Source: a virus. From it: 64,000 nucleotides of DNA. Shown here in pieces: positions 1-64,000 of the stretch (position 1 is the stretch's first letter; each line of letters begins with the position of its first letter). The translations under genes and the position numbers were made by a program. The DNA lies in the IMG/VR virus record IMGVR_UViG_3300005337_000441, positions 124,001 to 188,000 of that record. One strand, 5' to 3'. A model generated the notes under the pieces. It saw only the letters and a list, made by a program, of their open reading frames with translations. It did no database searches and had not been told where the DNA came from.

Positions 1-2
1 CT

Positions 3-491
3 GCGCCGATGGTGCCGGTGATGCATGATCGTCGTGCGCCAGCTCCCGTGGCCGCTCCTGCTCCTGTGATGGCGCCTGAAGTCGTGAAGACCAACGGCGG
101 CCTGGACTTCAACTCGGTCCTGCGCAAGGCTCAAGCCACAGCCGTGGCCTCAGCCTATCCGGGCGGTGTTGTCGTGCCGCAAGGCATGATGATGGTTCCC
201 GTGGGCGGCTTGCCTCCGGGTCTGATGCCGGCTGGTGTGCCGATGGGTTATCCGCAGCAAGGCATGATGCCTCAGGGCATGATGCCTCAAGTGCGTGTTC
301 CGACCTGGGCTCAGCCCTCGCCGGACCAGGTGATGGTGCAGACGCCGCAAGGTCCCATGACGCAAGCCGTGGCCATGCAGTACGGTCTGCAAATCCTGGG
401 CATCATCGGTCCCGTGAATCAAGGCGCTCCGCAAATGACGCCGAGTGGTTACGGCATGCATCCCGTGCCGGGTTGGGCACAAGGCCGTTGA
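3..491 (+). CDS. Pro/Met-rich low-complexity protein, C-terminal part
   Basis: The reading frame is open at the left window edge, so only the C-terminal ~160 residues are seen. After an Ala/Pro-rich stretch comes a short ordered-looking segment (GGLDFNSVLRKAQ), then a long Met/Gly/Pro/Gln-rich tail with repeated QGMMPQ units. No catalytic motif is visible. Such composition fits a disordered phage protein; the function is unknown. The segment GGLDFNSVL resembles the extreme C-terminus of the Lys/Ala/Pro-rich protein near 60.5 kb (DGSINFGQIL), which may be a shared short linear motif. A strong hairpin ends the unit. The true start lies outside the window or at the in-frame ATG 6 bases in. Confidence 0.6.
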   Translation, partial: APMVPVMHDRRAPAPVAAPAPVMAPEVVKTNGGLDFNSVLRKAQATAVASAYPGGVVVPQGMMMVPVGGLPPGLMPAGVPMGYPQQGMMPQGMMPQVRVPTWAQPSPDQVMVQTPQGPMTQAVAMQYGLQILGIIGPVNQGAPQMTPSGYGMHPVPGWAQGR

Positions 492-508
492 TGACGGCAT
501 AGACGGCA

Positions 509-552
509 TAGAGCCTGGGCCCCAAAGCCCAGGCTCTAGCCATCTCTTTTTT
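509..552. terminator. Bidirectional terminator between convergent genes
   Basis: A 12-bp perfect stem (TAGAGCCTGGGC / GCCCAGGCTCTA) with a 6-nt loop, followed on the + side by a run of six T after eight bases. Read leftward it is followed at once by TATGCCGTCT, an element that recurs behind hairpins elsewhere in this window. Confidence 0.8.
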
Positions 553-558
553 GAGGTG

Positions 559-885
559 TCAGGGTTTGGTTTGGTAGATGTTTTTCAGCAGATCGATCTC
601 GTCGAGCTTGGGCACCACCACCTGGCTGATGTCGCCGGTGAAGTCCGCGGGACTGAAGAGGTCGTTGACACGCATCACGGCGTAGTGGTAGCGCTTGTCA
701 ATCTTCAGGTCCAAAAGCAAACCGAAGAAGTCGCCCTGGTATTTCACGCATTGCGTGTTGGTGAGTTGGTTCACGACCACGCCATCCAGCGTGCGCAGGT
801 AGGTCAAGTGGTCTTCGATGACCTGCATGAATCCCGCCGAGTAGTAGTCGTCCTCGACAGTGGGGGAAAGTGTATCGATGTCCAT
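559..885 (-). CDS. Small acidic protein of unknown function
   Basis: A 108-residue protein beginning MDIDTLSPTVEDDYYSAG. The start was chosen because AGGA sits 12 bases upstream; an upstream in-frame ATG would add 19 residues that run into the promoter region. The protein is mixed alpha/beta-looking with no transmembrane segment and no motif I recognise. It is convergent with the preceding gene and divergent from the RNA polymerase gene. The opposite-strand frame has typical antisense composition and was rejected. Confidence 0.65.
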   Translation of the reverse strand: MDIDTLSPTVEDDYYSAGFMQVIEDHLTYLRTLDGVVVNQLTNTQCVKYQGDFFGLLLDLKIDKRYHYAVMRVNDLFSPADFTGDISQVVVPKLDEIDLLKNIYQTKP

Positions 886-911
886 GGAACGGTTCCTAAA
901 TTGTTGCTGGC

Positions 912-921
912 CACATATACT
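912..921 (+). promoter_or_regulatory. ACATATACT box, candidate early/middle promoter
   Basis: CACATATACT in an AT-rich stretch, about 80 bases before the RNAP beta gene. Nearly the same box occurs at 15840, 35659 and 56393, always in an intergenic gap before a + strand gene. It sits in a short inverted repeat (ACATA...TATGT), so it may also serve the divergent gene. The promoter role is inferred. Confidence 0.45.
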
Positions 922-1000
922 TTCTATGTAGACCCTGATCATCCGATTAGCCGGATGGTTGTAAAAGCCAATCTGAATTGAAGTAAAGAGAGATCCTTCA

Positions 1001-3106
1001 ATGTCGCAAGTTAATGAACTTCGTCCGGAGTTTTGCGGTATTCATTCCGTGAACTTCTTCCCCGCAGGGGACTCCGGTAGCCGTGCCGTCATGTTCGGCG
1101 GCCATTTCTCTCAACGTCTGATCCTGGAGCACTCCACCCCGCAGCGCATTCAAACCGGTGTTGCCCAAGAGCTGGGCAAGTTCACGTTCGGCATCAAGAT
1201 GCCCGAGAACGGCCGCATCATCAAGATCCTGCAACGCTATCCGGCGGGCGTGTCCATCGATTCGCTGGACTACAACCCCGAAACCCTGGTCATCTACGAG
1301 ATCGACGAGACGCACGTCATCGACTGCTTCACGATCCCCAACTTCCAGAGCTTCCACCAGACTTTCGGCTACCGGCTCGTCTTCAAGGACGCGATGAGCC
1401 TGTTGCGACCCAATGCCTTCATCGGCAAGGGCACGGTCTTTGCTGACAGCCCTGGCGTCGGTGACAACCAGAACTACATGTTCGGTGTCGAGCTGGAAAC
1501 TGCCTTCATGTCGCTGCCTGCGACCGCTGAGGACGGCATCATCATCTCGGAAGACGCGCTGCCGAAGCTGAAGTTCCACACCTTCGAAACCCGCAAGGTC
1601 AACTTCGGGGCCAACCAGTTCCCGCTGAACCTGTACGGGACGCTGGAACACTACAAGCCCTTCCCCGATATCGGTGAGCAAATCCGTGAAGACGGCCTGC
1701 TCATGATGTTCCGCTCCTACGACAGCGACCTGGCTCCTGTCGAGATGAGCATCTACGACACGATGGAGCCGGACTTCTACTTCGACACCGCCCTGTACAC
1801 CAAGCCGGGCAAGGGTCGCATCGTGGACATCCAGGTCATCTCCAACAACAACCCCAACCGTCAGCTCCCCGAGCTCATGGCCACTCAGCTGCGCAAGTAC
1901 GAGCGGGCCAAGGTGCGGTTCCACCAGGAGATTGTCGACACCGAGAAGGCGCTGCGTGCCGCGCACAAGAAGAAGTTCGGCACCAACAAGCTCTCGATCA
2001 CGCCACGCTTTCACCGTCTGGTGGAAGAAAGCATGGCCATCGTCAACCATCCGCTTCCCGGAGACAAGCAACGCCACAGCCTACAACTGCTGGAGCGCAA
2101 AGAACCGCTGGACGAATTCCGCATCGAGTTCACGATCGAGTACGAGGTGATCCCAGGCATCGGCAACAAGATGACCGACACCCACGGCGGCAAGGGCGTG
2201 ATCTGCAAGATCGAGAAGGCTGAAAACATGCCTGTCGACGCTGCAGGCAACCGCGCCGAGATCGTCATGGACCCTATCGCCACGCTCAACCGCATGAACG
2301 AGGGCCGAAGCTACGAGCACTTCCACAGCGGTGCCGCACGCGACGTCTCCGTTGAGGTGCGCCGCCAGCTCGGCGTGGGCAAGGGTATCTCGATGGAGCG
2401 ACTGGAGCTCATGGATCCGGACTTGGTGATCAACGCACACCAGTTCCTCCTGCGCTACTACGATCTGATCTCGACCAAGCAGTACGAGTTCTTCCGGGAT
2501 CTTCCCAAGGAGAAGAAGTACGAGCATGTCCTGAACGTCGTCAACGAAGGCATCTTCCCGTTCATCCCGGTGGACAACGACAAGGATCCGATCGAGATGG
2601 TCAAGAACGTGAACCGGGTGTTCAATCCGGTCTACGGTCCCGTGTCCTATGTCGGTAACTCCGGCGTGAGGCACACGACTGTCGAGAGGAGTCGCATTGC
2701 GCCGATGTACTTCATGCTGCTGGACAAGACTGCCACGGAATGGTCTTCGACCGCGACGGGCAAGCTCCAGCACTTCGGTGTGCTCACGACGATGACCAAG
2801 TCGGAGAAGTTCTCGCTACCCTTCCGCAACAACCCGACGCGCACCATCGGCGAGTCGGAAGCACGGATCTACGATGCGGTGACGGAACCCTACGTCGTCG
2901 CTGAGCTGCTGGATCGTTCCAACAATCCTGCGGCTCAGAAAAACATCGTCTGGAACCTGCTCAACGCGTTGCAGCCGGGCAACATCGACAACATCGTCGA
3001 TCGCAACTTCATTCCGTACGGCAATTCGCGCTCCCTCCAGAACGTCAAACACATCTTCAACTGCGCGGGGTTCACCACTAGCTGGACCCCTGAGAAGCTC
3101 AAGTAA
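1001..3106 (+). CDS. RNA polymerase beta subunit, C-terminal half (non-virion RNAP type)
   Basis: This is the C-terminal half of a split bacterial-type beta subunit, which forms part of the catalytic centre together with a separately encoded beta N-half. Clear landmarks are AEDGIIISEDAL at ~176-187 (E. coli FEDSILVSERV region), GIGNKMTDTHGGKGV at 386-400 (E. coli GDKMAGRHGNKGV, with catalytic lysines) and AEIVMDPIATLNRMN at 419-433 (VDIVLNPLGVPSRMN). At 701 residues it is close to my recollection of phiKZ gp71-73, and the next gene is a beta-prime C-half as in phiKZ. phiKZ gp71-73 is, as I recall, interrupted by an intron; here the frame is continuous. Likely role: transcription of middle/late phage genes in the infected cell. 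Confidence 0.9.
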   Translation: MSQVNELRPEFCGIHSVNFFPAGDSGSRAVMFGGHFSQRLILEHSTPQRIQTGVAQELGKFTFGIKMPENGRIIKILQRYPAGVSIDSLDYNPETLVIYEIDETHVIDCFTIPNFQSFHQTFGYRLVFKDAMSLLRPNAFIGKGTVFADSPGVGDNQNYMFGVELETAFMSLPATAEDGIIISEDALPKLKFHTFETRKVNFGANQFPLNLYGTLEHYKPFPDIGEQIREDGLLMMFRSYDSDLAPVEMSIYDTMEPDFYFDTALYTKPGKGRIVDIQVISNNNPNRQLPELMATQLRKYERAKVRFHQEIVDTEKALRAAHKKKFGTNKLSITPRFHRLVEESMAIVNHPLPGDKQRHSLQLLERKEPLDEFRIEFTIEYEVIPGIGNKMTDTHGGKGVICKIEKAENMPVDAAGNRAEIVMDPIATLNRMNEGRSYEHFHSGAARDVSVEVRRQLGVGKGISMERLELMDPDLVINAHQFLLRYYDLISTKQYEFFRDLPKEKKYEHVLNVVNEGIFPFIPVDNDKDPIEMVKNVNRVFNPVYGPVSYVGNSGVRHTTVERSRIAPMYFMLLDKTATEWSSTATGKLQHFGVLTTMTKSEKFSLPFRNNPTRTIGESEARIYDAVTEPYVVAELLDRSNNPAAQKNIVWNLLNALQPGNIDNIVDRNFIPYGNSRSLQNVKHIFNCAGFTTSWTPEKLK

Positions 3107-3122
3107 AGCGGAAACCCAACCC

Positions 3123-5159
3123 ATGCTCAAACTCCATGTGCGGGACCTCGTCCCGCTGGATCCGCAAGAAGTGGCAACCCGGCTGCTTCACGAGGAGGAG
3201 ATCTACCTCACCTTTGATGACGGTGAGGAGATCAAAACCAACGGGCGTCGGACGTTCTACTCGTCGTATGCGTGGGAGTTTCATCGGCAGTACCCCGGGG
3301 TGCCGCTGACGAAGTCCCACCATGTCGACTTTGTGCTGGGTGGCAAGCCACTCAACGCGTCCACGCACATCCAGCTGCTGGAGAACATCAGCAAGGATGT
3401 GATCTTTGTGCACCAGCTGTTCTTGCCGGAGCAAAAGGAAAACGTTCTCTCGCTGATCTATTCGGCCACGAACCGCATCCACAACGAAGTCACGCAGTTC
3501 GCCGAAGGGCACGTGACAACGATCGACCTGTTGGACTTCATCGAAGTCGTGGATCATCCTGCCATCAAGGCGGCGATTGCAGAGCTGCCCAAGAACGTCC
3601 ATTCCAAGGACCCGGCCATCTCTCGCGTCTACGACAACGTCCTGAAGATCATCCAAACCCATGCGGACTTCGCCCAGAACAATCTGGCGCGGGCTGTGCG
3701 GGCCAAGATCGTCAACAACAACCAGGTCTTGCAGTGCGTGGCGTTCCGGGGTTTCCCCTCGGAAGTGGACGGCAAAGTGCTCAACGAGCCGATCCTGTCG
3801 AACTTCACGGTCGGCAACGTTCGGCTCTACGACTACGTGGCTGAGTCCCGTTCGGCGGCAAAGTCGCACTACTTTGCTGAAGCACCGCTGGAAAAGGCCG
3901 AGTACTTCTCACGCCGACTGCAGTTGCTCACGATGGTGATCGAGCGGATCCATTACAAGGATTGCGGTTCGCAGCGCTACGTGAACTGGATCATGCGTCC
4001 GCCCGAGCTCGACGACACGGGCAAGGTCTTGTACCCTGGTGACCTGAAGTTCATGGTCGGCAAGTACTACTTGGGTGAGGACGACACGACGCTCAAGGAG
4101 ATCAAGGGCGACGAGACGTACCTCTACAACAAGATGATCCGCATGCGCTCGGTGCTCATGTGCGAAGATCCGGACCCGCATGCAATCTGCTCCACGTGCT
4201 TTGGCGCTCTCTCGCAGAACGTCAGCAAGTATGTGAACATCGGTCACCTCTGCGCGGCCACGATGACCCAGCAGACCTCGCAGTCGGTGCTCTCGACCAA
4301 GCACTTGGACTCCTCCAGTCGCTCCACCGACATCGTCTTGAACGAGTTCACGAGCCGCTACTTCACAACCACGCCCTCCAAGAGTGCCTACCTGGTGCGC
4401 AAGGAGTTCCGCAACAAGGACGTCAAGTTCATCATCAACCGAGACCAAGCAGTCGGTCTCGCAGACGTGATGGCCCTGGAAAACCTGGACAGCCTCTCGC
4501 TCACCCGCATCAGCTCGATCGCCGAGATCGACTTCCAGTTCACGGAGAAGGACGGTGGAGAAATTCACACCATCCCCGTGCGTCTGGAGCAGGACAAGCG
4601 CAAGGCCGTCTTCACGATGGAGTTCCTGAAGCACCTCAAGCGCAACCGCTGGCAGACCGACAACCGCGGCAATTTCGTGTTCGACCTGAAGGACTGGAAC
4701 TTCAACGTTCCGCCCCTGATGCTCCCGGACATGGAGTACAGCTTCTCGGATCACTCCGAGGAGATCGCCTCGATGATCGAGTCCTCGGTGGAAAACATCA
4801 CCGAGCGCTCCAAGCCCAACTCTCCCGCAACGACCTTGCAGGAGCTTTTCGCCAAGGTCAACGGCAAGCTGAGCGTTAACGTCGCGTTGCTTGAAGTGAT
4901 TCTGGCCGCGGTGATGATCCCTGAGCAAGGTTCCTACGGAATCGGGCGCGGGAATCCCAACGCGGTGCTGGGCGTGGCAGGGCAACTCATTAAGAATCGG
5001 TCGCTGTCCAATGCGTACGCGTTCCAAGATCAGCTGGAAACCATTCTCGCTCCGAAGAACTTCTTCGTCGAGGGTCGTCCCGACTCGGTCTTTGACGTGT
5101 TCATCGCCCCGGACCTGGTCGTGGCTTACCAAGAGCAGCGCAAGCAGCTGAAAAGTTAA
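3123..5159 (+). CDS. RNA polymerase beta-prime subunit, C-terminal half (non-virion RNAP, phiKZ gp74-like)
   Basis: A 678-residue C-terminal portion of beta-prime. All four zinc ligands of the bacterial beta-prime C-terminal site are present: C281 in KDCGSQ, then C347, C356 and C359 in MCEDPDPHAICSTC. They are followed by NVSKYVNIGHLCAATMTQQT, the counterpart of E. coli LARGH.(I/V)N.GEA.GVIAAQS. Residues ~240-275 (SRSAAKSHYFAEAPLEKAEY) match the bridge-helix/trigger-loop region. No NADFDGD catalytic motif is present, so the N-half must be encoded elsewhere. It starts 16 bases after the beta-C gene, consistent with co-expression and co-assembly. Confidence 0.88.
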   Translation: MLKLHVRDLVPLDPQEVATRLLHEEEIYLTFDDGEEIKTNGRRTFYSSYAWEFHRQYPGVPLTKSHHVDFVLGGKPLNASTHIQLLENISKDVIFVHQLFLPEQKENVLSLIYSATNRIHNEVTQFAEGHVTTIDLLDFIEVVDHPAIKAAIAELPKNVHSKDPAISRVYDNVLKIIQTHADFAQNNLARAVRAKIVNNNQVLQCVAFRGFPSEVDGKVLNEPILSNFTVGNVRLYDYVAESRSAAKSHYFAEAPLEKAEYFSRRLQLLTMVIERIHYKDCGSQRYVNWIMRPPELDDTGKVLYPGDLKFMVGKYYLGEDDTTLKEIKGDETYLYNKMIRMRSVLMCEDPDPHAICSTCFGALSQNVSKYVNIGHLCAATMTQQTSQSVLSTKHLDSSSRSTDIVLNEFTSRYFTTTPSKSAYLVRKEFRNKDVKFIINRDQAVGLADVMALENLDSLSLTRISSIAEIDFQFTEKDGGEIHTIPVRLEQDKRKAVFTMEFLKHLKRNRWQTDNRGNFVFDLKDWNFNVPPLMLPDMEYSFSDHSEEIASMIESSVENITERSKPNSPATTLQELFAKVNGKLSVNVALLEVILAAVMIPEQGSYGIGRGNPNAVLGVAGQLIKNRSLSNAYAFQDQLETILAPKNFFVEGRPDSVFDVFIAPDLVVAYQEQRKQLKS

Positions 5160-5162
5160 GTA

Positions 5163-5206
5163 AGGAGGGGAGGGTTAACCTCCTCTCCTCCTGAATACCA
5201 CTTCTC
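5163..5206 (+). terminator. Hairpin after the RNAP genes
   Basis: A purine-rich arm (AGGAGGGGAGG) pairs imperfectly with CCTCCTCTCCTCC across a GTTAA loop, then a pyrimidine-rich stretch leads into the helicase start. It may act as a terminator or attenuator; it also buries a strong Shine-Dalgarno-like AGGAGG. Confidence 0.55.
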
Positions 5207-5210
5207 TTTT

Positions 5211-6779
5211 ATGACGGCTGTCCATTTTGACCCCATGTGCCGGATAGACATCTATTCGCACTTCTTCACGATCACCAAATACACGCCCCGCATTGCGGGC
5301 ATCGTTTACAAGTTCTCCTGGAAGTACACCCAATCCGACTTCTCCCGTGGCAATGGTCGCGGTGGTCCGGTCGAGAAAGTACCCGGCAGAACTTACGGTG
5401 TTTACAACAAGTTCCTGATGGAGTTCCGGTTTCACATCGGACAACTCAAGGAAATGATGGAGCTCTTCTCTCGGGAGATGATCGAGCCCCATCTGTACGA
5501 ATGGCATGTGCACGAGCTCTATGAGCCCGCCACGATGGCAGTCTTGCCCAACGAAGCGTACAACCCGTACGACTACCAGTTGCGTGCGATCGACTTCATC
5601 TTGGCGCCCGATGAGGAAGGAGATCTTCGGACTCGCTTCATCGCCATGCCCACGGGAACAGGCAAATCCCTGACCGCTGTAAGGTCTACTACCGATGAGC
5701 GCTGCCGCACCCGCACGCTCATCTGCATGCAAGCCAAGTACCTGAAGAAGTGGCCCCGTGACGTCACGGAGTACACAACTGTCAGTGGTAAGCGCGTGGT
5801 GGTCCTGAAGGGTTCCAAGGAAATCCGCGCTGTCATCAGCATTGCGCGTGATGGTGACGTGCCTTACGACTACATCCTGGTCTCCATGACCACGATGCTC
5901 AACTACATCAAGGACTTCGAGGACAACCCGGAGTTGTGCCTGGAGATGTATGGACTGCATCCCCAGAAGTTCTGCGAACTCCTAGGAATCGGCCAAGTCA
6001 TCGTGGACGAAGCACATGAGAACCTGCACGGCGTGTACCGCCTGATGGTTTATACGCATGTGCCTAAATTCATTGGCCTGTCTGGCAGCCTCTTGCACTT
6101 GGATCCCTTCATCGAACGCATGCAACACATGATGTTCCCGAAGGAGATGCGGTTCAACGAGATCAAGATGAAGAAGTACATTCAGGCGTACGCAATCGCG
6201 TACTCCTTCAATGACTTCGAGGGATCGAAGATCCGTACCCAGGAGTATGGCTCCAGCACCTACTCACAAACCGCATTCGAGCAATCGATCCTGAAAAAGA
6301 AAGATCTCCTCCAGAAGTACATGGAGATGATCGACTACAACGTAGAGTTCGCTTACCTGAGGGACTATCAACCTGGGGACAAGCTGGTCATTTACGCGGG
6401 TCGCATCGAGATGTGCACGGCAATCGCCGCGTACTTCAAGAAACGCTATCCCAAGCTCGACGTGCGCCGCTACGCAGACGGTGACCCGTACGAGAACCTC
6501 CTGGATGCCGACATCCGGGTGACGACCATCCTCTCCGGCGGCACGGCTCACGACATCCCGAACCTTCGCGTGGTGATCATGACCAATGCCATCCAGTCGG
6601 CTCAGGCCAACATCCAGGTGCTCGGGCGCCTGCGTGAACTCAAAGACCGAGATGTCAAGTTCGTCTACCTCTACTGCGAACAGGTCAAACGCCACGTGGA
6701 CTACCACCACCAGCGCAAAGATCTGTTCAAAGAACGGGTGGCAGGCATCAAAGACTACCGTTGTCCAGTCCTTGTGTAA
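5211..6779 (+). CDS. SF2 DEAH-box helicase / translocase
   Basis: A 522-residue superfamily 2 ATPase: Walker A MPTGTGKS at 146-153, Walker B/DEAH VIVDEAH at 263-269, motif III-like GLSGS at 289-293 and motif VI-like QVLGRLRE near residue 466. About 120 residues precede the ATPase core (NPYDYQLRAIDFIL is the Q-like entry motif). It is most like UvsW/DEAD-type phage helicases that unwind branched nucleic acids. It directly follows the beta/beta-prime genes as in phiKZ (gene 75, from memory). The ATG used has no clear Shine-Dalgarno; an in-frame ATG 24 bases on is an alternative. Confidence 0.85.
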   Translation: MTAVHFDPMCRIDIYSHFFTITKYTPRIAGIVYKFSWKYTQSDFSRGNGRGGPVEKVPGRTYGVYNKFLMEFRFHIGQLKEMMELFSREMIEPHLYEWHVHELYEPATMAVLPNEAYNPYDYQLRAIDFILAPDEEGDLRTRFIAMPTGTGKSLTAVRSTTDERCRTRTLICMQAKYLKKWPRDVTEYTTVSGKRVVVLKGSKEIRAVISIARDGDVPYDYILVSMTTMLNYIKDFEDNPELCLEMYGLHPQKFCELLGIGQVIVDEAHENLHGVYRLMVYTHVPKFIGLSGSLLHLDPFIERMQHMMFPKEMRFNEIKMKKYIQAYAIAYSFNDFEGSKIRTQEYGSSTYSQTAFEQSILKKKDLLQKYMEMIDYNVEFAYLRDYQPGDKLVIYAGRIEMCTAIAAYFKKRYPKLDVRRYADGDPYENLLDADIRVTTILSGGTAHDIPNLRVVIMTNAIQSAQANIQVLGRLRELKDRDVKFVYLYCEQVKRHVDYHHQRKDLFKERVAGIKDYRCPVLV

Positions 6780-6789
6780 CTGCTAGGCC

Positions 6790-6841
6790 AGAGTGAGGAG
6801 GGGTGATCCCCTCCTCACTCTGTGCTGTGCTTGTCTTTTTT
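6790..6841 (+). terminator. Strong rho-independent terminator
   Basis: A perfect 14-bp stem (AGAGTGAGGAGGGG / CCCCTCCTCACTCT) with a TGAT loop, then GTGCTGTGCTTGTC and a T7 run. It ends the helicase unit. Confidence 0.85.
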
Positions 6842-6848
6842 TGACCAT

Positions 6849-6857
6849 ACATACATT
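6849..6857 (+). promoter_or_regulatory. ACATACATT box, candidate promoter
   Basis: CATACATACATTACTT directly after the terminator and ~90 bases before the next gene. It resembles the ACATATACT boxes with one substitution in the core. Role inferred from position. Confidence 0.3.
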
Positions 6858-6942
6858 ACTTGAGGCCGTGGATAACTCGAACAAAATACAGTACTTGCAG
6901 TGTTCTCCCTGAAATTCCGTGACTGCCATAGAGGAGCAAACC

Positions 6943-7281
6943 GTGGCAACAAGTCCGCAGCATGTGGGTTACGAGATTGATTACGACAAAGTCAATGAAC
7001 TTGAAAAGTGGGTAGATGGCTGCCTACAGAAAGCTTACCGGCCTAGAGACAAAATCATCGAGACTTACGTCTATGCGAAAACAGGGTGTTACTTAAACCA
7101 GCAAGAGCAAGAAGTGTTTCGAATCCGCTACATCAACAGAGGCTGGCATGTGGTGACAGTTTCCTGCGTGAAGTCCATGTGCGGACCTCCCAAAGACGAC
7201 TCAACGTACGAAGACGGCTACGACATATACGTGTCCTTGTCGTACGACCGAGATACATTCGTTCGACCCAATCGGTACTAA
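6943..7281 (+). CDS. Hypothetical protein, 112 aa
   Basis: The GTG start was chosen because GAGGAG lies 7-12 bases upstream; an upstream GTG would add eight residues without a ribosome site. The protein (MATSPQHVGYEIDYDK...) has a charged N-terminal helix and a C-terminal half rich in beta-prone residues (GWHVVTVSCVKSMCG, YDIYVSLSYD). Three Cys occur but no metal-site spacing is evident. No family recognised. It heads a three-gene unit after a terminator. Confidence 0.6.
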   Translation: MATSPQHVGYEIDYDKVNELEKWVDGCLQKAYRPRDKIIETYVYAKTGCYLNQQEQEVFRIRYINRGWHVVTVSCVKSMCGPPKDDSTYEDGYDIYVSLSYDRDTFVRPNRY

Positions 7282-7292
7282 AGGAGACCAAT

Positions 7293-7934
7293 GTGACCGA
7301 AAGTGATTCCGTTCAAGAAGATTTCAGCAACCCCAACAACGTCGTGCAGCAACATGGTTACGCCCTGCACGTCATGATGGGGATGACGCGACGCTACTTC
7401 AGTGCGCTTCTCCAACTCAATGAGTCCACGGACTTCAAGGATCCTGCCACCATCATGTTCATGGAGCGCATGGGTGGGATCGATCACATCTACTCGTTCA
7501 TCCGCATTGCCGAGCAGATCGATCTGGACAAGTTCTACCCTGATCTGATCGAGAAGGTGCGGGCTCTCATCAAGAAGCTCCAAGAGCAAGGCATCGTGCA
7601 GAACAAAGCAGCTCCGGCTGCGGACTTCTTCATGACGCCGGGCAAGACTCATATCGAAGACTGGGCACACGAATGTCACTACAACGACGCGGACAACGTC
7701 CGCTACGCGAAGTGGTGGTTTGTTCAGGTCGGCATGCCGGCCACGATGGCCCTGTACTTTGCCAAGGTGATGAAGCCGTTTCACCTGTATACGACTTACC
7801 AAGGCAAGCGTTTTCGCGTGACCGGATGCTCTCGCCTGGGAGATGTGTGGTTGCGGGCCGATCACAGCAAGGCCGAAGGCTACGACCATCGCATCTATGT
7901 CGACGACTGCTCAGATTGGAGTGACACCCCATGA
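7293..7934 (+). CDS. Hypothetical protein, 213 aa
   Basis: Starts at a GTG with AAGGAG seven bases upstream; the overlapping ATG two bases earlier is out of frame. The N-terminal half is predicted helical (MMGMTRRYFSALLQL, IEKVRALIKKLQEQ). The C-terminal half has aromatic-rich beta-like segments ending in a short beta domain (KRFRVTGCSRLGDVWLRAD). No motif identifies a function. Its stop overlaps the next start (ATGA), implying translational coupling. Confidence 0.65.
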   Translation: MTESDSVQEDFSNPNNVVQQHGYALHVMMGMTRRYFSALLQLNESTDFKDPATIMFMERMGGIDHIYSFIRIAEQIDLDKFYPDLIEKVRALIKKLQEQGIVQNKAAPAADFFMTPGKTHIEDWAHECHYNDADNVRYAKWWFVQVGMPATMALYFAKVMKPFHLYTTYQGKRFRVTGCSRLGDVWLRADHSKAEGYDHRIYVDDCSDWSDTP

Positions 7935-8473
7935 TCCATTCCAGTATGTTGCTGCTGCTCATGAACGGTTGCCAGATCCGCTGTGAGCCCATTGTCGTGC
8001 ACGGCAGTGTTTTGCATCGCGGCATGACGCTGGAGTATCGGTTCACCAAGGAGACGTTTGATCACCTGATCGATCGTCCCAAGGAGATGAGTTTCTTCAT
8101 CGCGGAGAAGCTCTCGGACAAGATTCTGCCGATGCTTGAAGTCTGCCAGCAGTCCAGGATCGTTGATCGTCCCGAGCGTGTGGATCAATCCGTGGCTCAA
8201 TTGAGCACCGCGATGCTCTCCGTCATCTCTGGGATCATCATCGATTACCGCAAGGTCATCAATGAGCTTGAGAGTTGTGTGACGGCTAACCAGGCATATT
8301 TCGGAAAGTTCTTGGTCCGAATGCCGGACCCCAACGCCGTTCACATGAGTCTCACGTTCCAACTCATCGTCAACAGTCACGAACTTCACATCAAAGGTGA
8401 ACTCTCAGCGCACGACGAAGCCGAGTACATCAGCTTCAACGTGATCAACGAACGCGTAGCAATTCGTTACTGA
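7931..8473 (+). CDS. Hypothetical protein, 180 aa
   Basis: Begins within the stop of the preceding gene (ATGA overlap). The first ~30 residues are hydrophobic-leaning (MIHSSMLLLLMNG) but lack a signal-peptide charge and cleavage pattern. The remainder has helices and a C-terminal beta region (MSLTFQLIVNSHELHIKGEL). No family recognised. Last gene of the + unit; a hairpin separates it from the convergent minus-strand genes. Confidence 0.65.
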   Translation: MIHSSMLLLLMNGCQIRCEPIVVHGSVLHRGMTLEYRFTKETFDHLIDRPKEMSFFIAEKLSDKILPMLEVCQQSRIVDRPERVDQSVAQLSTAMLSVISGIIIDYRKVINELESCVTANQAYFGKFLVRMPDPNAVHMSLTFQLIVNSHELHIKGELSAHDEAEYISFNVINERVAIRY

Positions 8474-8479
8474 GCGAGG

Positions 8480-8540
8480 AGACAGCATAAACCCCCAGGA
8501 GACTCCTTCACGGGAGCTCCTGGGGGAATGTGCCATTCTC
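8480..8540. terminator. Bidirectional terminator
   Basis: Ten base pairs (CCCCCAGGAG / CTCCTGGGGG) around an internally pairing loop. Rightward it is followed by AATGTGCCATTCTCTTCTC; leftward by TTTATGCTGTCT. Both flanks resemble the recurrent TATGCCGTCT element. Confidence 0.75.
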
Positions 8541-8567
8541 TTCTCTTCAAGGGAACTTTTTTTGTCA

Positions 8568-9053
8568 TCAAGAAGGCTTACCTTGCGCCGCAGCACCCAG
8601 TGCTTTCTCAATGTCGCGGATGTCATTGCCCTTCTTGGTGATCCATCGCTCTGCTTTCTCGAACATCATTGCGACGATGTCAGTAGGCAGTTCCAGAAAT
8701 TCCACGAAGGTGAGTCCGAAGTACTCACGGACGTTGAGTTGATGGTAGCGGTCCATCAAGTCATCCAGCCTTGAGTCCTGGTTGATGTCCTCCGCATCGT
8801 GGAACGCCACAGATGCCAAAGGGCGGTAACCTTGGGGACTCAAATGGTTGTAGATGCCAAACCGGGTCTCAAAGAGATCCTGCATGGCAATTTTCATGTC
8901 GACAGACTCATCGACTTTCGGCAGTCTACCCAGCGACTCAGAAACGAAGTCATCCCCGTCGATGTAAGCAAGTCTATCTTGCTCCCATGCGAAGCGGATG
9001 TCTCCGATTCTTATCGTGTCGCGATTCTTTCGAGTCTCTGGGTAATCAATCCG
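8568..9053 (-). CDS. Probable -1 frameshift extension of the upstream chaperone-like gene
   Basis: An open frame of 161 codons lies in the -1 frame relative to the 516-residue upstream ORF and overlaps its end. It has no ATG until MKIAMQDLF, more than 50 codons in, yet the upstream codons (from RIDYPETRKN) read as normal protein. A slippery heptamer T TTT TTC in correct phase joins the two frames, giving a fusion of about 664 residues. The C-terminal part (LTFVEFLELPTDIVAMMFEKAERW) is short and helical, reminiscent of tail-assembly chaperone tails. Alternatively it is a separate ~105-residue gene starting at the Met noted. Confidence 0.6.
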   Translation of the reverse strand, partial: RIDYPETRKNRDTIRIGDIRFAWEQDRLAYIDGDDFVSESLGRLPKVDESVDMKIAMQDLFETRFGIYNHLSPQGYRPLASVAFHDAEDINQDSRLDDLMDRYHQLNVREYFGLTFVEFLELPTDIVAMMFEKAERWITKKGNDIRDIEKALGAAAQGKPS

Positions 9054-10561
9054 AAAAAAACTTGTGCCACATCCAGAGGAATGATGTTCGTGTGATGCGG
9101 GAACTTGTCGTTGCCGGTGTGGTCGGTGCCGCACTGCGGACACTTGAACACCGGGATACCGATCACGCTCGTCGTGGAGGTGGAGATGTAGTTCACGACT
9201 TCCAGCAGGAAGCGGTCACGGATCTCGTCGTCGGCGGTGAGCAGAGCGAGCATCTCGTCGACCGACTCGCGGTCATCGGTGATGTTGCCCTGGAATTCGA
9301 TCGACTCGATCCAGTGTGCGTACTGGCGCAGCGCCGAAGCCTGGCCTTGCAGCGTGATGGTGTTGTTGCGTTCGTTGGTCGACGCATCGATGCCGAGTGC
9401 ACGGTCGACGTTCTCGACGATGCCATTGATCCACTGGTGACCAGAGGAGATGTACTCGGTGATCGAGGGCGAACGCAGCGTGAAGGACACTTCATTCTGC
9501 TTGCCTTCGTTGACCGTGATGCGCTTGTGCTGCAGGCGAGCGAGCTCTTCCTTGTAGCGCTTGATCTCGGCCAGCGTCTTGAGCTTGGGCTGGCGCGAAG
9601 ACATGTGCGTCTTCTGCCATTCCGTCAGCGTCTTCATGTTGGTCCACTGAAGCTTCATGACGTTCAGCGTTTCCTTGAGCACGAAGTTGCACTTCTCGGG
9701 ATTGCTGATGCAGGCACGCTCGTAGAGGAAGCCGCGCGGATACATCGTGCAGACGAAACCCCACAGCAGGCTCGGAATGTCCTGGCAGACCACATGGTCA
9801 CGCAGGTTTTCCTTGTTGACGTCTTCGGTCTTGGTCGTCAGGTTGTAGACGTGGTCCAGAGCGAAGTCGACCAGGCGGTCGATGGTGAACGCCGTCATGT
9901 TGGAGTACATGAGGCCGTAGGAGGAGCGACCGAACTTGATCTTGTCGGCCATCATCGAGCGGTTGAGCTCGACGATCTCGGCTTCTGTGGGCGGCTTGAA
10001 CGTCACCCAGATGCCCGAATGCCACAGAGGCGCCTGAAACACCGTGCCGTGACCCAGGTGAGAGACCAGACGCAGCAGGGCGCGCTCACCCTTGATGTTC
10101 TGACCTTGGACTTCCTGGAACTGCGGCACCGAGCCGATCAGCGGACGACCACTGACTTGGTTGTTCTGGCGGAATTCGGAATCGGGCTCGGACATGGCAG
10201 CCACCAGAACTTCGTTCATGGTGTTGTAGTCCATGCCTTCACCCAGCACAGCCGACCAGCGACGAGCGTCAGGACTGTCGGTGAGCTTGATGTTGGGCGT
10301 GTGATCGATCGCTCGCACGGCCTTGCTGTCCAGGTCGCTGGGCAGGGCAAGTTGTTCGCCGCTGTCGCGCATCTCGGGCATGTTGACCGAGAAGTCCTGG
10401 ATGGCGTTGGTCTCGGCCACGACGACGACAGGTTCAGCAGCAGCCGGAGGCGGCACTTCACCGGACGGCGCAGGAGCAGCGTCAGGCGTCTCGTCCAGGA
10501 TCAGCGGAGGAACTTCTTCACCGGGCGGAGCCTTGTTCAGGGAGGGGTCTTCAGTGCTCAT
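9011..10561 (-). CDS. Zinc-ribbon virion/tail-assembly protein, zero-frame product
   Basis: A 516-residue protein with a disordered Pro/Ala/Glu N-terminus (~1-50), a long mostly helical body and a C-terminal zinc-ribbon-like segment (FKCPQCG followed by paired His) just before the stop. The Cys-X2-Cys near the end followed by IIPLDVAQVFF recalls T4 gp26-like baseplate-hub assembly proteins (weak, from memory). Its last codons include a slippery T TTT TTC that permits -1 shifting into a 161-codon extension, as many phage tail chaperones do. It starts 11 bases inside the preceding gene with GGAAGAC as ribosome site. Confidence 0.7.
   Translation of the reverse strand: MSTEDPSLNKAPPGEEVPPLILDETPDAAPAPSGEVPPPAAAEPVVVVAETNAIQDFSVNMPEMRDSGEQLALPSDLDSKAVRAIDHTPNIKLTDSPDARRWSAVLGEGMDYNTMNEVLVAAMSEPDSEFRQNNQVSGRPLIGSVPQFQEVQGQNIKGERALLRLVSHLGHGTVFQAPLWHSGIWVTFKPPTEAEIVELNRSMMADKIKFGRSSYGLMYSNMTAFTIDRLVDFALDHVYNLTTKTEDVNKENLRDHVVCQDIPSLLWGFVCTMYPRGFLYERACISNPEKCNFVLKETLNVMKLQWTNMKTLTEWQKTHMSSRQPKLKTLAEIKRYKEELARLQHKRITVNEGKQNEVSFTLRSPSITEYISSGHQWINGIVENVDRALGIDASTNERNNTITLQGQASALRQYAHWIESIEFQGNITDDRESVDEMLALLTADDEIRDRFLLEVVNYISTSTTSVIGIPVFKCPQCGTDHTGNDKFPHHTNIIPLDVAQVFFGLITQRLERIATR
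9053..9059 (-). other. Candidate -1 programmed ribosomal frameshift site (T TTT TTC)
   Basis: In the zero frame the codons read GTT TTT TTC GGA. The heptamer fits X XXY YYZ, so both tRNAs can re-pair on TTT TTT after a one-base backward slip, continuing at CGG in the downstream open frame. The zero-frame stop lies 14 codons later. Confidence 0.65.
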
Positions 10562-11153
10562 TGGGCTTGTCTTCCTTCACTTCGACGTCGGTGATGACGT
10601 TCGGGTCTTGTTCGGGCGTGAGCTGTGCGGCTTCTTCGTCGGCCAGCAGCTTGTTGCGAGCACGCAGCGTGAAGTCGGTGATGGTTTCCATCGCCGGGAA
10701 GACCAGCGCACGGAACTGCTCGTAGAGCAGCGTGTATTCCTGACCGCAACCCAGGTAGATGGTGAGCAGGCTCGCGTCGTGAACCTTGCCGCTGTACTGC
10801 TTGTGGCGGTCCTTGATGGCCACCAACGTGTCGCTGAAACGCAGCAGGTCGTCGGAGAGCGTCTGGATCGCAAGCGACAGCTCGGTGGTGTTGGTGAGCC
10901 GAGCGACGCGAATCGCAGCGACCGATTGGTTGACCTCGGTGCCGACGTTGATGATGCCCTGGGCGATCTCGTTGTACAGACCGTCCAAGCGACCCCAGTC
11001 CTGCAGACTCTGGCCATCGGGTTCCGGAACGTCGATGCCTTGCAGGACGAGATTTGCATGACCGCGCGCCATGAGACGATCGAGCAAAGGCGCTTCGGTG
11101 CAGCTCCCCTGGCGCACCTCGACGGGAGGAGTCGGTGTCGACTTGTTGTTCAC
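10551..11153 (-). CDS. Hypothetical virion/assembly protein, 200 aa
   Basis: Starts at GTG with GGAG 12 bases upstream. The body is almost wholly helical (AQGIINVGTEVNQSVAA, LRFSDTLVAIKDRHKQYSG), with an acidic C-terminus (TDVEVKEDKPNEH). No family recognised. It is the first gene of the minus-strand unit and overlaps the zinc-ribbon frameshift gene by 11 bases, so the products are probably made together; a tail or baseplate assembly role is inferred from context only. Confidence 0.6.
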   Translation of the reverse strand: MNNKSTPTPPVEVRQGSCTEAPLLDRLMARGHANLVLQGIDVPEPDGQSLQDWGRLDGLYNEIAQGIINVGTEVNQSVAAIRVARLTNTTELSLAIQTLSDDLLRFSDTLVAIKDRHKQYSGKVHDASLLTIYLGCGQEYTLLYEQFRALVFPAMETITDFTLRARNKLLADEEAAQLTPEQDPNVITDVEVKEDKPNEH

Positions 11154-11246
11154 GTGGAAATCTCCAAAATGGATGGCGTTTTATGTGTCAAGCGTGCCAC
11201 GCACTCTTGCTATACAATCCGTGTGTGACAAGGGTTTTTTCACCTA

Positions 11247-11255
11247 ACATATATT
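11247..11255 (+). promoter_or_regulatory. ACATATATT box in divergent intergenic region
   Basis: CCTAACATATATTAGG forms an AT-rich near-palindrome between divergent genes, close to the ACATATACT boxes found elsewhere. Upstream on the + strand TATACAAT could also be a bacterial -10. Promoter role inferred. Confidence 0.35.
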
Positions 11256-11315
11256 AGGGAAAACGTCTCCAACTCTGCTGATCGTATAGATACTTGTCTT
11301 GAAGGACAACACCAA

Positions 11316-12191
11316 ATGGACGAACTTTTGCAGTCTTTCGTGAGCACGTACTTCACGGAAGAACTTCAGCAGGAGATTCGCAGGAGCTTCTCGCTCTTCG
11401 ATTTCTTCGAATACGACCAAGCCTACGCAGGATTCCTCGACATCATCATGAATGAGTCGAACCTGGGTGGTGACGCGATGCGCGATCTCTTCATCGAGGA
11501 GCTGCATCGCAAATGCAACTTCGTGCTGGATCAGCACGAGCTCGAACTCTCGGAGGAAACCACCATCCCCGAGAAGAACGAGTTCATGCAAGCGCTCGCA
11601 CAGCTGCAGCACCTGGAAGACTACACCGGGGTGATCCGCACGCTGGAGAACATGGAGCAAGACGAGATGCAGTTCGCACAGATTGTGTCCGAACTCTCGA
11701 CGCTCAATGAAACCCAGGTGCTTTCTCTGGTTGTGAACTTCAACCCGCGTGTCCTCAAGATCTTGAAGGAGTTCATCTACTCCAAGGAGAGCGAGACGCC
11801 GGCTGAACCCAACGCCAAGTTGATCGCCAACCTGCGCATGTTCGATGCGGTGTTCGGCCAGAACCACATCGGCTACCACCTCATGCGCGCCGAGGTGCGT
11901 TTGAACGAACGCTTCGAGTCCTACCTGAGCTACGTCAAAGACGAACTCGTGGTGGAAGACGACGAGCAGTGCGCCCTCAACATCCTCTCGCTCATCTACC
12001 TGTCCAACGACGGGTTCAATTCGCCTCTGACGGTGTACCGCAAGTACAGCCATCATCTGCTCCAGAATCTGGACCGCGTCTCTCGTGTCGAAGTGAAGCT
12101 GCTGAACCTGCTCGGCCGCATGAACGAGCGCAAGCAGGCGGAGGACGAGAAAGCTCGACTCACCAACACCAACGTTGAGGTGTCTACATGA
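11316..12191 (+). CDS. Hypothetical protein upstream of the second RNAP subunit, 291 aa
   Basis: An acidic, all-helical protein (MDELLQSFVSTYFTEELQQE...) with many Glu/Leu heptad-like stretches and no recognised motif. Its stop overlaps the start of the beta-prime-C gene (ATGA), so the two are likely translated in a coupled way. That linkage makes an assembly partner or another component of the virion polymerase a reasonable guess, but nothing in the sequence proves it. Confidence 0.65.
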   Translation: MDELLQSFVSTYFTEELQQEIRRSFSLFDFFEYDQAYAGFLDIIMNESNLGGDAMRDLFIEELHRKCNFVLDQHELELSEETTIPEKNEFMQALAQLQHLEDYTGVIRTLENMEQDEMQFAQIVSELSTLNETQVLSLVVNFNPRVLKILKEFIYSKESETPAEPNAKLIANLRMFDAVFGQNHIGYHLMRAEVRLNERFESYLSYVKDELVVEDDEQCALNILSLIYLSNDGFNSPLTVYRKYSHHLLQNLDRVSRVEVKLLNLLGRMNERKQAEDEKARLTNTNVEVST

Positions 12192-13489
12192 AGAAGCTGG
12201 ATTACCTCAAGCTCTTTTTCCAGCACAGGCTCTTCACCAAGAAGGCCATGCTGATCACGATGTTCAGCGTGACACGGACAGACTCGGGCAATCAGTCACC
12301 GTACCTGTACAAACTCGTGCCGCAACCCTGGGGCTATTCGTACTACGACGAGAAGATGGAGCTGCAGAAAATCGACGACTCCGTCGCCAATCAACCGCTC
12401 TTCACTTTCAAGGACCGGATCAACATTGATCCTTCCTGGATCGAGAACCTCTCCGAGGCGATCGAGACGAGCGTGGGCAACCTGCTCTTCAATCACTTCT
12501 GCGTGGTGACTGGCTTCGGCTCGAAGTTCCCCTACGTGCAAGGTCGCACCTCGGTCTCCAAGCTCGAAGACAAGATCGCCGAGCGGCTGCGCGACACGCC
12601 TGCCACGGATGCTGAACGCTCCACCGAGTACTTCTACTGTGACGAGTACCTGCGTTTCGTCGATGCGCTGGAGGACTTCAAGTCCCTCTCGCAACTCGCC
12701 GCCTGGTCCGCCACTCGCAAAGCTGTCCTTCCTCCCAAGGGTCTGGACGCTTTCAAGAAAGAACTGCTTGCCAAGTACAAAGGCAAACTCGACGATCCGG
12801 TGGAGATCGCCAAGTTCGAAAAGGAGCTCCTCGCTTTCGATGCGGAGTACCTCAAGGACGATCCGGCGTTTGGCACCTTCCTCTCGGGCAAGATCACCAA
12901 CACTGCTCGCAAGAAGCTCTTCCTCACGATGGGCAATGAGCAAGGGTTTGGTGATCCGCTGCGTGCCAACCCCGTGACCAACTCACTGCATGAGGGTTGG
13001 CCCACGGACGCCAAGCAATTCACTGCGATGATGAACGGTCTGCGGGTGGGTTCTTTTGCTCGCGGCTCTGAAACCATCAAGGGTGGTGTGTCGGCGAAGT
13101 ACCTGCTGCGCGCTGCCAACAATTTCAAAATCGACGACACCGACTGCGGAACTCAGTTCGGCATTCCTCGCGTCTACAACCACGACAACGCCGAGCAATT
13201 GGCCAAGCGTTCGGTCATCGAAAACGGTCGAAGCGTGCTGGTGGAAAATGCCGAGCAAGCGGGGAATTATCTGGGAAAACAGCTGCGGGTTCGCAGTCCC
13301 ATGTATTGCAAATTGCCTGGTGACGTCATCTGTAAGGTGTGCGCCGGCAATCGTCTTGCACAGTACCCAACCGGTCTCACCATCCCGCTCACCGAGATTT
13401 CAGCGATGATTCTCGCAGCGTCGATGAAGAGCATGCACACGTCAGGCACAAGCACCGCCAAGCTTGACATTCAAAAGAGCATTTCTTGA
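12188..13489 (+). CDS. RNA polymerase beta-prime subunit, C-terminal half (virion RNAP type, phiKZ gp80-like)
   Basis: A second, divergent beta-prime C-half of 433 residues. EGWPTDAKQFTAMMNGLR at ~269-286 and the following AKYLLRAANNF match the trigger-loop/bridge region. The four zinc cysteines are again complete: C320 in DTDCGTQFG, C374, C382 and C385 in MYCKLPGDVICKVC. ISAMILAASMKSMHTSGT at ~404-421 corresponds to the GVIAAQSIGEPGTQ.T.RTFH region. It is much shorter than the first copy and ends soon after this point. By size and position after the helicase it fits the packaged (virion) polymerase that transcribes early genes; that assignment is inference. Confidence 0.82.
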   Translation: MKKLDYLKLFFQHRLFTKKAMLITMFSVTRTDSGNQSPYLYKLVPQPWGYSYYDEKMELQKIDDSVANQPLFTFKDRINIDPSWIENLSEAIETSVGNLLFNHFCVVTGFGSKFPYVQGRTSVSKLEDKIAERLRDTPATDAERSTEYFYCDEYLRFVDALEDFKSLSQLAAWSATRKAVLPPKGLDAFKKELLAKYKGKLDDPVEIAKFEKELLAFDAEYLKDDPAFGTFLSGKITNTARKKLFLTMGNEQGFGDPLRANPVTNSLHEGWPTDAKQFTAMMNGLRVGSFARGSETIKGGVSAKYLLRAANNFKIDDTDCGTQFGIPRVYNHDNAEQLAKRSVIENGRSVLVENAEQAGNYLGKQLRVRSPMYCKLPGDVICKVCAGNRLAQYPTGLTIPLTEISAMILAASMKSMHTSGTSTAKLDIQKSIS

Positions 13490-13505
13490 GATAAAAGGTC
13501 TAGCC

Positions 13506-14411
13506 ATGAGCTACGAAGGCAATAATCAACAAGGCCCGTACAACGGGCAACAAGAAGGTCAGGGCAACTCTGACGGCTGGGGCGCTCGTGGTCACGATCA
13601 TGGCGGCTCCGGCAACGGCGGCTACCAACAAAACCGTGGCGGTGGTGGTTACGGCGGTGGCCAAGGTGGCGGTGGCTACCAACCACGTCAAGGCGGCTAC
13701 CAAGGTGGTGGCGGTGGTGGCGGTCAAGGTGGCTTCCAGCGCGGCAACTTCCAAAAGGGCGGCGGTGGCGGCTTCAACAAGGGCGGCTTCCAACGCAAGG
13801 AAGATCCGCCCTCTGACGAGCTGTACATGACTTACGTGGGCACGGGCAACGACAACCCGCCCCCGCACGTCATCGACCAGATCAACCAGATCGCCAAGGA
13901 CCTGGAGACGCGCGGCTACACGCTGCGCACTGGCGGCATGAAAGGCTGCGAGGACGTCTTCGAGAAGGCGGTGGCCGCACGCGTGGAAGTGCACCTGCCC
14001 TGGCGCAACTTCGACAACAAGGACAGCAAGTTCACCTGGACGCCGGAGAACGCCAAGCTCATCGCTGCGCGCTTCCAACCTGGCTACGAGGGCCTCAAGC
14101 CCGTCATCCAGACCTTCCTGGCCAAGAACGTTCGCATGATCATGGGCGACAAGCTCAAGAGCCCCGCGCTCTTCATGGTCACGTGGTCCGAAGACGGTGC
14201 CGAGACGGCCCGGGAGAAGACGATCAAAACTGGCAATGCCGGTCACGCCATCCTCGTGGCTGCTGAGCTGAAGATTCCGGTCTTCAACCTCGGCAAGCAA
14301 GGTGCGATGGAGCGACTGTTCGCCTACCTCGACCAGAACAAGCCCCGTGAGCAGGTCCAACAGCAGCAGTCGCATCAGCCGCCGCAGCAGGATCACTCCT
14401 CGGATTACTGA
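13506..14411 (+). CDS. Glycine-rich SLOG/DprA-like Rossmann-fold protein
   Basis: The first ~97 residues are a disordered Gly/Gln/Tyr/Arg-rich domain with GGYQ, RGG and GGF repeats. A Rossmann-like domain follows. YTLRTGGMKGCEDVFEKAV (~138-156) matches the SLOG/LOG signature (GG..GaD..f...A), and TGNAGHAILVAAELKIPVFNL matches the C-terminal SLOG strand-helix (GTGHAI..A...KPV.NL). SLOG domains bind nucleotides or nucleotide-like ligands, or DNA in DprA. A Gln/Pro tail ends the protein. The Gly-rich arm suggests nucleic-acid binding or condensate behaviour (inference). An upstream in-frame ATG would run into the RNAP gene end and was rejected. Confidence 0.72.
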   Translation: MSYEGNNQQGPYNGQQEGQGNSDGWGARGHDHGGSGNGGYQQNRGGGGYGGGQGGGGYQPRQGGYQGGGGGGGQGGFQRGNFQKGGGGGFNKGGFQRKEDPPSDELYMTYVGTGNDNPPPHVIDQINQIAKDLETRGYTLRTGGMKGCEDVFEKAVAARVEVHLPWRNFDNKDSKFTWTPENAKLIAARFQPGYEGLKPVIQTFLAKNVRMIMGDKLKSPALFMVTWSEDGAETAREKTIKTGNAGHAILVAAELKIPVFNLGKQGAMERLFAYLDQNKPREQVQQQQSHQPPQQDHSSDY

Positions 14412-14431
14412 TCCTCTCTTCGAGCCCTCTC

Positions 14432-15496
14432 ATGTCTTCCAAGAACAAGCGTCAATTTCAATCCAAGCCGGCTCAAGTCGGCCAGGGTGCACAAGCACAA
14501 GGAACCCCCATGGCAATCCAAGATGACCAAAAAGATCCGAACGCAGCTGCAGGCGCTGCTCAAGAAGGTTCGCAAGAATCTGCTGGCTCTCCCGTTCTGA
14601 GCGGCGCTGCTGAAGCCGTCGTCGAGACCACTCGCGAAAGCCTGCTGGACGGCGACGCTGAAGGCGCACCCGCTCCTGGCGATGCCGGCACCGACGAGCA
14701 GCAGCAAGGTGGCACCGGTGACACGGGCGACGTCAAGGAACCCAAGCCCGAAGACACTGCCACGTTCCAGAACGGCGCCGGCGAGACGGCCACGATCGTT
14801 TCGCTGAGCAACGCCTCGGTCACGCAGATCCCGCCGCCGCCCACGCAACCCAACTCCACGGCTCCTGGCGTCATCGACGCTGGCGTGCAGGACAAGACCG
14901 CGGCCAAGCCCTCGGAAATCCCGCCGCCCCCGATGACCTCCGCCGCCAAGACCGACCAGGTCCCGCCGCCGCCCACCGTGGCCAAGGCTCCGGTGGCTGC
15001 TGTCGCCAAGACCGAGGTGGCTGAAGAGCCCACCGAGTTCGCCAAGTTCATGGCCAAGATCGAGGCCACCGGCACGCCCGCACAAAAGGCGCTGGTCGGC
15101 AACCTCGCTCAATACCTGAACAACATGAAGAAGGGTCGTCCGATGACTCCGGTCACCGGCGCCGCTCAGAACCACTTTCTGTGGAACACCCTGTTCCAAG
15201 TGGTCGAGAAGGCCGTCGCCGAAGACTTCCGCACCCAGTGGAACATCGTGCTGGCCTGGTTCGAAGAGCACAAGAACGACGCCTTCGGCCCGCGCCACGT
15301 CTTCCGCTTCGCCGAAGCCTGGACGCGTGACCCGGATCACCTGGCCGCCATGCAGCGCCTGATCAACCTGATCCACCTGACCAGCAACCGCGCCGAGCGC
15401 GAAGACAACCTCAAGCGCGTCGACCTCGGCCGCACCCTGGCGCACCCCTTCAGCGAAGAAGGCCGTTCGCGCGTCATGGGCTTCTACAACAAGTAA
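14432..15496 (+). CDS. Ala/Pro-rich N-terminus with C-terminal helical domain, unknown function
   Basis: Residues 1-~195 are low-complexity, rich in Ala, Gln, Glu and Pro with repeated PPPP clusters (IPPPP, VPPPP). The C-terminal ~155 residues are an ordered, aromatic-containing helical domain (FLWNTLFQVVEKAVAEDF, WNIVLAWFEEHKNDAF). No family recognised. Two starts are possible: the first ATG lacks a clear ribosome site, while an in-frame ATG 26 codons later follows AAGGA. The layout, a disordered arm plus a compact domain, resembles its SLOG neighbour. It is terminated by a hairpin. Confidence 0.65.
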   Translation: MSSKNKRQFQSKPAQVGQGAQAQGTPMAIQDDQKDPNAAAGAAQEGSQESAGSPVLSGAAEAVVETTRESLLDGDAEGAPAPGDAGTDEQQQGGTGDTGDVKEPKPEDTATFQNGAGETATIVSLSNASVTQIPPPPTQPNSTAPGVIDAGVQDKTAAKPSEIPPPPMTSAAKTDQVPPPPTVAKAPVAAVAKTEVAEEPTEFAKFMAKIEATGTPAQKALVGNLAQYLNNMKKGRPMTPVTGAAQNHFLWNTLFQVVEKAVAEDFRTQWNIVLAWFEEHKNDAFGPRHVFRFAEAWTRDPDHLAAMQRLINLIHLTSNRAEREDNLKRVDLGRTLAHPFSEEGRSRVMGFYNK

Positions 15497-15517
15497 GCCA
15501 CATCGGCCAACAGCACA

Positions 15518-15556
15518 AAGGCTCCCGAGGACCATCTAGGTCTTCGGGGCCTTTTG
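15518..15556 (+). terminator. Hairpin terminator
   Basis: AAAGGC.CCCGA.GA pairs with TC.TCGGG.CCTTTT, the 3' arm ending in the T run (TTTT) and followed by GTCACCGTCT. Confidence 0.7.
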
Positions 15557-15576
15557 TCACCGTCTAGGAGGAATCA

Positions 15577-15819
15577 ATGCCGAATGCAAAAGTGAAGAAG
15601 TGGGCCAAGGATGCTGGTGTCTCCGTGGAGAAGGCGGAGCTCGCCTGGCAGCAGGCCGTCACTTCGGCCGACATCAAATTGAAGGCTAAACAGTTCACGT
15701 CCAAGGACGCGCACTACTGGGCCTACGTCGACGTCTCCACTCGCAAGAAGTTGGGTCTGGAAACCAAGACCCGCGAGAAAGAGATCAAAGACAAGAAGGC
15801 TGCAAAAAAGAAGAAGTAG
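15577..15819 (+). CDS. Small lysine-rich protein, 80 aa
   Basis: Starts with an excellent ribosome site (AGGAGG, seven bases away). The protein begins MPNAKVKKWAKDAGVS, continues with a short helix-rich core (KAELAWQQAV) and ends in an almost pure Lys tail. It is strongly basic and likely nucleic-acid or ribosome associated, but the family is not recognised. Confidence 0.7.
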   Translation: MPNAKVKKWAKDAGVSVEKAELAWQQAVTSADIKLKAKQFTSKDAHYWAYVDVSTRKKLGLETKTREKEIKDKKAAKKKK

Positions 15820-15839
15820 CCAGCGTAAAAGATTTCAGT

Positions 15840-15849
15840 CACATATACT
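15840..15849 (+). promoter_or_regulatory. ACATATACT box, candidate promoter
   Basis: CACATATACT just after the Lys-rich gene and 113 bases before the next start, identical over ten bases to the boxes at 912 and 56393. Confidence 0.45.
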
Positions 15850-15962
15850 TAGCTTGATGTTATCCCTAGCGGATGACTTTAAGAGTAGGTGTACAGAGAC
15901 ATTCATCTACTCTTCCAAGTAACCAATATGTCTCTCCCTGAAGCAACTCTAGGAGAAACACC

Positions 15963-16316
15963 ATGCTTCGCAATTTCATTGCTACCCTGATCCTGACCAT
16001 CACTTCGGTCTCGGCTTTCGCCAATGGCTACTGCAATGGCAAGCCGACGTACCAAGAGCGTCAAGCTTGCCTGCGTGCAGCCAGCACGGACATGTTCGAG
16101 CCGCTTGCCCGTCAAGCCATCGATCGCATGAACCAGAACATCGCCACCCTCAAGCGTGACCTCCCGGCCACGCCTGCTCGTGCGGCGTTCTTCAAGCAAC
16201 TCGACGCCAAGCGCCAGAACATCGATGCCCAGTGCAAAACCAACGAATGCGTGGCCCGCAGCGTTGGTGGCCTGAACAACGAGATGGTCGCTTTCTACAA
16301 CGCCAACAAGAAGTAA
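15963..16316 (+). CDS. Exported small Cys-containing protein, LprI/DUF1311-like
   Basis: A Sec signal peptide is clear: MLRNFIATLILTITSVSAFA, cleavage probably after AFA. The mature ~97 residues contain four Cys (YCNG, QACL, AQCK, NECV), with YQERQACLRAA and FKQLDAKRQNIDAQC recalling the LprI/DUF1311 pattern of periplasmic proteins, some of which inhibit lysozyme. Similarity is by eye only. A phage-encoded periplasmic protein could modify the envelope or affect superinfection. Ribosome site TAGGAG. Its downstream neighbour starts four bases after the stop. Confidence 0.65.
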   Translation: MLRNFIATLILTITSVSAFANGYCNGKPTYQERQACLRAASTDMFEPLARQAIDRMNQNIATLKRDLPATPARAAFFKQLDAKRQNIDAQCKTNECVARSVGGLNNEMVAFYNANKK

Positions 16317-16319
16317 GCC

Positions 16320-16664
16320 ATGCGTGACCTCATCGTCCTGCTGGTGAACTACCTGCATTCTCCGGCCGATGAAAAGCCGGAAGTGCTGGCCAAAGCGCGC
16401 ACCCTGATCGCCACCCGCTATCCTGAACTCATCAAAGCGCCTGCCGAGGAATTGGAAGGCGACAAGAAGTTCACGTTCTGGTGGCGTGACGGGACACGCT
16501 CGGTTCTGCTTGGTCCTACTGCCGATGCAGCCTTCACCCGAGCCGGTTACGGTGCGGGAGCGAAAGCTGCGGTGGACTGGTACGACTACGGTGATGTGGA
16601 TACTCACAAGTGGGTGTCCGAGACGAAATCGTGGATCCGCAAGGAGCCCATCATCTCCGCCTGA
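16320..16664 (+). CDS. Hypothetical protein, 114 aa
   Basis: Begins three bases after the exported protein's stop, so it is probably co-translated. The N-terminal helix (MRDLIVLLVNYLH) is amphipathic rather than a signal peptide. The rest is mixed, with an aromatic C-terminus (AAVDWYDYGDVDTHKWV). No motif recognised. The unit ends in a hairpin with a seven-T run. Confidence 0.6.
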   Translation: MRDLIVLLVNYLHSPADEKPEVLAKARTLIATRYPELIKAPAEELEGDKKFTFWWRDGTRSVLLGPTADAAFTRAGYGAGAKAAVDWYDYGDVDTHKWVSETKSWIRKEPIISA

Positions 16665-16665
16665 A

Positions 16666-16697
16666 AAGGGGACCTCCCAAGGTTCTCTTTTTTTGTG
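16666..16697 (+). terminator. Rho-independent terminator
   Basis: An eight-bp stem, partly G-T paired (GGGGACCT / AGGTTCTC), followed by seven T. Confidence 0.65.
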
Positions 16698-16720
16698 TTC
16701 CCCCCAAGAAGAAAGTCAAC

Positions 16721-17338
16721 ATGCAATTCCTGTTCAATCTCTTTTCCAAGCTCTTCGCTGCTCCGATCCAGCGTCTGATCGACTCTGCGCTGATGCAAGA
16801 CCAAACCAACCGCACGGAGCGCGCCGTGGCGGCGAATCTGTCGCGTCTGAGCGGTTTCATCAACGCACCGGTCATCTGCTTCGATATCGACATCGGCAAT
16901 CCCGTCGTGGGCATGGGTCTGCGCATTGGCTACGACGGCGCCAACAAGGTGCAGCGTTTGATCGTCAGGGACTACCTCACCGGTCGAGAGACGATGGTGC
17001 GCTGGAAGATCTATCCCTACAACCGTCCTCTGCTGGCCGCTGCGTTCGATCTCGACAAGAAGGCGCTCATGCCACTCATGTGGCAAGATCATGAAGCGAT
17101 CTACTATCGCGAATTCAACCCGTCCAAGGAGCCGCTGCTCACCTACGAAGCCGGCATGGAAGTGCTCATCGAGAACAAGTTCTTTGCTGCCGTGGACGCC
17201 CACTACCTCACGCTGCAAGCCATCAGCAATGTGAGCCAGCTCACCGATCCGCTGGCGTTGCAAGATGCGATGACCGACCCCACGGCTGCTGGCATCATCC
17301 AGGACGCCAAAGACGGCGTTTACGGCCGCAAATCCTGA
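16721..17338 (+). CDS. Hypothetical protein, 205 aa
   Basis: The start was placed at MQFLFNLFSKLF, preceded by AAGAAG and downstream of the terminator; longer in-frame starts would read through the hairpin. The N-terminal ~15 residues form a hydrophobic amphipathic helix, possibly membrane-associating. The body has alternating strands and helices (VICFDIDIGNPVVGMGLRIG). No family recognised. Neighbouring genes are small accessory-type genes. Confidence 0.6.
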   Translation: MQFLFNLFSKLFAAPIQRLIDSALMQDQTNRTERAVAANLSRLSGFINAPVICFDIDIGNPVVGMGLRIGYDGANKVQRLIVRDYLTGRETMVRWKIYPYNRPLLAAAFDLDKKALMPLMWQDHEAIYYREFNPSKEPLLTYEAGMEVLIENKFFAAVDAHYLTLQAISNVSQLTDPLALQDAMTDPTAAGIIQDAKDGVYGRKS

Positions 17339-17344
17339 TATAAG

Positions 17345-17468
17345 GTGGGAGACCCCTAACCGGGTCTTCTTCTCCTCAGAGGACTGTTGAGAGATAGGCT
17401 GGTCGGTCTCCCTATCCTCACCCCCTGTTCACGCCACCTCCCTCACCGGAGGTGGCTCTTTTTTTTTG
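17345..17468 (+). terminator. Cluster of three hairpins ending in a strong terminator
   Basis: Three successive stem-loops: GAGACCC/GGGTCTTC, GATAGG/CCTATC and GCCACCTC/GAGGTGGC, the last with a run of nine or more T. The first two lack T runs. The 134-base gap holds no convincing gene; the structured stretch could be a 3' UTR or a small RNA. Confidence 0.6.
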
Positions 17469-17472
17469 CCTT

Positions 17473-17694
17473 GTGATTAGATTAGACGCCACCGCCTATC
17501 GTCTTCCAGTTGCATTGCAGGAATATATCAACTGGGCCAATACCCATAAACGAGTTGAGTTGATCACTCCAAAGACTGTCCCGATGTTGCCCATCGTGCT
17601 GGAGTCCGACTTCTTCATCTACACCTACCGACCTGGTCCTGTGGCCAGGGTAACCGTGACACCCAACATTGGGCGTCTTATCGCTGTCGCATAA
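17473..17694 (+). CDS. Small hypothetical protein, 73 aa
   Basis: A short frame starting at GTG immediately after the terminator T run, with no obvious ribosome site. The product (MIRLDATAYRLPVALQEYIN...) has an orderly composition and ends 11 bases before a gene with an excellent ribosome site. It may start elsewhere or be a remnant. An earlier GTG lies inside the terminator stem and was not used. Confidence 0.35.
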   Translation: MIRLDATAYRLPVALQEYINWANTHKRVELITPKTVPMLPIVLESDFFIYTYRPGPVARVTVTPNIGRLIAVA

Positions 17695-17705
17695 CAGGAG
17701 GACTT

Positions 17706-17948
17706 ATGTCCGCTGCACAAGAAGGATCGTTCGTTTACCTCGTCGCGGTTTACCTCGTCTCGCTTGCCATCTGTTTGGTGCTCACCTGGCAGTATTGGCG
17801 CGATCCGAACATGAAGGCCTCTGAGCACAGCACCGCTGTGTTCTTTGCGGTGTTCGTCATGGTGCCAGTTTCGATCATCCCAGTCCTCAACACGCTATTC
17901 GCCATTTACTTGTTCAGCAAGTGGCATAGCAAGAACATGAAGTCCTGA
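17706..17948 (+). CDS. Small two-helix membrane protein, 80 aa
   Basis: Ribosome site AGGAGG. Two hydrophobic segments are evident: FVYLVAVYLVSLAICLVL (~9-26) and a longer one around VFFAVFVMVPVSIIPVLNTL (~45-64), separated by a charged loop, with a Lys-rich C-terminus. The second helix resembles that of the next protein (SIIPVLNTLFAIYLF versus SFVPVLNLLMVLYCY), so the two are probably tandem paralogs. An inner-membrane location is expected; function unknown. Confidence 0.65.
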   Translation: MSAAQEGSFVYLVAVYLVSLAICLVLTWQYWRDPNMKASEHSTAVFFAVFVMVPVSIIPVLNTLFAIYLFSKWHSKNMKS

Positions 17949-17950
17949 CC

Positions 17951-18175
17951 ATGAACATCGCTATCGCACTCCATGTCTTGAGCGTGCCCTTGGCGCTGTG
18001 GGCGGTCTGGATGAACTACAAGAAGTGGCTGGTGGAGGATCGCAATGATCCGGACTTCTTGACCATTGACAGGTGGTTCAGCATCATCTTCTTGGTGCCC
18101 GCATCTTTCGTACCCGTGCTCAACCTCCTCATGGTTTTGTACTGCTACGAGAACAAACGCCTGGTCCGTTTGTAA
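17951..18175 (+). CDS. Small two-helix membrane protein, 74 aa, tandem paralog
   Basis: Starts three bases after the preceding stop. Two hydrophobic helices (IAIALHVLSVPLALWAVW and FSIIFLVPASFVPVLNLLMVL), a charged connecting loop and a basic C-terminus mirror the upstream protein. The shared PVLN element in the second helix supports duplication. The pair could be a two-component membrane complex or a host-modifying device; no holin or exclusion family is recognised. Confidence 0.62.
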   Translation: MNIAIALHVLSVPLALWAVWMNYKKWLVEDRNDPDFLTIDRWFSIIFLVPASFVPVLNLLMVLYCYENKRLVRL

Positions 18176-18241
18176 AGTCATTCAACCACTCATAATTTAG
18201 TTGGCGCCAAGCGCTTAGAGTTTGACAACTAACGAGGTGGT

Positions 18242-18733
18242 ATGAGCGACACATCCAAAAACTGGCTTCATGGCCATCTGGACGAAAGAATGCGCAACAA
18301 GGCTGACGAATACTTCAGAAGCCTTGTCAGTCTGGCGATGATTGGCTTCAACGCAGAGGCGGAACAACTCTTCCCGCGCGTCGTGGCTGCAAACAACGTC
18401 CTGCTGTCCACCAGGAGCAACGTCAAGTCGGCAACGATCGTCATCCCGTCAGCGCAATTCATGGGCGACCGTGCAGACCTGCCTGACAAGCTGCACGTCG
18501 CGGGCGACGAGTACTTCAGCAAGTACATGATCAGTTTCGAGGAAGGTAGAACCCGGCGGTGCTTCTACTATTTCTACGACACCGGCCTGAACGCGATGGC
18601 TCTCATGGTCCTTCCCAAGAAGAAGGAATACCATTTCGAGTTCACCATTTGCGGCACTCCTGAACGAGTGGACGAATACGTCAAGGGCTACGTGGAGATC
18701 TGTCAGCAACTTGGCGTGCGTTTGAACATGTGA
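18242..18733 (+). CDS. Hypothetical protein, 163 aa
   Basis: Begins after a 66-base AT-richer gap with GAGGTGG as ribosome site. Soluble; the N-terminal helix carries HLDERMRNKADEYFRSL and the C-terminal half has alternating strands (RRCFYYFYDTGLNAMALMVL, KEYHFEFTICG). No recognised family. It is the last + gene before a bidirectional terminator. Confidence 0.62.
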   Translation: MSDTSKNWLHGHLDERMRNKADEYFRSLVSLAMIGFNAEAEQLFPRVVAANNVLLSTRSNVKSATIVIPSAQFMGDRADLPDKLHVAGDEYFSKYMISFEEGRTRRCFYYFYDTGLNAMALMVLPKKKEYHFEFTICGTPERVDEYVKGYVEICQQLGVRLNM

Positions 18734-18790
18734 CGGCATACATCCCAGGGAGCCCGAAAGCTCCCTGGGATGATGTGCTGTTTTTTTTTT
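18731..18790. terminator. Bidirectional terminator between convergent genes
   Basis: A perfect 13-bp stem (CATCCCAGGGAGC / GCTCCCTGGGATG). Rightward it is followed by ATGTGCTG and eleven T; leftward by TATGCCGTCA. Confidence 0.88.
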
Positions 18791-18793
18791 GCC

Positions 18794-19096
18794 TCAGTGG
18801 CCGGCGTTCTTCTTCATGACGATGCCGAGTTCGAGCTCCGTCGAAGCCACACCGAGCGGCTTGAGTGAGATCTGTTCACGCTTCAGGAGCTTTCCGTCCA
18901 GAGTCTTGGCCGGATCACCCCCGAAGGACGTCATCAGCTCAGTCTTGATGAGCTCTTCAATCTGCTCTTCGGAGTCCGCGCAGATCACCAGGCCGAGGTT
19001 GGCGCCCCAGCACTGACGGCAGTCTACGTCGGTACGCTCCACCAAGTACAAGATCTTGATGGGTGGCAGAGGTTTTTGCGGGAAGGTTTTGTTCAC
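18794..19096 (-). CDS. Hypothetical protein, 100 aa
   Basis: Start GTG overlaps the stop of the gene before it (GTGA), which rules out the longer antisense-like N-terminus. The product has a strand-rich N-terminal half (IKILYLVERTDVDCRQCWG), a helix (SEEQIEELIKTELM) and a C-terminal strand pair. One CRQC pair is present but no second ligand pair. It belongs to the DNA-polymerase-fragment operon, so a replication accessory role is possible but unproven. Confidence 0.6.
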   Translation of the reverse strand: MNKTFPQKPLPPIKILYLVERTDVDCRQCWGANLGLVICADSEEQIEELIKTELMTSFGGDPAKTLDGKLLKREQISLKPLGVASTELELGIVMKKNAGH

Positions 19097-19272
19097 TTTG
19101 CTGCTTCCTTTACAGCCGCCTTCTCCAGCTTGAGACGGGCGCGGCGGCGCTGTTGAGTTTGGCGGTTCTTCGCCTTGAGTTTTTCCCAAGGTGTCAAAAC
19201 ACCAGAGTTTTTGAACAAGTCCGGCGGACCTCCCACCCAGACCGTCTTGATTTCGGGTTTGTCAGATTCCAT
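19093..19272 (-). CDS. Small basic protein, 59 aa
   Basis: Starts inside the end of the polymerase-fragment gene and stops in a GTGA overlap with the next. The N-terminal half is neutral; the C-terminal half is a basic helix (WEKLKAKNRQTQQRRRARL) suited to nucleic-acid binding. Such tight overlaps argue for a coordinated three-gene operon. No family recognised. Confidence 0.6.
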   Translation of the reverse strand: MESDKPEIKTVWVGGPPDLFKNSGVLTPWEKLKAKNRQTQQRRRARLKLEKAAVKEAAK

Positions 19273-21061
19273 CGCGCATGAACTGTTCAAGAAGCTGATC
19301 AGGCTTCGGGAAGTTGAACATCGTCGTGGCGTATTCCAAGGCATTCATCGATCCCAGCAGCAGATTCATGTTCTGATACCGGAACGTCATCTCCTTGACA
19401 CCGATCACGTCGATGATCTCGCGTTTTGTAGAACCCTTGCTCACGTTGGCAACAGTGGTGGCCGTAGGGTAAGCCGACACCTCGTCGCTGTCGTAAACGA
19501 AAGTCCGGATGTTGGTCAGAAGCGAGGGGTCCTCCTTGATCAGAGGCAGACCCAGCACTGACATGTGTGCAGGCAGTGTGACAATCCAGCGCTTCAAGCT
19601 CAGTGTGGAGCGAGCACGCACCGGCGCATCAGCGTTTTCTTCGTCCTCGTTGGTCAGATCTTGCTCGGCCGAGGTGTTCTCTTCTTCTTCCTCGTCGTCC
19701 AGGTCAGCGTCCAAGTCCTCTTCCTTGTCGGAGACGGCTTCGACTTTCTCCTGATAGCCAACCGTGCCCATCACGCAACCCTCTTCGAGTGCGTAGTAGT
19801 GCAGGTTGTCCATGATGCGACGCGGCTGAGACTTGAAGTTGGGGAAGTCCGTCGTTCCAGCAAAGCCAGGCAGCGAGTAGATCAAGTCCTTGGTCTTGTC
19901 GTCAAGCTCCAGCATCGACAAGCAGTCAAAGATGTTGTACACCATGTACTCGATCTTGAACTTGGTCTGCATGAACTTGTGCCACTCCAGCCGCTCCAGG
20001 CCATCGGCCTCGGCGAACTTGAGCTTGCGAATGCCCAGGATCTTCTGCAAGATCCAGTCCAGGCTGTAGGAGGGTTCCTCCTGTTCACCCAGTCGCAAGT
20101 GCTTGTACACGCACATCGAGTCAATGACATAGTAGCTGGCCGTGCAGCGCAGCGTGTGCCATTGAGAGGCCGGATTGATCGGCTTGACCTTGCCGGAGGC
20201 CGTGACCTGCTTGGTCGGACCCGGCATCCACTTGCAGATGCGGTACTCCATCGGCAACGACGGATCGCACAGCACCTCACGGGGATCGATGCCGTACTTC
20301 TCCAACATGGAGATGATCTTCGGGATGTCGAAGGAGATGTTCCAAATGGCCAGCCAGTCAGGCTTCCATTCGTGCACCTTCTTGAAGACCGCCTTGAGCA
20401 TGTCGATGACGTTTTCTGCGATGTGCAGCGTGACCTTCATCTGGTGCTTGTCGACGTACTCCCCGATGTACTTGCTTACCGCGGCGTCCAGGCGAGCTTG
20501 CACATCGTGCAGGCCTTCCAGGAAGCGCTTCTCCACCGAGATGAAGATCTCTTTGCCGAAGATCACCGTGGTCATGAGGATGTCCTCAAACCCCGGATCA
20601 CTCTTGTCGCGGGTCACATCGGACTCCACGTCCAAAATGCAACGGGTGTAGCCTGAGACCATGGTCGGCCACTTGACCATGTACTGGCGTTTGATGAGCG
20701 AAGACGCTGTGATGTCCGCACCGTAGATGTACGGTGAGTTCAGCAGCTTCTTGAGCGGGTCCGGAGACCAGCCCTTGCCGATAGCCCTGGCGATGTCGTC
20801 ACGCAGCTTGGACTGGGTGACTTCCTTTTGCATCACATGGTCAAGGCTTTCCCACTCCTTCTTTTGCTGGTGGTCGCGCTTGCTCTGCTGTGTGATCCAG
20901 TACGGACGCTTGAAATCCTGCACCAAACGCAGGTTGGGTTTCATCGTGCCGTCTTCGTAATGGACCTGTTCCTTGACGACGTGGATATCAGGAGTATCGC
21001 TGTGTCGAGAAGGCACGTGAATCGCAAAGCGACACTCACGTCCTACGATTTTACTTTCCAT
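19262..21061 (-). CDS. B-family DNA polymerase fragment: 3'-5' exonuclease plus start of palm
   Basis: Exo I is LDVES with D144 and E146; Exo II is NISFD (N241, D245); Exo III is YNIFD (Y375, D379). Near the C-terminus DSDEVSAYPTA (524-534) matches pol motif A (D..SLYPS) with D526 as catalytic Asp. The following residues also match the T4-like stretch (ANVSKGS versus VNISPET). The protein then ends at residue 599, before the fingers, motif B (K...NS.YG) and motif C (DTD). Full B-family enzymes are usually ~800-1000 residues. A very acidic insert lies at ~445-478. Either the rest is encoded elsewhere (split enzyme) or this acts as an exonuclease. No second half is in this window. Confidence 0.78.
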   Translation of the reverse strand: MESKIVGRECRFAIHVPSRHSDTPDIHVVKEQVHYEDGTMKPNLRLVQDFKRPYWITQQSKRDHQQKKEWESLDHVMQKEVTQSKLRDDIARAIGKGWSPDPLKKLLNSPYIYGADITASSLIKRQYMVKWPTMVSGYTRCILDVESDVTRDKSDPGFEDILMTTVIFGKEIFISVEKRFLEGLHDVQARLDAAVSKYIGEYVDKHQMKVTLHIAENVIDMLKAVFKKVHEWKPDWLAIWNISFDIPKIISMLEKYGIDPREVLCDPSLPMEYRICKWMPGPTKQVTASGKVKPINPASQWHTLRCTASYYVIDSMCVYKHLRLGEQEEPSYSLDWILQKILGIRKLKFAEADGLERLEWHKFMQTKFKIEYMVYNIFDCLSMLELDDKTKDLIYSLPGFAGTTDFPNFKSQPRRIMDNLHYYALEEGCVMGTVGYQEKVEAVSDKEEDLDADLDDEEEEENTSAEQDLTNEDEENADAPVRARSTLSLKRWIVTLPAHMSVLGLPLIKEDPSLLTNIRTFVYDSDEVSAYPTATTVANVSKGSTKREIIDVIGVKEMTFRYQNMNLLLGSMNALEYATTMFNFPKPDQLLEQFMRDGI

Positions 21062-21086
21062 GGAGCGATCCAGTAATCAATTGGAC

Positions 21087-21112
21087 ACCAGGAGCTCAGC
21101 GTGGGCTCCTGA
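21087..21112. other. Hairpin in divergent intergenic region
   Basis: CAGGAGC and GCTCCTG flank a nine-base loop, upstream of both the polymerase fragment (minus) and the metallopeptidase (plus). No T run follows on either side. A regulatory or terminator role cannot be decided. Confidence 0.35.
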
Positions 21113-21220
21113 AGTACGATCATATAGCTTTAAGGGAGAGAAGATGGTTGTCTTCCCTTCCCGATTCAGATGATCTTGCGTTGTGCGAGTTTTTCCAAAG
21201 ACAACCTTAAGGACAGGCAA

Positions 21221-22609
21221 ATGGCCACTTTGCTGCCGCGCATGACCCCCAGAATGCGCAATATCGCCATGGAGTTCCTGGCATTCCAGGAAGGCGACAA
21301 GATCGGCGTTCAGATGGAGGAGCAAGTCTCCAAGATCTTGAACCGGCTCAAGGACGAGCCCAAGATCAAAGACATCGACCTGCCCGACACTCCGGAAGGC
21401 AAGGCGCTCACCAAACTCATCTTTGACCGCTTCGGCATCAAAGTGGACTTCATCTGCGACGAGCATCTGGCGGCCATCATTCCGTTCTACTCGAACCGCA
21501 ATCACATCTTTCTGCACGAGATGCTGCGCGGTGACATCACCAAGCGCGACCAGCAGAAGATCCTGAACCAGTCGCAGACCCAGAAGGGCGTCGTCAACCG
21601 CGAGAAGGTCTACGTCAGCGGCATCTTCTCCGAGTACGAGCACGAGCTCTACATGAACTTCCGGCAACTCGCTGCGATCAATCTGACCGCACCCGAGATC
21701 GTCGCCGTGCTGCTGCACGAGCTGGGCCACGCCTTCAATGCCTGCGAGTACTCCGACCGCATGGAGACCAACAACCAGGTCCTGGCCGATGTGTTCCGTG
21801 AGATGACCCAGTCCAACGACAAGCGCGACATGGTCTACATCTACCGCGAACTCAAGAAGGTCAACAAGGACGTGACCGAAGCCGAAGTCGACACCATCGT
21901 CAACGGCAACCGCGTCATCGCCGGCTACACCTGGTTCAAGGTCATCATCGGCTCCGTGCAAGGTCAGCTGAGCAACCAGACCTACTCGAAGACCTCCTTC
22001 GAAGCGGGTTCGGACATGTTCGCCAACCGCTTCGGCTACGGTCGTCAGATCGTCTCGGCGCTGGACAAACTCAACAAGAGCAGCTTCTGGACGAGCGGCT
22101 CGCACACGCAGATCTGGTTGAGCTACTTCCTGCAGACCATGAGCTTCGTGCTGACCGCACTGATGATCCACAACCGTCTGGCGATGGGTGGCTTCTTCCT
22201 GGCCTTCGGTCTGACGGGATTCGGCGTCATCACGCTCACCCATGCGCTGTGGATGATCTTCATCCTGGTCATGGCCATTCGTGCCAGTGGTGAAGACGTG
22301 CGGGATTTCTCCTACGACGAAATCAAGGTTCGCTACGGTCGTATTCGCAACGACCTGATCGAATTCCTCAAGCGCGCCAAGCTGAGCACGGACCGCACGC
22401 GTGAAGTGGTCGACTCCATCAAGGACATCGACGCCGTCATTCACACGTCCGCCGAAGCGAAGAACCTCTACACCGTGTTGGCCAACGTGATCTTCCCTGG
22501 CGCTCGCGCCGGTGCGAACTCCGTTGCCGAGCAGCAACTGCTGGAGAAGTTGACTTCCAGCGATCTGTTCCTCCATTCGGCTGAACTCCGTTTGGCCGCC
22601 GCCGAGTGA
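21221..22609 (+). CDS. Membrane zinc metallopeptidase (M48-like)
   Basis: The active site is HELGH at 166-170, with a candidate third ligand E261 in FEAGSDMFANRFGYG, the M48/gluzincin spacing pattern. Two to three hydrophobic segments at ~300-352 (SYFLQTMSFVLTALM, FFLAFGLTGFGVITL, ALWMIFILVMAI) make it a membrane protein, followed by a soluble helical C-terminus. The start chosen is the ATG after AAGGAC; an upstream ATG adds 17 residues without a ribosome site. It could process phage or host membrane proteins, or be virion-associated; the substrate is unknown. Confidence 0.72.
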   Translation: MATLLPRMTPRMRNIAMEFLAFQEGDKIGVQMEEQVSKILNRLKDEPKIKDIDLPDTPEGKALTKLIFDRFGIKVDFICDEHLAAIIPFYSNRNHIFLHEMLRGDITKRDQQKILNQSQTQKGVVNREKVYVSGIFSEYEHELYMNFRQLAAINLTAPEIVAVLLHELGHAFNACEYSDRMETNNQVLADVFREMTQSNDKRDMVYIYRELKKVNKDVTEAEVDTIVNGNRVIAGYTWFKVIIGSVQGQLSNQTYSKTSFEAGSDMFANRFGYGRQIVSALDKLNKSSFWTSGSHTQIWLSYFLQTMSFVLTALMIHNRLAMGGFFLAFGLTGFGVITLTHALWMIFILVMAIRASGEDVRDFSYDEIKVRYGRIRNDLIEFLKRAKLSTDRTREVVDSIKDIDAVIHTSAEAKNLYTVLANVIFPGARAGANSVAEQQLLEKLTSSDLFLHSAELRLAAAE

Positions 22610-22632
22610 CCCTTTCTTCCTGACATTCCGAT

Positions 22633-23154
22633 ATGTACAACATCACGAAACTCTCCTCCGAAGCCCAGAGCTTCCTGACCCAGGTGTCGAGCTCGGGTCG
22701 CTCGCGTTCGCCCATGGCCGCCATGGCTCTGGCCCGCTTCATCGCTTCGCGCTTCGCGCTGCCTTCCGCTCCGGTGGAAGACCCCGAGCACTACTACCGC
22801 CTGCAGTGCGAGATCGACGCGCAAAAGTGCGTCAACCTCATCAACGAGCTCACGCCCGTCGACTGCACGCAGGCTCTGGACCTGGCGCGCCGCTTCTACC
22901 AGCTGCGCTACGCCATGCTGTTCCCGCAGCACTACGTGTTCTCTTTCCGTGAAAACCACTACGTCGAAGACTTCTTCGGCATCAACCGCGTCTTCTCGGA
23001 CGACACGATCGAGTTCATCAAGAGCAACGGTGGTGACCTCGCCTACTACTGCAACGGCTTCCGTCGCATGATCGATGACATCGAGTTCGCCGAGAAGCTG
23101 GTCGATCAAGGTCACATCAGCACCATGTCGACCGACGGCGGCGTCGCAGGCTGA
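22633..23154 (+). CDS. Hypothetical virion-type protein, 173 aa
   Basis: A soluble helical protein, Ser/Arg-rich near the N-terminus (SSSGRSRSP), with aromatic-rich helices (LARRFYQLRYAMLFPQHYVF) and no recognised motif. It lies 23 bases after the metallopeptidase and just before another structural-looking gene. Codon use is as GC-rich as its neighbours, typical of highly expressed late genes here. Confidence 0.62.
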   Translation: MYNITKLSSEAQSFLTQVSSSGRSRSPMAAMALARFIASRFALPSAPVEDPEHYYRLQCEIDAQKCVNLINELTPVDCTQALDLARRFYQLRYAMLFPQHYVFSFRENHYVEDFFGINRVFSDDTIEFIKSNGGDLAYYCNGFRRMIDDIEFAEKLVDQGHISTMSTDGGVAG

Positions 23155-23170
23155 TCCGCAGGAGCACTTC

Positions 23171-24304
23171 ATGTCTCTCAACGATGGCCAACTCGACGAT
23201 CTGAGCGACAACACGCTTGTCGACAACGTTCAGACCCCGTCGATCATCACTCCCGATCCGGAGAATCCCCTCACGGTGATCCCGGAGAACGACCAGCTGC
23301 GTGGCCAGGCCACCAAGCTCGAAGAAGACTACGAGCAAAAGCTTCCGTCCATGGACGTGACGCTCAAGCTCGTGGAAGGCAACAACGCCAAGCTGATGGA
23401 CCTGGAAGACGTGGACGCCACGCTGCTGGGTGACGGCAAGGTCTCCCAGGACGGCGCCGACACCATCAACGTCGCTGCTGAAGGTCTCTTCGATGGCCCG
23501 ATCACTCGGGCACATTACACGCAGATGCCTTCGAGCCTGAACTTCGGACATGTGAAGAAGCACATGCAAAGCCGCATCGCTCTCGAAAGCGAGCAGCTTG
23601 TGAGCAACTTCAAGGCTCTGGTGACCCTGCCGATCGAGGACGCCAAGTGCGTTCTCGCCGACGTGCAGTCCAACCACATCCCGCATCTGCGCAGCACGAC
23701 CTCCGCGCTGAACCAAGATGCGGTGACGATGCCCGAGAAGCTGATCGGCTGCAACAACCTCTTCGCGCAGTTCGGCAAGGAGTTCATCGATCTGTCCAAG
23801 ATGGATCTGTGCGTGGACCTCACCTCGCTCATGAACGAGAACATCGGCGGCGCGCAGTTCGTGAACCAGCAGCCGCGCTTCGTGCACCTCACCCGTGCAC
23901 TGAAGAGGCTCATGAACGACAAGAAGTTCAAGGCCTTCGTGCTGGGCGTGGCTTCGGGCGTGGCGCCGGAGCGCTGTGAGAATCTGGACAGCTACCTGGA
24001 GTTCACGAACTCCCCGGTGACGATCCGTGATCTCATCAACTTCTACCGCTACACGGGTCTCGTGGACTTCATGGACGACCGCACGAACGTGGCGCAAGCC
24101 ATGATCGGCATCCTGGAGCGAATCCAGGAGAAGGCCAAGACGCTGCAAGACAACCCGCAAGCCATCCGTGAGTACCTCACGGAAGAAGGTGATTCCCTCG
24201 CGCTGGCCGCTCAAAACCACGTGAAGCTCGCCCGCTTCGTGCTGGACATGACCTACCTGAACTTCATCGCTCAGGAACTGTTCGACTTCTTCGAGAAGCA
24301 GTAA
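23171..24304 (+). CDS. Hypothetical virion-type protein, 377 aa
   Basis: Start placed at MSLNDGQLDDLSD, after GGAG; the longer frame overlaps the preceding gene. The first ~75 residues are acidic and probably flexible, and the rest is helical (FGHVKKHMQSRIALESEQLVSN...). Head-processing-like motifs such as ALES occur, so a cleaved inner-head protein is conceivable, but it does not share the block that defines the inner-body paralogs further on. Followed by a strong terminator. Confidence 0.62.
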   Translation: MSLNDGQLDDLSDNTLVDNVQTPSIITPDPENPLTVIPENDQLRGQATKLEEDYEQKLPSMDVTLKLVEGNNAKLMDLEDVDATLLGDGKVSQDGADTINVAAEGLFDGPITRAHYTQMPSSLNFGHVKKHMQSRIALESEQLVSNFKALVTLPIEDAKCVLADVQSNHIPHLRSTTSALNQDAVTMPEKLIGCNNLFAQFGKEFIDLSKMDLCVDLTSLMNENIGGAQFVNQQPRFVHLTRALKRLMNDKKFKAFVLGVASGVAPERCENLDSYLEFTNSPVTIRDLINFYRYTGLVDFMDDRTNVAQAMIGILERIQEKAKTLQDNPQAIREYLTEEGDSLALAAQNHVKLARFVLDMTYLNFIAQELFDFFEKQ

Positions 24305-24312
24305 ACAGCAAA

Positions 24313-24355
24313 AGACCCCCGGGGACCGCGAGGCCTCCGGGGGTCTATGCCGTCT
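24313..24355. terminator. Bidirectional terminator with TATGCCGTCT element
   Basis: AGACCCCCGG and CCGGGGGTCT form the stem around a GC-rich loop; TATGCCGTCT follows directly on the + strand. It separates convergent genes. Confidence 0.8.
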
Positions 24356-24358
24356 TGC

Positions 24359-27289
24359 TTACGGGATACGGTAGAAGTTCACCGTGACGTCTTCCTTGAT
24401 GATCAGGCTTCCGTCGGGTTGCAGGACCAAGATCTTCTTGAGACACAGACGATTTTGTTCGTCTGCGAGACTCAGGATCTTGTAGTTCTTCTCACCACCC
24501 AGGCCACTCATGGCCGTGCTTTCCACGCTATTGCCGTACATCTCGACAAGAGCCAGAGTGATTTCGGTGGTGTTCACGACCGCACCGCTGATGTACTGAT
24601 CCAGCAGTTTGACCGTGTTGTCGTAGAGTTGTTGACGCACCGCAGAGTCGTTGTAGACCTCGGACTTCACGTACAGGTCGATGTTGAGCGACTGCTCCGA
24701 AGGCAGGATGTCCTGACCTTGGTCTTGCGTGAAGACCTTGACCTGACCCAGCGTGGTCTTGGGGTAGAAGAAGATACGGGTCTGTTCCAGCAGCGTCTTC
24801 TGCACACCGGCCACGTCGTCCACGATCCAGGAGTCCAGCACGCCCACGAGCTCTTGGTTGTAAGCCAAGAACGCCGGATCGTCCACGAAGTACTGGCGAC
24901 CGTCCACGAAGAGCATGTCGACTTCCTTGTTGACCGTGAGGTCAGAGACGACGACAGGCTTACCGTTGGCGTCCAACACCACGTCACCCTTCTTGTGCTT
25001 GTAGATCTGGTTACCTTCATTGTCCAGCACCGGGTCACCCGCGCTGTGCAGTTTCAGATAGACGATCTGTTCGTTTTCGATCTTGAAGATCGAGCCAGTC
25101 ACGGGATCGATGTCGTAGACGTCGTCCTCGTAGTACATCGGCACGTCGAACTGGTAGCGTTGGTAATCCTGGCCTGCGGCGAAGGAGCGCGAACGCGTCC
25201 AGAGTGCCTTCAGTGCCAGACCCAGTTGCAGATCCAGCGTCTCATGCGTGTTGGCCACAGCGCCGTCGGGCAGCAAGAACTTGCCCAGCAGTGCGTCTGC
25301 ATCGTCGGGCACGAAGTCCGCATCGATGGAGGTGGTCGCATGGAAGATGTGGAACTGGTGCTCCAGGTTGATCCAGTTGTCGATCGGATCGGTACCGAAC
25401 ATGCTGGCGTTGGTGATCGTCAGGTTGTCGGCCGAGTTCAGGTCGTAGTTGGTCAGGATGTCAAACGTCCACATCCGTTCGTTGGTGGTGGCGTCCGTAC
25501 CAGCCAGCACGCCGTTGATGTAGGCCATGCGCGTCTCACCCACCGGGTAGTAGGCCAGTTGCGCAAAGACGGTGCCATCGTCGAGCTGCTTGTAGTAGTT
25601 GCCCGATGCCGTGATGATCGACAGGCGGTAGCCGCCCGGGATCTTGGCGATCGAGTACGAACCGGTATTGACCGGCAGTTTGAGCGTCTGGTTCTGAGAG
25701 ATAAAGCTCAGATCCGTGGCCAGCGGGTAGTCCAGGTCGTACGCACGCACCGCGAACTCGTTGTCGGAGTCGTCCAGCACGTAGTAGTACGGGCTGTACA
25801 GGTACTTCTTGGAGTTCACCTCCACGACCAGATCGCTCTTGGCCATGGATTTCAGCGCTGCGATTTGAGCCGACGTCAGGATCACAAGGATCCCGTTGTT
25901 GTTCAGGTACAGGTTGGACGACAGGATCGTGCAACGCTCGCCGTTAGAGGCCACCGTGTCCAGCGTTTGCAGGAACGCCATGTTCGTGACGAACGGTGAG
26001 ATGCCGATGTTGGCCGAAGTGGCCAGTTTCTCGTTCATCGGCTTCGGGAGCTTTTGCGTGGCCAAGAAGATACGGTTCGTGATCGTGTCGATGTTCTTCA
26101 CGAGCGTGAAACCGTTGGCTTCGATCTTGGCTTGAGCTTGGGTCGGTGTGATCGGGATGATCTGCGGACCCGTGCTGTGCATGATCACACGCTGGCGCAG
26201 CGTGGCGAAGTCGATGGCGTTGGCACCACCCGTCACCAGGTCTCGGCTGAAGGGGTAGTACGAGATGTCGGCCATGGCAGCCGTGAACTCGTTCAGGTCC
26301 CGTTCTTCGTCCACCGGTTGCAGCAGCAGCTGGAATTCCGACACCTTGTAGTTGGACAGGTTCACCGTGAGGGAACCCTTGGATGTGTAGATGTCGAAAC
26401 GAATCTCACCCGTGAGCACCCCGCTGTCCAGGTAGAGCATCGGGATCGTCACGTTCACGTAACCCGTGAAGACCTTGGCCACCGTGGTCGGCGTGTTCAG
26501 GTCATAGACCTGGTCAGTATGGGTGACGTTGATCTCCACCCACTTGTCGCCAGTGGCGGTGTTGCGGTAGTACGCCCGCATCAAGTAGAACTGATCCGTG
26601 TACTGGATGTCTTGGCTGAAGACCTGCGCGGCCTGCAACGGGTAGTTGGTGGAGGCGATTGCGAACTGGTAGACCGGCACGTCGAAGAAGAGCCAGCCCA
26701 CTTGGCTCGCGTCGTAGCGCACCAGCGGGGTAATGATGTTGCTTTGCAGGTCATCGATCGGAGAGGCGATCGAGGGGTCGTAGCTGATCTGGATCATGCC
26801 GCTTTCGTACTTGCGGATGTCGATCGGATACAGCAGCGTGAAGGTGTATTCACCCACCACGAACTTGGAGTCCCGTGGGAAAGTCGCCTTGTAGCAGCTC
26901 TCCGTGGGATCCCAGACCATCTTGTTTTGCACGTCGGGCAAGTTCATCGAGATCGTGAACACCGCCTTGGAAGGCGATGCAAAACGATTGATGTAGTCCT
27001 TGTCAGACATGTGTCGGTACAGATCCGACTCGGTTTGGGCCAGGTCGGGATACTGCTTAGGCAGGATCGAGAGTGCCTCGTTCACAGCGATGGCCGTGTT
27101 CACGGCGCTCGATTCCAACAGGAACACGAACGGGCTGGTGGGATCCACCACGTTGACAGCACCCTCGGTCACTTCGTCCAGGTAGTCGAGCACGACACGC
27201 TGCAAAGCCGAGGGGTTGTACTTGTAGAGGTCCAGGTTCCCCATGAGGGTCTGGATGGATACGGATTTGGAGGCGACGATATCAGCCAT
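24359..27289 (-). CDS. Baseplate J / gp6-like baseplate wedge protein
   Basis: A 976-residue, beta-rich protein. The N-terminus (DLYKYNPSALQRVVLDYLDEVTEG) and C-terminus resemble the baseplate wedge family. Near the end, LNIDLYVKSEVYNDSAVRQQL then LLDQYISGAVVNTTEITLAL follows the Baseplate J/T4 gp6 pattern (v.v.v...d...l...v...l..y......G..v..s.i...l). The large central insert of strands is typical of jumbo-phage versions. Role: connects baseplate hub and fibres and participates in sheath contraction (family knowledge). GGAG precedes the start, which lies seven bases after the stop of its upstream partner. Confidence 0.68.
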   Translation of the reverse strand: MADIVASKSVSIQTLMGNLDLYKYNPSALQRVVLDYLDEVTEGAVNVVDPTSPFVFLLESSAVNTAIAVNEALSILPKQYPDLAQTESDLYRHMSDKDYINRFASPSKAVFTISMNLPDVQNKMVWDPTESCYKATFPRDSKFVVGEYTFTLLYPIDIRKYESGMIQISYDPSIASPIDDLQSNIITPLVRYDASQVGWLFFDVPVYQFAIASTNYPLQAAQVFSQDIQYTDQFYLMRAYYRNTATGDKWVEINVTHTDQVYDLNTPTTVAKVFTGYVNVTIPMLYLDSGVLTGEIRFDIYTSKGSLTVNLSNYKVSEFQLLLQPVDEERDLNEFTAAMADISYYPFSRDLVTGGANAIDFATLRQRVIMHSTGPQIIPITPTQAQAKIEANGFTLVKNIDTITNRIFLATQKLPKPMNEKLATSANIGISPFVTNMAFLQTLDTVASNGERCTILSSNLYLNNNGILVILTSAQIAALKSMAKSDLVVEVNSKKYLYSPYYYVLDDSDNEFAVRAYDLDYPLATDLSFISQNQTLKLPVNTGSYSIAKIPGGYRLSIITASGNYYKQLDDGTVFAQLAYYPVGETRMAYINGVLAGTDATTNERMWTFDILTNYDLNSADNLTITNASMFGTDPIDNWINLEHQFHIFHATTSIDADFVPDDADALLGKFLLPDGAVANTHETLDLQLGLALKALWTRSRSFAAGQDYQRYQFDVPMYYEDDVYDIDPVTGSIFKIENEQIVYLKLHSAGDPVLDNEGNQIYKHKKGDVVLDANGKPVVVSDLTVNKEVDMLFVDGRQYFVDDPAFLAYNQELVGVLDSWIVDDVAGVQKTLLEQTRIFFYPKTTLGQVKVFTQDQGQDILPSEQSLNIDLYVKSEVYNDSAVRQQLYDNTVKLLDQYISGAVVNTTEITLALVEMYGNSVESTAMSGLGGEKNYKILSLADEQNRLCLKKILVLQPDGSLIIKEDVTVNFYRIP

Positions 27290-27296
27290 TTGGGGT

Positions 27297-28400
27297 TCAA
27301 TCTCCGGTTTCTGTGTCGTTGATAGCCGCGGCCTGGGCGTCGTTGATGAGGTTTGCGCCCAAGAAAGCGCTGGTACGGGAATCGAAAAGATCCCTCGTCA
27401 CCCACCATTCGAGCTCGAAAGTGGCCGGATCGATCCGCGGCAGACCACGGTTCTTGAACATCGGCTGAAGTGCCGGCAGCAACTTGATCATGTTGCGGTC
27501 GCGGTACTGGTCTTTCATGTCCGGTGCAAAGATCTGCACCGTGTTGTTGAACTCTTTGATGAGAATATCATCGAAAGTCTCAAATCCATTGCACTGGAAC
27601 CGGATCGTGATGTCGCGGTTTTGATCCAGGTACGGGCGTTCGTTGTTGTAGTCAGCAAAAGCCGACGTGGGCACCGACACCGGCACAGCAATGGTGGAGA
27701 AGATCTTCGTGATCTTGTTACGCTGCCTGTCCAGCGTGATCCGGAAGATGCGCGTGTTGTAGTCGATCTCGTTTTCGGTGATCATGTCGAGATACGGCAC
27801 GAGCTTGCCCTCGAACACCAGCGCCATGTAGTGCAGCCAGATGTAGAAGAGGTACAGGATCGGGTCCCCCCGCGTGTTGCGGAAAGACGCATCAACGGAG
27901 AACGCTTCGAAGTTGCGCGCCAGACCGTCCACCATCGACTGCGTTTCGTTGAACAGACCCGGTGTCGACGTGTACACCGGCACCGTCACATCGGGCCATC
28001 CGGAGATGGAGTTGATGTTGTTGGTGAGCACCGTGATGAACGGCGACATGTCGTCCACCACCGGACAGTCACGCGGTGAGACTTTCGTGTTGTTGAACTT
28101 GTAGCCCGTTTGCTGCCGCGGATCGAGCATGCAGCGCACGTAGTTTTGAATCGACAGCGGCTCGTTGTTCAGGAGCGCTGCCATTTGTCGGATGTTTCGA
28201 ATGTTGTCCGTCTGCATGTTGAGTTGCGGACGAACGAAAAAAGTGAACCCTGCGAGGTCCTTGTTCGAAGGTACAGCCGACGGAACCTGACCATGGTTGA
28301 TGCCATAGAGGTTGTCGCCTATAGCCTTATCTAATGACCCGATCGGTGTCGACTGAAAATAGTCGTCCAACGAATGGGGAACAATCACATTGACCGCCAT
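27297..28400 (-). CDS. Virion structural protein, probable baseplate component, 367 aa
   Basis: Soluble mixed alpha/beta protein (MAVNVIVPHSLDDYFQST...) with GAGGG as ribosome site. It is the first gene of a two-gene minus-strand unit with the gp6-like protein, so a baseplate role is inferred from pairing. Segments such as PILYLFYIWLHYMALVFEGKL are hydrophobic but interrupted by charges and not convincing transmembrane helices. No specific family recognised. Confidence 0.62.
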   Translation of the reverse strand: MAVNVIVPHSLDDYFQSTPIGSLDKAIGDNLYGINHGQVPSAVPSNKDLAGFTFFVRPQLNMQTDNIRNIRQMAALLNNEPLSIQNYVRCMLDPRQQTGYKFNNTKVSPRDCPVVDDMSPFITVLTNNINSISGWPDVTVPVYTSTPGLFNETQSMVDGLARNFEAFSVDASFRNTRGDPILYLFYIWLHYMALVFEGKLVPYLDMITENEIDYNTRIFRITLDRQRNKITKIFSTIAVPVSVPTSAFADYNNERPYLDQNRDITIRFQCNGFETFDDILIKEFNNTVQIFAPDMKDQYRDRNMIKLLPALQPMFKNRGLPRIDPATFELEWWVTRDLFDSRTSAFLGANLINDAQAAAINDTETGD

Positions 28401-28434
28401 CTAGAACCCTCATTTGAAAAGCTCGGAGCCAAAT

Positions 28435-29514
28435 ATGGACTTGGGATTCATCCAAACGGCACTTCAGCATGTCGCGAATGTCGTGAACCGTGTCCGCACG
28501 GTGACGAACTACTACCAGGACAAATCGCTTGTCGAAGCGACCAAATTGACCCGCGTGGAGCCTTTGACCATAGTATCGAAGGACCTCCTGAATTTCGACA
28601 TCCTTCCCGATGTCAACAGCTCGCTGCTGAACATGTTCACGGCGTACTGGCTTCAGGCGGTCGCGGTGCTCACCAAGGTCAAGGACGTCGAAGTCATCAA
28701 GATCCTCGACAAGCTCAACCCCGATCGTGACTCCACCGGCTGGCTGCTCTCCGAGTCGCTGAGCCAGGAATCGATCGCGACGATGGTCGCCAGCAACTAC
28801 AAGCACTCGCTGCCCATCCGTGGCGTGGCGATGGAAGCCGACGACACCAAGAGCCTGCTGCAAGACGTCTCCAACCTGTCGGTGGGCAAGCTCATCAACG
28901 TGAAGATCTCCACCGACGGCGCCGACGGCAAGCCGGTGGACGTGTCCTTCCCGGTGAACATCCGTCTGATGGCCTCTGTCGTGCCCGTGGGCACCATCCG
29001 TGGCCTGCTGGCCAAGACGACTGCGGACCTGTCCATCGTCGAGCGTTACCACGCCTGGCGCGGTGGCCGCATCGAGTTCATCCGTGACCTCATCTTCTGC
29101 CAGGATCTGATCCAGGAACAGAAGAAGAACGCCATCGAAGACGAGACCGGCACCGCTGAAGAGATCCAGCGTCGCGTGGCCAACGCCAAGAAGTTCGGCC
29201 TGCTCACCCACAACCCCTCGCTCGTCTCGGCCTCCAACCTCTTCGTGCTGAGCGAAGAAGCGGCCCGTGAAGTCGAAGGCAAGCTCGGCGGCAAGCTGTC
29301 CAACCCGCGCATCCGTGACAAGGCGTTCGAGAACACCTACGCCATGATCATCTGCGTGGTCGACCGCGAATGGGAGCGTGTCTACTTCTACGCCCGTGGC
29401 GTCTCCGCTGCCATGGACCTCTCCTTCAAGGAGATCAAGAAGGCCGCTGCCGACAAGGGCATGAACATCGCCGACGTCCTGAAGGCTTTCCAGCTGGGCG
29501 CTCCGGCGTTCTAA
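28435..29514 (+). CDS. Virion-type protein, 359 aa
   Basis: Start at MDLGFIQTALQ after CGGAG; an earlier in-frame ATG has no ribosome site. Mixed alpha/beta, with a central strand-rich part (GKLINVKISTDGADGKPVDVSF) and a C-terminal part with an aromatic strand (REWERVYFYARGVSAAMDL). No family recognised. It begins the main late structural block and is divergent from the baseplate pair with only 34 bases between. Confidence 0.62.
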   Translation: MDLGFIQTALQHVANVVNRVRTVTNYYQDKSLVEATKLTRVEPLTIVSKDLLNFDILPDVNSSLLNMFTAYWLQAVAVLTKVKDVEVIKILDKLNPDRDSTGWLLSESLSQESIATMVASNYKHSLPIRGVAMEADDTKSLLQDVSNLSVGKLINVKISTDGADGKPVDVSFPVNIRLMASVVPVGTIRGLLAKTTADLSIVERYHAWRGGRIEFIRDLIFCQDLIQEQKKNAIEDETGTAEEIQRRVANAKKFGLLTHNPSLVSASNLFVLSEEAAREVEGKLGGKLSNPRIRDKAFENTYAMIICVVDREWERVYFYARGVSAAMDLSFKEIKKAAADKGMNIADVLKAFQLGAPAF

Positions 29515-29548
29515 GCCACCGACGCAACAAGTTACCCAAGGAGTTCTG

Positions 29549-30466
29549 ATGAAAATCTTTTCGTACGTGGCGTCGCTGCTTCCCCGCCTGACCAAGGATC
29601 AGGTTCTGGAAGATCTGCGCCACACCGGCGAGGAGCTGGTGTCGGTCGCCCAGCCGACCTATCGCAACGGCGCGGATTTCTTCCGTACCAGCAAGTTCGA
29701 GTCCGACAAGGTCCGTGACCTGCAAGACTCGTTCAACGACAAGTTCGACCGCTCCGGCGGTCCGAAGCAATCCACGTTCCTCGGCGAGATCAACGCTCGT
29801 CTGCCGTTCCTGGTGGAAAACACCGAGTACGTCACCAAGCAGTGCGAACTGCTGTTCGAACGCGACATCGTCTCCGATGGCCTCACTGCCAAGAAGGCGC
29901 TGCTGATGCGTGCCGCCGAGCACCTGTCGTTCCTGTCGCGTCTGTCGCTGGACGTGCTGAACTACGTCTACACGTTCGAGGCTCTGGCCGCCGGCGTGGA
30001 AGTCAGCGATGACTCGGGCCTGTCGCCGGCTGAAGCTGGCCACGTCGAGCGCAACATCGGCGTGTTCGCCAGCCTGCTGGGCGACTACGGCGTGCCCAAC
30101 AAGGACTTCGAGAAGATCCTGCTGGCCATCCCCGAGGTGGTCGTGAGCAGCCGCTCCGAAGCCCAGCTGGCCTCGGTCTTCAAGGAACGTGATCTCGACC
30201 CCTTCAAGGGCCAGTACGTCCAAGGCTTCACGGGCAACCCGATCTACCACCTGCGCCTCCTGGTCGCACAGTGGCAGGCGTCGCGCTACAAGGCCAACAA
30301 GGACAAGAAGAAGATGCTGGAACTGCGTCTGCTTCATCTGGAACTCCTGAAGGAGAAGAAGAACGATCCGAAGATCGAACAGGAAATCGACTACGTGCGT
30401 GGCCGTGTGGCTTCGCTGGATCGCTACCTGCGTGAAGTCGAGGAATCGGTCGAGGCGGAGGTCTGA
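29549..30466 (+). CDS. Virion-type helical protein, 305 aa
   Basis: Ribosome site AAGGAG. Nearly all-helical, with a Lys/Glu/Leu-rich coiled-coil-like C-terminus (KDKKKMLELRLLHLELLKEK and following). No catalytic motif. High GC-rich codon bias like the neighbouring structural genes. Function inferred only from location in the structural block. Confidence 0.62.
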   Translation: MKIFSYVASLLPRLTKDQVLEDLRHTGEELVSVAQPTYRNGADFFRTSKFESDKVRDLQDSFNDKFDRSGGPKQSTFLGEINARLPFLVENTEYVTKQCELLFERDIVSDGLTAKKALLMRAAEHLSFLSRLSLDVLNYVYTFEALAAGVEVSDDSGLSPAEAGHVERNIGVFASLLGDYGVPNKDFEKILLAIPEVVVSSRSEAQLASVFKERDLDPFKGQYVQGFTGNPIYHLRLLVAQWQASRYKANKDKKKMLELRLLHLELLKEKKNDPKIEQEIDYVRGRVASLDRYLREVEESVEAEV

Positions 30467-30471
30467 GCACC

Positions 30472-31086
30472 ATGTCGCAACCCTACCCCGTCATGCAGTC
30501 GGGGTTCGTTGCGGTCAGTGTGGAGGGCCTCACTCTCCCCGATCCCATCGAACCGACGATTCGCCAATCCGTCATCTTCAAGGAGTTCAAGCCGCCGCTC
30601 TTGAACTACTACTACGCGCCGACCGTGACCGAGCTGTTCAACAGCTGGAGCGCCAACCCGAAGGTCATGCGGGAGTTCGACTTCCGTGAACGTGTCCTCA
30701 AGGCTGCGTTCAAGTCCTTCGGCACCAAGGAGTTCCGCGCGTGGCTGAAACTTCAGCTCGACGCTGACGCCCTGTCGGCCATGCACAAGAAGTTCCTGCT
30801 GGAAACGTGCGACTTCATCCTCAACGGGACGGAGCGTCGTGTGCAGAGCGTGCAGTGGATCAACCTGCTCGAAGCAGGTCCCGTCACGGCCTCCATCCGT
30901 CTGTCGCCTTCTGAGTTCCTTGCGAACAAGGACGGCGTGCGCGAATACGTGAACGTACCGGAGAAGATGACCGCGCTCATCACGCAGTGGGTGACGCATC
31001 GTGAAGGCTTCGAGGACCTCCTCGTGAGTCTGTACGTCATCTTCGGTGCTCGTTCCCGTCAAAACGACGTCGTCGACGTGGCGTAA
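30472..31086 (+). CDS. Hypothetical virion-type protein, 204 aa
   Basis: Starts five bases after the preceding stop with no separate promoter. The N-terminal ~60 residues are strand- and proline-rich (FVAVSVEGLTLPDPIEPTI), then helices. No recognised family. Five bases separate it from the next gene, so it belongs to one transcript with both neighbours. Confidence 0.6.
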   Translation: MSQPYPVMQSGFVAVSVEGLTLPDPIEPTIRQSVIFKEFKPPLLNYYYAPTVTELFNSWSANPKVMREFDFRERVLKAAFKSFGTKEFRAWLKLQLDADALSAMHKKFLLETCDFILNGTERRVQSVQWINLLEAGPVTASIRLSPSEFLANKDGVREYVNVPEKMTALITQWVTHREGFEDLLVSLYVIFGARSRQNDVVDVA

Positions 31087-31091
31087 ACACC

Positions 31092-32411
31092 ATGCGCTTT
31101 CGTCGTCGTGCGATTGCCCAGGAGGAGCAGCTCGAAATCGAGAAGCTCCACGAGCAAGAGCTAGCAGCGAACAAGGACAGCGAGTTCGATGTTCTCTACG
31201 ATCAAACGCAGAAGAACATCGCCGCTGACCAACAAACCAACGAGAAGAACGACTCCACGGACGAGCCACCTGCCGGTGGTGACGATGAAGCCTTGGGTGA
31301 GGAGGAGGCCACGCCTCCTGAGGAAGCTCCCGCGCTGGAAGAGATTCGTAATCTCACCTATGCGTCGGAAGACTTCGCCACCTTCACGCACGACTTCAAA
31401 GAAACGTCCATGCTCCTGGGAACCCTGGGTATCACCTTCAGCCTCGCCGTCATCTCCAACCTCTTCAAGGGGGTGGTTTATGCGTTCTGCAAGATCGCAC
31501 GACTGGTGTACGTCTCGACGTGGGCTCTGAAGAAGTACCTGGAGCGTCGAGAAGGCTCGTTCGAAGGAATCAAGGCTTCTGTTGCAGATCTTCGCAAGAC
31601 CCTGGATGTCGTGAAGGAAAGCGGCGATGCCTCGGACTTGAGTGAACAGAAGTACACACAAACGAAGATCATCAACACGTTGAAGATCGGCAATAGTGTG
31701 GCATTCTCCGAGAACGTCGAAGTCCTTCGACGCTTCGTGGGAGATACTGTGCAACGTCTGTCCGCTCAAATTGAGCATGAGACGTCTGCCGTTCAACACA
31801 TCGTGAGTGCGAGCGCGCGAGATGCAACCACGTTGCCCGCCAAGCTCATGAACATCGACGCTCATGGCGTCGGACTCACCGCGGGTGTGGTCGAGGGGTA
31901 CGCGCCTGCCAGCGAGTACGTCCAGGCTTATCACAGCGCTCATGTGTTGCCTTCTGACGTTGTGCTCATCGCCGCATTTCCGCGTGATGATCTGGAAGAC
32001 TTCGATGCTGTCACGAAGGCCTATAACGATTCGTCGATGGTTCTCGGTTTCAATATGGCTTCATTCACCGAAGTCGAAACCGTGGATTATATGACAATCG
32101 ATGACCTCAGTGGTTTCCTCGATAAGCTAGATCAGCTCTGCGACGTTTGCATTGCGCACCAAGCAGTGTACACGAAGATCAAAAACAATCGACTCGTCCT
32201 GAAGAACTCCCTGAAGAACTTCTTCCACGGGCTCAGAAACAAAACTCACAAAGTCTCGTTGAAAAACAGTTTTGTGGAATACGTCTACCTCAAGACCATG
32301 TTCGTCGACAAGGTGTACTTGATGTCAATGATTGATCTGCATGACTATGCAACGAAGGTGCTCACCGCGGGCACTCGCATGGCCAAAGACACGATCAGTC
32401 GCATGACTTAA
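31092..32411 (+). CDS. Inner-head-type protein with acidic propeptide-like N-terminus, 439 aa
   Basis: The protein opens with MRFRRRAIA, nearly identical to the next gene product (MRFRQKAIA). An acidic, Pro/Glu-rich segment follows (~30-82) and ends in ALEE, which fits the S/A/G-X-E head-protease consensus of phiKZ-like phages. A hydrophobic stretch at ~108-135 (LLGTLGITFSLAVISNLFKGVVYAF) and a helical remainder follow. The shared N-terminus suggests a head-targeting tag removed during maturation (inference). AT-richer codon use near its 3' end contrasts with its neighbours. Confidence 0.6.
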   Translation: MRFRRRAIAQEEQLEIEKLHEQELAANKDSEFDVLYDQTQKNIAADQQTNEKNDSTDEPPAGGDDEALGEEEATPPEEAPALEEIRNLTYASEDFATFTHDFKETSMLLGTLGITFSLAVISNLFKGVVYAFCKIARLVYVSTWALKKYLERREGSFEGIKASVADLRKTLDVVKESGDASDLSEQKYTQTKIINTLKIGNSVAFSENVEVLRRFVGDTVQRLSAQIEHETSAVQHIVSASARDATTLPAKLMNIDAHGVGLTAGVVEGYAPASEYVQAYHSAHVLPSDVVLIAAFPRDDLEDFDAVTKAYNDSSMVLGFNMASFTEVETVDYMTIDDLSGFLDKLDQLCDVCIAHQAVYTKIKNNRLVLKNSLKNFFHGLRNKTHKVSLKNSFVEYVYLKTMFVDKVYLMSMIDLHDYATKVLTAGTRMAKDTISRMT

Positions 32412-32537
32412 AGCTGCTGCTTGGACGACACGATTATCTTCATCGAGATTGAGTCGTCTGAGCAATAGGAGTGTTCTGGCACTCTCAAACTCAGAATCCA
32501 AACGTTTGGTTCAACTTTCCCCTTTTCTGGAGCACAT

Positions 32538-33878
32538 ATGCGCTTTCGTCAAAAAGCAATCGCAGCCCTCGAAGAAGCCGAAGTCGCAGCGGGTCTGACC
32601 CCCGAAGCGGTCGAGCCGGCTGAAGTGGTGCCTGCCACGGCCCCCGAAGTCGAAGCCGACGCCGGTGAGCTGGTGGAGAACGTCGCCGAGGTCGAAGAAC
32701 TCGTCGCCGCCACCGAAGAAACCGAAAACGACGTGGAAACCCTGGGCGAGTACCAGGAGATCATGCAGGAGTCCGTGGACGCCGGCACCGGTCTGGAACC
32801 CGTCGCTGCCAACATCGCCGATGTCGCCATCGAGTCGATCAGCGCTCGCCTGGGCTTCACCTCGGCCCAGCGCACCATGCCCGCCATGGAATCCTTCGGC
32901 CAGACCGGCACCCGCCTGTCCAGCACCAAGGTGGCCCTGGAAGCCCTGAACGACAAGATCAAGCGCGGCCTGGACGCCGTCCTGAACTTCCTGAAGATGG
33001 TCTGGGACAAGATCAGCGGCTTCATCGCCGGCCTGCTCAAGAGTCGCGCCACGCTGCAGAAGCACATCGAGAGCCTGCTGGCTCGCGCCACCGAAGCCAA
33101 GGGCAAGGACGTCAAGCCCAAGGAAGCCAAGCTCAAGGGTGGCTACGCCGCCGCCGTGAGCGTGGACGGCAAGGCCGACAAGGGCACCGCCCTCGAAGTG
33201 CTGGCCGACTCGCGCAACCTGCTGGGCCTGATCGGCAAGATCAGCCCCGTGCTGAACGGCACGATGGGTTCGTCGAGCGACTCGCTGAACGCCTTCGTCA
33301 AGAAGGTCGCTGACGCCGCCCACAGCGGTGTCTCCAGCGCCTTCAGCGGCAGCAAGGTCGCCGTCGAGAAGGGCGCCGAAGGCGTCGACTACTACGGCCA
33401 CCTGGTCAACACCAAGGCCATCGGCGTGAAGACGGGCGAGAAGGACGGCGTGACCGAACTGGTCGTCGACGTCAACGCCACCGGCAAGACGGCTGCTGAA
33501 GCCGACGCACTCGACGCCGCCGGCGCCGAAGAAGTGCTGAAGAAGGCCCTGGACCTGGTGAAGAGCCTGGTGCAAGCCGACAAGGCCGAGAAGGACCTGA
33601 AGTCGGCCGCCAAGCACGCCATGGACAGCGTCGCTGGTCTGGCCAAGGCCATGGACAAGATGGCCACGGAAGACGGCAAGGTCGGTCCGGAAGTCTCGGC
33701 TTCCATCAAGGCCATGCGCGAAGTCAGCGGCACCATCTCCAAGCTGTCGCTGCAGCTGCCCACCCTGGTCTTCCAGGGCGCCAAGGCCGCTGCCGACTAC
33801 GCCAGCGCCTCGCTGGGCAACCTGAAGGGCGAGGAAGCTGCTGCTGCCCCGGCCGAAGGTGGCGCCGCCGCTGCCTGA
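32538..33878 (+). CDS. Inner-body (head) protein, phiKZ paralog family member 1
   Basis: A 446-residue Ala/Lys/Glu-rich helical protein. Residues 1-118 form an acidic leader ending in PAMES, a match to the S/A/G-X-E head-protease site, with cleavage expected after E118. The surrounding block (VAIESISARLGF ... PAMESF ... KVALEALNDKIK ... VWDKISGFI) recurs in the products at 36134 and 41385. phiKZ-like phages package such cleaved paralogs with DNA as the inner body (family knowledge). It shares MRFR(Q/R)(K/R)AIA with the preceding protein. Very GC-rich, uniform codons imply high expression. GGAG ribosome site. Confidence 0.75.
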   Translation: MRFRQKAIAALEEAEVAAGLTPEAVEPAEVVPATAPEVEADAGELVENVAEVEELVAATEETENDVETLGEYQEIMQESVDAGTGLEPVAANIADVAIESISARLGFTSAQRTMPAMESFGQTGTRLSSTKVALEALNDKIKRGLDAVLNFLKMVWDKISGFIAGLLKSRATLQKHIESLLARATEAKGKDVKPKEAKLKGGYAAAVSVDGKADKGTALEVLADSRNLLGLIGKISPVLNGTMGSSSDSLNAFVKKVADAAHSGVSSAFSGSKVAVEKGAEGVDYYGHLVNTKAIGVKTGEKDGVTELVVDVNATGKTAAEADALDAAGAEEVLKKALDLVKSLVQADKAEKDLKSAAKHAMDSVAGLAKAMDKMATEDGKVGPEVSASIKAMREVSGTISKLSLQLPTLVFQGAKAAADYASASLGNLKGEEAAAAPAEGGAAAA

Positions 33879-33904
33879 TCGACTTCGGTCGTGAAGCACT
33901 GAGA

Positions 33905-33943
33905 GGGACGGGGCCTTCGGGCTCCGTCCCTTTTTGTCCGTCT
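33905..33943 (+). terminator. Terminator with GTCCGTCT element
   Basis: Stem GGGACGG.GCC / GGC.CCGTCCC with a stable TTCG loop, five T, then GTCCGTCT. Confidence 0.88.
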
Positions 33944-33951
33944 ACTGAAGT

Positions 33952-33960
33952 ATCCTATGA
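33952..33960 (+). promoter_or_regulatory. ATCCTATGA box, candidate late promoter
   Basis: AGTATCCTATGA sits between a terminator and the next ATG 18 bases on. The same box occurs at 36104 and 37535 and, in variant form, at 42762 and 44255. phiKZ late promoters carry TATG (literature, from memory). Confidence 0.55.
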
Positions 33961-33977
33961 TGAACTGAAGGACGGCT

Positions 33978-35618
33978 ATGCCCCACATTTCTGTAACTCT
34001 CCCTGAATCGGAGCAGGCGATTGGTCGCCCGGTGATCTTCGGGATCATTGATCAAATTCAGGACGTGTGCAAGATCGACAAGAGTGCGAAGATCTACTTT
34101 CCCGGTCCGACGGGCAAGATGCAGACGTCCGGCAGTGACATTGACGGTCAAGAACAAGACCGCTTTGCCACATTCGAAAACCAACGCATTGTCTTCATCG
34201 ACGTGGATGAGGACTTCGACCGCAACACGCTGGGCTCGACGTCCGTGACCCGTGAAGAGTACGCGCCCGTCTTCGAGGATGCTGCTCTTGGCGTGCAGGT
34301 GTGTCCTGTCTACGCCACGAGTCAAGTGAGCATCCAGGTGCGCTACCGCACGCCTTCGGAGACCGAAGCCCAGCGCTGGCGTGACGACATGCGCATGCGC
34401 ATCAGTCAGATGCGTGACACCAACCTGCACAAAGTCAAGTACCACTACAGTCTGCCGCAAACGGTCTGTCAGGTGATCGAGCACGTCTACGACAAGCGTG
34501 AAGCCGTGGCCGGTTACGGTGAAGACCTGGGTGTGTACTTCAAGGGACATGCCACCGAGCGGCTCACGTTGATCACGGACCAGGTTGGCAAGAACGTGCA
34601 GTTTGTGGTTGGTGAGAACCAAGGTCGCATCATCGGGCAGTTTGAGCTCGATGCGATTCCCCAGAAACCCACGCGGGATGCCACACACGGTGTCTGGGAA
34701 GTCTCTTTCACCTACAAGTTCAACTACGAGCGCCCCGTGGGCGTGACCATGCACTACCCCGTGCAGGTCCACAACCAGCTGTTGGATCCAATGTTCGTGG
34801 CCTTCACGGACAAGCCGATCGATCCGTCGAGCTACCCCAAGAGCTTCTCCAAGTCGTTGTCTGCTCTGAATGCATTCGAGATGGACTCGATGATGAACGC
34901 AGCGGGCAATCCCGATCCGTTCATTCGGATGCCGCGCTACGATGACTTCAAGATCCCTCAGGTGCCTCAGGGCACGGGCACAGCCTGGCTGGCTCTGATC
35001 GAAGTGGGTGAGGACAAGAAGGAGCTCTTCAACCTGGCTGAGATGGGTGACATTGTCATGGACGCCGACGTGATGAAGTTCATCCGTGAAGTCGAATGGC
35101 AGTACATCACCAAGCAGTTCAAGAGCATTCTGCACTTGACGCTGTATCGCAACGGCAACCAGCTCTCCACTGGTCATCTGCAATGCGACGCTCAACTCAA
35201 CGTCACCTCACGTGACGAGTTGGACTTGCGCAATCAGCACCGGGTGCGCATGGGTATCTACGTGGACCTGACACTTCTGCCCAAGGAAGCGATGGAGCGG
35301 CTGTGTCAATACCCCAAGGCCTTTGTGAAAATCATGCGGGCTATGAACTATCTGCTGAGGATCCATCCGGACTTCGGCAGCCTGGGCGACAAGAACCGCA
35401 TCACGCCGCTGGAGTTCAGTGACGTCTACGCAGTCCTCACGGGCTACGGTTACAACAACGGTGTGCGGGGTCGCAATCCCGCCATGTTCAACGGCAGGCC
35501 TGATCAGTACCCGCTCTTCAAGAGCATCGATCCCCGGGTGCGGCAGGCTTATCAAGAGACGATGATCCGTCTGAAGACTTTGATGTCCGGCTACATCGTA
35601 GCCTATCAGGGCAATTGA
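33978..35618 (+). CDS. Virion structural protein, 546 aa
   Basis: A beta-rich protein (MPHISVTLPESEQAIGRP...), with repeated strand pairs (RIVFIDVDEDFDRNTLG, AWLALIEVGEDKKELFNL) and a helical C-terminus. Its own terminator-promoter module precedes it, giving a leader of under 25 bases with GAAGGA as ribosome site. No family recognised; location among head and baseplate genes and late-promoter control support a structural role. Confidence 0.65.
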   Translation: MPHISVTLPESEQAIGRPVIFGIIDQIQDVCKIDKSAKIYFPGPTGKMQTSGSDIDGQEQDRFATFENQRIVFIDVDEDFDRNTLGSTSVTREEYAPVFEDAALGVQVCPVYATSQVSIQVRYRTPSETEAQRWRDDMRMRISQMRDTNLHKVKYHYSLPQTVCQVIEHVYDKREAVAGYGEDLGVYFKGHATERLTLITDQVGKNVQFVVGENQGRIIGQFELDAIPQKPTRDATHGVWEVSFTYKFNYERPVGVTMHYPVQVHNQLLDPMFVAFTDKPIDPSSYPKSFSKSLSALNAFEMDSMMNAAGNPDPFIRMPRYDDFKIPQVPQGTGTAWLALIEVGEDKKELFNLAEMGDIVMDADVMKFIREVEWQYITKQFKSILHLTLYRNGNQLSTGHLQCDAQLNVTSRDELDLRNQHRVRMGIYVDLTLLPKEAMERLCQYPKAFVKIMRAMNYLLRIHPDFGSLGDKNRITPLEFSDVYAVLTGYGYNNGVRGRNPAMFNGRPDQYPLFKSIDPRVRQAYQETMIRLKTLMSGYIVAYQGN

Positions 35619-35658
35619 AACCCGAAGTCGTGAAGAGCCTTTGTAGAAAATTTCCGCG

Positions 35659-35667
35659 ACATATACT
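35659..35667 (+). promoter_or_regulatory. ACATATACT box, candidate promoter
   Basis: CGACATATACTGTACTT, 58 bases before the next start. It is the only box of this class inside the late structural block. Confidence 0.42.
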
Positions 35668-35725
35668 GTACTTGGCAGCATTCCCAAGAATGACTGCAAG
35701 ACCAATACTAGCGAGGAACAAACAC

Positions 35726-36028
35726 ATGGCAATTCACGACGACGGTCAGACTTTCGACAACGCAGCGCAGTCTCAAATGCGCATCGGTATCGAAAGCATC
35801 ATGCCTCATCTCAACCAGCACCAGGAGACCCACTTGAGCGACGCCCCGATCTCGACCCCCACCACGGCCCAGTCCTCGCCTGCGCCGGCCAAGACCTACG
35901 CCGATCTCCTGGATCGTCCCGGGGTCCAAGCCAAGCTGTCCGACGACCTGATCGCCGCGCCCGGCCGCATCGCACACTGCGCGATCGCCGGCGGCAAGGA
36001 ACTCTGGAACCGCATCACCGCACGCTAA
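35726..36028 (+). CDS. Small protein with its own promoter, 100 aa
   Basis: Start at MAIHDDGQTFDNA after GAGGA; the longer frame overlaps the upstream promoter box. The first half is polar and His/Thr/Pro-rich, probably disordered (ISTPTTAQSSPAPA). The second half is a short helical domain (LDRPGVQAKLSDDLIAAPGRIAHCAIAGGKELW). It is framed by an ACATATACT-type box and a strong terminator, so it is an independently controlled insert in the late block. Function unknown. Confidence 0.62.
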   Translation: MAIHDDGQTFDNAAQSQMRIGIESIMPHLNQHQETHLSDAPISTPTTAQSSPAPAKTYADLLDRPGVQAKLSDDLIAAPGRIAHCAIAGGKELWNRITAR

Positions 36029-36040
36029 GCAGCGCACATG

Positions 36041-36096
36041 ACACATCACCTCTGCGGATCTAGACCGCAGGGGTGATGTGCTCTGTTTCTTTTTTG
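36041..36096 (+). terminator. Long-stem rho-independent terminator
   Basis: ACACATCACC.CTGCGG pairs with CCGCAG.GGTGATGTG, then CTCTGTTTC and a T6 run. Confidence 0.85.
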
Positions 36097-36103
36097 CTCA
36101 AGT

Positions 36104-36112
36104 ATCTTATGA
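36104..36112 (+). promoter_or_regulatory. ATCTTATGA box, candidate late promoter
   Basis: AGTATCTTATGA, one base different from the box at 33952, 22 bases before the next ATG and immediately after a terminator. Confidence 0.52.
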
Positions 36113-36133
36113 CTACTGCAAACTGGGAAGAAT

Positions 36134-37468
36134 ATGCCTGCAAACATTGCAACAGAAGATGTGACTGCAGCACCGGCTCTCAACGAAGAACTTGAGACGG
36201 TGCGTGCAGACAGCATGACGGTGAAGAAATCGTTGCGCGACATCTCGCTGGATCTGGATTTCATGCTCGGTGCTCGCTCCCGCATGGGCGAGCTCGTGCG
36301 CGTCAACGGCATCCTCACGGACGCCGTGGGTTACGGCATGCCGCTCGATGAGACGGGTGCCCAGATCGCCCAAGTGGCGGTCGAGAACATCTGTCGACGT
36401 CTGGGGCTGAGCACTCAAAAGGCTCAGATCACTCCTGGTCTGGAACACTTCAAGGACAAGGCCACGGCCATGATGGCCACCAAGATCGCGCTGGAGAGCG
36501 TGACCGAGGTGATCAAGACGCTTGCCAAGAAGATCATCGAGTGGCTCCAGGGCATCTGGAACCGCATCAAGAAGTTCTTCAGTCGCATCGGCGTTCAGCT
36601 GCGTCTGACCAAGGAGAATCTTCAGTCCGCCATCGGCCTGGTGAACAAGCTCCCGTCTGACGCCAAGCCTGTCACCGAGTACATCGAAGACAACAAGGTG
36701 GCCAACGAGGATTCGGAATACGCTGACCACGACTACAGCTTCCTTGACAACCACATCCTCTTCGGCATCAAGGGCAAGTGCGATTCTTCCACTGCGATGG
36801 AGATCGTGAAGAACACCTCCACGTTGATCAACATCAACCGCGAGATCATTCTGCACATCGTCACGTGTCTGCAAAACCTCATGGATCGTCCTCCGAGCGA
36901 GGACAACCTGGAGGCCTACGCCGAGAAGCTCACGGGTGAGATCAAGGAGAAGATGAGTCGCTTCACCTTGCTCAACAAAAAGAGTGAAGGCAACAAGGTG
37001 GTCTACTCGTACGGGCACTTTCACGACAGCGAAGTCTTCCGGCTGCGTGAAGCTGTGGGTATGAGCGAGGACGACCAGCGGGTGCGCCTCTTCAACATCG
37101 ATCTGTCCACTGAGAAGATCAAGGACGAACCTTACCGCGTGAAGGTGCTCTCCAAGGGCGAGATGAGCCATCTGGCCGTGGAGACCATGCGCCTGGTGGA
37201 TCAGACCGAAGCCTTCAACAAGGTGATCCCGATCGTGGAGAAGGTGCTGCACCACGCTTCCGACACGCTGCAAGGCTTCTACAACAAGGTCACGACCGAC
37301 GAAAGCAAGACCACTATCACCCAGGCACTGAACATGATTCACGACATGTTCAACTACGTGGGGCGTCACCTGCCAGAGCTCTCAGCTTCTGCGGTGCGGG
37401 TGGCTTCGGACTCCTCGGTCTATGTGCGGGCCTCCGTGCAACGACACAAGAAAGCGCAAGCTGCGTGA
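36134..37468 (+). CDS. Inner-body (head) protein, phiKZ paralog family member 2
   Basis: A 444-residue helical protein sharing the family block: VAVENICRRLGL, then TPGLEHF at ~100-106 (G-L-E fits the S/A/G-X-E protease site, cut after E104), then KIALESVTEVIKTL and IIEWLQGIWNRIKKFF. The leader of ~104 residues contains an Asp/Leu-rich helix (DISLDLDFML). The mature part is long and helical. Expected to be packaged with the genome as part of the inner body (family knowledge). Expressed from its own terminator-late-box module. Confidence 0.7.
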   Translation: MPANIATEDVTAAPALNEELETVRADSMTVKKSLRDISLDLDFMLGARSRMGELVRVNGILTDAVGYGMPLDETGAQIAQVAVENICRRLGLSTQKAQITPGLEHFKDKATAMMATKIALESVTEVIKTLAKKIIEWLQGIWNRIKKFFSRIGVQLRLTKENLQSAIGLVNKLPSDAKPVTEYIEDNKVANEDSEYADHDYSFLDNHILFGIKGKCDSSTAMEIVKNTSTLININREIILHIVTCLQNLMDRPPSEDNLEAYAEKLTGEIKEKMSRFTLLNKKSEGNKVVYSYGHFHDSEVFRLREAVGMSEDDQRVRLFNIDLSTEKIKDEPYRVKVLSKGEMSHLAVETMRLVDQTEAFNKVIPIVEKVLHHASDTLQGFYNKVTTDESKTTITQALNMIHDMFNYVGRHLPELSASAVRVASDSSVYVRASVQRHKKAQAA

Positions 37469-37473
37469 GAATG

Positions 37474-37518
37474 CCCCGGGAGAGCTTCGGCTTTCCTGGG
37501 GTCTTATGCCGTCTTTTT
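37474..37518 (+). terminator. Terminator with TATGCCGTCT element and T run
   Basis: CCCC.GG..AGC-TTCG-GCT..CC.GGGG stem, then TCT, TATGCCGTCT and T6. It is the clearest example of the shared element lying between hairpin and T run. Confidence 0.85.
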
Positions 37519-37534
37519 TCTGTTCAGTCCTCAG

Positions 37535-37543
37535 ATCCTATGA
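37535..37543 (+). promoter_or_regulatory. ATCCTATGA box, candidate late promoter
   Basis: AGATCCTATGATTACC, 22 bases before the ATG of the next structural gene, with ACAGGAGG as ribosome site between them. Confidence 0.55.
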
Positions 37544-37564
37544 TTACCATGACAGGAGGCTTGA

Positions 37565-38938
37565 ATGCCAATTGCTGGCCAAAAACCGACATCGGAACCG
37601 GAAGTCCGAGTTGAACTTCCCGCTGTCGAGCCAACAAACTACAAGTCGGTCATTTATGACGACAACAACGTTCCTCTGCAATCGCTTCTCGCGTTCGTAG
37701 AAGGCGCTCCCTGGCCCGTAGACTACTACGCCCAGGTCAAGGCACAACACAACGATCTGCGTGACGTGGATCCCGGCCAGCAAGCCGTCTACCAACAGTA
37801 CCAGAAGTTCGTGGGTCTGGAGATCCGCGTGGACCAGGCTCTGACCACGTCGTTCGATTCCAACTCCGCCAACTCCACGGTGACGGGCAGCGGCAACATG
37901 TATCCGTTCATGAAGGTGAACGTGGGGGATGTGTTCGTGACGGATGTGGCCGACAACAAGCGGGCCATGTTCCGTTTGACGGAAGTCAGCCGCCGCACCT
38001 TCAACCGTGACAGTGCCTGGACCATCGAGTACACGATGATCGGTTACGTGGACGGCAGTGCCGACAACCAAGCACAGTTCGCTGCGCTGGAGAACGGCAC
38101 CATCCGTACGTACTACTTCAGCAAGGATCGCTTGCTGGAGGGTCTGCAGCCGTTCATCAAGAGCGAAGAGTACGCCAACGTCACCAACCTGCGTTCGGTC
38201 TACGAGGATCTGATCCAGTACTACTTCCAGAACATCTTCAACCTGAAGTACTCCACGCTCGTGGTGCCAGGTCAAGACTACGCGATCTACGACATGCATC
38301 TGGTCGAGTTCCTGATGAAAATCGTGGACACGGAAGATGCGGATCAGATCAAGCACGTCAAGCGCCTGACTGCGGACAACGACATCTACCTGCAGCAACC
38401 CGACCTGTGGTCGATGCTGTACGAGCGTGACTACCCGCAGCGCTTGCGCTGCAACCAGGTCTTTGGCCTGGTGGGACGCAACTACTTCAACCGCAACACG
38501 TTCTTGACGGGGTTCCGTTACAGCAACGTGCAGTACCTGGTCTACCCCAACGATCCGGACACCTCGCTCAACATCGAGGGCACGTGCGGTGCCAAGCCGA
38601 TCGACCTGCAAGAGATCATCAACACCACGCCGTTCAAGGGCCAGGATTACTCGGACGTGGACAACACGTACGTGGACGATCTGAAGTCCTACGACATCAT
38701 CCACGAGGTGCTCTCGGACGACCGCTACGTTCTGTCTGCGGCGTTCTATGACGACACGGACGACAAGTCGCTGCTGGAGATCCTGGTGCGTGACTACATG
38801 AACAGAGCGGCGATCGATCTCCCCAAGCTCCTCGCCTGTTGCAACGTGTTCAAGAAGTGGAAACGCCTGGAGCAGTTCTACTACGGGCCGCTCCTGCTCA
38901 CGCTGCTGCGTGAAGCCTACAGGGCTCAGTACACCTGA
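37565..38938 (+). CDS. Virion structural protein, 457 aa
   Basis: Excellent ribosome site (AGGAGG). Beta-rich N-terminal half (FVGLEIRVDQALTTSFDSNS, FMKVNVGDVFVTDVADNKRAMFRL) and a helical C-terminal half. VGDVFV..V.....A.FR(L/I) recalls structural proteins of jumbo phages that bind DNA ends or the neck, but no family can be named. The following two genes are spaced by 3-20 bases, indicating a shared transcript. Confidence 0.64.
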   Translation: MPIAGQKPTSEPEVRVELPAVEPTNYKSVIYDDNNVPLQSLLAFVEGAPWPVDYYAQVKAQHNDLRDVDPGQQAVYQQYQKFVGLEIRVDQALTTSFDSNSANSTVTGSGNMYPFMKVNVGDVFVTDVADNKRAMFRLTEVSRRTFNRDSAWTIEYTMIGYVDGSADNQAQFAALENGTIRTYYFSKDRLLEGLQPFIKSEEYANVTNLRSVYEDLIQYYFQNIFNLKYSTLVVPGQDYAIYDMHLVEFLMKIVDTEDADQIKHVKRLTADNDIYLQQPDLWSMLYERDYPQRLRCNQVFGLVGRNYFNRNTFLTGFRYSNVQYLVYPNDPDTSLNIEGTCGAKPIDLQEIINTTPFKGQDYSDVDNTYVDDLKSYDIIHEVLSDDRYVLSAAFYDDTDDKSLLEILVRDYMNRAAIDLPKLLACCNVFKKWKRLEQFYYGPLLLTLLREAYRAQYT

Positions 38939-38957
38939 AGCTACAAGGAGCCTCACC

Positions 38958-39641
38958 ATGCGTCAACGACTCATGGCAGAAAAGCGCCGGCAAGAAGAAG
39001 CGCTCAAGAACGATACCACGCACGCGATCTGGGAATTGAAGTTCCATGTGAAAGTTCCTCAGCTCGCGGTGCGCGGCATCGAGATGATCCGCTTGCGCGG
39101 CACGCTCGTCTCCGGCGTCAAGGAAATTGACGATGACATCAAGAACCGGCTGATCTCCACGTACTGTTCGATCAACGAAATGATCGAGCTCTACCGCCAA
39201 GACATCCCGGTTCGCGTGACCAACGTTGCCGACACCAAGACGATCTACGAGCACATCACCACACACCTCGTGGCCTGGCGCGACCAGTTGAAACGTGGCG
39301 TGAACCTGGGTCGTGCTCCGATCGGTGACCTGATCCTCATGGATCGGTTTGCCACCACCGTCTACGCTTACGCCAAGTACCGTTTCCTGGAACAAGGCGA
39401 CGAGCTCGACAGCCTGCTGGCACGTCACATCACCGGCATCATGGGTGTGTCCATGAACAACTTCTTCGACACGAAGGCAATCGCCCGGATGAAGATGAAG
39501 GAAGTCGGCGAGAACGCCACCATCGACGAGCATGGCAACACGGTCATCAACGGCAACGATACGGTGATCCCGGCTCGTGAGTCCTACTCGGAGTTCTTCG
39601 AAGAACGCCTCATCAACGGTTCATGGAGAGGAAAGAGATAA
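38958..39641 (+). CDS. Hypothetical virion-type protein, 227 aa
   Basis: Start at MRQRLMAEKRRQEEA after AAGGAG; an upstream start lies inside the previous gene. The N-terminus is a charged helix, then helices and strands with no recognised motif. The C-terminal region ends in a basic tail (NGSWRGKR). Three bases separate it from the next gene. A baseplate/tail role is inferred from context. Confidence 0.62.
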   Translation: MRQRLMAEKRRQEEALKNDTTHAIWELKFHVKVPQLAVRGIEMIRLRGTLVSGVKEIDDDIKNRLISTYCSINEMIELYRQDIPVRVTNVADTKTIYEHITTHLVAWRDQLKRGVNLGRAPIGDLILMDRFATTVYAYAKYRFLEQGDELDSLLARHITGIMGVSMNNFFDTKAIARMKMKEVGENATIDEHGNTVINGNDTVIPARESYSEFFEERLINGSWRGKR

Positions 39642-39644
39642 GAC

Positions 39645-41072
39645 ATGGCCAACAGCTATGAACTTGAGAGTTCACCGATTTGGATGGACGTCAAGAAAAT
39701 CATTGGCTCCGGTAAGAAGCCAGTGAAATTCGAGTATCGGGGTCAACTGCACACCGAGAAGCAAGACATCACGGTTCTCAAGATCAAATCGCTGGACGTC
39801 GTTCGTGACTACTGGCGCAAGATCGGAGACCTCGTCGAGATCATGTTCCAGATGCCACTGGGCGACTACATGAACTTGCTCTATCCTTTTCGGACCAACC
39901 TGGAGTTCTCGATCAAGCGGATCGAGCTCACGGAAGGCTCCACTGAGAAGGAGCCCAACTCCAAAGTCTACGTCGAACGCTACAAGGCGGTTTTCCTCGT
40001 GGACAAGAATCCGGTGCCCGCCACAGCCGACCTGGAACAGTACGACAACGAATCGCTGAACAACGCGGACATCGTGGACGTGCGTTTGCAACTGGTAGAT
40101 CGCTCGCTCGAACCCCTGCGCATCAAGACCGCGTTCGGTGTGTTCCGTGACGTCACACAAAAGCAAGTCATCCGCACGGTGCTCGGTGGTGAATCCGCCA
40201 AGGTTCTCGTGGACGGCAAGCCTTCGATTGACGGCATCAACATCGTTGAGCCTGACAACCTGGAAGAAAAAGATCACATCATCTTCCGCAACGGTGTCTC
40301 TGTGCTCTCGGTGCCCACCTATCTCCAAGAAGAGATGGGCGGTGTGTACAGTACGGGGATCGGTACGTATCTGCAGCGCTACAAGGAAAAGCGCCTGTGG
40401 TTCGTCTACCCGGTCTACGACACCAAGCGCTTCGACAAGACGCCTGACGACAAACTCATCGTCTATGCCTTGCCCCAGGACAAGTACCCGGGGTTGGATC
40501 GCACCTACAACAAGGACGGAGCGGTCGTGATGGTGGTGGCTACCTCTGGCCGTCGCTATCAGGACAGTGCAGACGTGGACTTCATGAACAAGGGGGTGGG
40601 TTTCCGCATGGCGGAGGCTCGATCCTTCATGAAGAAACCCGTGGTCCTGAAGGAAGGCGAAGGTGCCAAGGGTGTGCGGGTGAAGCTCAACCATGAGTCA
40701 GGCACGGAAGACCGGGAAGACGGTCTGAATTATGCCCCGACCGTGGAGACGTCTGCCAATCCGTTCACGGAGTACAGCCGCGTGCTCGGGATGCAAGTCG
40801 CCCAGGTGGACTTCCTGTGGGAGAACTCCAACCCTGAGCTGCTGTACCCCGGCATGCCTGTGAAGTACGTGTTCCTGGACAACAACAAGCCCGTGGAACT
40901 CAAGGGGACGGTCGTGTTCGTTCACACCCTCACCGCTTTACAGGCTCAAGGCACCAACTCCAACGTCTACAAGAACATCTCGACAGTGACGCTGCTCGTC
41001 GAACAAGTCTCCGTGGAGGCAAAGTTCAAGAACCGCCCACTGCCTCCGGCCAAACCCTATGCAAAGTTCTAG
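39645..41072 (+). CDS. Virion structural protein, possible baseplate hub, 475 aa
   Basis: Beta-rich, with an N-terminal part (FEYRGQLHTEKQDITVLKIK) and a C-terminal small beta domain (LLYPGMPVKYVFLDNNKPVE followed by VVFVHTL and NISTVTLLVEQV) that reads like the OB/late-control-D type strands of phage hub proteins (P2 gpD/T4 gp27). This is a guess by eye. The stop lies 14 bases inside the next gene. No enzymatic motif visible. Confidence 0.6.
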   Translation: MANSYELESSPIWMDVKKIIGSGKKPVKFEYRGQLHTEKQDITVLKIKSLDVVRDYWRKIGDLVEIMFQMPLGDYMNLLYPFRTNLEFSIKRIELTEGSTEKEPNSKVYVERYKAVFLVDKNPVPATADLEQYDNESLNNADIVDVRLQLVDRSLEPLRIKTAFGVFRDVTQKQVIRTVLGGESAKVLVDGKPSIDGINIVEPDNLEEKDHIIFRNGVSVLSVPTYLQEEMGGVYSTGIGTYLQRYKEKRLWFVYPVYDTKRFDKTPDDKLIVYALPQDKYPGLDRTYNKDGAVVMVVATSGRRYQDSADVDFMNKGVGFRMAEARSFMKKPVVLKEGEGAKGVRVKLNHESGTEDREDGLNYAPTVETSANPFTEYSRVLGMQVAQVDFLWENSNPELLYPGMPVKYVFLDNNKPVELKGTVVFVHTLTALQAQGTNSNVYKNISTVTLLVEQVSVEAKFKNRPLPPAKPYAKF

Positions 41073-41388
41073 CAACCTCTACCAAGCTCTTCTGAAGTTC
41101 CTGTCACGTTTCACGGATAGGAAGATCCCCGGACCCAAGGGGGTGAGCACGGACGACAACCTCGTCCTCAGTAGCAACCCTACTGCGGAACAGATCGAAA
41201 AAGCTCAACGTCAGACCAAGGCCGTCTACCGTCTGCGAGACCCCGATGAAGTCGGGGGCTTTGAGATGGACGGCCAGGTCATCCGGGGTGACAAGTCCCT
41301 CATCAAGGTTCGCCACACACGCACGCAAGAGATCCTCCTCATGCCCAAGCGTACGTGGGAACTCCTCTTCGAAAAGGAAAAACCGTGA
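41059..41388 (+). CDS. Small protein, 109 aa
   Basis: Overlaps the previous gene by 14 bases and the next by four (GTGA), so it is embedded in a tightly coupled set. The N-terminus is Ser/Leu-rich (MQSSSNLYQALLKFLSRF), and the C-terminal half has strands and a Thr/Arg-rich segment (RHTRTQEILLMPKRTWELLF). Family not recognised; likely a tail/baseplate accessory protein by context. Confidence 0.58.
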   Translation: MQSSSNLYQALLKFLSRFTDRKIPGPKGVSTDDNLVLSSNPTAEQIEKAQRQTKAVYRLRDPDEVGGFEMDGQVIRGDKSLIKVRHTRTQEILLMPKRTWELLFEKEKP

Positions 41389-42698
41389 TCACGATCGACA
41401 TTGAAGAAGACGCGCTGAAAGTGGTCGGCTCCGACGAGCAAGGCGGCGTCTGGTCTCCGTCGGACACGTTCGACAAGGAAGACCATTCCATCGTTGGCGA
41501 GTACAAGCGCCAGCAATGGGAGATCAGCGACGGCCTCACGCAGATCGAACAGATCACCGCGCTGGAAGACATCTTCACCGAAGCCGGTGACGACATCTCC
41601 GAGCAAGCCGAGCAGATGCTGCAGGTGACGTTGGAGTCCATCGCCACCCGTCTCGGCCTGGAGCGTCCTGCCAAGCCGGCGCTGGAGTCTTTCAAGACCA
41701 AGCACGTGGCACTGGAAGGTCTGGGTGGCTACCTCAAGCAGATCTGGGAGCGCATCGTCGAGATGTTCAAGAAGATGTGCAAGGCCGTGCACGACTGGGT
41801 CGGCAAGATGGTCGGCAAGGAAAATGCCGCTCACGTCGACAAGGTCAAGCGTGAAGGCAAGGAGATTGCCAAGAGCGCTCCGGCAGCTCCGAAGCTCACG
41901 CAAGTGGGCAATGGCGCGGTCCAACACTTCAAACACCTGGGCAACAACTTCGACATCAAGGCACTCAACCGTGACCTCGCCGCACTGCATGCTTCCGTGA
42001 AGGCGGCTCACGGTTTTGACAAGGTGATCGGTGAAGTGCTCGGCCTTCTGAACAAGCTGGTCGAAGAACGCATCGAAGGGGAAACGGATCTGGACCCCAG
42101 CGCCATCGACGCGGTCTTTGCGCCGCTGAACGCCTACACGTCGGCACACTTCCCCACGCTCACCGACCGTGCCCACTACAGCGTCGGCATCGAGGCAGCC
42201 ATGCGCAACGCGTTCCCTCACGACTCGGTGCGGGTACAACACTGCCTGGCGCTCCGAGGTCTGGCTTCGGGCATTGCCTTCTTGGCACTGGAACACAACC
42301 ATCCGACGGTGCCGGTCAAGTACGTCTACGACCTGCAACATCCCAACTACAGCGACAAGCTCTCCGACACCTTCACCGCCATGGTGCCGGACGTCGGTTC
42401 GCTCCAGACCTACGCGGGCATGATCGAGAAGGTCGGCAACGACTTTGACCACGCCGCAGACAACGCGCAAGACACCATCGGCCAAGACAAGTACGTCAAG
42501 AACATGGAGCGCATCCGTGATCTGGTCGGCAAGAAGAAGAGCCCCTGGCTCAGCGCGGCGCCGGCCATGTACCGTCAGGTGCATGAACTGCAAAGCGCTG
42601 CACTGCGACTCCTTCAAGGACTGAGTTCCTCGATTCACTCCCACTGGGGCATGTACGAGATCTTCATCAAGCAGTACAGGGTCGAAAAGACCAGCTAA
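41385..42698 (+). CDS. Inner-body (head) protein, phiKZ paralog family member 3
   Basis: The GTG start follows AAAAGGAAA and overlaps the upstream stop. The family block is clear: LQVTLESIATRLGL, then KPALESF at ~98-103 (A-L-E protease site, cut after E101), then KHVALEGLGGYLKQIWERIVEMFKK. The leader is acidic, and the mature ~336 residues are helical with a central Leu/Lys-rich region. As with its two paralogs it is expected to be cleaved by the head protease and packaged with DNA. A TTCG hairpin terminator follows. Confidence 0.7.
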   Translation: MITIDIEEDALKVVGSDEQGGVWSPSDTFDKEDHSIVGEYKRQQWEISDGLTQIEQITALEDIFTEAGDDISEQAEQMLQVTLESIATRLGLERPAKPALESFKTKHVALEGLGGYLKQIWERIVEMFKKMCKAVHDWVGKMVGKENAAHVDKVKREGKEIAKSAPAAPKLTQVGNGAVQHFKHLGNNFDIKALNRDLAALHASVKAAHGFDKVIGEVLGLLNKLVEERIEGETDLDPSAIDAVFAPLNAYTSAHFPTLTDRAHYSVGIEAAMRNAFPHDSVRVQHCLALRGLASGIAFLALEHNHPTVPVKYVYDLQHPNYSDKLSDTFTAMVPDVGSLQTYAGMIEKVGNDFDHAADNAQDTIGQDKYVKNMERIRDLVGKKKSPWLSAAPAMYRQVHELQSAALRLLQGLSSSIHSHWGMYEIFIKQYRVEKTS

Positions 42699-42705
42699 GC
42701 GCACA

Positions 42706-42745
42706 CAGGAGGGGGCCTTCGGGCTCCCTCCTGTTTATGCCGTCT
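42706..42745 (+). terminator. Terminator with TATGCCGTCT element
   Basis: CAGGAGGG.GCC-TTCG-GGC.CCCTCCTG stem, then TT and TATGCCGTCT, and a T-rich stretch. Confidence 0.88.
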
Positions 42746-42761
42746 ACTTTTCTTTTCCAAA

Positions 42762-42770
42762 ATCCTCTGG
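42762..42770 (+). promoter_or_regulatory. ATCCTCTGG box, candidate late promoter variant
   Basis: AAAATCCTCTGGTGAAAG after a terminator, 26 bases before the next ATG; two positions differ from ATCCTATGA and it shares TGGTG with the box at 44255. Confidence 0.42.
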
Positions 42771-42795
42771 TGAAAGCTCTTCTGGAGTGTGTCCA

Positions 42796-43239
42796 ATGCC
42801 TAAGGCAAAAATGACCGAGCGCGAGTTCCTCATCAGTCTCGCTCTCAAGAATTACAACCAGCAGTTCGGAAAAGACTTCAGAGTCGAGGACTGCGATATC
42901 AAATCTCTCGACACCCGTGTGAACTACGATCTCAGTTATGAGGTCTGGACCAACCGGGTAGATGACTTCTTGCGCATGCGCATGCACTTGCTCCTCAGTC
43001 ATGGGGATGGCCTGGGCAAGTACCGACTGGAAACAGACGGCACGCAAGACGTTGGTGGTCTCACCGACGAAGTGTTCGTGGCCTTGGGGCGGGTGGACCG
43101 CTACTACAAGGATGCGGGCATCTACAAGTTCCACCCCATCCTTCCCGACAATGCGCTCCTTCCTTACATCCTTGGCGAGGATTATGACCCGATCCTCGAC
43201 GAGGCCGGGGAACCCCTCTTTACCGAAAACGGAACCTGA
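42796..43239 (+). CDS. Hypothetical baseplate/tail-type protein, 147 aa
   Basis: Start at MPKAKMTEREFLIS, after GGAG; a GTG nine bases earlier is less likely. The protein has an N-terminal helix (EREFLISLALKNYNQQ), a middle with VNYDLSYEVWTNRVDDFLRM, and an acidic C-terminus. Ten bases to the next gene. No family recognised; grouped with a peptidoglycan-type enzyme two genes on, suggesting a tail-tip location (inference). Confidence 0.6.
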   Translation: MPKAKMTEREFLISLALKNYNQQFGKDFRVEDCDIKSLDTRVNYDLSYEVWTNRVDDFLRMRMHLLLSHGDGLGKYRLETDGTQDVGGLTDEVFVALGRVDRYYKDAGIYKFHPILPDNALLPYILGEDYDPILDEAGEPLFTENGT

Positions 43240-43249
43240 GGCAGACGAC

Positions 43250-43774
43250 ATGCTGACGGACCAACTCAAACAGGACATCCGTCAGTTCGTCACCGAGCTG
43301 TTGGATCAACACAATCCCCCGGTCCGCAAAGAGGATCAGCAGTCCTATGTCGAATCCCTCCAGTTCTCGCTGGCCGGGAAATCTGAAAAAGGTCACCAGC
43401 ATGTCCACGCGGACATCAAGGACCGCTTCCCGTCTCTGGCCTTGATCGTCAGACGAGAAGGTGAAAACATCGTCATGGAAGTGACGGTCTCCAAAGTGCG
43501 AGGCTACTGCATGGGCGGAGCACTCATCGGGGTCATGGCTCAGTCCTTGAATCCGGAGAATGCTTCCAAGCCAATGCACACCGACTCGCGGCAGTTCATC
43601 AACGGTGAGTTGCTCTACAAGTTCACGCTACCCGACAACGTGAGAAACGCCATGCCAATCAAAGTGTTGGCTTTCATGCGGGATCTCAATGACCCCGAGG
43701 TGGACGTCCGTACGGACGTTCGAATTTTGAGTGTTGGGAAGTTACAGGGAAGCATCAATGAGCAAACTCTCTGA
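43250..43774 (+). CDS. Hypothetical tail-type protein, 174 aa
   Basis: Start at MLTDQLKQDIRQFVTEL; the longer frame overlaps the previous gene. After a charged N-terminal helix come strands (SLALIVRREGENIVMEVTVSKV) and a C-terminal beta part (VRTDVRILSVGKLQG). Its end overlaps the NlpC/P60 gene by 17 bases, so the two are probably co-translated. No family recognised. Confidence 0.58.
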   Translation: MLTDQLKQDIRQFVTELLDQHNPPVRKEDQQSYVESLQFSLAGKSEKGHQHVHADIKDRFPSLALIVRREGENIVMEVTVSKVRGYCMGGALIGVMAQSLNPENASKPMHTDSRQFINGELLYKFTLPDNVRNAMPIKVLAFMRDLNDPEVDVRTDVRILSVGKLQGSINEQTL

Positions 43775-44246
43775 TTTGCGTACGGGTGACGTCTTGGCTT
43801 GGAAGCGCGACAAGCGCAGCAAGATGAGCAATCTGTTCATCCGAGTCATCCGTTACTTCACGGGCGGAGAATATGGCCATGTGGGCATCGTCATTCGACT
43901 GGCCGGTTGGGCTTTTGTACTGGAGGCATCGTTGCCTCTGGTGCGTCTGTCGCTGGTGCGCCCGATGGAAGAGATCTGGCACATCCCTCTGCCCCGACGT
44001 CCCGACGAGTCCGTGATCGCACAGTACATCAACCTGGTCGGACTGAACTATTCGATCATCGACGCCTTGCGAGCGGTGTTCGGTAAGGTCAGCAAGAAGG
44101 ATGACAAGTGGCAGTGTGCTGAGGTCATCATCGAGTACTGCAAGAGCATGGACTACCATCTGCCGGAGTGTGACTACACCCCCGATGCGGTGGTCAAGGC
44201 TCTTTGCAACCACTTCGTGGTGATTCCGGAACTGGTCGAGGAATAA
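43758..44246 (+). CDS. Permuted NlpC/P60-like (YiiX/YebB type) cysteine peptidase
   Basis: A 162-residue protein. LRTGDVLAWKR at ~7-17 and YGHVGIVI at ~39-46 supply the His (H41) and the beta-barrel start, a Glu (E56) lies in FVLEAS, and the catalytic-type Cys is C120 in KWQCAEVIIEYC. The order His-then-Cys is that of circularly permuted NlpC/P60 enzymes, which hydrolyse peptide or amide bonds and sometimes lipids. In this context, after tail genes and before the fibres, a cell-wall-penetrating tail-tip enzyme is plausible but inferred. Start chosen at MSKLSDLRTG after GGGAAG; an upstream start adds nine residues. Confidence 0.68.
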   Translation: MSKLSDLRTGDVLAWKRDKRSKMSNLFIRVIRYFTGGEYGHVGIVIRLAGWAFVLEASLPLVRLSLVRPMEEIWHIPLPRRPDESVIAQYINLVGLNYSIIDALRAVFGKVSKKDDKWQCAEVIIEYCKSMDYHLPECDYTPDAVVKALCNHFVVIPELVEE

Positions 44247-44254
44247 AACACCGA

Positions 44255-44263
44255 ATCCTTTGG
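44255..44263 (+). promoter_or_regulatory. ATCCTTTGG box, candidate late promoter variant
   Basis: CGAATCCTTTGGTGTAAC, 53 bases before the first fibre gene. It is the same TCCTNTGGTG form as at 42762. A weaker GAATTTGGTG lies before the second fibre gene near 44901. Confidence 0.4.
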
Positions 44264-44315
44264 TGTAACCCATCCTCTTGTTTTCGGGTGCACATTCATC
44301 ACAACGAGGTAATTC

Positions 44316-44882
44316 ATGGCTCAGTTGCGCATCGAACGCGTAAATTCGTTGCCGGCGACCTTGGAACCGTCAACCCTGTACTACGTGAAGTCCTCAGACG
44401 CTGGTCTGGTGGATCTGTACGTGACAGGCAACGATGCCTCCGAAGTCCGACACCTCATCACGAAGGCTGAAATCCAGTCCTTGATCGCTTCGGCGGTCTC
44501 GGGTATGGCTGGTGCCATCGTGGTGGTGCAGGACATCGAGGAGCGCGACGCTCTGACCTTGACGGCCTCGACTATGGTCTTGGTCCTCGATGCCACGAGC
44601 GACGAGACGGTCCAAACAGGTTCGGCACTCTACGTCTGGGACGACTCCACGGGAACGTGGTACAAGGTCGCCGAGTACGAGTCTCTCGATCTCAGCCTCG
44701 ACTGGGGCTCCATCCAGGGTGGACCTGCGTCCAGCCCGTCTGCAATTGACGACGCCGTGGCGAAGTCGCATACACACAGCAACAAACCCATCCTCGACGG
44801 CCTCGGTGTCGACGAAGAAGGGTCCCTGACTTACAACAGCGCAGTGATCGCCAACGTGAAGGCAGCCCCTTCGGACTGGTGA
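44316..44882 (+). CDS. Short tail-fibre protein, fibre paralog 1
   Basis: The N-terminal ~45 residues (MAQLRIERVNSLPATLEPSTL...) are a clear paralog of the N-termini of the next two fibre proteins, probably the virion-attachment module. A short central region and a beta segment (ALYVWDDSTGTWYKVAEYESLDL) follow. A HTHSNKPILDGLGVDEEGSL motif, the His-X-His fibre signature, lies near the end, and the protein finishes in SDW. At 188 residues it is much shorter than its paralogs. Confidence 0.68.
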   Translation: MAQLRIERVNSLPATLEPSTLYYVKSSDAGLVDLYVTGNDASEVRHLITKAEIQSLIASAVSGMAGAIVVVQDIEERDALTLTASTMVLVLDATSDETVQTGSALYVWDDSTGTWYKVAEYESLDLSLDWGSIQGGPASSPSAIDDAVAKSHTHSNKPILDGLGVDEEGSLTYNSAVIANVKAAPSDW

Positions 44883-45008
44883 CCTCTGCTTCCGAATGAA
44901 GAATTTGGTGCGTTTCAACGTTGACGCATCTGTCTTCAGCCCTTCTACGGTGCACGCCGTGGAAGATCTCCCCTCGTGCCTCCTCTTCTCTTCACTGGAG
45001 CCTTTCTC

Positions 45009-46064
45009 ATGGCAACTTTGCTGATCAAACGCGTCCTGGCGCTGCCCTCGACCCTGGACGCTTCCACGATGTACATCGTGAAGTCCTCGGACGCGAACTT
45101 CGCCGAGCTGTACTTCACGAACGAAGACGGCTCCGCCGTCCGTCGCATCCCCACCACCGACGACACGACCGCGCTCATCAACTCGATGCTGCCGGAAACG
45201 ATCGACCGCCTGACCAGCGCCCGCCACATCACCATCGAAGGCGATGCGAGCTGGGACGTCATCTTCGACGGCTCTTCCGACGTCACCGCCAACCTCGTGC
45301 TGGCCGACACGGGCATCGTCGCCGGCGAATACGTCGTCACGACCGTCGACTCCAAGGGTCGCACCACCGGTGGCCGCAACCTGAATGCCTCCGACGTCCC
45401 GAACCTGCCCGGTTCGAAGATCGTCAGCGACATCACCGTCAACACCTCCGGCAATGCCGCCACGGCCGATGAAGCCGACAAGCTGTCCACCGCCCGCCTG
45501 ATCAACGGCGTCGCCTTCGACGGCACGTCCGACATCACCATCGACGCCGTCGACTCGACCCCCCGCATCGCGGTGAGCGAGAAGGGTGCTCCGCTGGGTG
45601 TCGCCACGCTGGACGCCGATGGCCTGGTTCCCGCCAGCCAACTGCCTTCCTACGTCGATGACGTCATCGAAGTCGCCAACTTCGCTGCCCTGCCGGCGAC
45701 CGGCGAAGCCAGCAAGATCTACATCACGCTGGACAACAACAAGACCTACCGCTGGGGTGGCTCGGTCTACGTCGAGATCCCGTCGGGCGTCGGCACCGCT
45801 GACAGCGCCCTGAAGCTGACGACCGCTCGCTCCATCACCGTCACCGGTGACGCCAGCTGGACGGTCTCCTTCGACGGCTCCGCCAACGTCTCGGCCGCTC
45901 TGACGCTGGCCAACAGCGGCGTGACCGCCGGCGAATACCCGGTCGTGACCGTGGACGCCAAGGGCCGCGTGACCGATGGCCGCGCTCTGGCTCTGGGTGA
46001 CCTGCCTTCCGGCATCCACGCTGCGACGGCCGACTCGCTGACGCTCGGCGCTTCCGAGTGGTAA
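45009..46064 (+). CDS. Tail-fibre protein, fibre paralog 2
   Basis: Start at MATLLIKRVLALPST after CTGGAG. The N-terminal attachment module matches its neighbours (YIVKSSDANFAELYFTNEDG). The shaft carries repeated units of the form AGEYVVTTVDSKGRTTGGR and AGEYPVVTVDAKGRVTDGR, the tail-fibre repeat seen in many phages, plus ASQLPSYVDDVIEVANFAAL. The C-terminus ends in GASEW. A 29-base stretch of DNA is identical to the next fibre gene. Role: host recognition fibre (family knowledge). Confidence 0.75.
   Translation: MATLLIKRVLALPSTLDASTMYIVKSSDANFAELYFTNEDGSAVRRIPTTDDTTALINSMLPETIDRLTSARHITIEGDASWDVIFDGSSDVTANLVLADTGIVAGEYVVTTVDSKGRTTGGRNLNASDVPNLPGSKIVSDITVNTSGNAATADEADKLSTARLINGVAFDGTSDITIDAVDSTPRIAVSEKGAPLGVATLDADGLVPASQLPSYVDDVIEVANFAALPATGEASKIYITLDNNKTYRWGGSVYVEIPSGVGTADSALKLTTARSITVTGDASWTVSFDGSANVSAALTLANSGVTAGEYPVVTVDAKGRVTDGRALALGDLPSGIHAATADSLTLGASEW
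45636..45664 (+). repeat. 29-bp direct repeat shared by two fibre genes, copy 1
   Basis: Identical to 47015-47043 over 29 bases, encoding SQLPSYVDD in both proteins. It indicates recent exchange or duplication between fibre genes. Confidence 0.8.
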
Positions 46065-46091
46065 TCCGTTCAGTCCCTGGACGGTGAGATG

Positions 46092-46120
46092 AAAGGGCCC
46101 CGTGAAAGCGGGGTCCTTTT
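46092..46120 (+). terminator. Rho-independent terminator between fibre genes
   Basis: AAAGG.CCCCG / CGGGG.CCTTTT with a six-base loop; the T run is part of the 3' arm. Confidence 0.82.
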
Positions 46121-46162
46121 CTCCATTACCGCTTCTCGTGTACTGAATCAAGGATTCTCCAG

Positions 46163-48088
46163 ATGACCACGCTTCAAGTCAAAAGGGTCAACGCCGTACC
46201 CAACTCGCCCTACGATCCTTCGACGATCTATATCGTCAAGGCGGCGAACACACAGCTGGTGGAGTTGTATTTCACCAACGAAGGCGGCAGCACTCTGCGC
46301 CGTGTGTTGACCGAGGGTGATGTTGCTGCGCTCCTGTCGGCCGCCAGTGTGGCGTCTGCAGCCAAGCTCACCACGGCACGAACCATCAACGGTGTCTCTT
46401 TCGACGGCACCGCCAATATCACCATCAACGCGGTGGACTCTACGGCACGCATCGCCGTGAGTGAAAAGGGAATCCCCAACGGTGTTGCCACGCTTGACGG
46501 CAACAGCCAGGTGCCCCTCGCACAGATCAATACCCGTTTCGACAACATCGTCGAGGCGGCCAACCTCGCTTCTTTCCCGGTGTCGGGTTCGACCCTGAAG
46601 GTCTACGTCGCACTCAACACCAACCTGCTGTACCGCTGGGATGCTGGCACGACTGCCTACGTCGCCATCGGTGGCGGCACGCTGCCTGACATCATCACGG
46701 CTGGTGAATACCCGGTCGCCACGGTCAACTCCAAGGGTCTGGTGACCTCGGGTCGCAACCTGGTGGCGTCTGACATCCCGAACATCCCGGGCAGCAAGAT
46801 CAACAGCGCCATCAGCGTGGACACGAGCGGCAATGCTGCAACAGCCACCAATGCGACCAAACTCGCCACCGCACGCACCATCAACGGTGTGGCGTTCGAT
46901 GGCACGGCCAACATCACGATCAACGCCGTCGACTCGACTGCCCGCATCGCTTCGAGCGAGAAGGGTGTGGCCAACGGCGTCGCGACGCTGGACGCTACCG
47001 GCAAGGTCCCTGCAAGCCAACTGCCTTCCTACGTCGATGACGTGAAGGAGTACGCCAACTTCGCTGCACTGCCGGGCACGGGTGAGACGGACAAGATCTA
47101 CGTCACCCTCGACGACAACCGCACCTATCGCTGGGGTGGTTCGGCCTACGTTCGCGTCGGCGCCGATGCAGCAACTGCTGACACGGCTCTGAAGCTGACC
47201 AATGCCCGCACCATTGGTTTGTCGGGTGACGGCACCTGGAGCGTGAGCTTTGACGGCTCCGCCAACGCGAGTGCTGCTCTGGTCCTGGCCAACGTCAACG
47301 CGTCGCCTCAAGCGGACACCTTCCGTCGCTGGACGGTGAACGCCAAGGGTCTGGTCACGGCCAGCTCCGCAGTGGGTTCGGCTGACATCACCGGCGCACT
47401 GGGCTACTCGCCTGTGGATCGCGCTGGCGACACGATGACCGGTGACCTCACGGTCAACAAGGCCAGTGCCGCTGTCAAGCTCAACACCACGGCAGGCACG
47501 TTCGGTGCTGTCTCCTACTCCACCGCAGGCAATCTGCGCTGGGTCGTGGGCAAGGACGCCACAGCCGAAGGCGGCTCCAACGCTGGTTCGGACTACCGCA
47601 TCAACCGCTACAACGATGCTGGCGCGCTGCAGGACACTCCGGTGTTCATCAACCGCGCTTCGGGCTTCGTCGGCATCGGTCTGGGCTCGGCCACGGAACG
47701 TCTGACGGTGGGTGACCCCGCCAACGGTGTGGACGTGACGGTCGGCGTTCGTGCCAAGACAGCTGGCGGTGCCAGCACTCGTGCGCTCATCACGCAGGGT
47801 TCGGCCACCGGTTCGTTCAAGATCAAGGTCGACGCAGACGGCAACGGCAGCGAAGGTGCTTTCATCCTGGAAAACTCCACGGGTGAAATCCTGCGCACGC
47901 TGGCCACGCGTCAGGTCGTCATCGGCACCGCCGCTGCAACCGATGGCGCCAAGGTCACGGTCAACGGCACGGTCTCGGTCGCTACCGCAACGGCTTCCAC
48001 TCACGCGCCCAACCTGGCCCAAGTCCGGGCCATGATGGACGAAATCCTTCATCCTTTCCTGTTCATGGGGGTCACGAATGCCCAATAG
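46163..48088 (+). CDS. Long tail-fibre protein, fibre paralog 3
   Basis: A 641-residue fibre with the shared N-terminal module (MTTLQVKRVNAVPNSPYDPS...YFTNEGG). The shaft has repeats: TINGVSFDGTANITINAVDS occurs twice nearly unchanged, with SEKG.(P/A)NGVATLD linkers, and one AGEYPVATVNSKGLVTSGR unit. A GDTMTGDLTVNKASAAVKLN segment, typical of phage fibre knobs, follows. The end (NLAQVRAMMDEILHPFLFMG) looks like a trimerisation tip. Its stop lies 11 bases inside the next gene. Host-binding fibre by family. Confidence 0.78.
   Translation: MTTLQVKRVNAVPNSPYDPSTIYIVKAANTQLVELYFTNEGGSTLRRVLTEGDVAALLSAASVASAAKLTTARTINGVSFDGTANITINAVDSTARIAVSEKGIPNGVATLDGNSQVPLAQINTRFDNIVEAANLASFPVSGSTLKVYVALNTNLLYRWDAGTTAYVAIGGGTLPDIITAGEYPVATVNSKGLVTSGRNLVASDIPNIPGSKINSAISVDTSGNAATATNATKLATARTINGVAFDGTANITINAVDSTARIASSEKGVANGVATLDATGKVPASQLPSYVDDVKEYANFAALPGTGETDKIYVTLDDNRTYRWGGSAYVRVGADAATADTALKLTNARTIGLSGDGTWSVSFDGSANASAALVLANVNASPQADTFRRWTVNAKGLVTASSAVGSADITGALGYSPVDRAGDTMTGDLTVNKASAAVKLNTTAGTFGAVSYSTAGNLRWVVGKDATAEGGSNAGSDYRINRYNDAGALQDTPVFINRASGFVGIGLGSATERLTVGDPANGVDVTVGVRAKTAGGASTRALITQGSATGSFKIKVDADGNGSEGAFILENSTGEILRTLATRQVVIGTAAATDGAKVTVNGTVSVATATASTHAPNLAQVRAMMDEILHPFLFMGVTNAQ
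47015..47043 (+). repeat. 29-bp direct repeat shared by two fibre genes, copy 2
   Basis: Second copy of the repeat at 45636-45664, inside the longer fibre gene. Confidence 0.8.
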
Positions 48089-48428
48089 TTACGTCATTGC
48101 TGGGCAGGCGGCCCCCGCAGCGAACACCGATGCAACGTTGTACACGGTGGGTGCCGGCAAGTCCTTCGCGGCTTCCTCACTCGCCGTGGTCAACCGCGAC
48201 AAGACGGTGGGTGCGGATGCCGCCGAGTTCCGCATCGCGATCGTCCCGAGTGGCGATACGCTCGCTGCGAAACACTACATCGAGTTCGACAAGTTCCTGG
48301 ACTTGCGAGAAAGCATCAAGCTCATCATGGGCATGACGCTTCCTGCGGGCTGCTCGGTCATCGTTCGCAGCTCGACAGCCAACCTGTCGTTCACGCTCTT
48401 CGGCGCTGAAATCACGCCGTCGTCTTGA
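48078..48428 (+). CDS. Small beta-sandwich fibre-associated protein, 116 aa
   Basis: Overlaps the fibre stop by 11 bases. All-beta appearance: ATLYTVGAGKSFAASSLAVV, FRIAIVPSGD, then LPAGCSVIVRSSTANLSFTLFG. This resembles small jelly-roll-like proteins often found beside phage fibres and is the same general type as the product at 49202. Probable fibre tip or accessory protein; role inferred. Confidence 0.6.
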   Translation: MPNSYVIAGQAAPAANTDATLYTVGAGKSFAASSLAVVNRDKTVGADAAEFRIAIVPSGDTLAAKHYIEFDKFLDLRESIKLIMGMTLPAGCSVIVRSSTANLSFTLFGAEITPSS

Positions 48429-48451
48429 TCCTTGTAGAAAGGAGATAGATC

Positions 48452-49072
48452 ATGGCAAAAATCAGTGCATATCCTCTTCGCCCCAATCTGACGGGGACGG
48501 AGGAAGTAGCTGTCGCCCTCAACGGGCAGAACTTCAAGTTCCAGCTCAGCCAACTCAAGACCCTGTTCACGAAAGCGGACGTGGGTCTGGGCAACGTCGA
48601 CAACACCGCCGACGCCGACAAGCCGGTCAGTGGCCCTCAAGCCCTGGCTCTTGCGGACAAGGCGGACAAGGTCCACGGGCACAAAATCGCAGACGTCGAG
48701 TTCTTGGGCGATGCCCTGAACAGCAAGTCCGATGTCGGTCACACGCACAGCAGTGCGGAGGTCGATGGTCTGGACCTGGCGCTCGCTGGCAAGTCCAATG
48801 TGGGTCACAACCACAACAGCGCTGACATCGCGGGCTTGGATCAAGCTCTTGCTGGCAAGGCTGATTCGGTCCATACGCACTCGCAAACCCAGATCGATGG
48901 TCTCACGGACACTCTGACGGGTCTGCAAACGCAGCTCACTCAGAAAGCCGGCGTGATTCACGTGCATAGCACCGGTGACATCAACGGTCTGCAAGCTTTC
49001 GTCGAACAAGTCGTGACTGACATGGGCGGCGCAGGTGGCGGTGACGTCGCAGTGGGCGCTCTGGACTGGTGA
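48452..49072 (+). CDS. Tail-fibre protein with His-X-His metal-binding repeats
   Basis: Starts with GAAAGGAG upstream. After a short N-terminal part come ADVGLGNVDNTADADKPVS, a common fibre motif, and then four to five repeats of (H/N)-X-H-S-X4-I/V-X-G-L separated by 20-25 residues (GHTHSSAEVDGL, GHNHNSADIAGL, VHTHSQTQIDGL, HVHSTGDINGL). In T4 and related fibres such His-X-His elements coordinate iron along a triple-stranded shaft (family knowledge). It ends in GALDW, like its neighbours' SDW/SEW ends. Ordinary trimeric fibre features otherwise. Confidence 0.75.
   Translation: MAKISAYPLRPNLTGTEEVAVALNGQNFKFQLSQLKTLFTKADVGLGNVDNTADADKPVSGPQALALADKADKVHGHKIADVEFLGDALNSKSDVGHTHSSAEVDGLDLALAGKSNVGHNHNSADIAGLDQALAGKADSVHTHSQTQIDGLTDTLTGLQTQLTQKAGVIHVHSTGDINGLQAFVEQVVTDMGGAGGGDVAVGALDW
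48680..48990 (+). repeat. Repeat block encoding HxH fibre units
   Basis: Four degenerate units (~75 bases each at the DNA level, with synonymous drift) code for His-X-His-Ser repeats; a coding repeat, not a CRISPR array. Confidence 0.65.
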
Positions 49073-49098
49073 GGTCTTCTCCTCGCGACACAGCAACA

Positions 49099-49134
49099 TG
49101 GCCAGACTGACCCCCGCAAGAGGGTCAGTCTGGC
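49099..49134 (+). terminator. Long hairpin after the fibre gene
   Basis: A perfect 14-bp stem (GGCCAGACTGACCC / GGGTCAGTCTGGCC) without a T run; followed by TATTACCGACGGG. Confidence 0.65.
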
Positions 49135-49201
49135 CTATTACCGACGGGTAGGCTTTCATCTAATCAAATGATGAAACATATTCTTTTCCAGGAGAAGACT
49201 G

Positions 49202-49534
49202 ATGGGAATCGTTAACGGCAGCTCTACGCTTGCCTCTACCAACACGACGTTGATCCAAACGGTCTCGCTCGCCTGCTATTGGGCGGAGATCGACGTCGAA
49301 GTGCTGAACCCCAATGGCACCGATGCCACGGTGGAAATCGCACTGTCCCCGAACAGCGCCTCGTCCCCCAATCCCGATGACTACATCGAGAAAGGTGGCG
49401 TCTGTGCGGCCAACGGTGGCAAGATCGAACACACCAACAAGAAGGTCATTCCGGGCACCAAGGTGTTCGTGAAGGGTCCTGTCGGCATGGTCGTTCAGAT
49501 CCGCGGCAAGACGGTCACGAAGCTGAACAGCTAA
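49202..49534 (+). CDS. Small beta-sandwich fibre-associated protein, 110 aa
   Basis: CAGGAG ribosome site. The protein (MGIVNGSSTLASTNTTLIQT...) has the strand pattern of a small jelly-roll: VSLACYWAEIDVEVLNPNG, ATVEIALSP, VFVKGPVGMVVQIRG. It is similar in type to the product at 48078. It directly precedes the genes for the virion-attachment and propeller proteins. Accessory or tip role inferred. Confidence 0.6.
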   Translation: MGIVNGSSTLASTNTTLIQTVSLACYWAEIDVEVLNPNGTDATVEIALSPNSASSPNPDDYIEKGGVCAANGGKIEHTNKKVIPGTKVFVKGPVGMVVQIRGKTVTKLNS

Positions 49535-49546
49535 AGGATCCACACG

Positions 49547-50533
49547 ATGCCCGCGCCGCTCATCCGCTATGCGCTGGATCCAACAGGTGTGAATCCCGAC
49601 AACGCGGTCTCTGGTGAGATCAAGACGTTGTCGATGGGCAACCAGGTGCGCGCCGCTGCGCCCACCTATGGTCCCTTCTTCGCGGAATCGATGGTGATCT
49701 ATGATCACGCGGTCAACCGACTCCTGGTGAAGGACGTCGATTACGCACTGTTGGATCTGGTCGAAGAGCCTTCGCGGCTCTACGCCAAAGAAATCATGCA
49801 GACCATTCTGGTGATCAACACGAATGTGTCGAACCAGATTCGCCTGAGCTATCAGGTCCTGGGTGGTCTGTACCAGAACAATTCCGAAGGTCTCATCGAG
49901 ATGTACGACACCATCATGAATGATGGTCGTCCTGTCGATTGGACCAACGTGATCAACACCCCGTCGGAGTACCCTCCGCAGCCTCACCTGCATGAAGTGC
50001 AGGACATCGCAGGCTGGGGTCCGGTCGTGGTGGCACTGGAGCGGATCCGTGCGGCAATCGTGCTGTCGAACATCCCGGCTTTCGAGTCGCTGATCGACTG
50101 GGTGAAGGCGTATGCCAGTCCTTCTGTCATCTTCGACCCCACGGTCGTGCAGATGAACGCGGGACAGTCGCAGACGTTCAACATCACGACGAGCAACCGT
50201 GACAATGGCACGGAGCTCTTCTGGACGATCCAGCATCACGGCACTTCGGACCTCAACTTCGAACAGGTGTCGGGCAGCTTCGTGCTGTTCCAAAACCGCA
50301 GCAGCTTCACGATCAACCTGTCGGATCTGCCTCCGAACACGAATCGGACGTTTGACGTCTTGATCCGTGCGGACAGCGTGACCGGTGGTGTGCTCACCAA
50401 GATCGAAGGCATCATCTACATCGGCAACACGTTCTCTCCGGCGAACATGTTCGACTTGCTGACGGCCTGCTGCCTGTACGAGGACGGCATGCCGCCCACG
50501 GTCGAGAGCATGTACGTCATTGGCAAAGGGTAA
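49547..50533 (+). CDS. Tail protein with C-terminal Ig-like domain, 328 aa
   Basis: The N-terminal ~200 residues are mixed, with YALDPTGVNPDNAVSGEI and FFAESMVIYDHAVNRLLVKD, likely the virion-bound part. From ~205 an Ig-like beta sandwich is visible (MNAGQSQTFNITTSNRDNG, FWTIQHHG, SFTINLSDLPPNTNRTFDVL, GIIYIGN). It lies three bases before the first propeller protein and probably anchors it (inference). Confidence 0.62.
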   Translation: MPAPLIRYALDPTGVNPDNAVSGEIKTLSMGNQVRAAAPTYGPFFAESMVIYDHAVNRLLVKDVDYALLDLVEEPSRLYAKEIMQTILVINTNVSNQIRLSYQVLGGLYQNNSEGLIEMYDTIMNDGRPVDWTNVINTPSEYPPQPHLHEVQDIAGWGPVVVALERIRAAIVLSNIPAFESLIDWVKAYASPSVIFDPTVVQMNAGQSQTFNITTSNRDNGTELFWTIQHHGTSDLNFEQVSGSFVLFQNRSSFTINLSDLPPNTNRTFDVLIRADSVTGGVLTKIEGIIYIGNTFSPANMFDLLTACCLYEDGMPPTVESMYVIGKG

Positions 50534-50536
50534 TCC

Positions 50537-52351
50537 ATGCGCATCAATTCCTCTCCAAGCGCTGGTTCGACCATCGTGGACAAGCTCAAGATCTACGAGG
50601 GTGGCACGGGCGCGGCAGATGCTGCGGCGGCTCGAACCGCGTTTGGCCTTGTGGCTTCGGCAGACTCCAACCAGGCCAACGGTCACGCCGGCCTGGACGG
50701 TAACGGTCTGCTGAGTGCCTCGGTGATCCCCGATGACGGGGCTGCGCCGATCAGCCTGCAAGGTCCCACGTCGGCGATCGTCAACCGGACGATCTCCTTC
50801 ACGATCACCAACTACGACATCTTCACGGCTTACAGCATCAGCGCCACGCTGGGCACGGTCGTGCAAGACAAGTCCACGCTGTACTACACCGCAGGCGCCA
50901 CGCCGGGTGCAGGCACGATCGTCATCAATGGTCGCACGGTGAACGTGACGGTGCAGGGTGTTCAGCCTGTGGCGCCCACGTTGTCTGGCAACGACAATGG
51001 TGGTACGTCCACCAACGTCGTGGTCAACGGCATGACGTCGGCGTTCGCGATGAATACGACGAGTGCCAACACGCACCTGAACAGTGACTGGCAACTCGCC
51101 TCGGACATCAACTTCACGACCATCGTTCAGCAATCGCTGGCCGATGCAACGAACAAGCTGGGCTGGACGGCTGGCAGTCTTGCGACTTCCACGACGTACT
51201 ACCTGCGTGCCCGTCACCGTGACAACACTGGCGCTGTCAGCGACTGGTCCAACACGGTGACCGTGACCACCAAGGCAACCTTCTACATCCAGACGGAAGA
51301 AGCACGTCTGGTTCCGGCCAATCCGAGCGGCAGCGTGACCCAATACGGTTTCACGGTGGCCATCGACGGTACGGGCCAACGTGTGGCTGTCAGTCACATG
51401 AACGGCGCTCAGACGAGCTGCGTGGTCTATGTCTTCGTTCGCAGCGGTTCGACCTGGACGCTGGAGCAAACGCTCACCGACGCACAGAACAACTTCGGTC
51501 AAAAGGGCATCTCGATGACCTCGGCCGGTGACAAGCTGTTGGCTGCCGGTACGTCGCAGTGCTACCTCTATACGCGTTCGGGTTCCACCTGGACGAAACA
51601 AGGGGCAATCTCCCAGTGGACGGGTTACTACTTCGACACCTGCTGCATCTCGCCGGATGGCACGCGCGCGGCGATCACCGCACACGTGGACGTGTCGCCG
51701 TTCGACGGCTCGACACGAACCTATACGGTGGGTGCGACGTCGCTGACCTTCGAAGCGACGCTGACCAATCCGCAAAACACGACCAACAGCTGGTACGGTA
51801 TCGAGCTCTCGATGAGCACGGACGCCACGTACCTGTTGAGCAAGGTGGGTAACAGCGCTTCCGGAGGCACGGTGGGCGCAAACGTCTTCCTGCGCACCGG
51901 CACGTCCTGGGCACATCAGCAGTACCTGGACTTCGGCCAGGCTAGTGACTCGGGTTCGGGCTCCGCAGCACTGAACGGCACGGGCGACCGTGCGGTGGTT
52001 GTGGTGAAGTCGGGTGCCAGCACTTACGCTGTCGTGGTGTGGAAACGCACCAACACCACCTGGGCGCAAGAACAAACGCTCATCAGCAACGCATCTGTCG
52101 GTACGTCGAAAGTGCGGATCAATTCCGCGGGCGATGAGATCGCACACGCCACTGCCAACGGTGCTGCCATCTACACCCGAGCCAACACGACTTGGACACT
52201 CAGGACCACGTTGACCTACAGCGTCACTGCTGACAAGGCGATCACGGCTCTGGCACTGTCCGCTGACGGTACCCGTCTGATCAACTCGAACTACACGGCC
52301 ACTGTCAACGCTGTCTCTTCGGCGGGTGTTGCCTACATCCACACTTCCTGA
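50537..52351 (+). CDS. Receptor-binding-type tail protein: FnIII domain plus FG-GAP-like beta-propeller
   Basis: The head module (MRINSSPSAGSTIVDKLKIY) is almost the same as in the paralog at 53077. Then come an Ig-like domain (~75-145), a fibronectin III-like domain (~150-250; TTYYLRARHRDNTGAVSDW) and a propeller of about six to seven blades (~255-604), with units such as AVYVYVR.GSTW.LEQ and SPDGTR..I. The blades resemble FG-GAP/integrin-type repeats. Beta-propellers commonly bind glycans or proteins, so host recognition is likely but inferred. Confidence 0.68.
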   Translation: MRINSSPSAGSTIVDKLKIYEGGTGAADAAAARTAFGLVASADSNQANGHAGLDGNGLLSASVIPDDGAAPISLQGPTSAIVNRTISFTITNYDIFTAYSISATLGTVVQDKSTLYYTAGATPGAGTIVINGRTVNVTVQGVQPVAPTLSGNDNGGTSTNVVVNGMTSAFAMNTTSANTHLNSDWQLASDINFTTIVQQSLADATNKLGWTAGSLATSTTYYLRARHRDNTGAVSDWSNTVTVTTKATFYIQTEEARLVPANPSGSVTQYGFTVAIDGTGQRVAVSHMNGAQTSCVVYVFVRSGSTWTLEQTLTDAQNNFGQKGISMTSAGDKLLAAGTSQCYLYTRSGSTWTKQGAISQWTGYYFDTCCISPDGTRAAITAHVDVSPFDGSTRTYTVGATSLTFEATLTNPQNTTNSWYGIELSMSTDATYLLSKVGNSASGGTVGANVFLRTGTSWAHQQYLDFGQASDSGSGSAALNGTGDRAVVVVKSGASTYAVVVWKRTNTTWAQEQTLISNASVGTSKVRINSAGDEIAHATANGAAIYTRANTTWTLRTTLTYSVTADKAITALALSADGTRLINSNYTATVNAVSSAGVAYIHTS

Positions 52352-52380
52352 TCACTTTTCCCCTCACAAGGAATTTTCCC

Positions 52381-52998
52381 ATGTCCGATGCAAACGACAA
52401 GATCTACGCCCGCGTTGTCGACGACGAAGTCGCCGAGTACCCGGTGCTGCCCCTGCACATCACCAACCGCGGCCATCCCCTGGACTGGTATGTCGAGGTG
52501 ACCTTCGACAAGAAGCCCGACGTGCCCGAGTTCCACTGGCTCCAGGAAACCCTGACGGTCTCTCGCAGCCTGTCCACCGGTCAACTGCGCGTGCGCGCCA
52601 GCTACACGGTCGTGCCCGAGACGCTGGCCGCTCTGCTCAACACCCTGCGCCTGCCGGGTGAGACGCCGGGCACGCTCAGCGACACGCCCATGTCCATCGC
52701 CGACGTGCCGCCGGCCAAGGTCCAGCGCATCGCGCATCTCGCCACGTACTACGCGGACGAGAAGCTCCACGCCTGGGTGCAGACCCGCAACTACGACAGC
52801 ATCACGTCGGCCGCCTCCTATCGCGGCTCGTCGGTGGGCAACTTCAACGCCGAAGGCACCCGTGCTTTCGAAGTGCGTGACCAGACCTGGCAAGCGCTGT
52901 ACGACTATCTGGGCAAGGTCATGACCGCGCAGCTGCCGGTGCCGATCCGCCTGGAAGACATCGACGCGATCCTGCCGCCGATGACCTGGGCGTCCTGA
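52381..52998 (+). CDS. Fibre-assembly/chaperone-like protein, 205 aa
   Basis: The N-terminal half (DKIYARVVDDEVAEYPVLPL) and C-terminal half (RAFEVRDQTWQALYDYLGKV) resemble tail-fibre assembly proteins with a DUF4376-like end (weak, by eye). It lies between the two propeller-protein genes, as expected for a dedicated chaperone. Very GC-rich codons, like highly expressed late genes here. Ends in MTWAS, again near a Trp. A hairpin terminator follows. Confidence 0.6.
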   Translation: MSDANDKIYARVVDDEVAEYPVLPLHITNRGHPLDWYVEVTFDKKPDVPEFHWLQETLTVSRSLSTGQLRVRASYTVVPETLAALLNTLRLPGETPGTLSDTPMSIADVPPAKVQRIAHLATYYADEKLHAWVQTRNYDSITSAASYRGSSVGNFNAEGTRAFEVRDQTWQALYDYLGKVMTAQLPVPIRLEDIDAILPPMTWAS

Positions 52999-53011
52999 CC
53001 CACACCTCAAC

Positions 53012-53043
53012 GTGCCCAGGACTCTGAGAAGAGTCCTGGGTGC
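53012..53043 (+). terminator. Hairpin between propeller genes
   Basis: GCCCAGGACTC / GAGTCCTGGG(T)GC stem, six-base loop; weak T content downstream (TTTGTCTG). Confidence 0.68.
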
Positions 53044-53076
53044 TTTGTCTGATACCTCGTTTTCCGGAGTTCCTAC

Positions 53077-55059
53077 ATGCCACGTACGAACAGTTCTCCG
53101 AGCGCGGGCAGCACTGTGGTCGACAAGCTCAAGTCCTACGAAGGTGGGACGGGCCAGACGACCGCGAGCGCAGCTCTTGCCGCTCTTGGAGGTGTGCCTG
53201 CCTCCAGCATCAACCAAGCCAACGGTGTGGCCGGTCTCGATGCGAACCAAAAGCTCTCGGCAGCCGTGCTGCCCGCAGACAACATCAGTGTCGTGAGCGC
53301 ACAAGGCCCGACGACTCTGGTCAAGGGTTTCGTGGGTTATTACACCATCACGAACTACGACGCGTTCGCCAACTATTCGCTCACGGCCATCTCTGGCACC
53401 GTGTCGCGTGCAGGTGCGCTGATCACGTACACGGCGCCGAGCTCTCCTGGTGCGGGTGGCTTCACCCTTGCTGGTCGCGCTTTCAACGTCACGGTCACGG
53501 ACTTCGCGCCTGTGACGCCGACGCTGGCCGCCACGGACACCGGCAACGGTGCAGGTACGGCGATGATCCGTGCTCAGGGTAACGCCTTCTCGATGCAAGG
53601 CAACTCGGACACGCACCTGAACACCGACTGGCAAGTGGCCAGCGACGCCAACTTCAGCAGCATCGTGCTGCAATCGCTGGCGGATGCGTCCAACAAGACG
53701 GCCTGGAACGCTACGCCGGTGAACCTGTCGACGACGTACTACGTGCGTTGCCGTTATCGTTCGAGTGGCAACTTCGTCAGCCAGTGGTCCAACACCGTCA
53801 CGGTCACGACCAAGGCTGCGTACAACATCAACACCGAGATCTCGGCGTTCTCCAGCCCCAGTCCCGTGGCACAAGAGCAGTTCGGTGTCGGTTGTTCGCT
53901 GTCTGGCGACGGCAACCGTCTGGCGGTCGGTTCGATGGACGGCAACAATAACATCGGTGCGGTCTACGTCTACGTGCGCAATGGCTCGACCTGGTCACTG
54001 GAACAAAAGATCTCCAGTCCCTACAGCCCTGCAAGCAACTGGTTCGGTTTCTCCACGGCGCTGGATGACACCGGCACCCGCATGATGGTGGGTGTGCCGT
54101 ATGGCAAGGTCAATTCGGGCGGCTACAACACAGGCGGCAACGTTCTCGTGTACCTGCGTACCGGTAGCACCTGGGCGCTGGAAGCCACGCTGCAGGTGAC
54201 CAACTTTGGCGGTCTGGAGACTTTCAACCAGGCCCTGGGTTGGTGTGTGGCGTGCGATTCCGACGCCACGCGAATCATCGCTGGCTCTCCGCTCGCCTAT
54301 ATCGACAGTTCGAACTCTGTCGGAGGATTCTATATCTTCAAACGCACGGGTACCAGCTGGGCCGTGGAGAAGCAAAAGTTCTCCGACACCGCCCAGGCTA
54401 ATTCTCAATTCGGCAACGCAGTGACCATCAGTCCCGATGGTTCTCGGGTTGCGGTGGGATGTCCTCGCTACGGCACGGACCATGGTTCGGTGTGTATCTA
54501 CGTGCGCTCCGGAACCAGCTGGGCTCAGGAAGGCAGTACCATCATCGGGAGCACTGCCAACACCGCCATCGGTACGTCGGTGAGGATCGACTCCACGGGC
54601 ACGCGCCTGATCATCGGTGGTCCGTACTACCCCACCGGAAGCGCTGGCGGTGTGGCATACATCTACCTGCGCACCGGCAGCGCCTGGGCGCTGGAAGCCA
54701 CGCTGACTTACAACCCCTCTGGAACGGGTGCCCTGTTTGGCAAACGGGTGCACATCAACGCCGCTGGCAACAAAGCCTACATCGTCAGCGAGAACGTCGT
54801 GAACGCGCGAGTGAGCGGTACCATTTCGGTGTACACCCGCTCTGGCACCACGTGGAGTTTTAGCTACAAGTTCACGCCCGCCTCCCCGGCCGGCAACGAC
54901 ATCATCTCCAACTTTGGCGGTATTGCCAACTCCAACGGCACGGATGCTTTTTCCGTCAACAAAGATGAAAACACCCTCGCCATTGGCAGCTATGCTTCCA
55001 CTGCGGGCAACAACACCATCGCCAACTGCGGCAAGGTCAACGTCTTCGTGGCGACCTGA
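53077..55059 (+). CDS. Receptor-binding-type tail protein, propeller paralog 2
   Basis: A 660-residue paralog of the product at 50537: the same head module (MPRTNSSPSAGSTVVDKLKS, EGGTG), Ig-like domain, FnIII-like domain (TYYVRCRYRSSGNFVSQWSN) and a longer propeller with units like LAVGSMDGNNNIGAVYVYVR, MMVGVPYG and VAVGCPRYGTDHGSVCIYVR. The head is well conserved while the propeller surfaces differ, as expected for receptor-range diversification. No catalytic motif seen. Ribosome site CCGGAG. Confidence 0.68.
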   Translation: MPRTNSSPSAGSTVVDKLKSYEGGTGQTTASAALAALGGVPASSINQANGVAGLDANQKLSAAVLPADNISVVSAQGPTTLVKGFVGYYTITNYDAFANYSLTAISGTVSRAGALITYTAPSSPGAGGFTLAGRAFNVTVTDFAPVTPTLAATDTGNGAGTAMIRAQGNAFSMQGNSDTHLNTDWQVASDANFSSIVLQSLADASNKTAWNATPVNLSTTYYVRCRYRSSGNFVSQWSNTVTVTTKAAYNINTEISAFSSPSPVAQEQFGVGCSLSGDGNRLAVGSMDGNNNIGAVYVYVRNGSTWSLEQKISSPYSPASNWFGFSTALDDTGTRMMVGVPYGKVNSGGYNTGGNVLVYLRTGSTWALEATLQVTNFGGLETFNQALGWCVACDSDATRIIAGSPLAYIDSSNSVGGFYIFKRTGTSWAVEKQKFSDTAQANSQFGNAVTISPDGSRVAVGCPRYGTDHGSVCIYVRSGTSWAQEGSTIIGSTANTAIGTSVRIDSTGTRLIIGGPYYPTGSAGGVAYIYLRTGSAWALEATLTYNPSGTGALFGKRVHINAAGNKAYIVSENVVNARVSGTISVYTRSGTTWSFSYKFTPASPAGNDIISNFGGIANSNGTDAFSVNKDENTLAIGSYASTAGNNTIANCGKVNVFVAT

Positions 55060-55091
55060 TCTGACACCATCCAGACAACAAGGAACTCAAC

Positions 55092-55493
55092 ATGGATGAA
55101 ACTCAAAATCAACCTTCGGGTCAACCTCCCGCCCACAAGAAGCGCCGCTGGCGTGAGAAGGGCAAGCTGAAGCCGCGCTTTCGCTTCACCTTCATCTGGA
55201 TCATCGGTCTCATCGTCCTGCTGGGTTCCCTGGCCACGGACCCTGACACCGGCCTGATCCGCTCGCTGCCGTTCGGCGCTGGCACGGTCGCGACCTTCGT
55301 GATCATGACCCGTGCCATCTGGTACATCTCGCTGCTGCACTTCGCCCGCAAGGGTCTCATGGACTACTTCGATCTCGAAGAAGCCTGGGAGATCTGCAAG
55401 AACGATCCGAAGGCTGCGGGCCTGTACAGCATCGGTGCGGGCCTGTACACGATCGGCATGGCGATTGCCATCTGGGCGGCGGTGACGCACTAG
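55092..55493 (+). CDS. Holin-like membrane protein, 133 aa
   Basis: A very basic N-terminus (KKRRWREKGKLKPRFRF at ~16-32) precedes three hydrophobic segments (~33-48 FTFIWIIGLIVLLGSL, ~62-84, ~108-131). The next gene is a signal-peptide lytic transglycosylase, so a holin or membrane protein for lysis is likely. Sequence similarity to a named holin family is not evident. Ribosome site AAGGAA. Confidence 0.6.
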   Translation: MDETQNQPSGQPPAHKKRRWREKGKLKPRFRFTFIWIIGLIVLLGSLATDPDTGLIRSLPFGAGTVATFVIMTRAIWYISLLHFARKGLMDYFDLEEAWEICKNDPKAAGLYSIGAGLYTIGMAIAIWAAVTH

Positions 55494-55499
55494 CGTGAC

Positions 55500-55536
55500 G
55501 AGGAGGGGAGAGTGGTGGCTCTCCCCTTCATCCATC
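55500..55536 (+). promoter_or_regulatory. Leader hairpin of the endolysin gene containing its Shine-Dalgarno region
   Basis: GAGGAGGGGAGAG is followed by a loop and CTCTCCCC. GGGGAGAG/CTCTCCCC form an eight-bp stem just downstream of AGGAGG. The linear spacing from AGGAGG to ATG is ~30 bases, too long, but folding the hairpin would leave about ten bases. It might instead be a terminator of the holin unit. Confidence 0.5.
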
Positions 55537-56274
55537 ATGAAGAAGTACCTCACCATCGTCTTGCTGTGCGTCCTGAGTCTCTTCGTGAGCCAGGTTCAAG
55601 CACAAAACCCCAAGACCTACATCCCGAAAAACGCTATCACCCTGTTGCCTACGCTCAAGGGTGAAGTGAACAACGCATTTCCGAATACCACCATTCCTCA
55701 ATACTTCGGTGCGCTGATCGAGCACGAGAGCTGCATTTCGCTGACCCACTCCAGGTGCTGGTCTTCGACCTCCGCTCTTGACACACCCAGAGAGTTGGGA
55801 ATCGGACTCGGTCAAATCACCAAGGCTTACAACACCGACGGGAGCATACGCTTTGACTCCCTGTCAGACTTACGACGAGCGCACATGGCGGAACTCCAGG
55901 AACTGTCCTGGGACAACGTTCGCCAGCGCCCCGATCTTCAGATGCGCGCCATCATTCTCATGACCGCTGACAACCGCAAGACCTTCTGGCAAGTCAAGCA
56001 GGAGATCGAGAATGCCAAGATGGCCGACGCTGCCTACAACGCAGGTCCTTCGCGTATCGCCAAGAAACGACTGCAATGTTCACTCAGCAAGGGGTGTGAT
56101 CCCCAGATCTGGGATGACAACGTCGAGAACATCAACGTCACCGGAACAAAGGTTCTCTACGGGAACCGCACGGCGCACGACATCATGACGCATCACGTCA
56201 GCGATGTTTGGATGCGCATGGACAAGTACAAGCCCTACCTGGGCAGTACTGTCCGACTTGGGCAAAACCCATAA
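55537..56274 (+). CDS. Exported lytic transglycosylase (SLT domain), probable endolysin
   Basis: Start at MKKYLTIVLLCVLSLF, a textbook signal peptide ending near VQAQ; the longer frame has no ribosome site. The mature protein has an SLT pattern: ALIEHESC (catalytic Glu E64), RELGIGLGQIT in place of GALGLMQ, and AAYNAGPSRIA near 170. It cleaves the peptidoglycan glycan strands. In phiKZ a related transglycosylase (gp144) serves as endolysin (family knowledge). Export via Sec would allow lysis without a classical holin. Confidence 0.8.
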   Translation: MKKYLTIVLLCVLSLFVSQVQAQNPKTYIPKNAITLLPTLKGEVNNAFPNTTIPQYFGALIEHESCISLTHSRCWSSTSALDTPRELGIGLGQITKAYNTDGSIRFDSLSDLRRAHMAELQELSWDNVRQRPDLQMRAIILMTADNRKTFWQVKQEIENAKMADAAYNAGPSRIAKKRLQCSLSKGCDPQIWDDNVENINVTGTKVLYGNRTAHDIMTHHVSDVWMRMDKYKPYLGSTVRLGQNP

Positions 56275-56280
56275 GCAACG

Positions 56281-56322
56281 GCGGGAGCAGGGGAAACCCT
56301 AGCTCCCGCTTTTGCCGTCTGA
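56281..56322 (+). terminator. Terminator with TTTGCCGTCT element
   Basis: GCGGGAGC..GGG / CCC..GCTCCCGC stem, then TTTT and GCCGTCTG: the shared element with one base changed. Confidence 0.82.
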
Positions 56323-56392
56323 TGAAAAAATTTTCACTCTGAGCCATCGTTTGAATAGGGACGAGGGGAAGACTTTCAACCCTCCTCTCGGA

Positions 56393-56402
56393 CACATATA
56401 CT
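56393..56402 (+). promoter_or_regulatory. ACATATACT box before the thymidylate operon
   Basis: CACATATACT, identical to the boxes at 912 and 15840, only 16 bases before the ATG; CGGAG follows as ribosome site. It implies early/middle timing for the nucleotide genes. Confidence 0.48.
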
Positions 56403-56418
56403 TCTCTCGGAGACACCC

Positions 56419-56850
56419 ATGTACAGTCACAGACTGGGTCTTCCGCATGAGTATGGAAGTTATTATAGAGATGGCATAAGGTATGGCTTAGGGCCAAGTG
56501 TCATCTTTGTTTTTGGCTCCAATCTCCTGGGAATTCATGGCAACGGTGCTGCCAAGATCGCTCTGGACGAGTACGCTGCCATTCGGGGTCAGGGTGAAGG
56601 CCTGCAAGGCCGCTCCTACGGGATCCCAACGCGCGTGCGTCCGTATCAGAGCTTGCTGCTCGGGGAGATCCGCAAGCACGTGGATCGCTTCGCGATGGCG
56701 GTGCAGCAAAACCCTCACTTGTACTTCTTTGTGACAGCAATAGGCACTGGCCATGCTGGTTACAAGGACGAGGACATCGCACCGATGTTTCGCGGTATTC
56801 CCCGGTGCTGGTTCAACGAGAGATGGATTCCCTATCTCGAAGGTCGATAA
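56419..56850 (+). CDS. Macro-like protein (A1S_2505 family-type), 143 aa
   Basis: VIFVFGSNLLGIHGNGAAKIAL, YGIPTRVRPYQSLLLGEIRK and FFVTAIGTGHAGYKDEDIAPMF match the A1S_2505-type phage and bacterial proteins that resemble macro domains (ligand pocket in GSNL.G.HG.GAA). Function in phages is not established; nucleotide or ADP-ribose-related binding is suggested by the fold. It is the first gene of the thymidylate operon and has its own promoter box. Confidence 0.75.
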   Translation: MYSHRLGLPHEYGSYYRDGIRYGLGPSVIFVFGSNLLGIHGNGAAKIALDEYAAIRGQGEGLQGRSYGIPTRVRPYQSLLLGEIRKHVDRFAMAVQQNPHLYFFVTAIGTGHAGYKDEDIAPMFRGIPRCWFNERWIPYLEGR

Positions 56851-56874
56851 CTACAAATCTGGAGCAGATCAAGA

Positions 56875-57621
56875 ATGACGAGTGGTACCGAGGCCCAGCG
56901 GGGCAAATTCATTGTCCTGGAAGGTCCGGACTTCTGTGGGAAAACCACCCACACTGACCTTCTTGCCGCTGAGCTCACGCAGATGAACGTCGACTTCGTT
57001 CGTGTTCGGGAGCCGGGTGGCACCGACATGGGCGAGATCGTCCGAAACATCCTCAAGGGCGACAAGTCCTTGGTGGACAACGCTGAGCTGCTGCTCTTTG
57101 CAGCAGCTCGTGCTCAAATCGTGCAGACCGTGATCGAGCCAGCATTGGCTGCGGGCAAGTGGGTGATCGCTGATCGCTTCTTGCCCTCCACGATCGCTAT
57201 GCAGTACTACGCCCGCGGTCATGCCGAGCGCCTGTCTGTGGAAGGTGTGAAGACGCTGACGGACATGATGGTGCAACCTGCATCGTTTCGGCATCCGGTG
57301 ATTCCGGATCTGACGGTCTTCCTGATGCCCGACGAAGAGATCCTGGAAGCGCGTGCTGCCAAGCGCCGTGAAGGCCTGGATCGTCTCGAAGACGACTTCG
57401 ACTTCGTCACCCGTGTGCGCCAAGGCTACCGGTTGCTGACATGCAACCAGGCCCTCGTCAACGGGGAGAGCAACGGCTCGTGCCACTACTACGGCATCCA
57501 CTACAGCAAGCGCAAGGAAGTCATCTTGCAAACGGTTGAACAAGACCCTCAGGAAATCTTCAAGAGGATCTGCCTATCTGTTGCTCGCATGGTCCACGAC
57601 AGTGAAAGGGTGACCCAATGA
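56875..57621 (+). CDS. tmk: Thymidylate kinase
   Basis: dTMP kinase phosphorylates dTMP to dTDP. P-loop GPDFCGKTT at 17-25, REPGGT at 45-50 (substrate and ATP contacts), and DRFLPST at 100-106. The C-terminal part carries the usual long LID region. It is 248 residues (bacterial enzymes are ~210; the extension is in the C-terminal half). The stop overlaps the next start (ATGA). Together with ThyA and DHFR it secures dTTP for phage DNA synthesis. Confidence 0.88.
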   Translation: MTSGTEAQRGKFIVLEGPDFCGKTTHTDLLAAELTQMNVDFVRVREPGGTDMGEIVRNILKGDKSLVDNAELLLFAAARAQIVQTVIEPALAAGKWVIADRFLPSTIAMQYYARGHAERLSVEGVKTLTDMMVQPASFRHPVIPDLTVFLMPDEEILEARAAKRREGLDRLEDDFDFVTRVRQGYRLLTCNQALVNGESNGSCHYYGIHYSKRKEVILQTVEQDPQEIFKRICLSVARMVHDSERVTQ

Positions 57622-58082
57622 TCCGGATCCATCAGGTCTGGCCTTTCTTCCCGCTCAACGAAGAGATGGACAAAGGAGCTGGTAACGCGCTCCTGCTGCG
57701 TCGCGAAGAAGTCTACGCGATGTTCCAGAAGTTCAGTGAGACCATCGACGTCACTCGTGAAGACGGTGGTACCAAGCGTGAAGACGCGGAGAAGCTGCGC
57801 GCCTCGGCCAACTATGTCATGTACATGTTGGACCCGATGGCCATCTGCGCCAAGGCCCTGATCGACCTGACCTTGGATCTGGCCAATCGCCCCAAGCGAA
57901 CCGTCATCGTGCTCTGTCGGTTCTCTCTCAATGACTTCATGAACCCCGAAGTCAGCGATGCCATTCAGCATCTGCTGCGCATCTTCGGTGAAAACGAGAT
58001 CCAGTACTGCGACCGTTTCCACCAGCTTCTGGGTTTCCTGGAAGAGCGTCAACCTCAAAAAACTCAAGAAGCTCCAACATGA
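57618..58082 (+). CDS. Hypothetical protein in thymidylate operon, 154 aa
   Basis: Overlaps both flanking genes by four bases (ATGA on each side), so it is firmly part of the tmk-thyA unit. Mostly helical: RREEVYAMFQKFSETIDV, YVMYMLDPMAICAKALIDL. No nucleotide-binding motif. It could be a regulator or subunit for one of its neighbours; no family recognised. Confidence 0.65.
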   Translation: MIRIHQVWPFFPLNEEMDKGAGNALLLRREEVYAMFQKFSETIDVTREDGGTKREDAEKLRASANYVMYMLDPMAICAKALIDLTLDLANRPKRTVIVLCRFSLNDFMNPEVSDAIQHLLRIFGENEIQYCDRFHQLLGFLEERQPQKTQEAPT

Positions 58083-59218
58083 CACAAGTTGTCCACGCAC
58101 AATACGAACGCATGCTCGGCCGCGTCTTCCGTGAAGGCCACGATCATGTCGACCGCACCGGCAAGGGCCGCCGCACGGTCTTCGGCTTCCAAGAACGCTT
58201 TGATGTCTCCGACGGCACCGTGCCGATCCCGACGTCGCGCCGTGCGCCCTACAAGGGTGCCATCGAAGAGATGATCTGGATCATCTCCGGCTCCACCTCC
58301 GAGAAGGACCTGCGCGAACGCGGCTGCCAGTTCTGGAGCCAGTGGGGTGTCAAGGAAGCCGACATCGACAAGTTCATCGACAAGTACATGGCCGCCGTCA
58401 TCGAGGGTCAGGGTCACCCGGACGAGTCCCGCCGGATGATCAAGGGCGCCATGATGGAGAAGTACCTCGACTCCATCGGCCCCATGTACGGCTTCAACTG
58501 GCGCGATGCACCTCGCAAGATGGAAGACGGTGAGCTCTGCCCGAATCCGTTCTGGCCCAAGGTGCCGTTGGACGAGCTGCCCTCGGACAAGGTGGCCAAG
58601 TACAAGGCTGAATACGAGGAACTGGTCGCCGCCGAAGTGAAGGTGCCCGAGTTCGCCGAGTTCGCCAGCAACCGCTACTACCGCACCTGTGACCAGTTCA
58701 ACGAAGTGCTGCGCAATCTGCGGGCTCGTCCCTTCAGCGCACGCCATGTCGTGAATGCCTGGATTCCGCAATACGTGCCTTTCGAGGACCTGGACGTCGC
58801 TGAGAACGTCCTGCTGGGCCGCGGCAGCCTGTCGGTGTGCCATGCGATGTTCCAGTTCAACGTCACGCCGCCCAAGGAAGAAGGTGGCAAGAACCGCCTG
58901 TCGCTGCTGATGTACCAGCGCAGCGTCGACACGGCCATTGGTGCAGTGTCCAACATCACGCAGTACGCGGTGCTCCTGCACCTCGTGGCGCACTGTCTGG
59001 AGATGGATCCGATGGACTTCATCTACACCACCGGCGACACCCACATCTACCTCAACCATCTGGCGGGTGTGGAAGAGCAGCTGAAGCGGGAAACCCACCC
59101 CGCTCCCAAGATCTGGATCAATCCGAACAAGAAGGACATCTTCCAGATCACCAGCGCCGACATCGAGATCCAGGGTTACCAACACTCTGGTGAACTGAAA
59201 TACGAGGTGGCACGGTGA
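58079..59218 (+). CDS. thyA: Thymidylate synthase
   Basis: ThyA converts dUMP to dTMP using methylenetetrahydrofolate. Signature segments: DRTGKGRRTVFGFQ (25-38), SIGPMYGFNWRD (132-143), CDQFNEVLRNLR (204-215), the catalytic loop LSVCHAMFQF with Cys254, QRSVDTAIG (280-288) and TGDTHIY (~319-325). At 379 residues it is ~100 longer than bacterial ThyA, from insertions at ~80-125 and ~150-200. Start overlaps the previous stop (ATGA); its stop overlaps the DHFR GTG start. Confidence 0.92.
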   Translation: MTQVVHAQYERMLGRVFREGHDHVDRTGKGRRTVFGFQERFDVSDGTVPIPTSRRAPYKGAIEEMIWIISGSTSEKDLRERGCQFWSQWGVKEADIDKFIDKYMAAVIEGQGHPDESRRMIKGAMMEKYLDSIGPMYGFNWRDAPRKMEDGELCPNPFWPKVPLDELPSDKVAKYKAEYEELVAAEVKVPEFAEFASNRYYRTCDQFNEVLRNLRARPFSARHVVNAWIPQYVPFEDLDVAENVLLGRGSLSVCHAMFQFNVTPPKEEGGKNRLSLLMYQRSVDTAIGAVSNITQYAVLLHLVAHCLEMDPMDFIYTTGDTHIYLNHLAGVEEQLKRETHPAPKIWINPNKKDIFQITSADIEIQGYQHSGELKYEVAR

Positions 59219-59964
59219 CGGTCCGCCTCATCTTTGCTCAGTCCTCCAATGGCTACATTGGCAAGGACAACGAGCTCCTGTTCCAGTTGCCTGAAGACAT
59301 GGCCACCTTCAAGCTGAAGACCCAAGGATCCACCGTGATCATGGGTCGGAAAACCTGGATGAGCATCCCGAAGAAGTTCCGTCCATTGCCGGGTCGTCGC
59401 AACGTGGTTCTCACGACGTCGACCAACCTGGACGACTTCCAAGGTGCTGTCGTTTACCAAGAACTCAAACAGGCTATCGCTGACTTCTCTGGAAATGGTC
59501 CGATTTGGATCATTGGAGGTGAACGTCTTTACAACGAAGCTCTCGCTCTTGCAGACGAGATCCATGAAACCCTGGTGTATCAGGCCTTTGAAGGCGATGC
59601 ACGAGCACCGGTCATTGACCACAAGCTTTGGACGCGTGTTCGGTCCTCACCCGAAAAGGAACACAACGGACTGATGTACCAGTTCAACATCTATGTCAGG
59701 AAACATCATGACCAAACAACTGAGCAAAAAGCACCCCCCGGTGAAGAAGCCGGCCAAGTTCGCCAAGAAGCCCACAACGTCGGCATCCCCGTCTCCCTCC
59801 ACCGCGAACCCCTCAAAGGTGGTCGTTGCGAAGGCGCCGGCAACCGCGGCGACGGCAGCTGTCAAGAAAGCGGACCCGGTGAAGACCGTCCTCGCACCTG
59901 TGGTGCAGACGACCGCGCCCGCTGCGCAAAAGCCGCAGCTGAAGCCGGCCTCGAAGCCCGCTGA
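59215..59964 (+). CDS. folA: Dihydrofolate reductase with long C-terminal overlap
   Basis: Core of ~164 residues: IFAQSSNGYIGKDNELLFQLPEDM (1-28), VIMGRKTWMSIP, LPGRRNVVLTT, IWIIGGERLYNEAL and MYQFNIYVRK as the last strand. It regenerates tetrahydrofolate for ThyA. The frame then runs on for ~85 Gln/Glu/Gly/Arg-rich residues that overlap the next gene for 257 bases and carry no domain features. The natural end is expected near the ATGA at 59708, where a one-base change of frame would give TGA. The tail may be real, an artefact of an indel, or a small overlap gene. Confidence 0.85.
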   Translation: MTVRLIFAQSSNGYIGKDNELLFQLPEDMATFKLKTQGSTVIMGRKTWMSIPKKFRPLPGRRNVVLTTSTNLDDFQGAVVYQELKQAIADFSGNGPIWIIGGERLYNEALALADEIHETLVYQAFEGDARAPVIDHKLWTRVRSSPEKEHNGLMYQFNIYVRKHHDQTTEQKAPPGEEAGQVRQEAHNVGIPVSLHREPLKGGRCEGAGNRGDGSCQESGPGEDRPRTCGADDRARCAKAAAEAGLEAR

Positions 59965-60565
59965 AAAGCACGCAACCACGACGCCGACCATCGGCAAGAT
60001 CGTGGACGCCGGCGTCAAGCGGGTGGTGAAGGCGGTCAAGAAGGTCGTCGTGAAGAAGGCCGTGGCCAAAACCACCTCGCAGCTGCGCAAGGCCGCTGAA
60101 AAGGTCGAAGCCAAGGACGAGACCGCTTCTCGCACCCTGCGCCGCACGGCCGACAAGCTGGAACAGGCCGTCGGCCTGAAGCGTCACGTCACTCCCAAGA
60201 AGCCGGCCAAGGACGAAGCGTCTGCCGGTCTTGCGATCGCACACCGCATCATGGCGGTGTCCACCGAGACCAAGACTGCCAGCACCGAGCCGCCGCCGTG
60301 GGAAGAGACCTTCAAGCCCACCGCTTCGATCGCCGCTCCCGCGGCTGCCGTCGTCGTGGCCGCGCATCCCGTTGCACCGTCTGTCCCCAAGGCAGTCAAG
60401 CAACAGCGTGCCGACAACGAGGTCTCTGTGGCTCCGGGCATCTCCTTCGCGCAAGCGATGGACATGGGTCGTCGTGGCGTGATCACGCAGATCGTCAAGC
60501 CGGCACCGGTGAAGAAGAACGCTGATGGATCGATCAACTTCGGTCAAATCCTCGGCGCGCGCTAA
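59708..60565 (+). CDS. Histone H1-like Lys/Ala/Pro-rich protein
   Basis: A 285-residue basic protein. Residues ~1-110 contain runs such as KKPAKFAKKP and KPASKPAEK, then a helical Lys-rich core (VKRVVKAVKKVVVKKAVAK, QLRKAAEKVEAKDETASRTLR), a Pro-rich stretch, and a C-terminal short motif DGSINFGQIL. The composition resembles histone H1/HC1-type nucleoid proteins, so DNA binding is likely but inferred. Start after AGGA; an earlier ATG adds five residues. The last motif resembles the segment GGLDFNSVL in the first protein of the window. Confidence 0.65.
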   Translation: MTKQLSKKHPPVKKPAKFAKKPTTSASPSPSTANPSKVVVAKAPATAATAAVKKADPVKTVLAPVVQTTAPAAQKPQLKPASKPAEKHATTTPTIGKIVDAGVKRVVKAVKKVVVKKAVAKTTSQLRKAAEKVEAKDETASRTLRRTADKLEQAVGLKRHVTPKKPAKDEASAGLAIAHRIMAVSTETKTASTEPPPWEETFKPTASIAAPAAAVVVAAHPVAPSVPKAVKQQRADNEVSVAPGISFAQAMDMGRRGVITQIVKPAPVKKNADGSINFGQILGAR

Positions 60566-60574
60566 ACGCCAACT

Positions 60575-60616
60575 GGACCTGGAGCTGTCAAGGCTCTGGG
60601 TCCTTTTGGTCCGTCA
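60575..60616 (+). terminator. Terminator with GTCCGTCA element
   Basis: GGACC.GGAGC / GCTC.GGGTCC stem with a seven-base loop, then TTTT and GGTCCGTCA. Confidence 0.78.
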
Positions 60617-60627
60617 ACGAGAATGTC

Positions 60628-61374
60628 ATGCCTGAAACGTCATTGGTTGATGACTATGTGTCCAACCCGATCACCGTCTTTGATCGAGCCAGCGGCAAGT
60701 ACAACTCCTTGTTCTCCAGCCTGCCTGAAGAGATCACCCAGTTCAGTCTGCGAGTGCTCAGTTACCTGAACTTCTTTGTCCGCTATACCTACCGAGGTGT
60801 GAACCGCGGATTCGAAATCCAACATCGGGTGGCCTCTGGCGTGAATGTCAAGACCATTCCCGAGACCGCTGAGGTGACGCTGGTGGCGCGTCCCTTGAAA
60901 GACCGGTACTTCGAACAACCCATTGTGCACGGTCGCTGGCATCTGCTGGCGCCCCGCTTTGCCTCACAGTTGATCGAACTCACCTATGAGTACCCCGACA
61001 ACTACGTGGGACAGACGATCTACTGCACCTGGAACGTCCCAGACAACAAGGACCAACGCCGAGCAAAGGCATACCTGCACGCACTGGGTGGCAACTACGT
61101 GAGCGCTGTGGTGACGGAGCTGGAAGAACAGGTCAGGATCATCTTCAGCAACCGCTCAGGCAAGCTCGATGAACTGGTGTTCAACTGGCTCCCGGATACC
61201 AAAGAAGGCTTGGTCCTCTTGTGTACGCATCCCAACGGCCCCTATTACTTCAATCCAGGTAAGCGACAACTCCCTCACGTCGAGTACTTGAAATACGCCA
61301 ACATCGTGGTGGATTGCTACCACCAGGCGAACGAGGGAACCAACTGGGGTAACTTTCAACGCAAAAAGAAATAG
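60628..61374 (+). CDS. Hypothetical protein, 248 aa
   Basis: Starts after CGAGAA with ATG. The N-terminal ~75 residues are mixed; the middle carries strands (VTLVARPLKDRYFEQPIVHG) and the end a basic tail (WGNFQRKKK). No motif recognised. It begins a chain of unknown genes after the histone-like protein and is followed by the next start within ten bases. Confidence 0.6.
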   Translation: MPETSLVDDYVSNPITVFDRASGKYNSLFSSLPEEITQFSLRVLSYLNFFVRYTYRGVNRGFEIQHRVASGVNVKTIPETAEVTLVARPLKDRYFEQPIVHGRWHLLAPRFASQLIELTYEYPDNYVGQTIYCTWNVPDNKDQRRAKAYLHALGGNYVSAVVTELEEQVRIIFSNRSGKLDELVFNWLPDTKEGLVLLCTHPNGPYYFNPGKRQLPHVEYLKYANIVVDCYHQANEGTNWGNFQRKKK

Positions 61375-61383
61375 GTGAGACCT

Positions 61384-61677
61384 ATGTCGTTGAGCAAGTT
61401 TGATGAGTTTCGGACTTACACCGTGATCGAGAACCCCTTTCTCTTTCATGGGTTTCCGAGGAAGATCAATCACATCACCATCGCACCGGTGAAGAACTGT
61501 GGTTGCCTGATGATTGAAATGGGCTCGCCTCAATCAGGCTTGCACCACTTTCTCGTGAAGGAGGAGTTCTTGCAAGGGAAACAAGAACCGATCCACAGTG
61601 CAATCACGCACATCCGTGACCAGATGTTCCACATCCTCTCGGCTGACCCTACAAAACACATCTATCCCGTCGAGTAA
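61384..61677 (+). CDS. Small hypothetical protein, 97 aa
   Basis: Start chosen at MSLSKFDEFRTYTVI after AGGTGAG; an upstream GTG adds three residues. The product is mixed strand/helix (HGFPRKINHITIAPVKNCGCLMIEMG) with a short Cys pair. Ribosome site fair. Only six bases separate it from the next gene. No family recognised. Confidence 0.58.
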   Translation: MSLSKFDEFRTYTVIENPFLFHGFPRKINHITIAPVKNCGCLMIEMGSPQSGLHHFLVKEEFLQGKQEPIHSAITHIRDQMFHILSADPTKHIYPVE

Positions 61678-61683
61678 ACAACA

Positions 61684-62562
61684 ATGGCAACTCCTGAATA
61701 CTTCAACATCCAGCCCGCAGATCCGCTGATGGATCGCGAGTCCTTCAGTCAGCTCATGGGACATCTGTTGCGCTGGGCTAAGGCCGAGAACTACGATCCG
61801 AGCGTGGCTGGCTTCATCGGGGCGATCGCTCCGATCTATGGCGCCGCGCAGAACAACATGAGCGTCATCACTCATGTGACCCGGATCCTGACGGTGGTCA
61901 TGACCGATCCGCGTTTCAAGGTGAAGATGACACCGGACACGCTCAGTGATCTGTTGTGCGCGCCGTTTCGGATCAAGCACATCTCCCAGAGACTGCACAC
62001 GTCCAGCAACGCCGACACCTCCAGCATCACGCTGACGGTGGAAGAGTACGTCGAAGGTCTGGTCTTTCACCTGGGTGACATGCTGCGCAACTCTCCTACG
62101 GGGCGTCTGACGGAAGAAGACTTCCGCTACCAGTTCGATCCAACGGTGCTGGCGCTCATGCGCTACGTCAAGAAAAACGGCACCAAGGACCTCACCATGC
62201 GCACGCTGGCTACGGAACTCTTCCCGGTCTACAAGTACATGATCGAGGATCTGGCGGACCTGACGCGCGTCGTCTACGATGCCTATCTCAAGGCAGTGCA
62301 AGAACCGGCCTTCGAGTTGCCTCAGATCTCGGTCAGTGAGCACCTGCTCAATGTGCTTGTGGCGCCCGTCAGCACGGGTCCGCATGGCCTGCTCGGGTTC
62401 AGCAAGCGCTACACGGACTTGCGTCCGGTGCAGGACTTCTACCTCTCCATGATCAAGACCATGCTCGGCCAGTTCTCAGTGGCCAAGGTGGATTGGTGTA
62501 TGGACAACTTCAAGGACCTTCATGGGGACACCCAATCCAAGGACAAGCGCCAAGTTCAATGA
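61684..62562 (+). CDS. Hypothetical helical protein, 292 aa
   Basis: MATPEYFNIQPADPL... is soluble and helical throughout (FGHL, ALMRYVKKNGTKDLTMRTLATELF), with no catalytic motif. The last 41 bases overlap the start of a regulator gene. Ribosome site AACAACA is weak. Function unknown; position before an XRE-type protein does not identify it. Confidence 0.6.
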   Translation: MATPEYFNIQPADPLMDRESFSQLMGHLLRWAKAENYDPSVAGFIGAIAPIYGAAQNNMSVITHVTRILTVVMTDPRFKVKMTPDTLSDLLCAPFRIKHISQRLHTSSNADTSSITLTVEEYVEGLVFHLGDMLRNSPTGRLTEEDFRYQFDPTVLALMRYVKKNGTKDLTMRTLATELFPVYKYMIEDLADLTRVVYDAYLKAVQEPAFELPQISVSEHLLNVLVAPVSTGPHGLLGFSKRYTDLRPVQDFYLSMIKTMLGQFSVAKVDWCMDNFKDLHGDTQSKDKRQVQ

Positions 62563-62872
62563 CCGCGATGCGATTGGAGGTCTGGTGCAGGCCATCCGAG
62601 AGCACCACGGTGAGACACAAGCGCACGTCGAAAGCGCCATCGGCGTGGAACACTCCACGCTTTCGCGTACCGAGAATGGTCAGCGTTCACTGAAGTTCAC
62701 GGAAGCCTGCTACTTCTGTGACCTCTTTGGTCTGACCATTACCGAGTACACCGATCTGTTCGAAGAACTACGCACCACCAGGACCGAGAACGAGACCTGG
62801 CGGGACGTAGCAGGCTGTATCTACCAAGCGTTTTTGCTTCGTAAGGAGTATCCGGCCGGATGCACCGATTGA
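62522..62872 (+). CDS. XRE/Cro-type helix-turn-helix regulator, 116 aa
   Basis: Residues ~22-75 fit a Cro/C1-type HTH: LVQAIREHHGETQAHVESAI, GVEHSTLSRTENGQRS (recognition helix) and FGLTITEYTDLF. A charged tail follows. The ATG lies in the previous gene (41-base overlap), so it is probably translated by coupling. A DNA-binding regulator of phage or host genes is likely; the target is unknown. Confidence 0.72.
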   Translation: MGTPNPRTSAKFNDRDAIGGLVQAIREHHGETQAHVESAIGVEHSTLSRTENGQRSLKFTEACYFCDLFGLTITEYTDLFEELRTTRTENETWRDVAGCIYQAFLLRKEYPAGCTD

Positions 62873-62888
62873 TTCCACGGCGGTAAAA

Positions 62889-62919
62889 GTAGTGGCTGAT
62901 CATCTGGATCAGCCACTAC
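62889..62919 (+). terminator. Perfect hairpin after the regulator gene
   Basis: AGTAGTGGCTGATC / GATCAGCCACTACT, 14-bp stem, four-base loop, without a T run. Confidence 0.6.
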
Positions 62920-62940
62920 TCACGCAACGTGGAGTCAGTT

Positions 62941-63348
62941 ATGGAAATGAAGTACGCAGCATTGCACCGGACGAGCGCGTCACCGGCGCAACGCATCTTC
63001 TGGAACGGTATACCGTCAGAAGTCCAAGATCTTTACATGATCTCGGTCTCAGGACAGTACGTACGGGTGGTCATCGAGTTGCCTGACAGCGACGAGATGT
63101 TCTTCTCCCTCGTGCTCACCTTGGGTCGAACGCTCATGACGTTCTTTCACAAGACGCTTCGCGAAGAGGTCGAAGTGGCCATCGATGGCCGCTCACTTGA
63201 AGACGCAGCGCTTGACGCTGTGGCTTCGAGCTTTCGAGCTCTCAACCCCCTGGACACCATTTCTCTCAGAGGAGACGGTGCGTTCCTGATGTTCATTCGT
63301 CAACAAAAGGGCGCTCCGGCAGACACATGTTTTACGGACCTGCTGTAG
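62941..63348 (+). CDS. Hypothetical protein, 135 aa
   Basis: Start at MEMKYAALHRTSA after GTGGAG; a GTG upstream adds four residues. Mixed strands and helices (DLYMISVSGQYVRVVIELPD, MFFSLVLTLGRTLMTFFHKTL), soluble. The end overlaps the next gene by 22 bases. No family recognised. Confidence 0.6.
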   Translation: MEMKYAALHRTSASPAQRIFWNGIPSEVQDLYMISVSGQYVRVVIELPDSDEMFFSLVLTLGRTLMTFFHKTLREEVEVAIDGRSLEDAALDAVASSFRALNPLDTISLRGDGAFLMFIRQQKGAPADTCFTDLL

Positions 63349-63644
63349 CGGTATGTATTCTGTCGTTCATTGTCTACTGTCTACTCGCCTTCATGTTCGC
63401 ACAGTACGTGAGGTGTGAGATTTACAAGTACACGAACCATTCGCACTACCGCCGCCATTTCACCCCTTGGGTGAAGCGCCGCCTTCGGCTCATCTTGGTC
63501 TTGGGATTCATCCCAGGTGTCCAGTTCCTGGTGGGCTTTGGCTTCATGCTCTACGGGATCGGGTGTTTGCTCGTCAAACTCAAAGACTTCACGATCGATG
63601 TCAGCGACATGTTGAGGACACTCAAACCAAGGAAACCACTATGA
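63327..63644 (+). CDS. Small two-helix membrane protein, 105 aa
   Basis: Hydrophobic helices at ~6-28 (AVAVCILSFIVYCLLAFMF) and ~55-82 (LILVLGFIPGVQFLVGFGFMLYG) with a basic linker (HYRRHFTPWVKRRLR). The layout is like the pair at 17706 and 17951, though sequence likeness is weak. Overlaps the upstream gene by 22 bases and ends in ATGA with the next. An inner-membrane accessory protein; function unknown. Confidence 0.62.
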   Translation: MFYGPAVAVCILSFIVYCLLAFMFAQYVRCEIYKYTNHSHYRRHFTPWVKRRLRLILVLGFIPGVQFLVGFGFMLYGIGCLLVKLKDFTIDVSDMLRTLKPRKPL

Positions 63645-64000
63645 ACGAGGAAGGCGTCCCTTTCAAGCGAGGCCTGTCCTTGCGAGACGTTGTCGCACCT
63701 GAGCGTCAACACGTCCTGGATGCTCTCGCAAAAGGAGACCAGGACAACCTGGCCACCTACAGCGACGAGAACGCCAACCTCATCCTCGGCCTGGAGTATC
63801 GCTACCAGCGCATGGTGCGTCTGTGGGGTGATACTCTGCAATACAACGGCACGCTTCATGTGGATATTCGCAGAAGCCTGAACGGAGCCACTGCACAGTA
63901 CACGATCTTCCGTACCAAGGGCAAGCACGACATGCTGCGTACCTACCTCGATGAATTTGAGGAAGCCATCCGCTGCACCTACCCTGGCATGGCCTCCAAG
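63641..64000 (+). CDS. Hypothetical protein, N-terminal part (runs off window)
   Basis: Begins in the stop of the membrane protein (ATGA). The visible 120 residues (MNEEGVPFKRGLSLRDVVAP...) include a helix-rich N-terminus and a strand region (QYNGTLHVDIRRSLNGATAQYTIF). No family recognised; the right edge cuts the gene. Confidence 0.6.
   Translation, partial: MNEEGVPFKRGLSLRDVVAPERQHVLDALAKGDQDNLATYSDENANLILGLEYRYQRMVRLWGDTLQYNGTLHVDIRRSLNGATAQYTIFRTKGKHDMLRTYLDEFEEAIRCTYPGMASK

Follow-up and report, generated by a model that had tools for sequence, protein, structure and literature searches.

A probable two-form assembly chaperone of giant phages

In lambda (G/GT) and P2 (E/E'), a -1 frameshift late in the first ORF produces a minor chaperone with a C-terminal extension; the P2 slip site is T TTT TTG. 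T4 has gp26, whose C-terminus is CPECGKTHAHVIRGLKEFFELL, and its paralogue gp51, in which DIVDVFKLL is followed by a helical tail. Both belong to PF12322, and they are encoded by two separate, divergently oriented genes without any frameshift. The two proteins are listed among the chaperones of hub assembly, and gp51 is absent from the virion (PMC3004832). The gp51 of cyanophages and marine vibriophages is missing its first ~200 residues and retains the C-terminus (Sullivan et al. 2010, PMC3037559).

The locus described here resembles both systems. It is likely that it uses a programmed -1 frameshift to make two forms of a chaperone for assembly of the baseplate hub and tape measure, counterparts of gp26 and gp51, with the fusion and the chaperone role both being inferred. 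The slip site, the open -1 frame and the purifying selection acting on it, the conservation in 81 homologues and the parallel in T4-type phages are demonstrated at the level of sequence. No published description of this giant-phage frameshift was found, although subscription papers and preprints lay outside the search and novelty is thus unproven.

The locus and its relatives

The window, the whole 64,000-nucleotide stretch of DNA that was analysed, belongs to a virus contig of 215,768 bases from a giant, phiKZ-type phage. On its minus strand, a frame-0 ORF (10561-9011) encodes the putative short product of 516 aa, which ends in ...IIPLDVAQVFFGLITQRLERIATR*. The slippery heptamer T TTT TTC (9053-9059, minus strand) lies in X XXY YYZ phase within the codons ...CAA GTT TTT TTC GGA TTG ATT...CGA TAA, where TTT TTC encodes the FF (F502 F503) of GTTTTTTTC. 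The original prediction, that the ORF ends 14 codons past GTT TTT TTC and that the heptamer is placed for a slip into an open frame of 161 codons, is confirmed by the sequence: 13 sense codons and the stop follow, and the -1 frame (8568-9053, minus strand) stays open for 161 codons before its own stop at 8568, so that 503 + 161 residues would give a long product of 664 aa with this extension as its C-terminal domain. The claim that about 55 codons of the -1 frame offer no usable start also holds, since the earliest ATG, GTG or TTG is codon 53 and no Shine-Dalgarno match accompanies it. In-phase TTT TTN occurs only three times in the 21 likely genes of the window, in which TTT accounts for 50 of 364 Phe codons; the slip site of the window is beyond chance. 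The predicted tryptic junction peptide of the fusion is FPHHTNIIPLDVAQVFFR, its frame-0 counterpart is FPHHTNIIPLDVAQVFFGLITQR, and the equivalent fusion peptide of phage Goslar is YYDLIALDVPQLFFYPK.

The frame-0 protein belongs to the family of phiKZ gp77, PhiPA3 gp074 and 201phi2-1 gp136; the PhiPA3 annotation equates its gene with phiKZ gp077, 201phi2-1 gp136 and EL gp47. By tblastn it was matched in 213 phage records, mainly from phiKZ-type giant phages, and the -1 protein in 40. The frame-0 and -1 parts match PHROG 4585/8054 and 12109, respectively, all of unknown function (E=8.5e-102 for 4585 and E=4e-21 for 12109 in the window). IMG/VR yielded no relatives when searched with the window protein or with LucasX alone, whereas subgroup alignments did find them. 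The family is kept throughout the phiKZ-type relatives examined, yet it is annotated as two unrelated hypothetical genes, and because of this annotation neither protein databases nor mass-spectrometry searches include the long product.

Conservation was surveyed in 81 sequences, comprising 25 GenBank phages, the window and 55 IMG/VR contigs, the last including a few isolate genomes; one sequence (L042) was left out because the frame of its match was broken or incorrect. Some of the counted sequences are closely related, so they do not represent 81 independent events. A Phe codon able to re-pair with UUU one base back stands at the equivalent place in all 81, and each has a -1 frame without stops over 150-187 codons; the -1 tails of all the relatives are homologous. 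Conservation of the heptamer and of the -1 frame had been proposed as a check, and relatives carrying the second ORF on its own start without a slippery site had been named as the refuting case; against these 81 homologues the prediction was not refuted.

Five further loci come from bacterial assemblies. Four of them keep the site and the frame, and the fifth copy is broken by indels with a T7 site remaining; this homologue, in a Caballeronia terrestris draft contig (L121), still has ACTTTTTTTACC and part of the -1 domain. Outside the 81, the 167 kb Halocynthia phage JM-2012, which falls below 200 kb, carries CTT TTT TTT ATC and an open -1 frame (L103:2159-4098). Relatives of the protein were also met in Burkholderiales assembly contigs (L117-L121) from Caballeronia, Paraburkholderia, Rhodoferax and Polynucleobacter, a hint as to the host range of the phage group of the window.

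Relationship to T4 gp26 and gp51 and probable function

The frame-0 protein contains a Cys-X2-Cys (CPQC; 9131-9142, minus strand), the first half of a CPxCG...IPLDVxxFFxL C-terminal motif that it has in common with T4 gp26. Comparison of the gp26-family profile with the frame-0 profile gave a probability of 72% (E 3e-5), confined to the CPxCG...FFxL end, over the last ~40 columns; its score of 42 was not reached in any of 100 column shuffles, the maximum being 23.5. Past the F motif, the long form would carry a helical tail as gp51 does. Homology of the two tails is no more than suggested, the match being weak, although in the expected register: E=0.35 with gp51 alone and E=0.001 with a combined tail profile. 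The gp51-type tail profile scored 22.3 against the -1 profile, which the best of 200 shuffles approached (20.6) and none reached. Only family profiles matched; as single sequences, neither gp26 nor gp51 matched the first, nine-member profile.

Confident AlphaFold models were obtained for the frame-0 protein (pLDDT 84, pTM 0.83) and for the -1 domain, which is predicted to be helical (pLDDT 83). The frame-0 model had no match among solved structures, and searches of Pfam and PDB with either part returned nothing useful. In BFVD the frame-0 model matched members of its family and, after these, entries named 'Baseplate hub assembly protein, bacteriophage T4-like' (E 2e-4 to 3e-3, the best at 2.4e-4, with a target TM of up to 0.58). 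The original hint of a gp26-type hub factor is therefore borne out as remote similarity only, through the C-terminal profile match and the T4-like fold matches. The jumbo protein differs from gp26 in a far longer N-terminal part, in a longer -1 domain and in the absence of a PF12322 score: none of 53 homologues rose above the Pfam cut-off, and a search for PF12322 in its own genome found no match, though its control was also silent, which makes that search uninformative alone.

The suggested likeness to the lambda G/GT device stood in part. A -1 site and frame are present in 81 of 81 homologues and the shift falls, as in G/GT and P2 E/E', late in the first ORF to give a C-terminally extended form, but there is no detectable sequence homology to the lambda-type chaperones. 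Known chaperone families gave no convincing Pfam match, and fold matches to named tail assembly chaperones appeared only at E>=1. In the neighbourhoods seen, the giant-phage gene is not next to a tape-measure gene, and the position between the major tail protein and tape-measure genes was not met. Formal membership is thus met neither for PF12322 nor for lambda G/GT, and working like such a chaperone is kept apart from being one.

The conserved neighbours bear on function as well. Upstream of the frame-0 ORF, an ORF in the position of phiKZ gp78 (10551-11153, minus strand; start codon unchecked) has its stop overlapping the frame-0 ORF start by 11 nt and had no PHROG match. It is followed by a divergent neighbour in the gp79 position (11316-12191, plus strand; PHROG 5038 and synteny), annotated as 'head protein' in relatives, and by a gp80-like subunit of the phage multi-subunit RNA polymerase (12188-13489, plus strand; PHROG 2962, RNA polymerase beta subunit, E=7e-115). 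The order of gp80-like RNA polymerase, gp79-like head protein, divergent gp78-like gene, gp77-like gene and second ORF is found in the window and in most relatives; the SPN3US/Kwan-like group is an exception, with the polymerase downstream. No recognised tail genes were beside the frame-0 gene in the neighbourhoods seen, which hold RNA polymerase, head and helicase genes.

It could therefore be argued that the frameshift is real and that the protein serves the head, the packaged RNA polymerase or some other jumbo-phage function rather than a tail or hub chaperone, given that an RNA-polymerase subunit and a head protein are the conserved neighbours and that gp26 is less than half as long as the frame-0 protein. 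This remains a possibility, albeit an unlikely one, since it has to contend with the remote match to gp26 and gp51 in profile, fold and architecture. The best-supported function is that of giant-phage counterparts of the two T4 proteins, inferred from remote similarity and from the parallel architecture of a short and a putative long form. Both forms would act as chaperones when the complex of baseplate hub and tape measure is assembled, the short one corresponding to gp26 and the long one to gp51. Such recognition would give a probable function to PHROG families 4585/8054 and 12109. In 201phi2-1, gp138 and gp139 are marked as identified by mass spectrometry and gp136 and gp135 have no such note, as would be expected of a chaperone absent from virions, although this is no proof of absence.

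The same layout in T4-type phages

Three T4-type gp26 genes only, from other families, were examined at nucleotide level. In cyanophage ACG-2014g, gp26 ends in GLASFFG*, encoded as TCT TTT TTC GGA TAG with the site T TTT TTC; Rhizobium phage RL2RES has GAT TTT TTG CAC TGA (T TTT TTG), and Salmonella phage BSP101 has GAG ATT TTC ATT TAA (ATT TTC). In all three, the -1 frame runs on into a gp51-like tail, of which the annotated piece is a small ORF of 31 aa in ACG-2014g and of 58 and 42 aa in the other two. The 31-aa 'gp51 base plate hub assembly catalyst' of ACG-2014g is the last part of the gp26 -1 frame past T TTT TTC (L115:2971-3872). The junction fusion peptides of the three cases match 545, 267 and 342 phage records, and in the ungapped rows checked an n-residue peptide is spread over two pieces totalling 3n-1 nt, which is what a -1 shift requires. 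The gp26 of Kyanoviridae cyanophages, Kuttervirus and Pootjesviridae has the giant-phage layout, with a Phe slip site at its end and the -1 tail as a small ORF; it differs in being shorter (230-267 aa, with a tail of ~55-65 aa). Frameshifting in these genes is inferred and has not been demonstrated. In Salmonella phage 38 (KR296692, 109239-109487), the Kuttervirus junction peptide was matched in one piece on exactly 3n nt, where relatives have 3n-1, which could reflect either a fused gene or a sequencing indel.

It is offered as an explanation for the reduced gp51 of cyanophages and marine vibriophages that it is the -1 tail of gp26. An evolutionary scenario that is favoured, if with less confidence than the frameshifted chaperone itself, places an ancestral hub and tape-measure chaperone gene with a -1 frameshift at the FF motif beneath the phiKZ-type and T4-type lineages. 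The frameshift would have persisted in most descendants, T4 and phages close to it would have exchanged it for two genes (26 for the short and 51 for the long form), and the 'truncated gp51' would be the gp26 -1 tail.

Slip site and probable mechanism of the frame change

Strict T TTT TTN occurs in 68 of the 81 homologues, ten have G or A before TTT TTN, and three have a single in-frame TTT (CTT TTT ATT twice and GTT TTT ACC once) with the -1 capacity kept. The commonest heptamers are T TTT TTT (41), T TTT TTC (24), G TTT TTT (6) and G TTT TTC (3), and the rarer ones T TTT TTG (2), T TTT TTA (1) and A TTT TTC (1). The first Phe codon is TTT in 78 of 78 TTT TTN sites, as against 449 of 1339 Phe codons (34%) elsewhere in the same ORFs; since this motif served to locate the sites, what can fairly be said is that it was present in 78 of the 81 homologues. 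In every variant, the Phe-tRNA of the second codon re-pairs perfectly with UUU. Re-pairing of this second codon is inferred to be the common denominator, because pairing at the first codon would be imperfect where G or A precedes TTT TTN; unlike the lambda G/GT-type device, the G TTT TTC and A TTT TTC sites fit second-codon re-pairing alone.

It is proposed that most ribosomes would terminate at the frame-0 stop, releasing the 516-aa protein that ends just past the CPxC ribbon and the FF motif. A fraction would slip one base back with Phe-tRNA on TTT TTC and translate 161 further codons, giving 664 aa with the helical domain. This slip would occur in translation and need no more than the second Phe-tRNA re-pairing with UUU. 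On the comparative evidence, programmed -1 frameshifting is well supported, with little more certainty attainable short of an experiment, whereas the actual making of the fusion and the ratio of short to long form are inferences.

The same fused product could arise by transcriptional slippage, the polymerase adding a U while copying the T run. Runs of 7-9 T are present in 58 of the 81 homologues, and the phage has multi-subunit RNA polymerases of its own, whose slippage behaviour is unknown. Seven homologues have only T5, which is short for transcriptional slippage, and these sites therefore argue against this route without excluding it. Moreover, what the sites share is the codon phase, by which a Phe codon can re-pair with UUU, and not the length of the run, and the RL2RES and BSP101 sites are a better fit to ribosomal slippage. 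Transcriptional slippage is thus regarded as improbable, and ribosomal slippage remains the preferred reading.

A downstream pseudoknot or stem-loop was considered as stimulator and rejected. Folding of the downstream RNA, as the original prediction had advised, found no conserved structure: over the 60 nt folded, stability just past the site (mean z -0.26) showed no excess over controls (-0.30 to -0.80), and the stimulator, if there is one, is therefore not a conserved simple hairpin. Stable hairpins occur in individual cases (Goslar, L092 and L053/L054), none of them shared.

Coding character of the -1 frame

In GenBank, the two halves are drawn as separate hypothetical genes in nearly all relatives, with varying starts, and 201phi2-1 gp135 begins at the gp136 stop. 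Taken at face value, this would make the second ORF an independent gene, translated either from an internal start codon or through reinitiation once the frame-0 stop has been reached. The stretch ahead of any possible start speaks against it. From the slip site to the first start, the frame is open in all 81 homologues; dN/dS is 0.19 for the part that follows the frame-0 stop and precedes any ATG, GTG or TTG, against 0.15 for the remaining -1 ORF, values that are descriptive as the pairs overlap. By this measure, the -1 frame upstream of any possible start evolves as coding sequence under purifying selection. Among the opening 60 codons of the -1 ORF, a start led by a Shine-Dalgarno sequence is present in only seven homologues and absent in 74. 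An independent gene would also leave the T-rich Phe site at one position unexplained, and this explanation is considered very improbable by comparison with a programmed frameshift. That a sequencing or assembly indel splits a single ORF might be suspected of a homopolymer site in a virus contig from a public collection, but it is refuted by the 81-sequence survey, in which 25 GenBank phage records and 55 further contigs show this split at the equivalent position, and practically no weight is left to it.

Other features of the window

Downstream of the locus, between two convergent genes, an inverted repeat CCCCCAGGAG...CTCCTGGGGG followed by TTT (8495-8535) looks like a terminator; a simple scan did not list this repeat. 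Homopolymer runs of 9 and 10 A or T are located at 17459 and 18781. On the minus strand, an ORF matching the DNA polymerase family PHROG 3011 (19262-21061) has a long ORF directly upstream on the same strand (21077-22576), and the DNA polymerase of the window may be split over the two (19262-22576).
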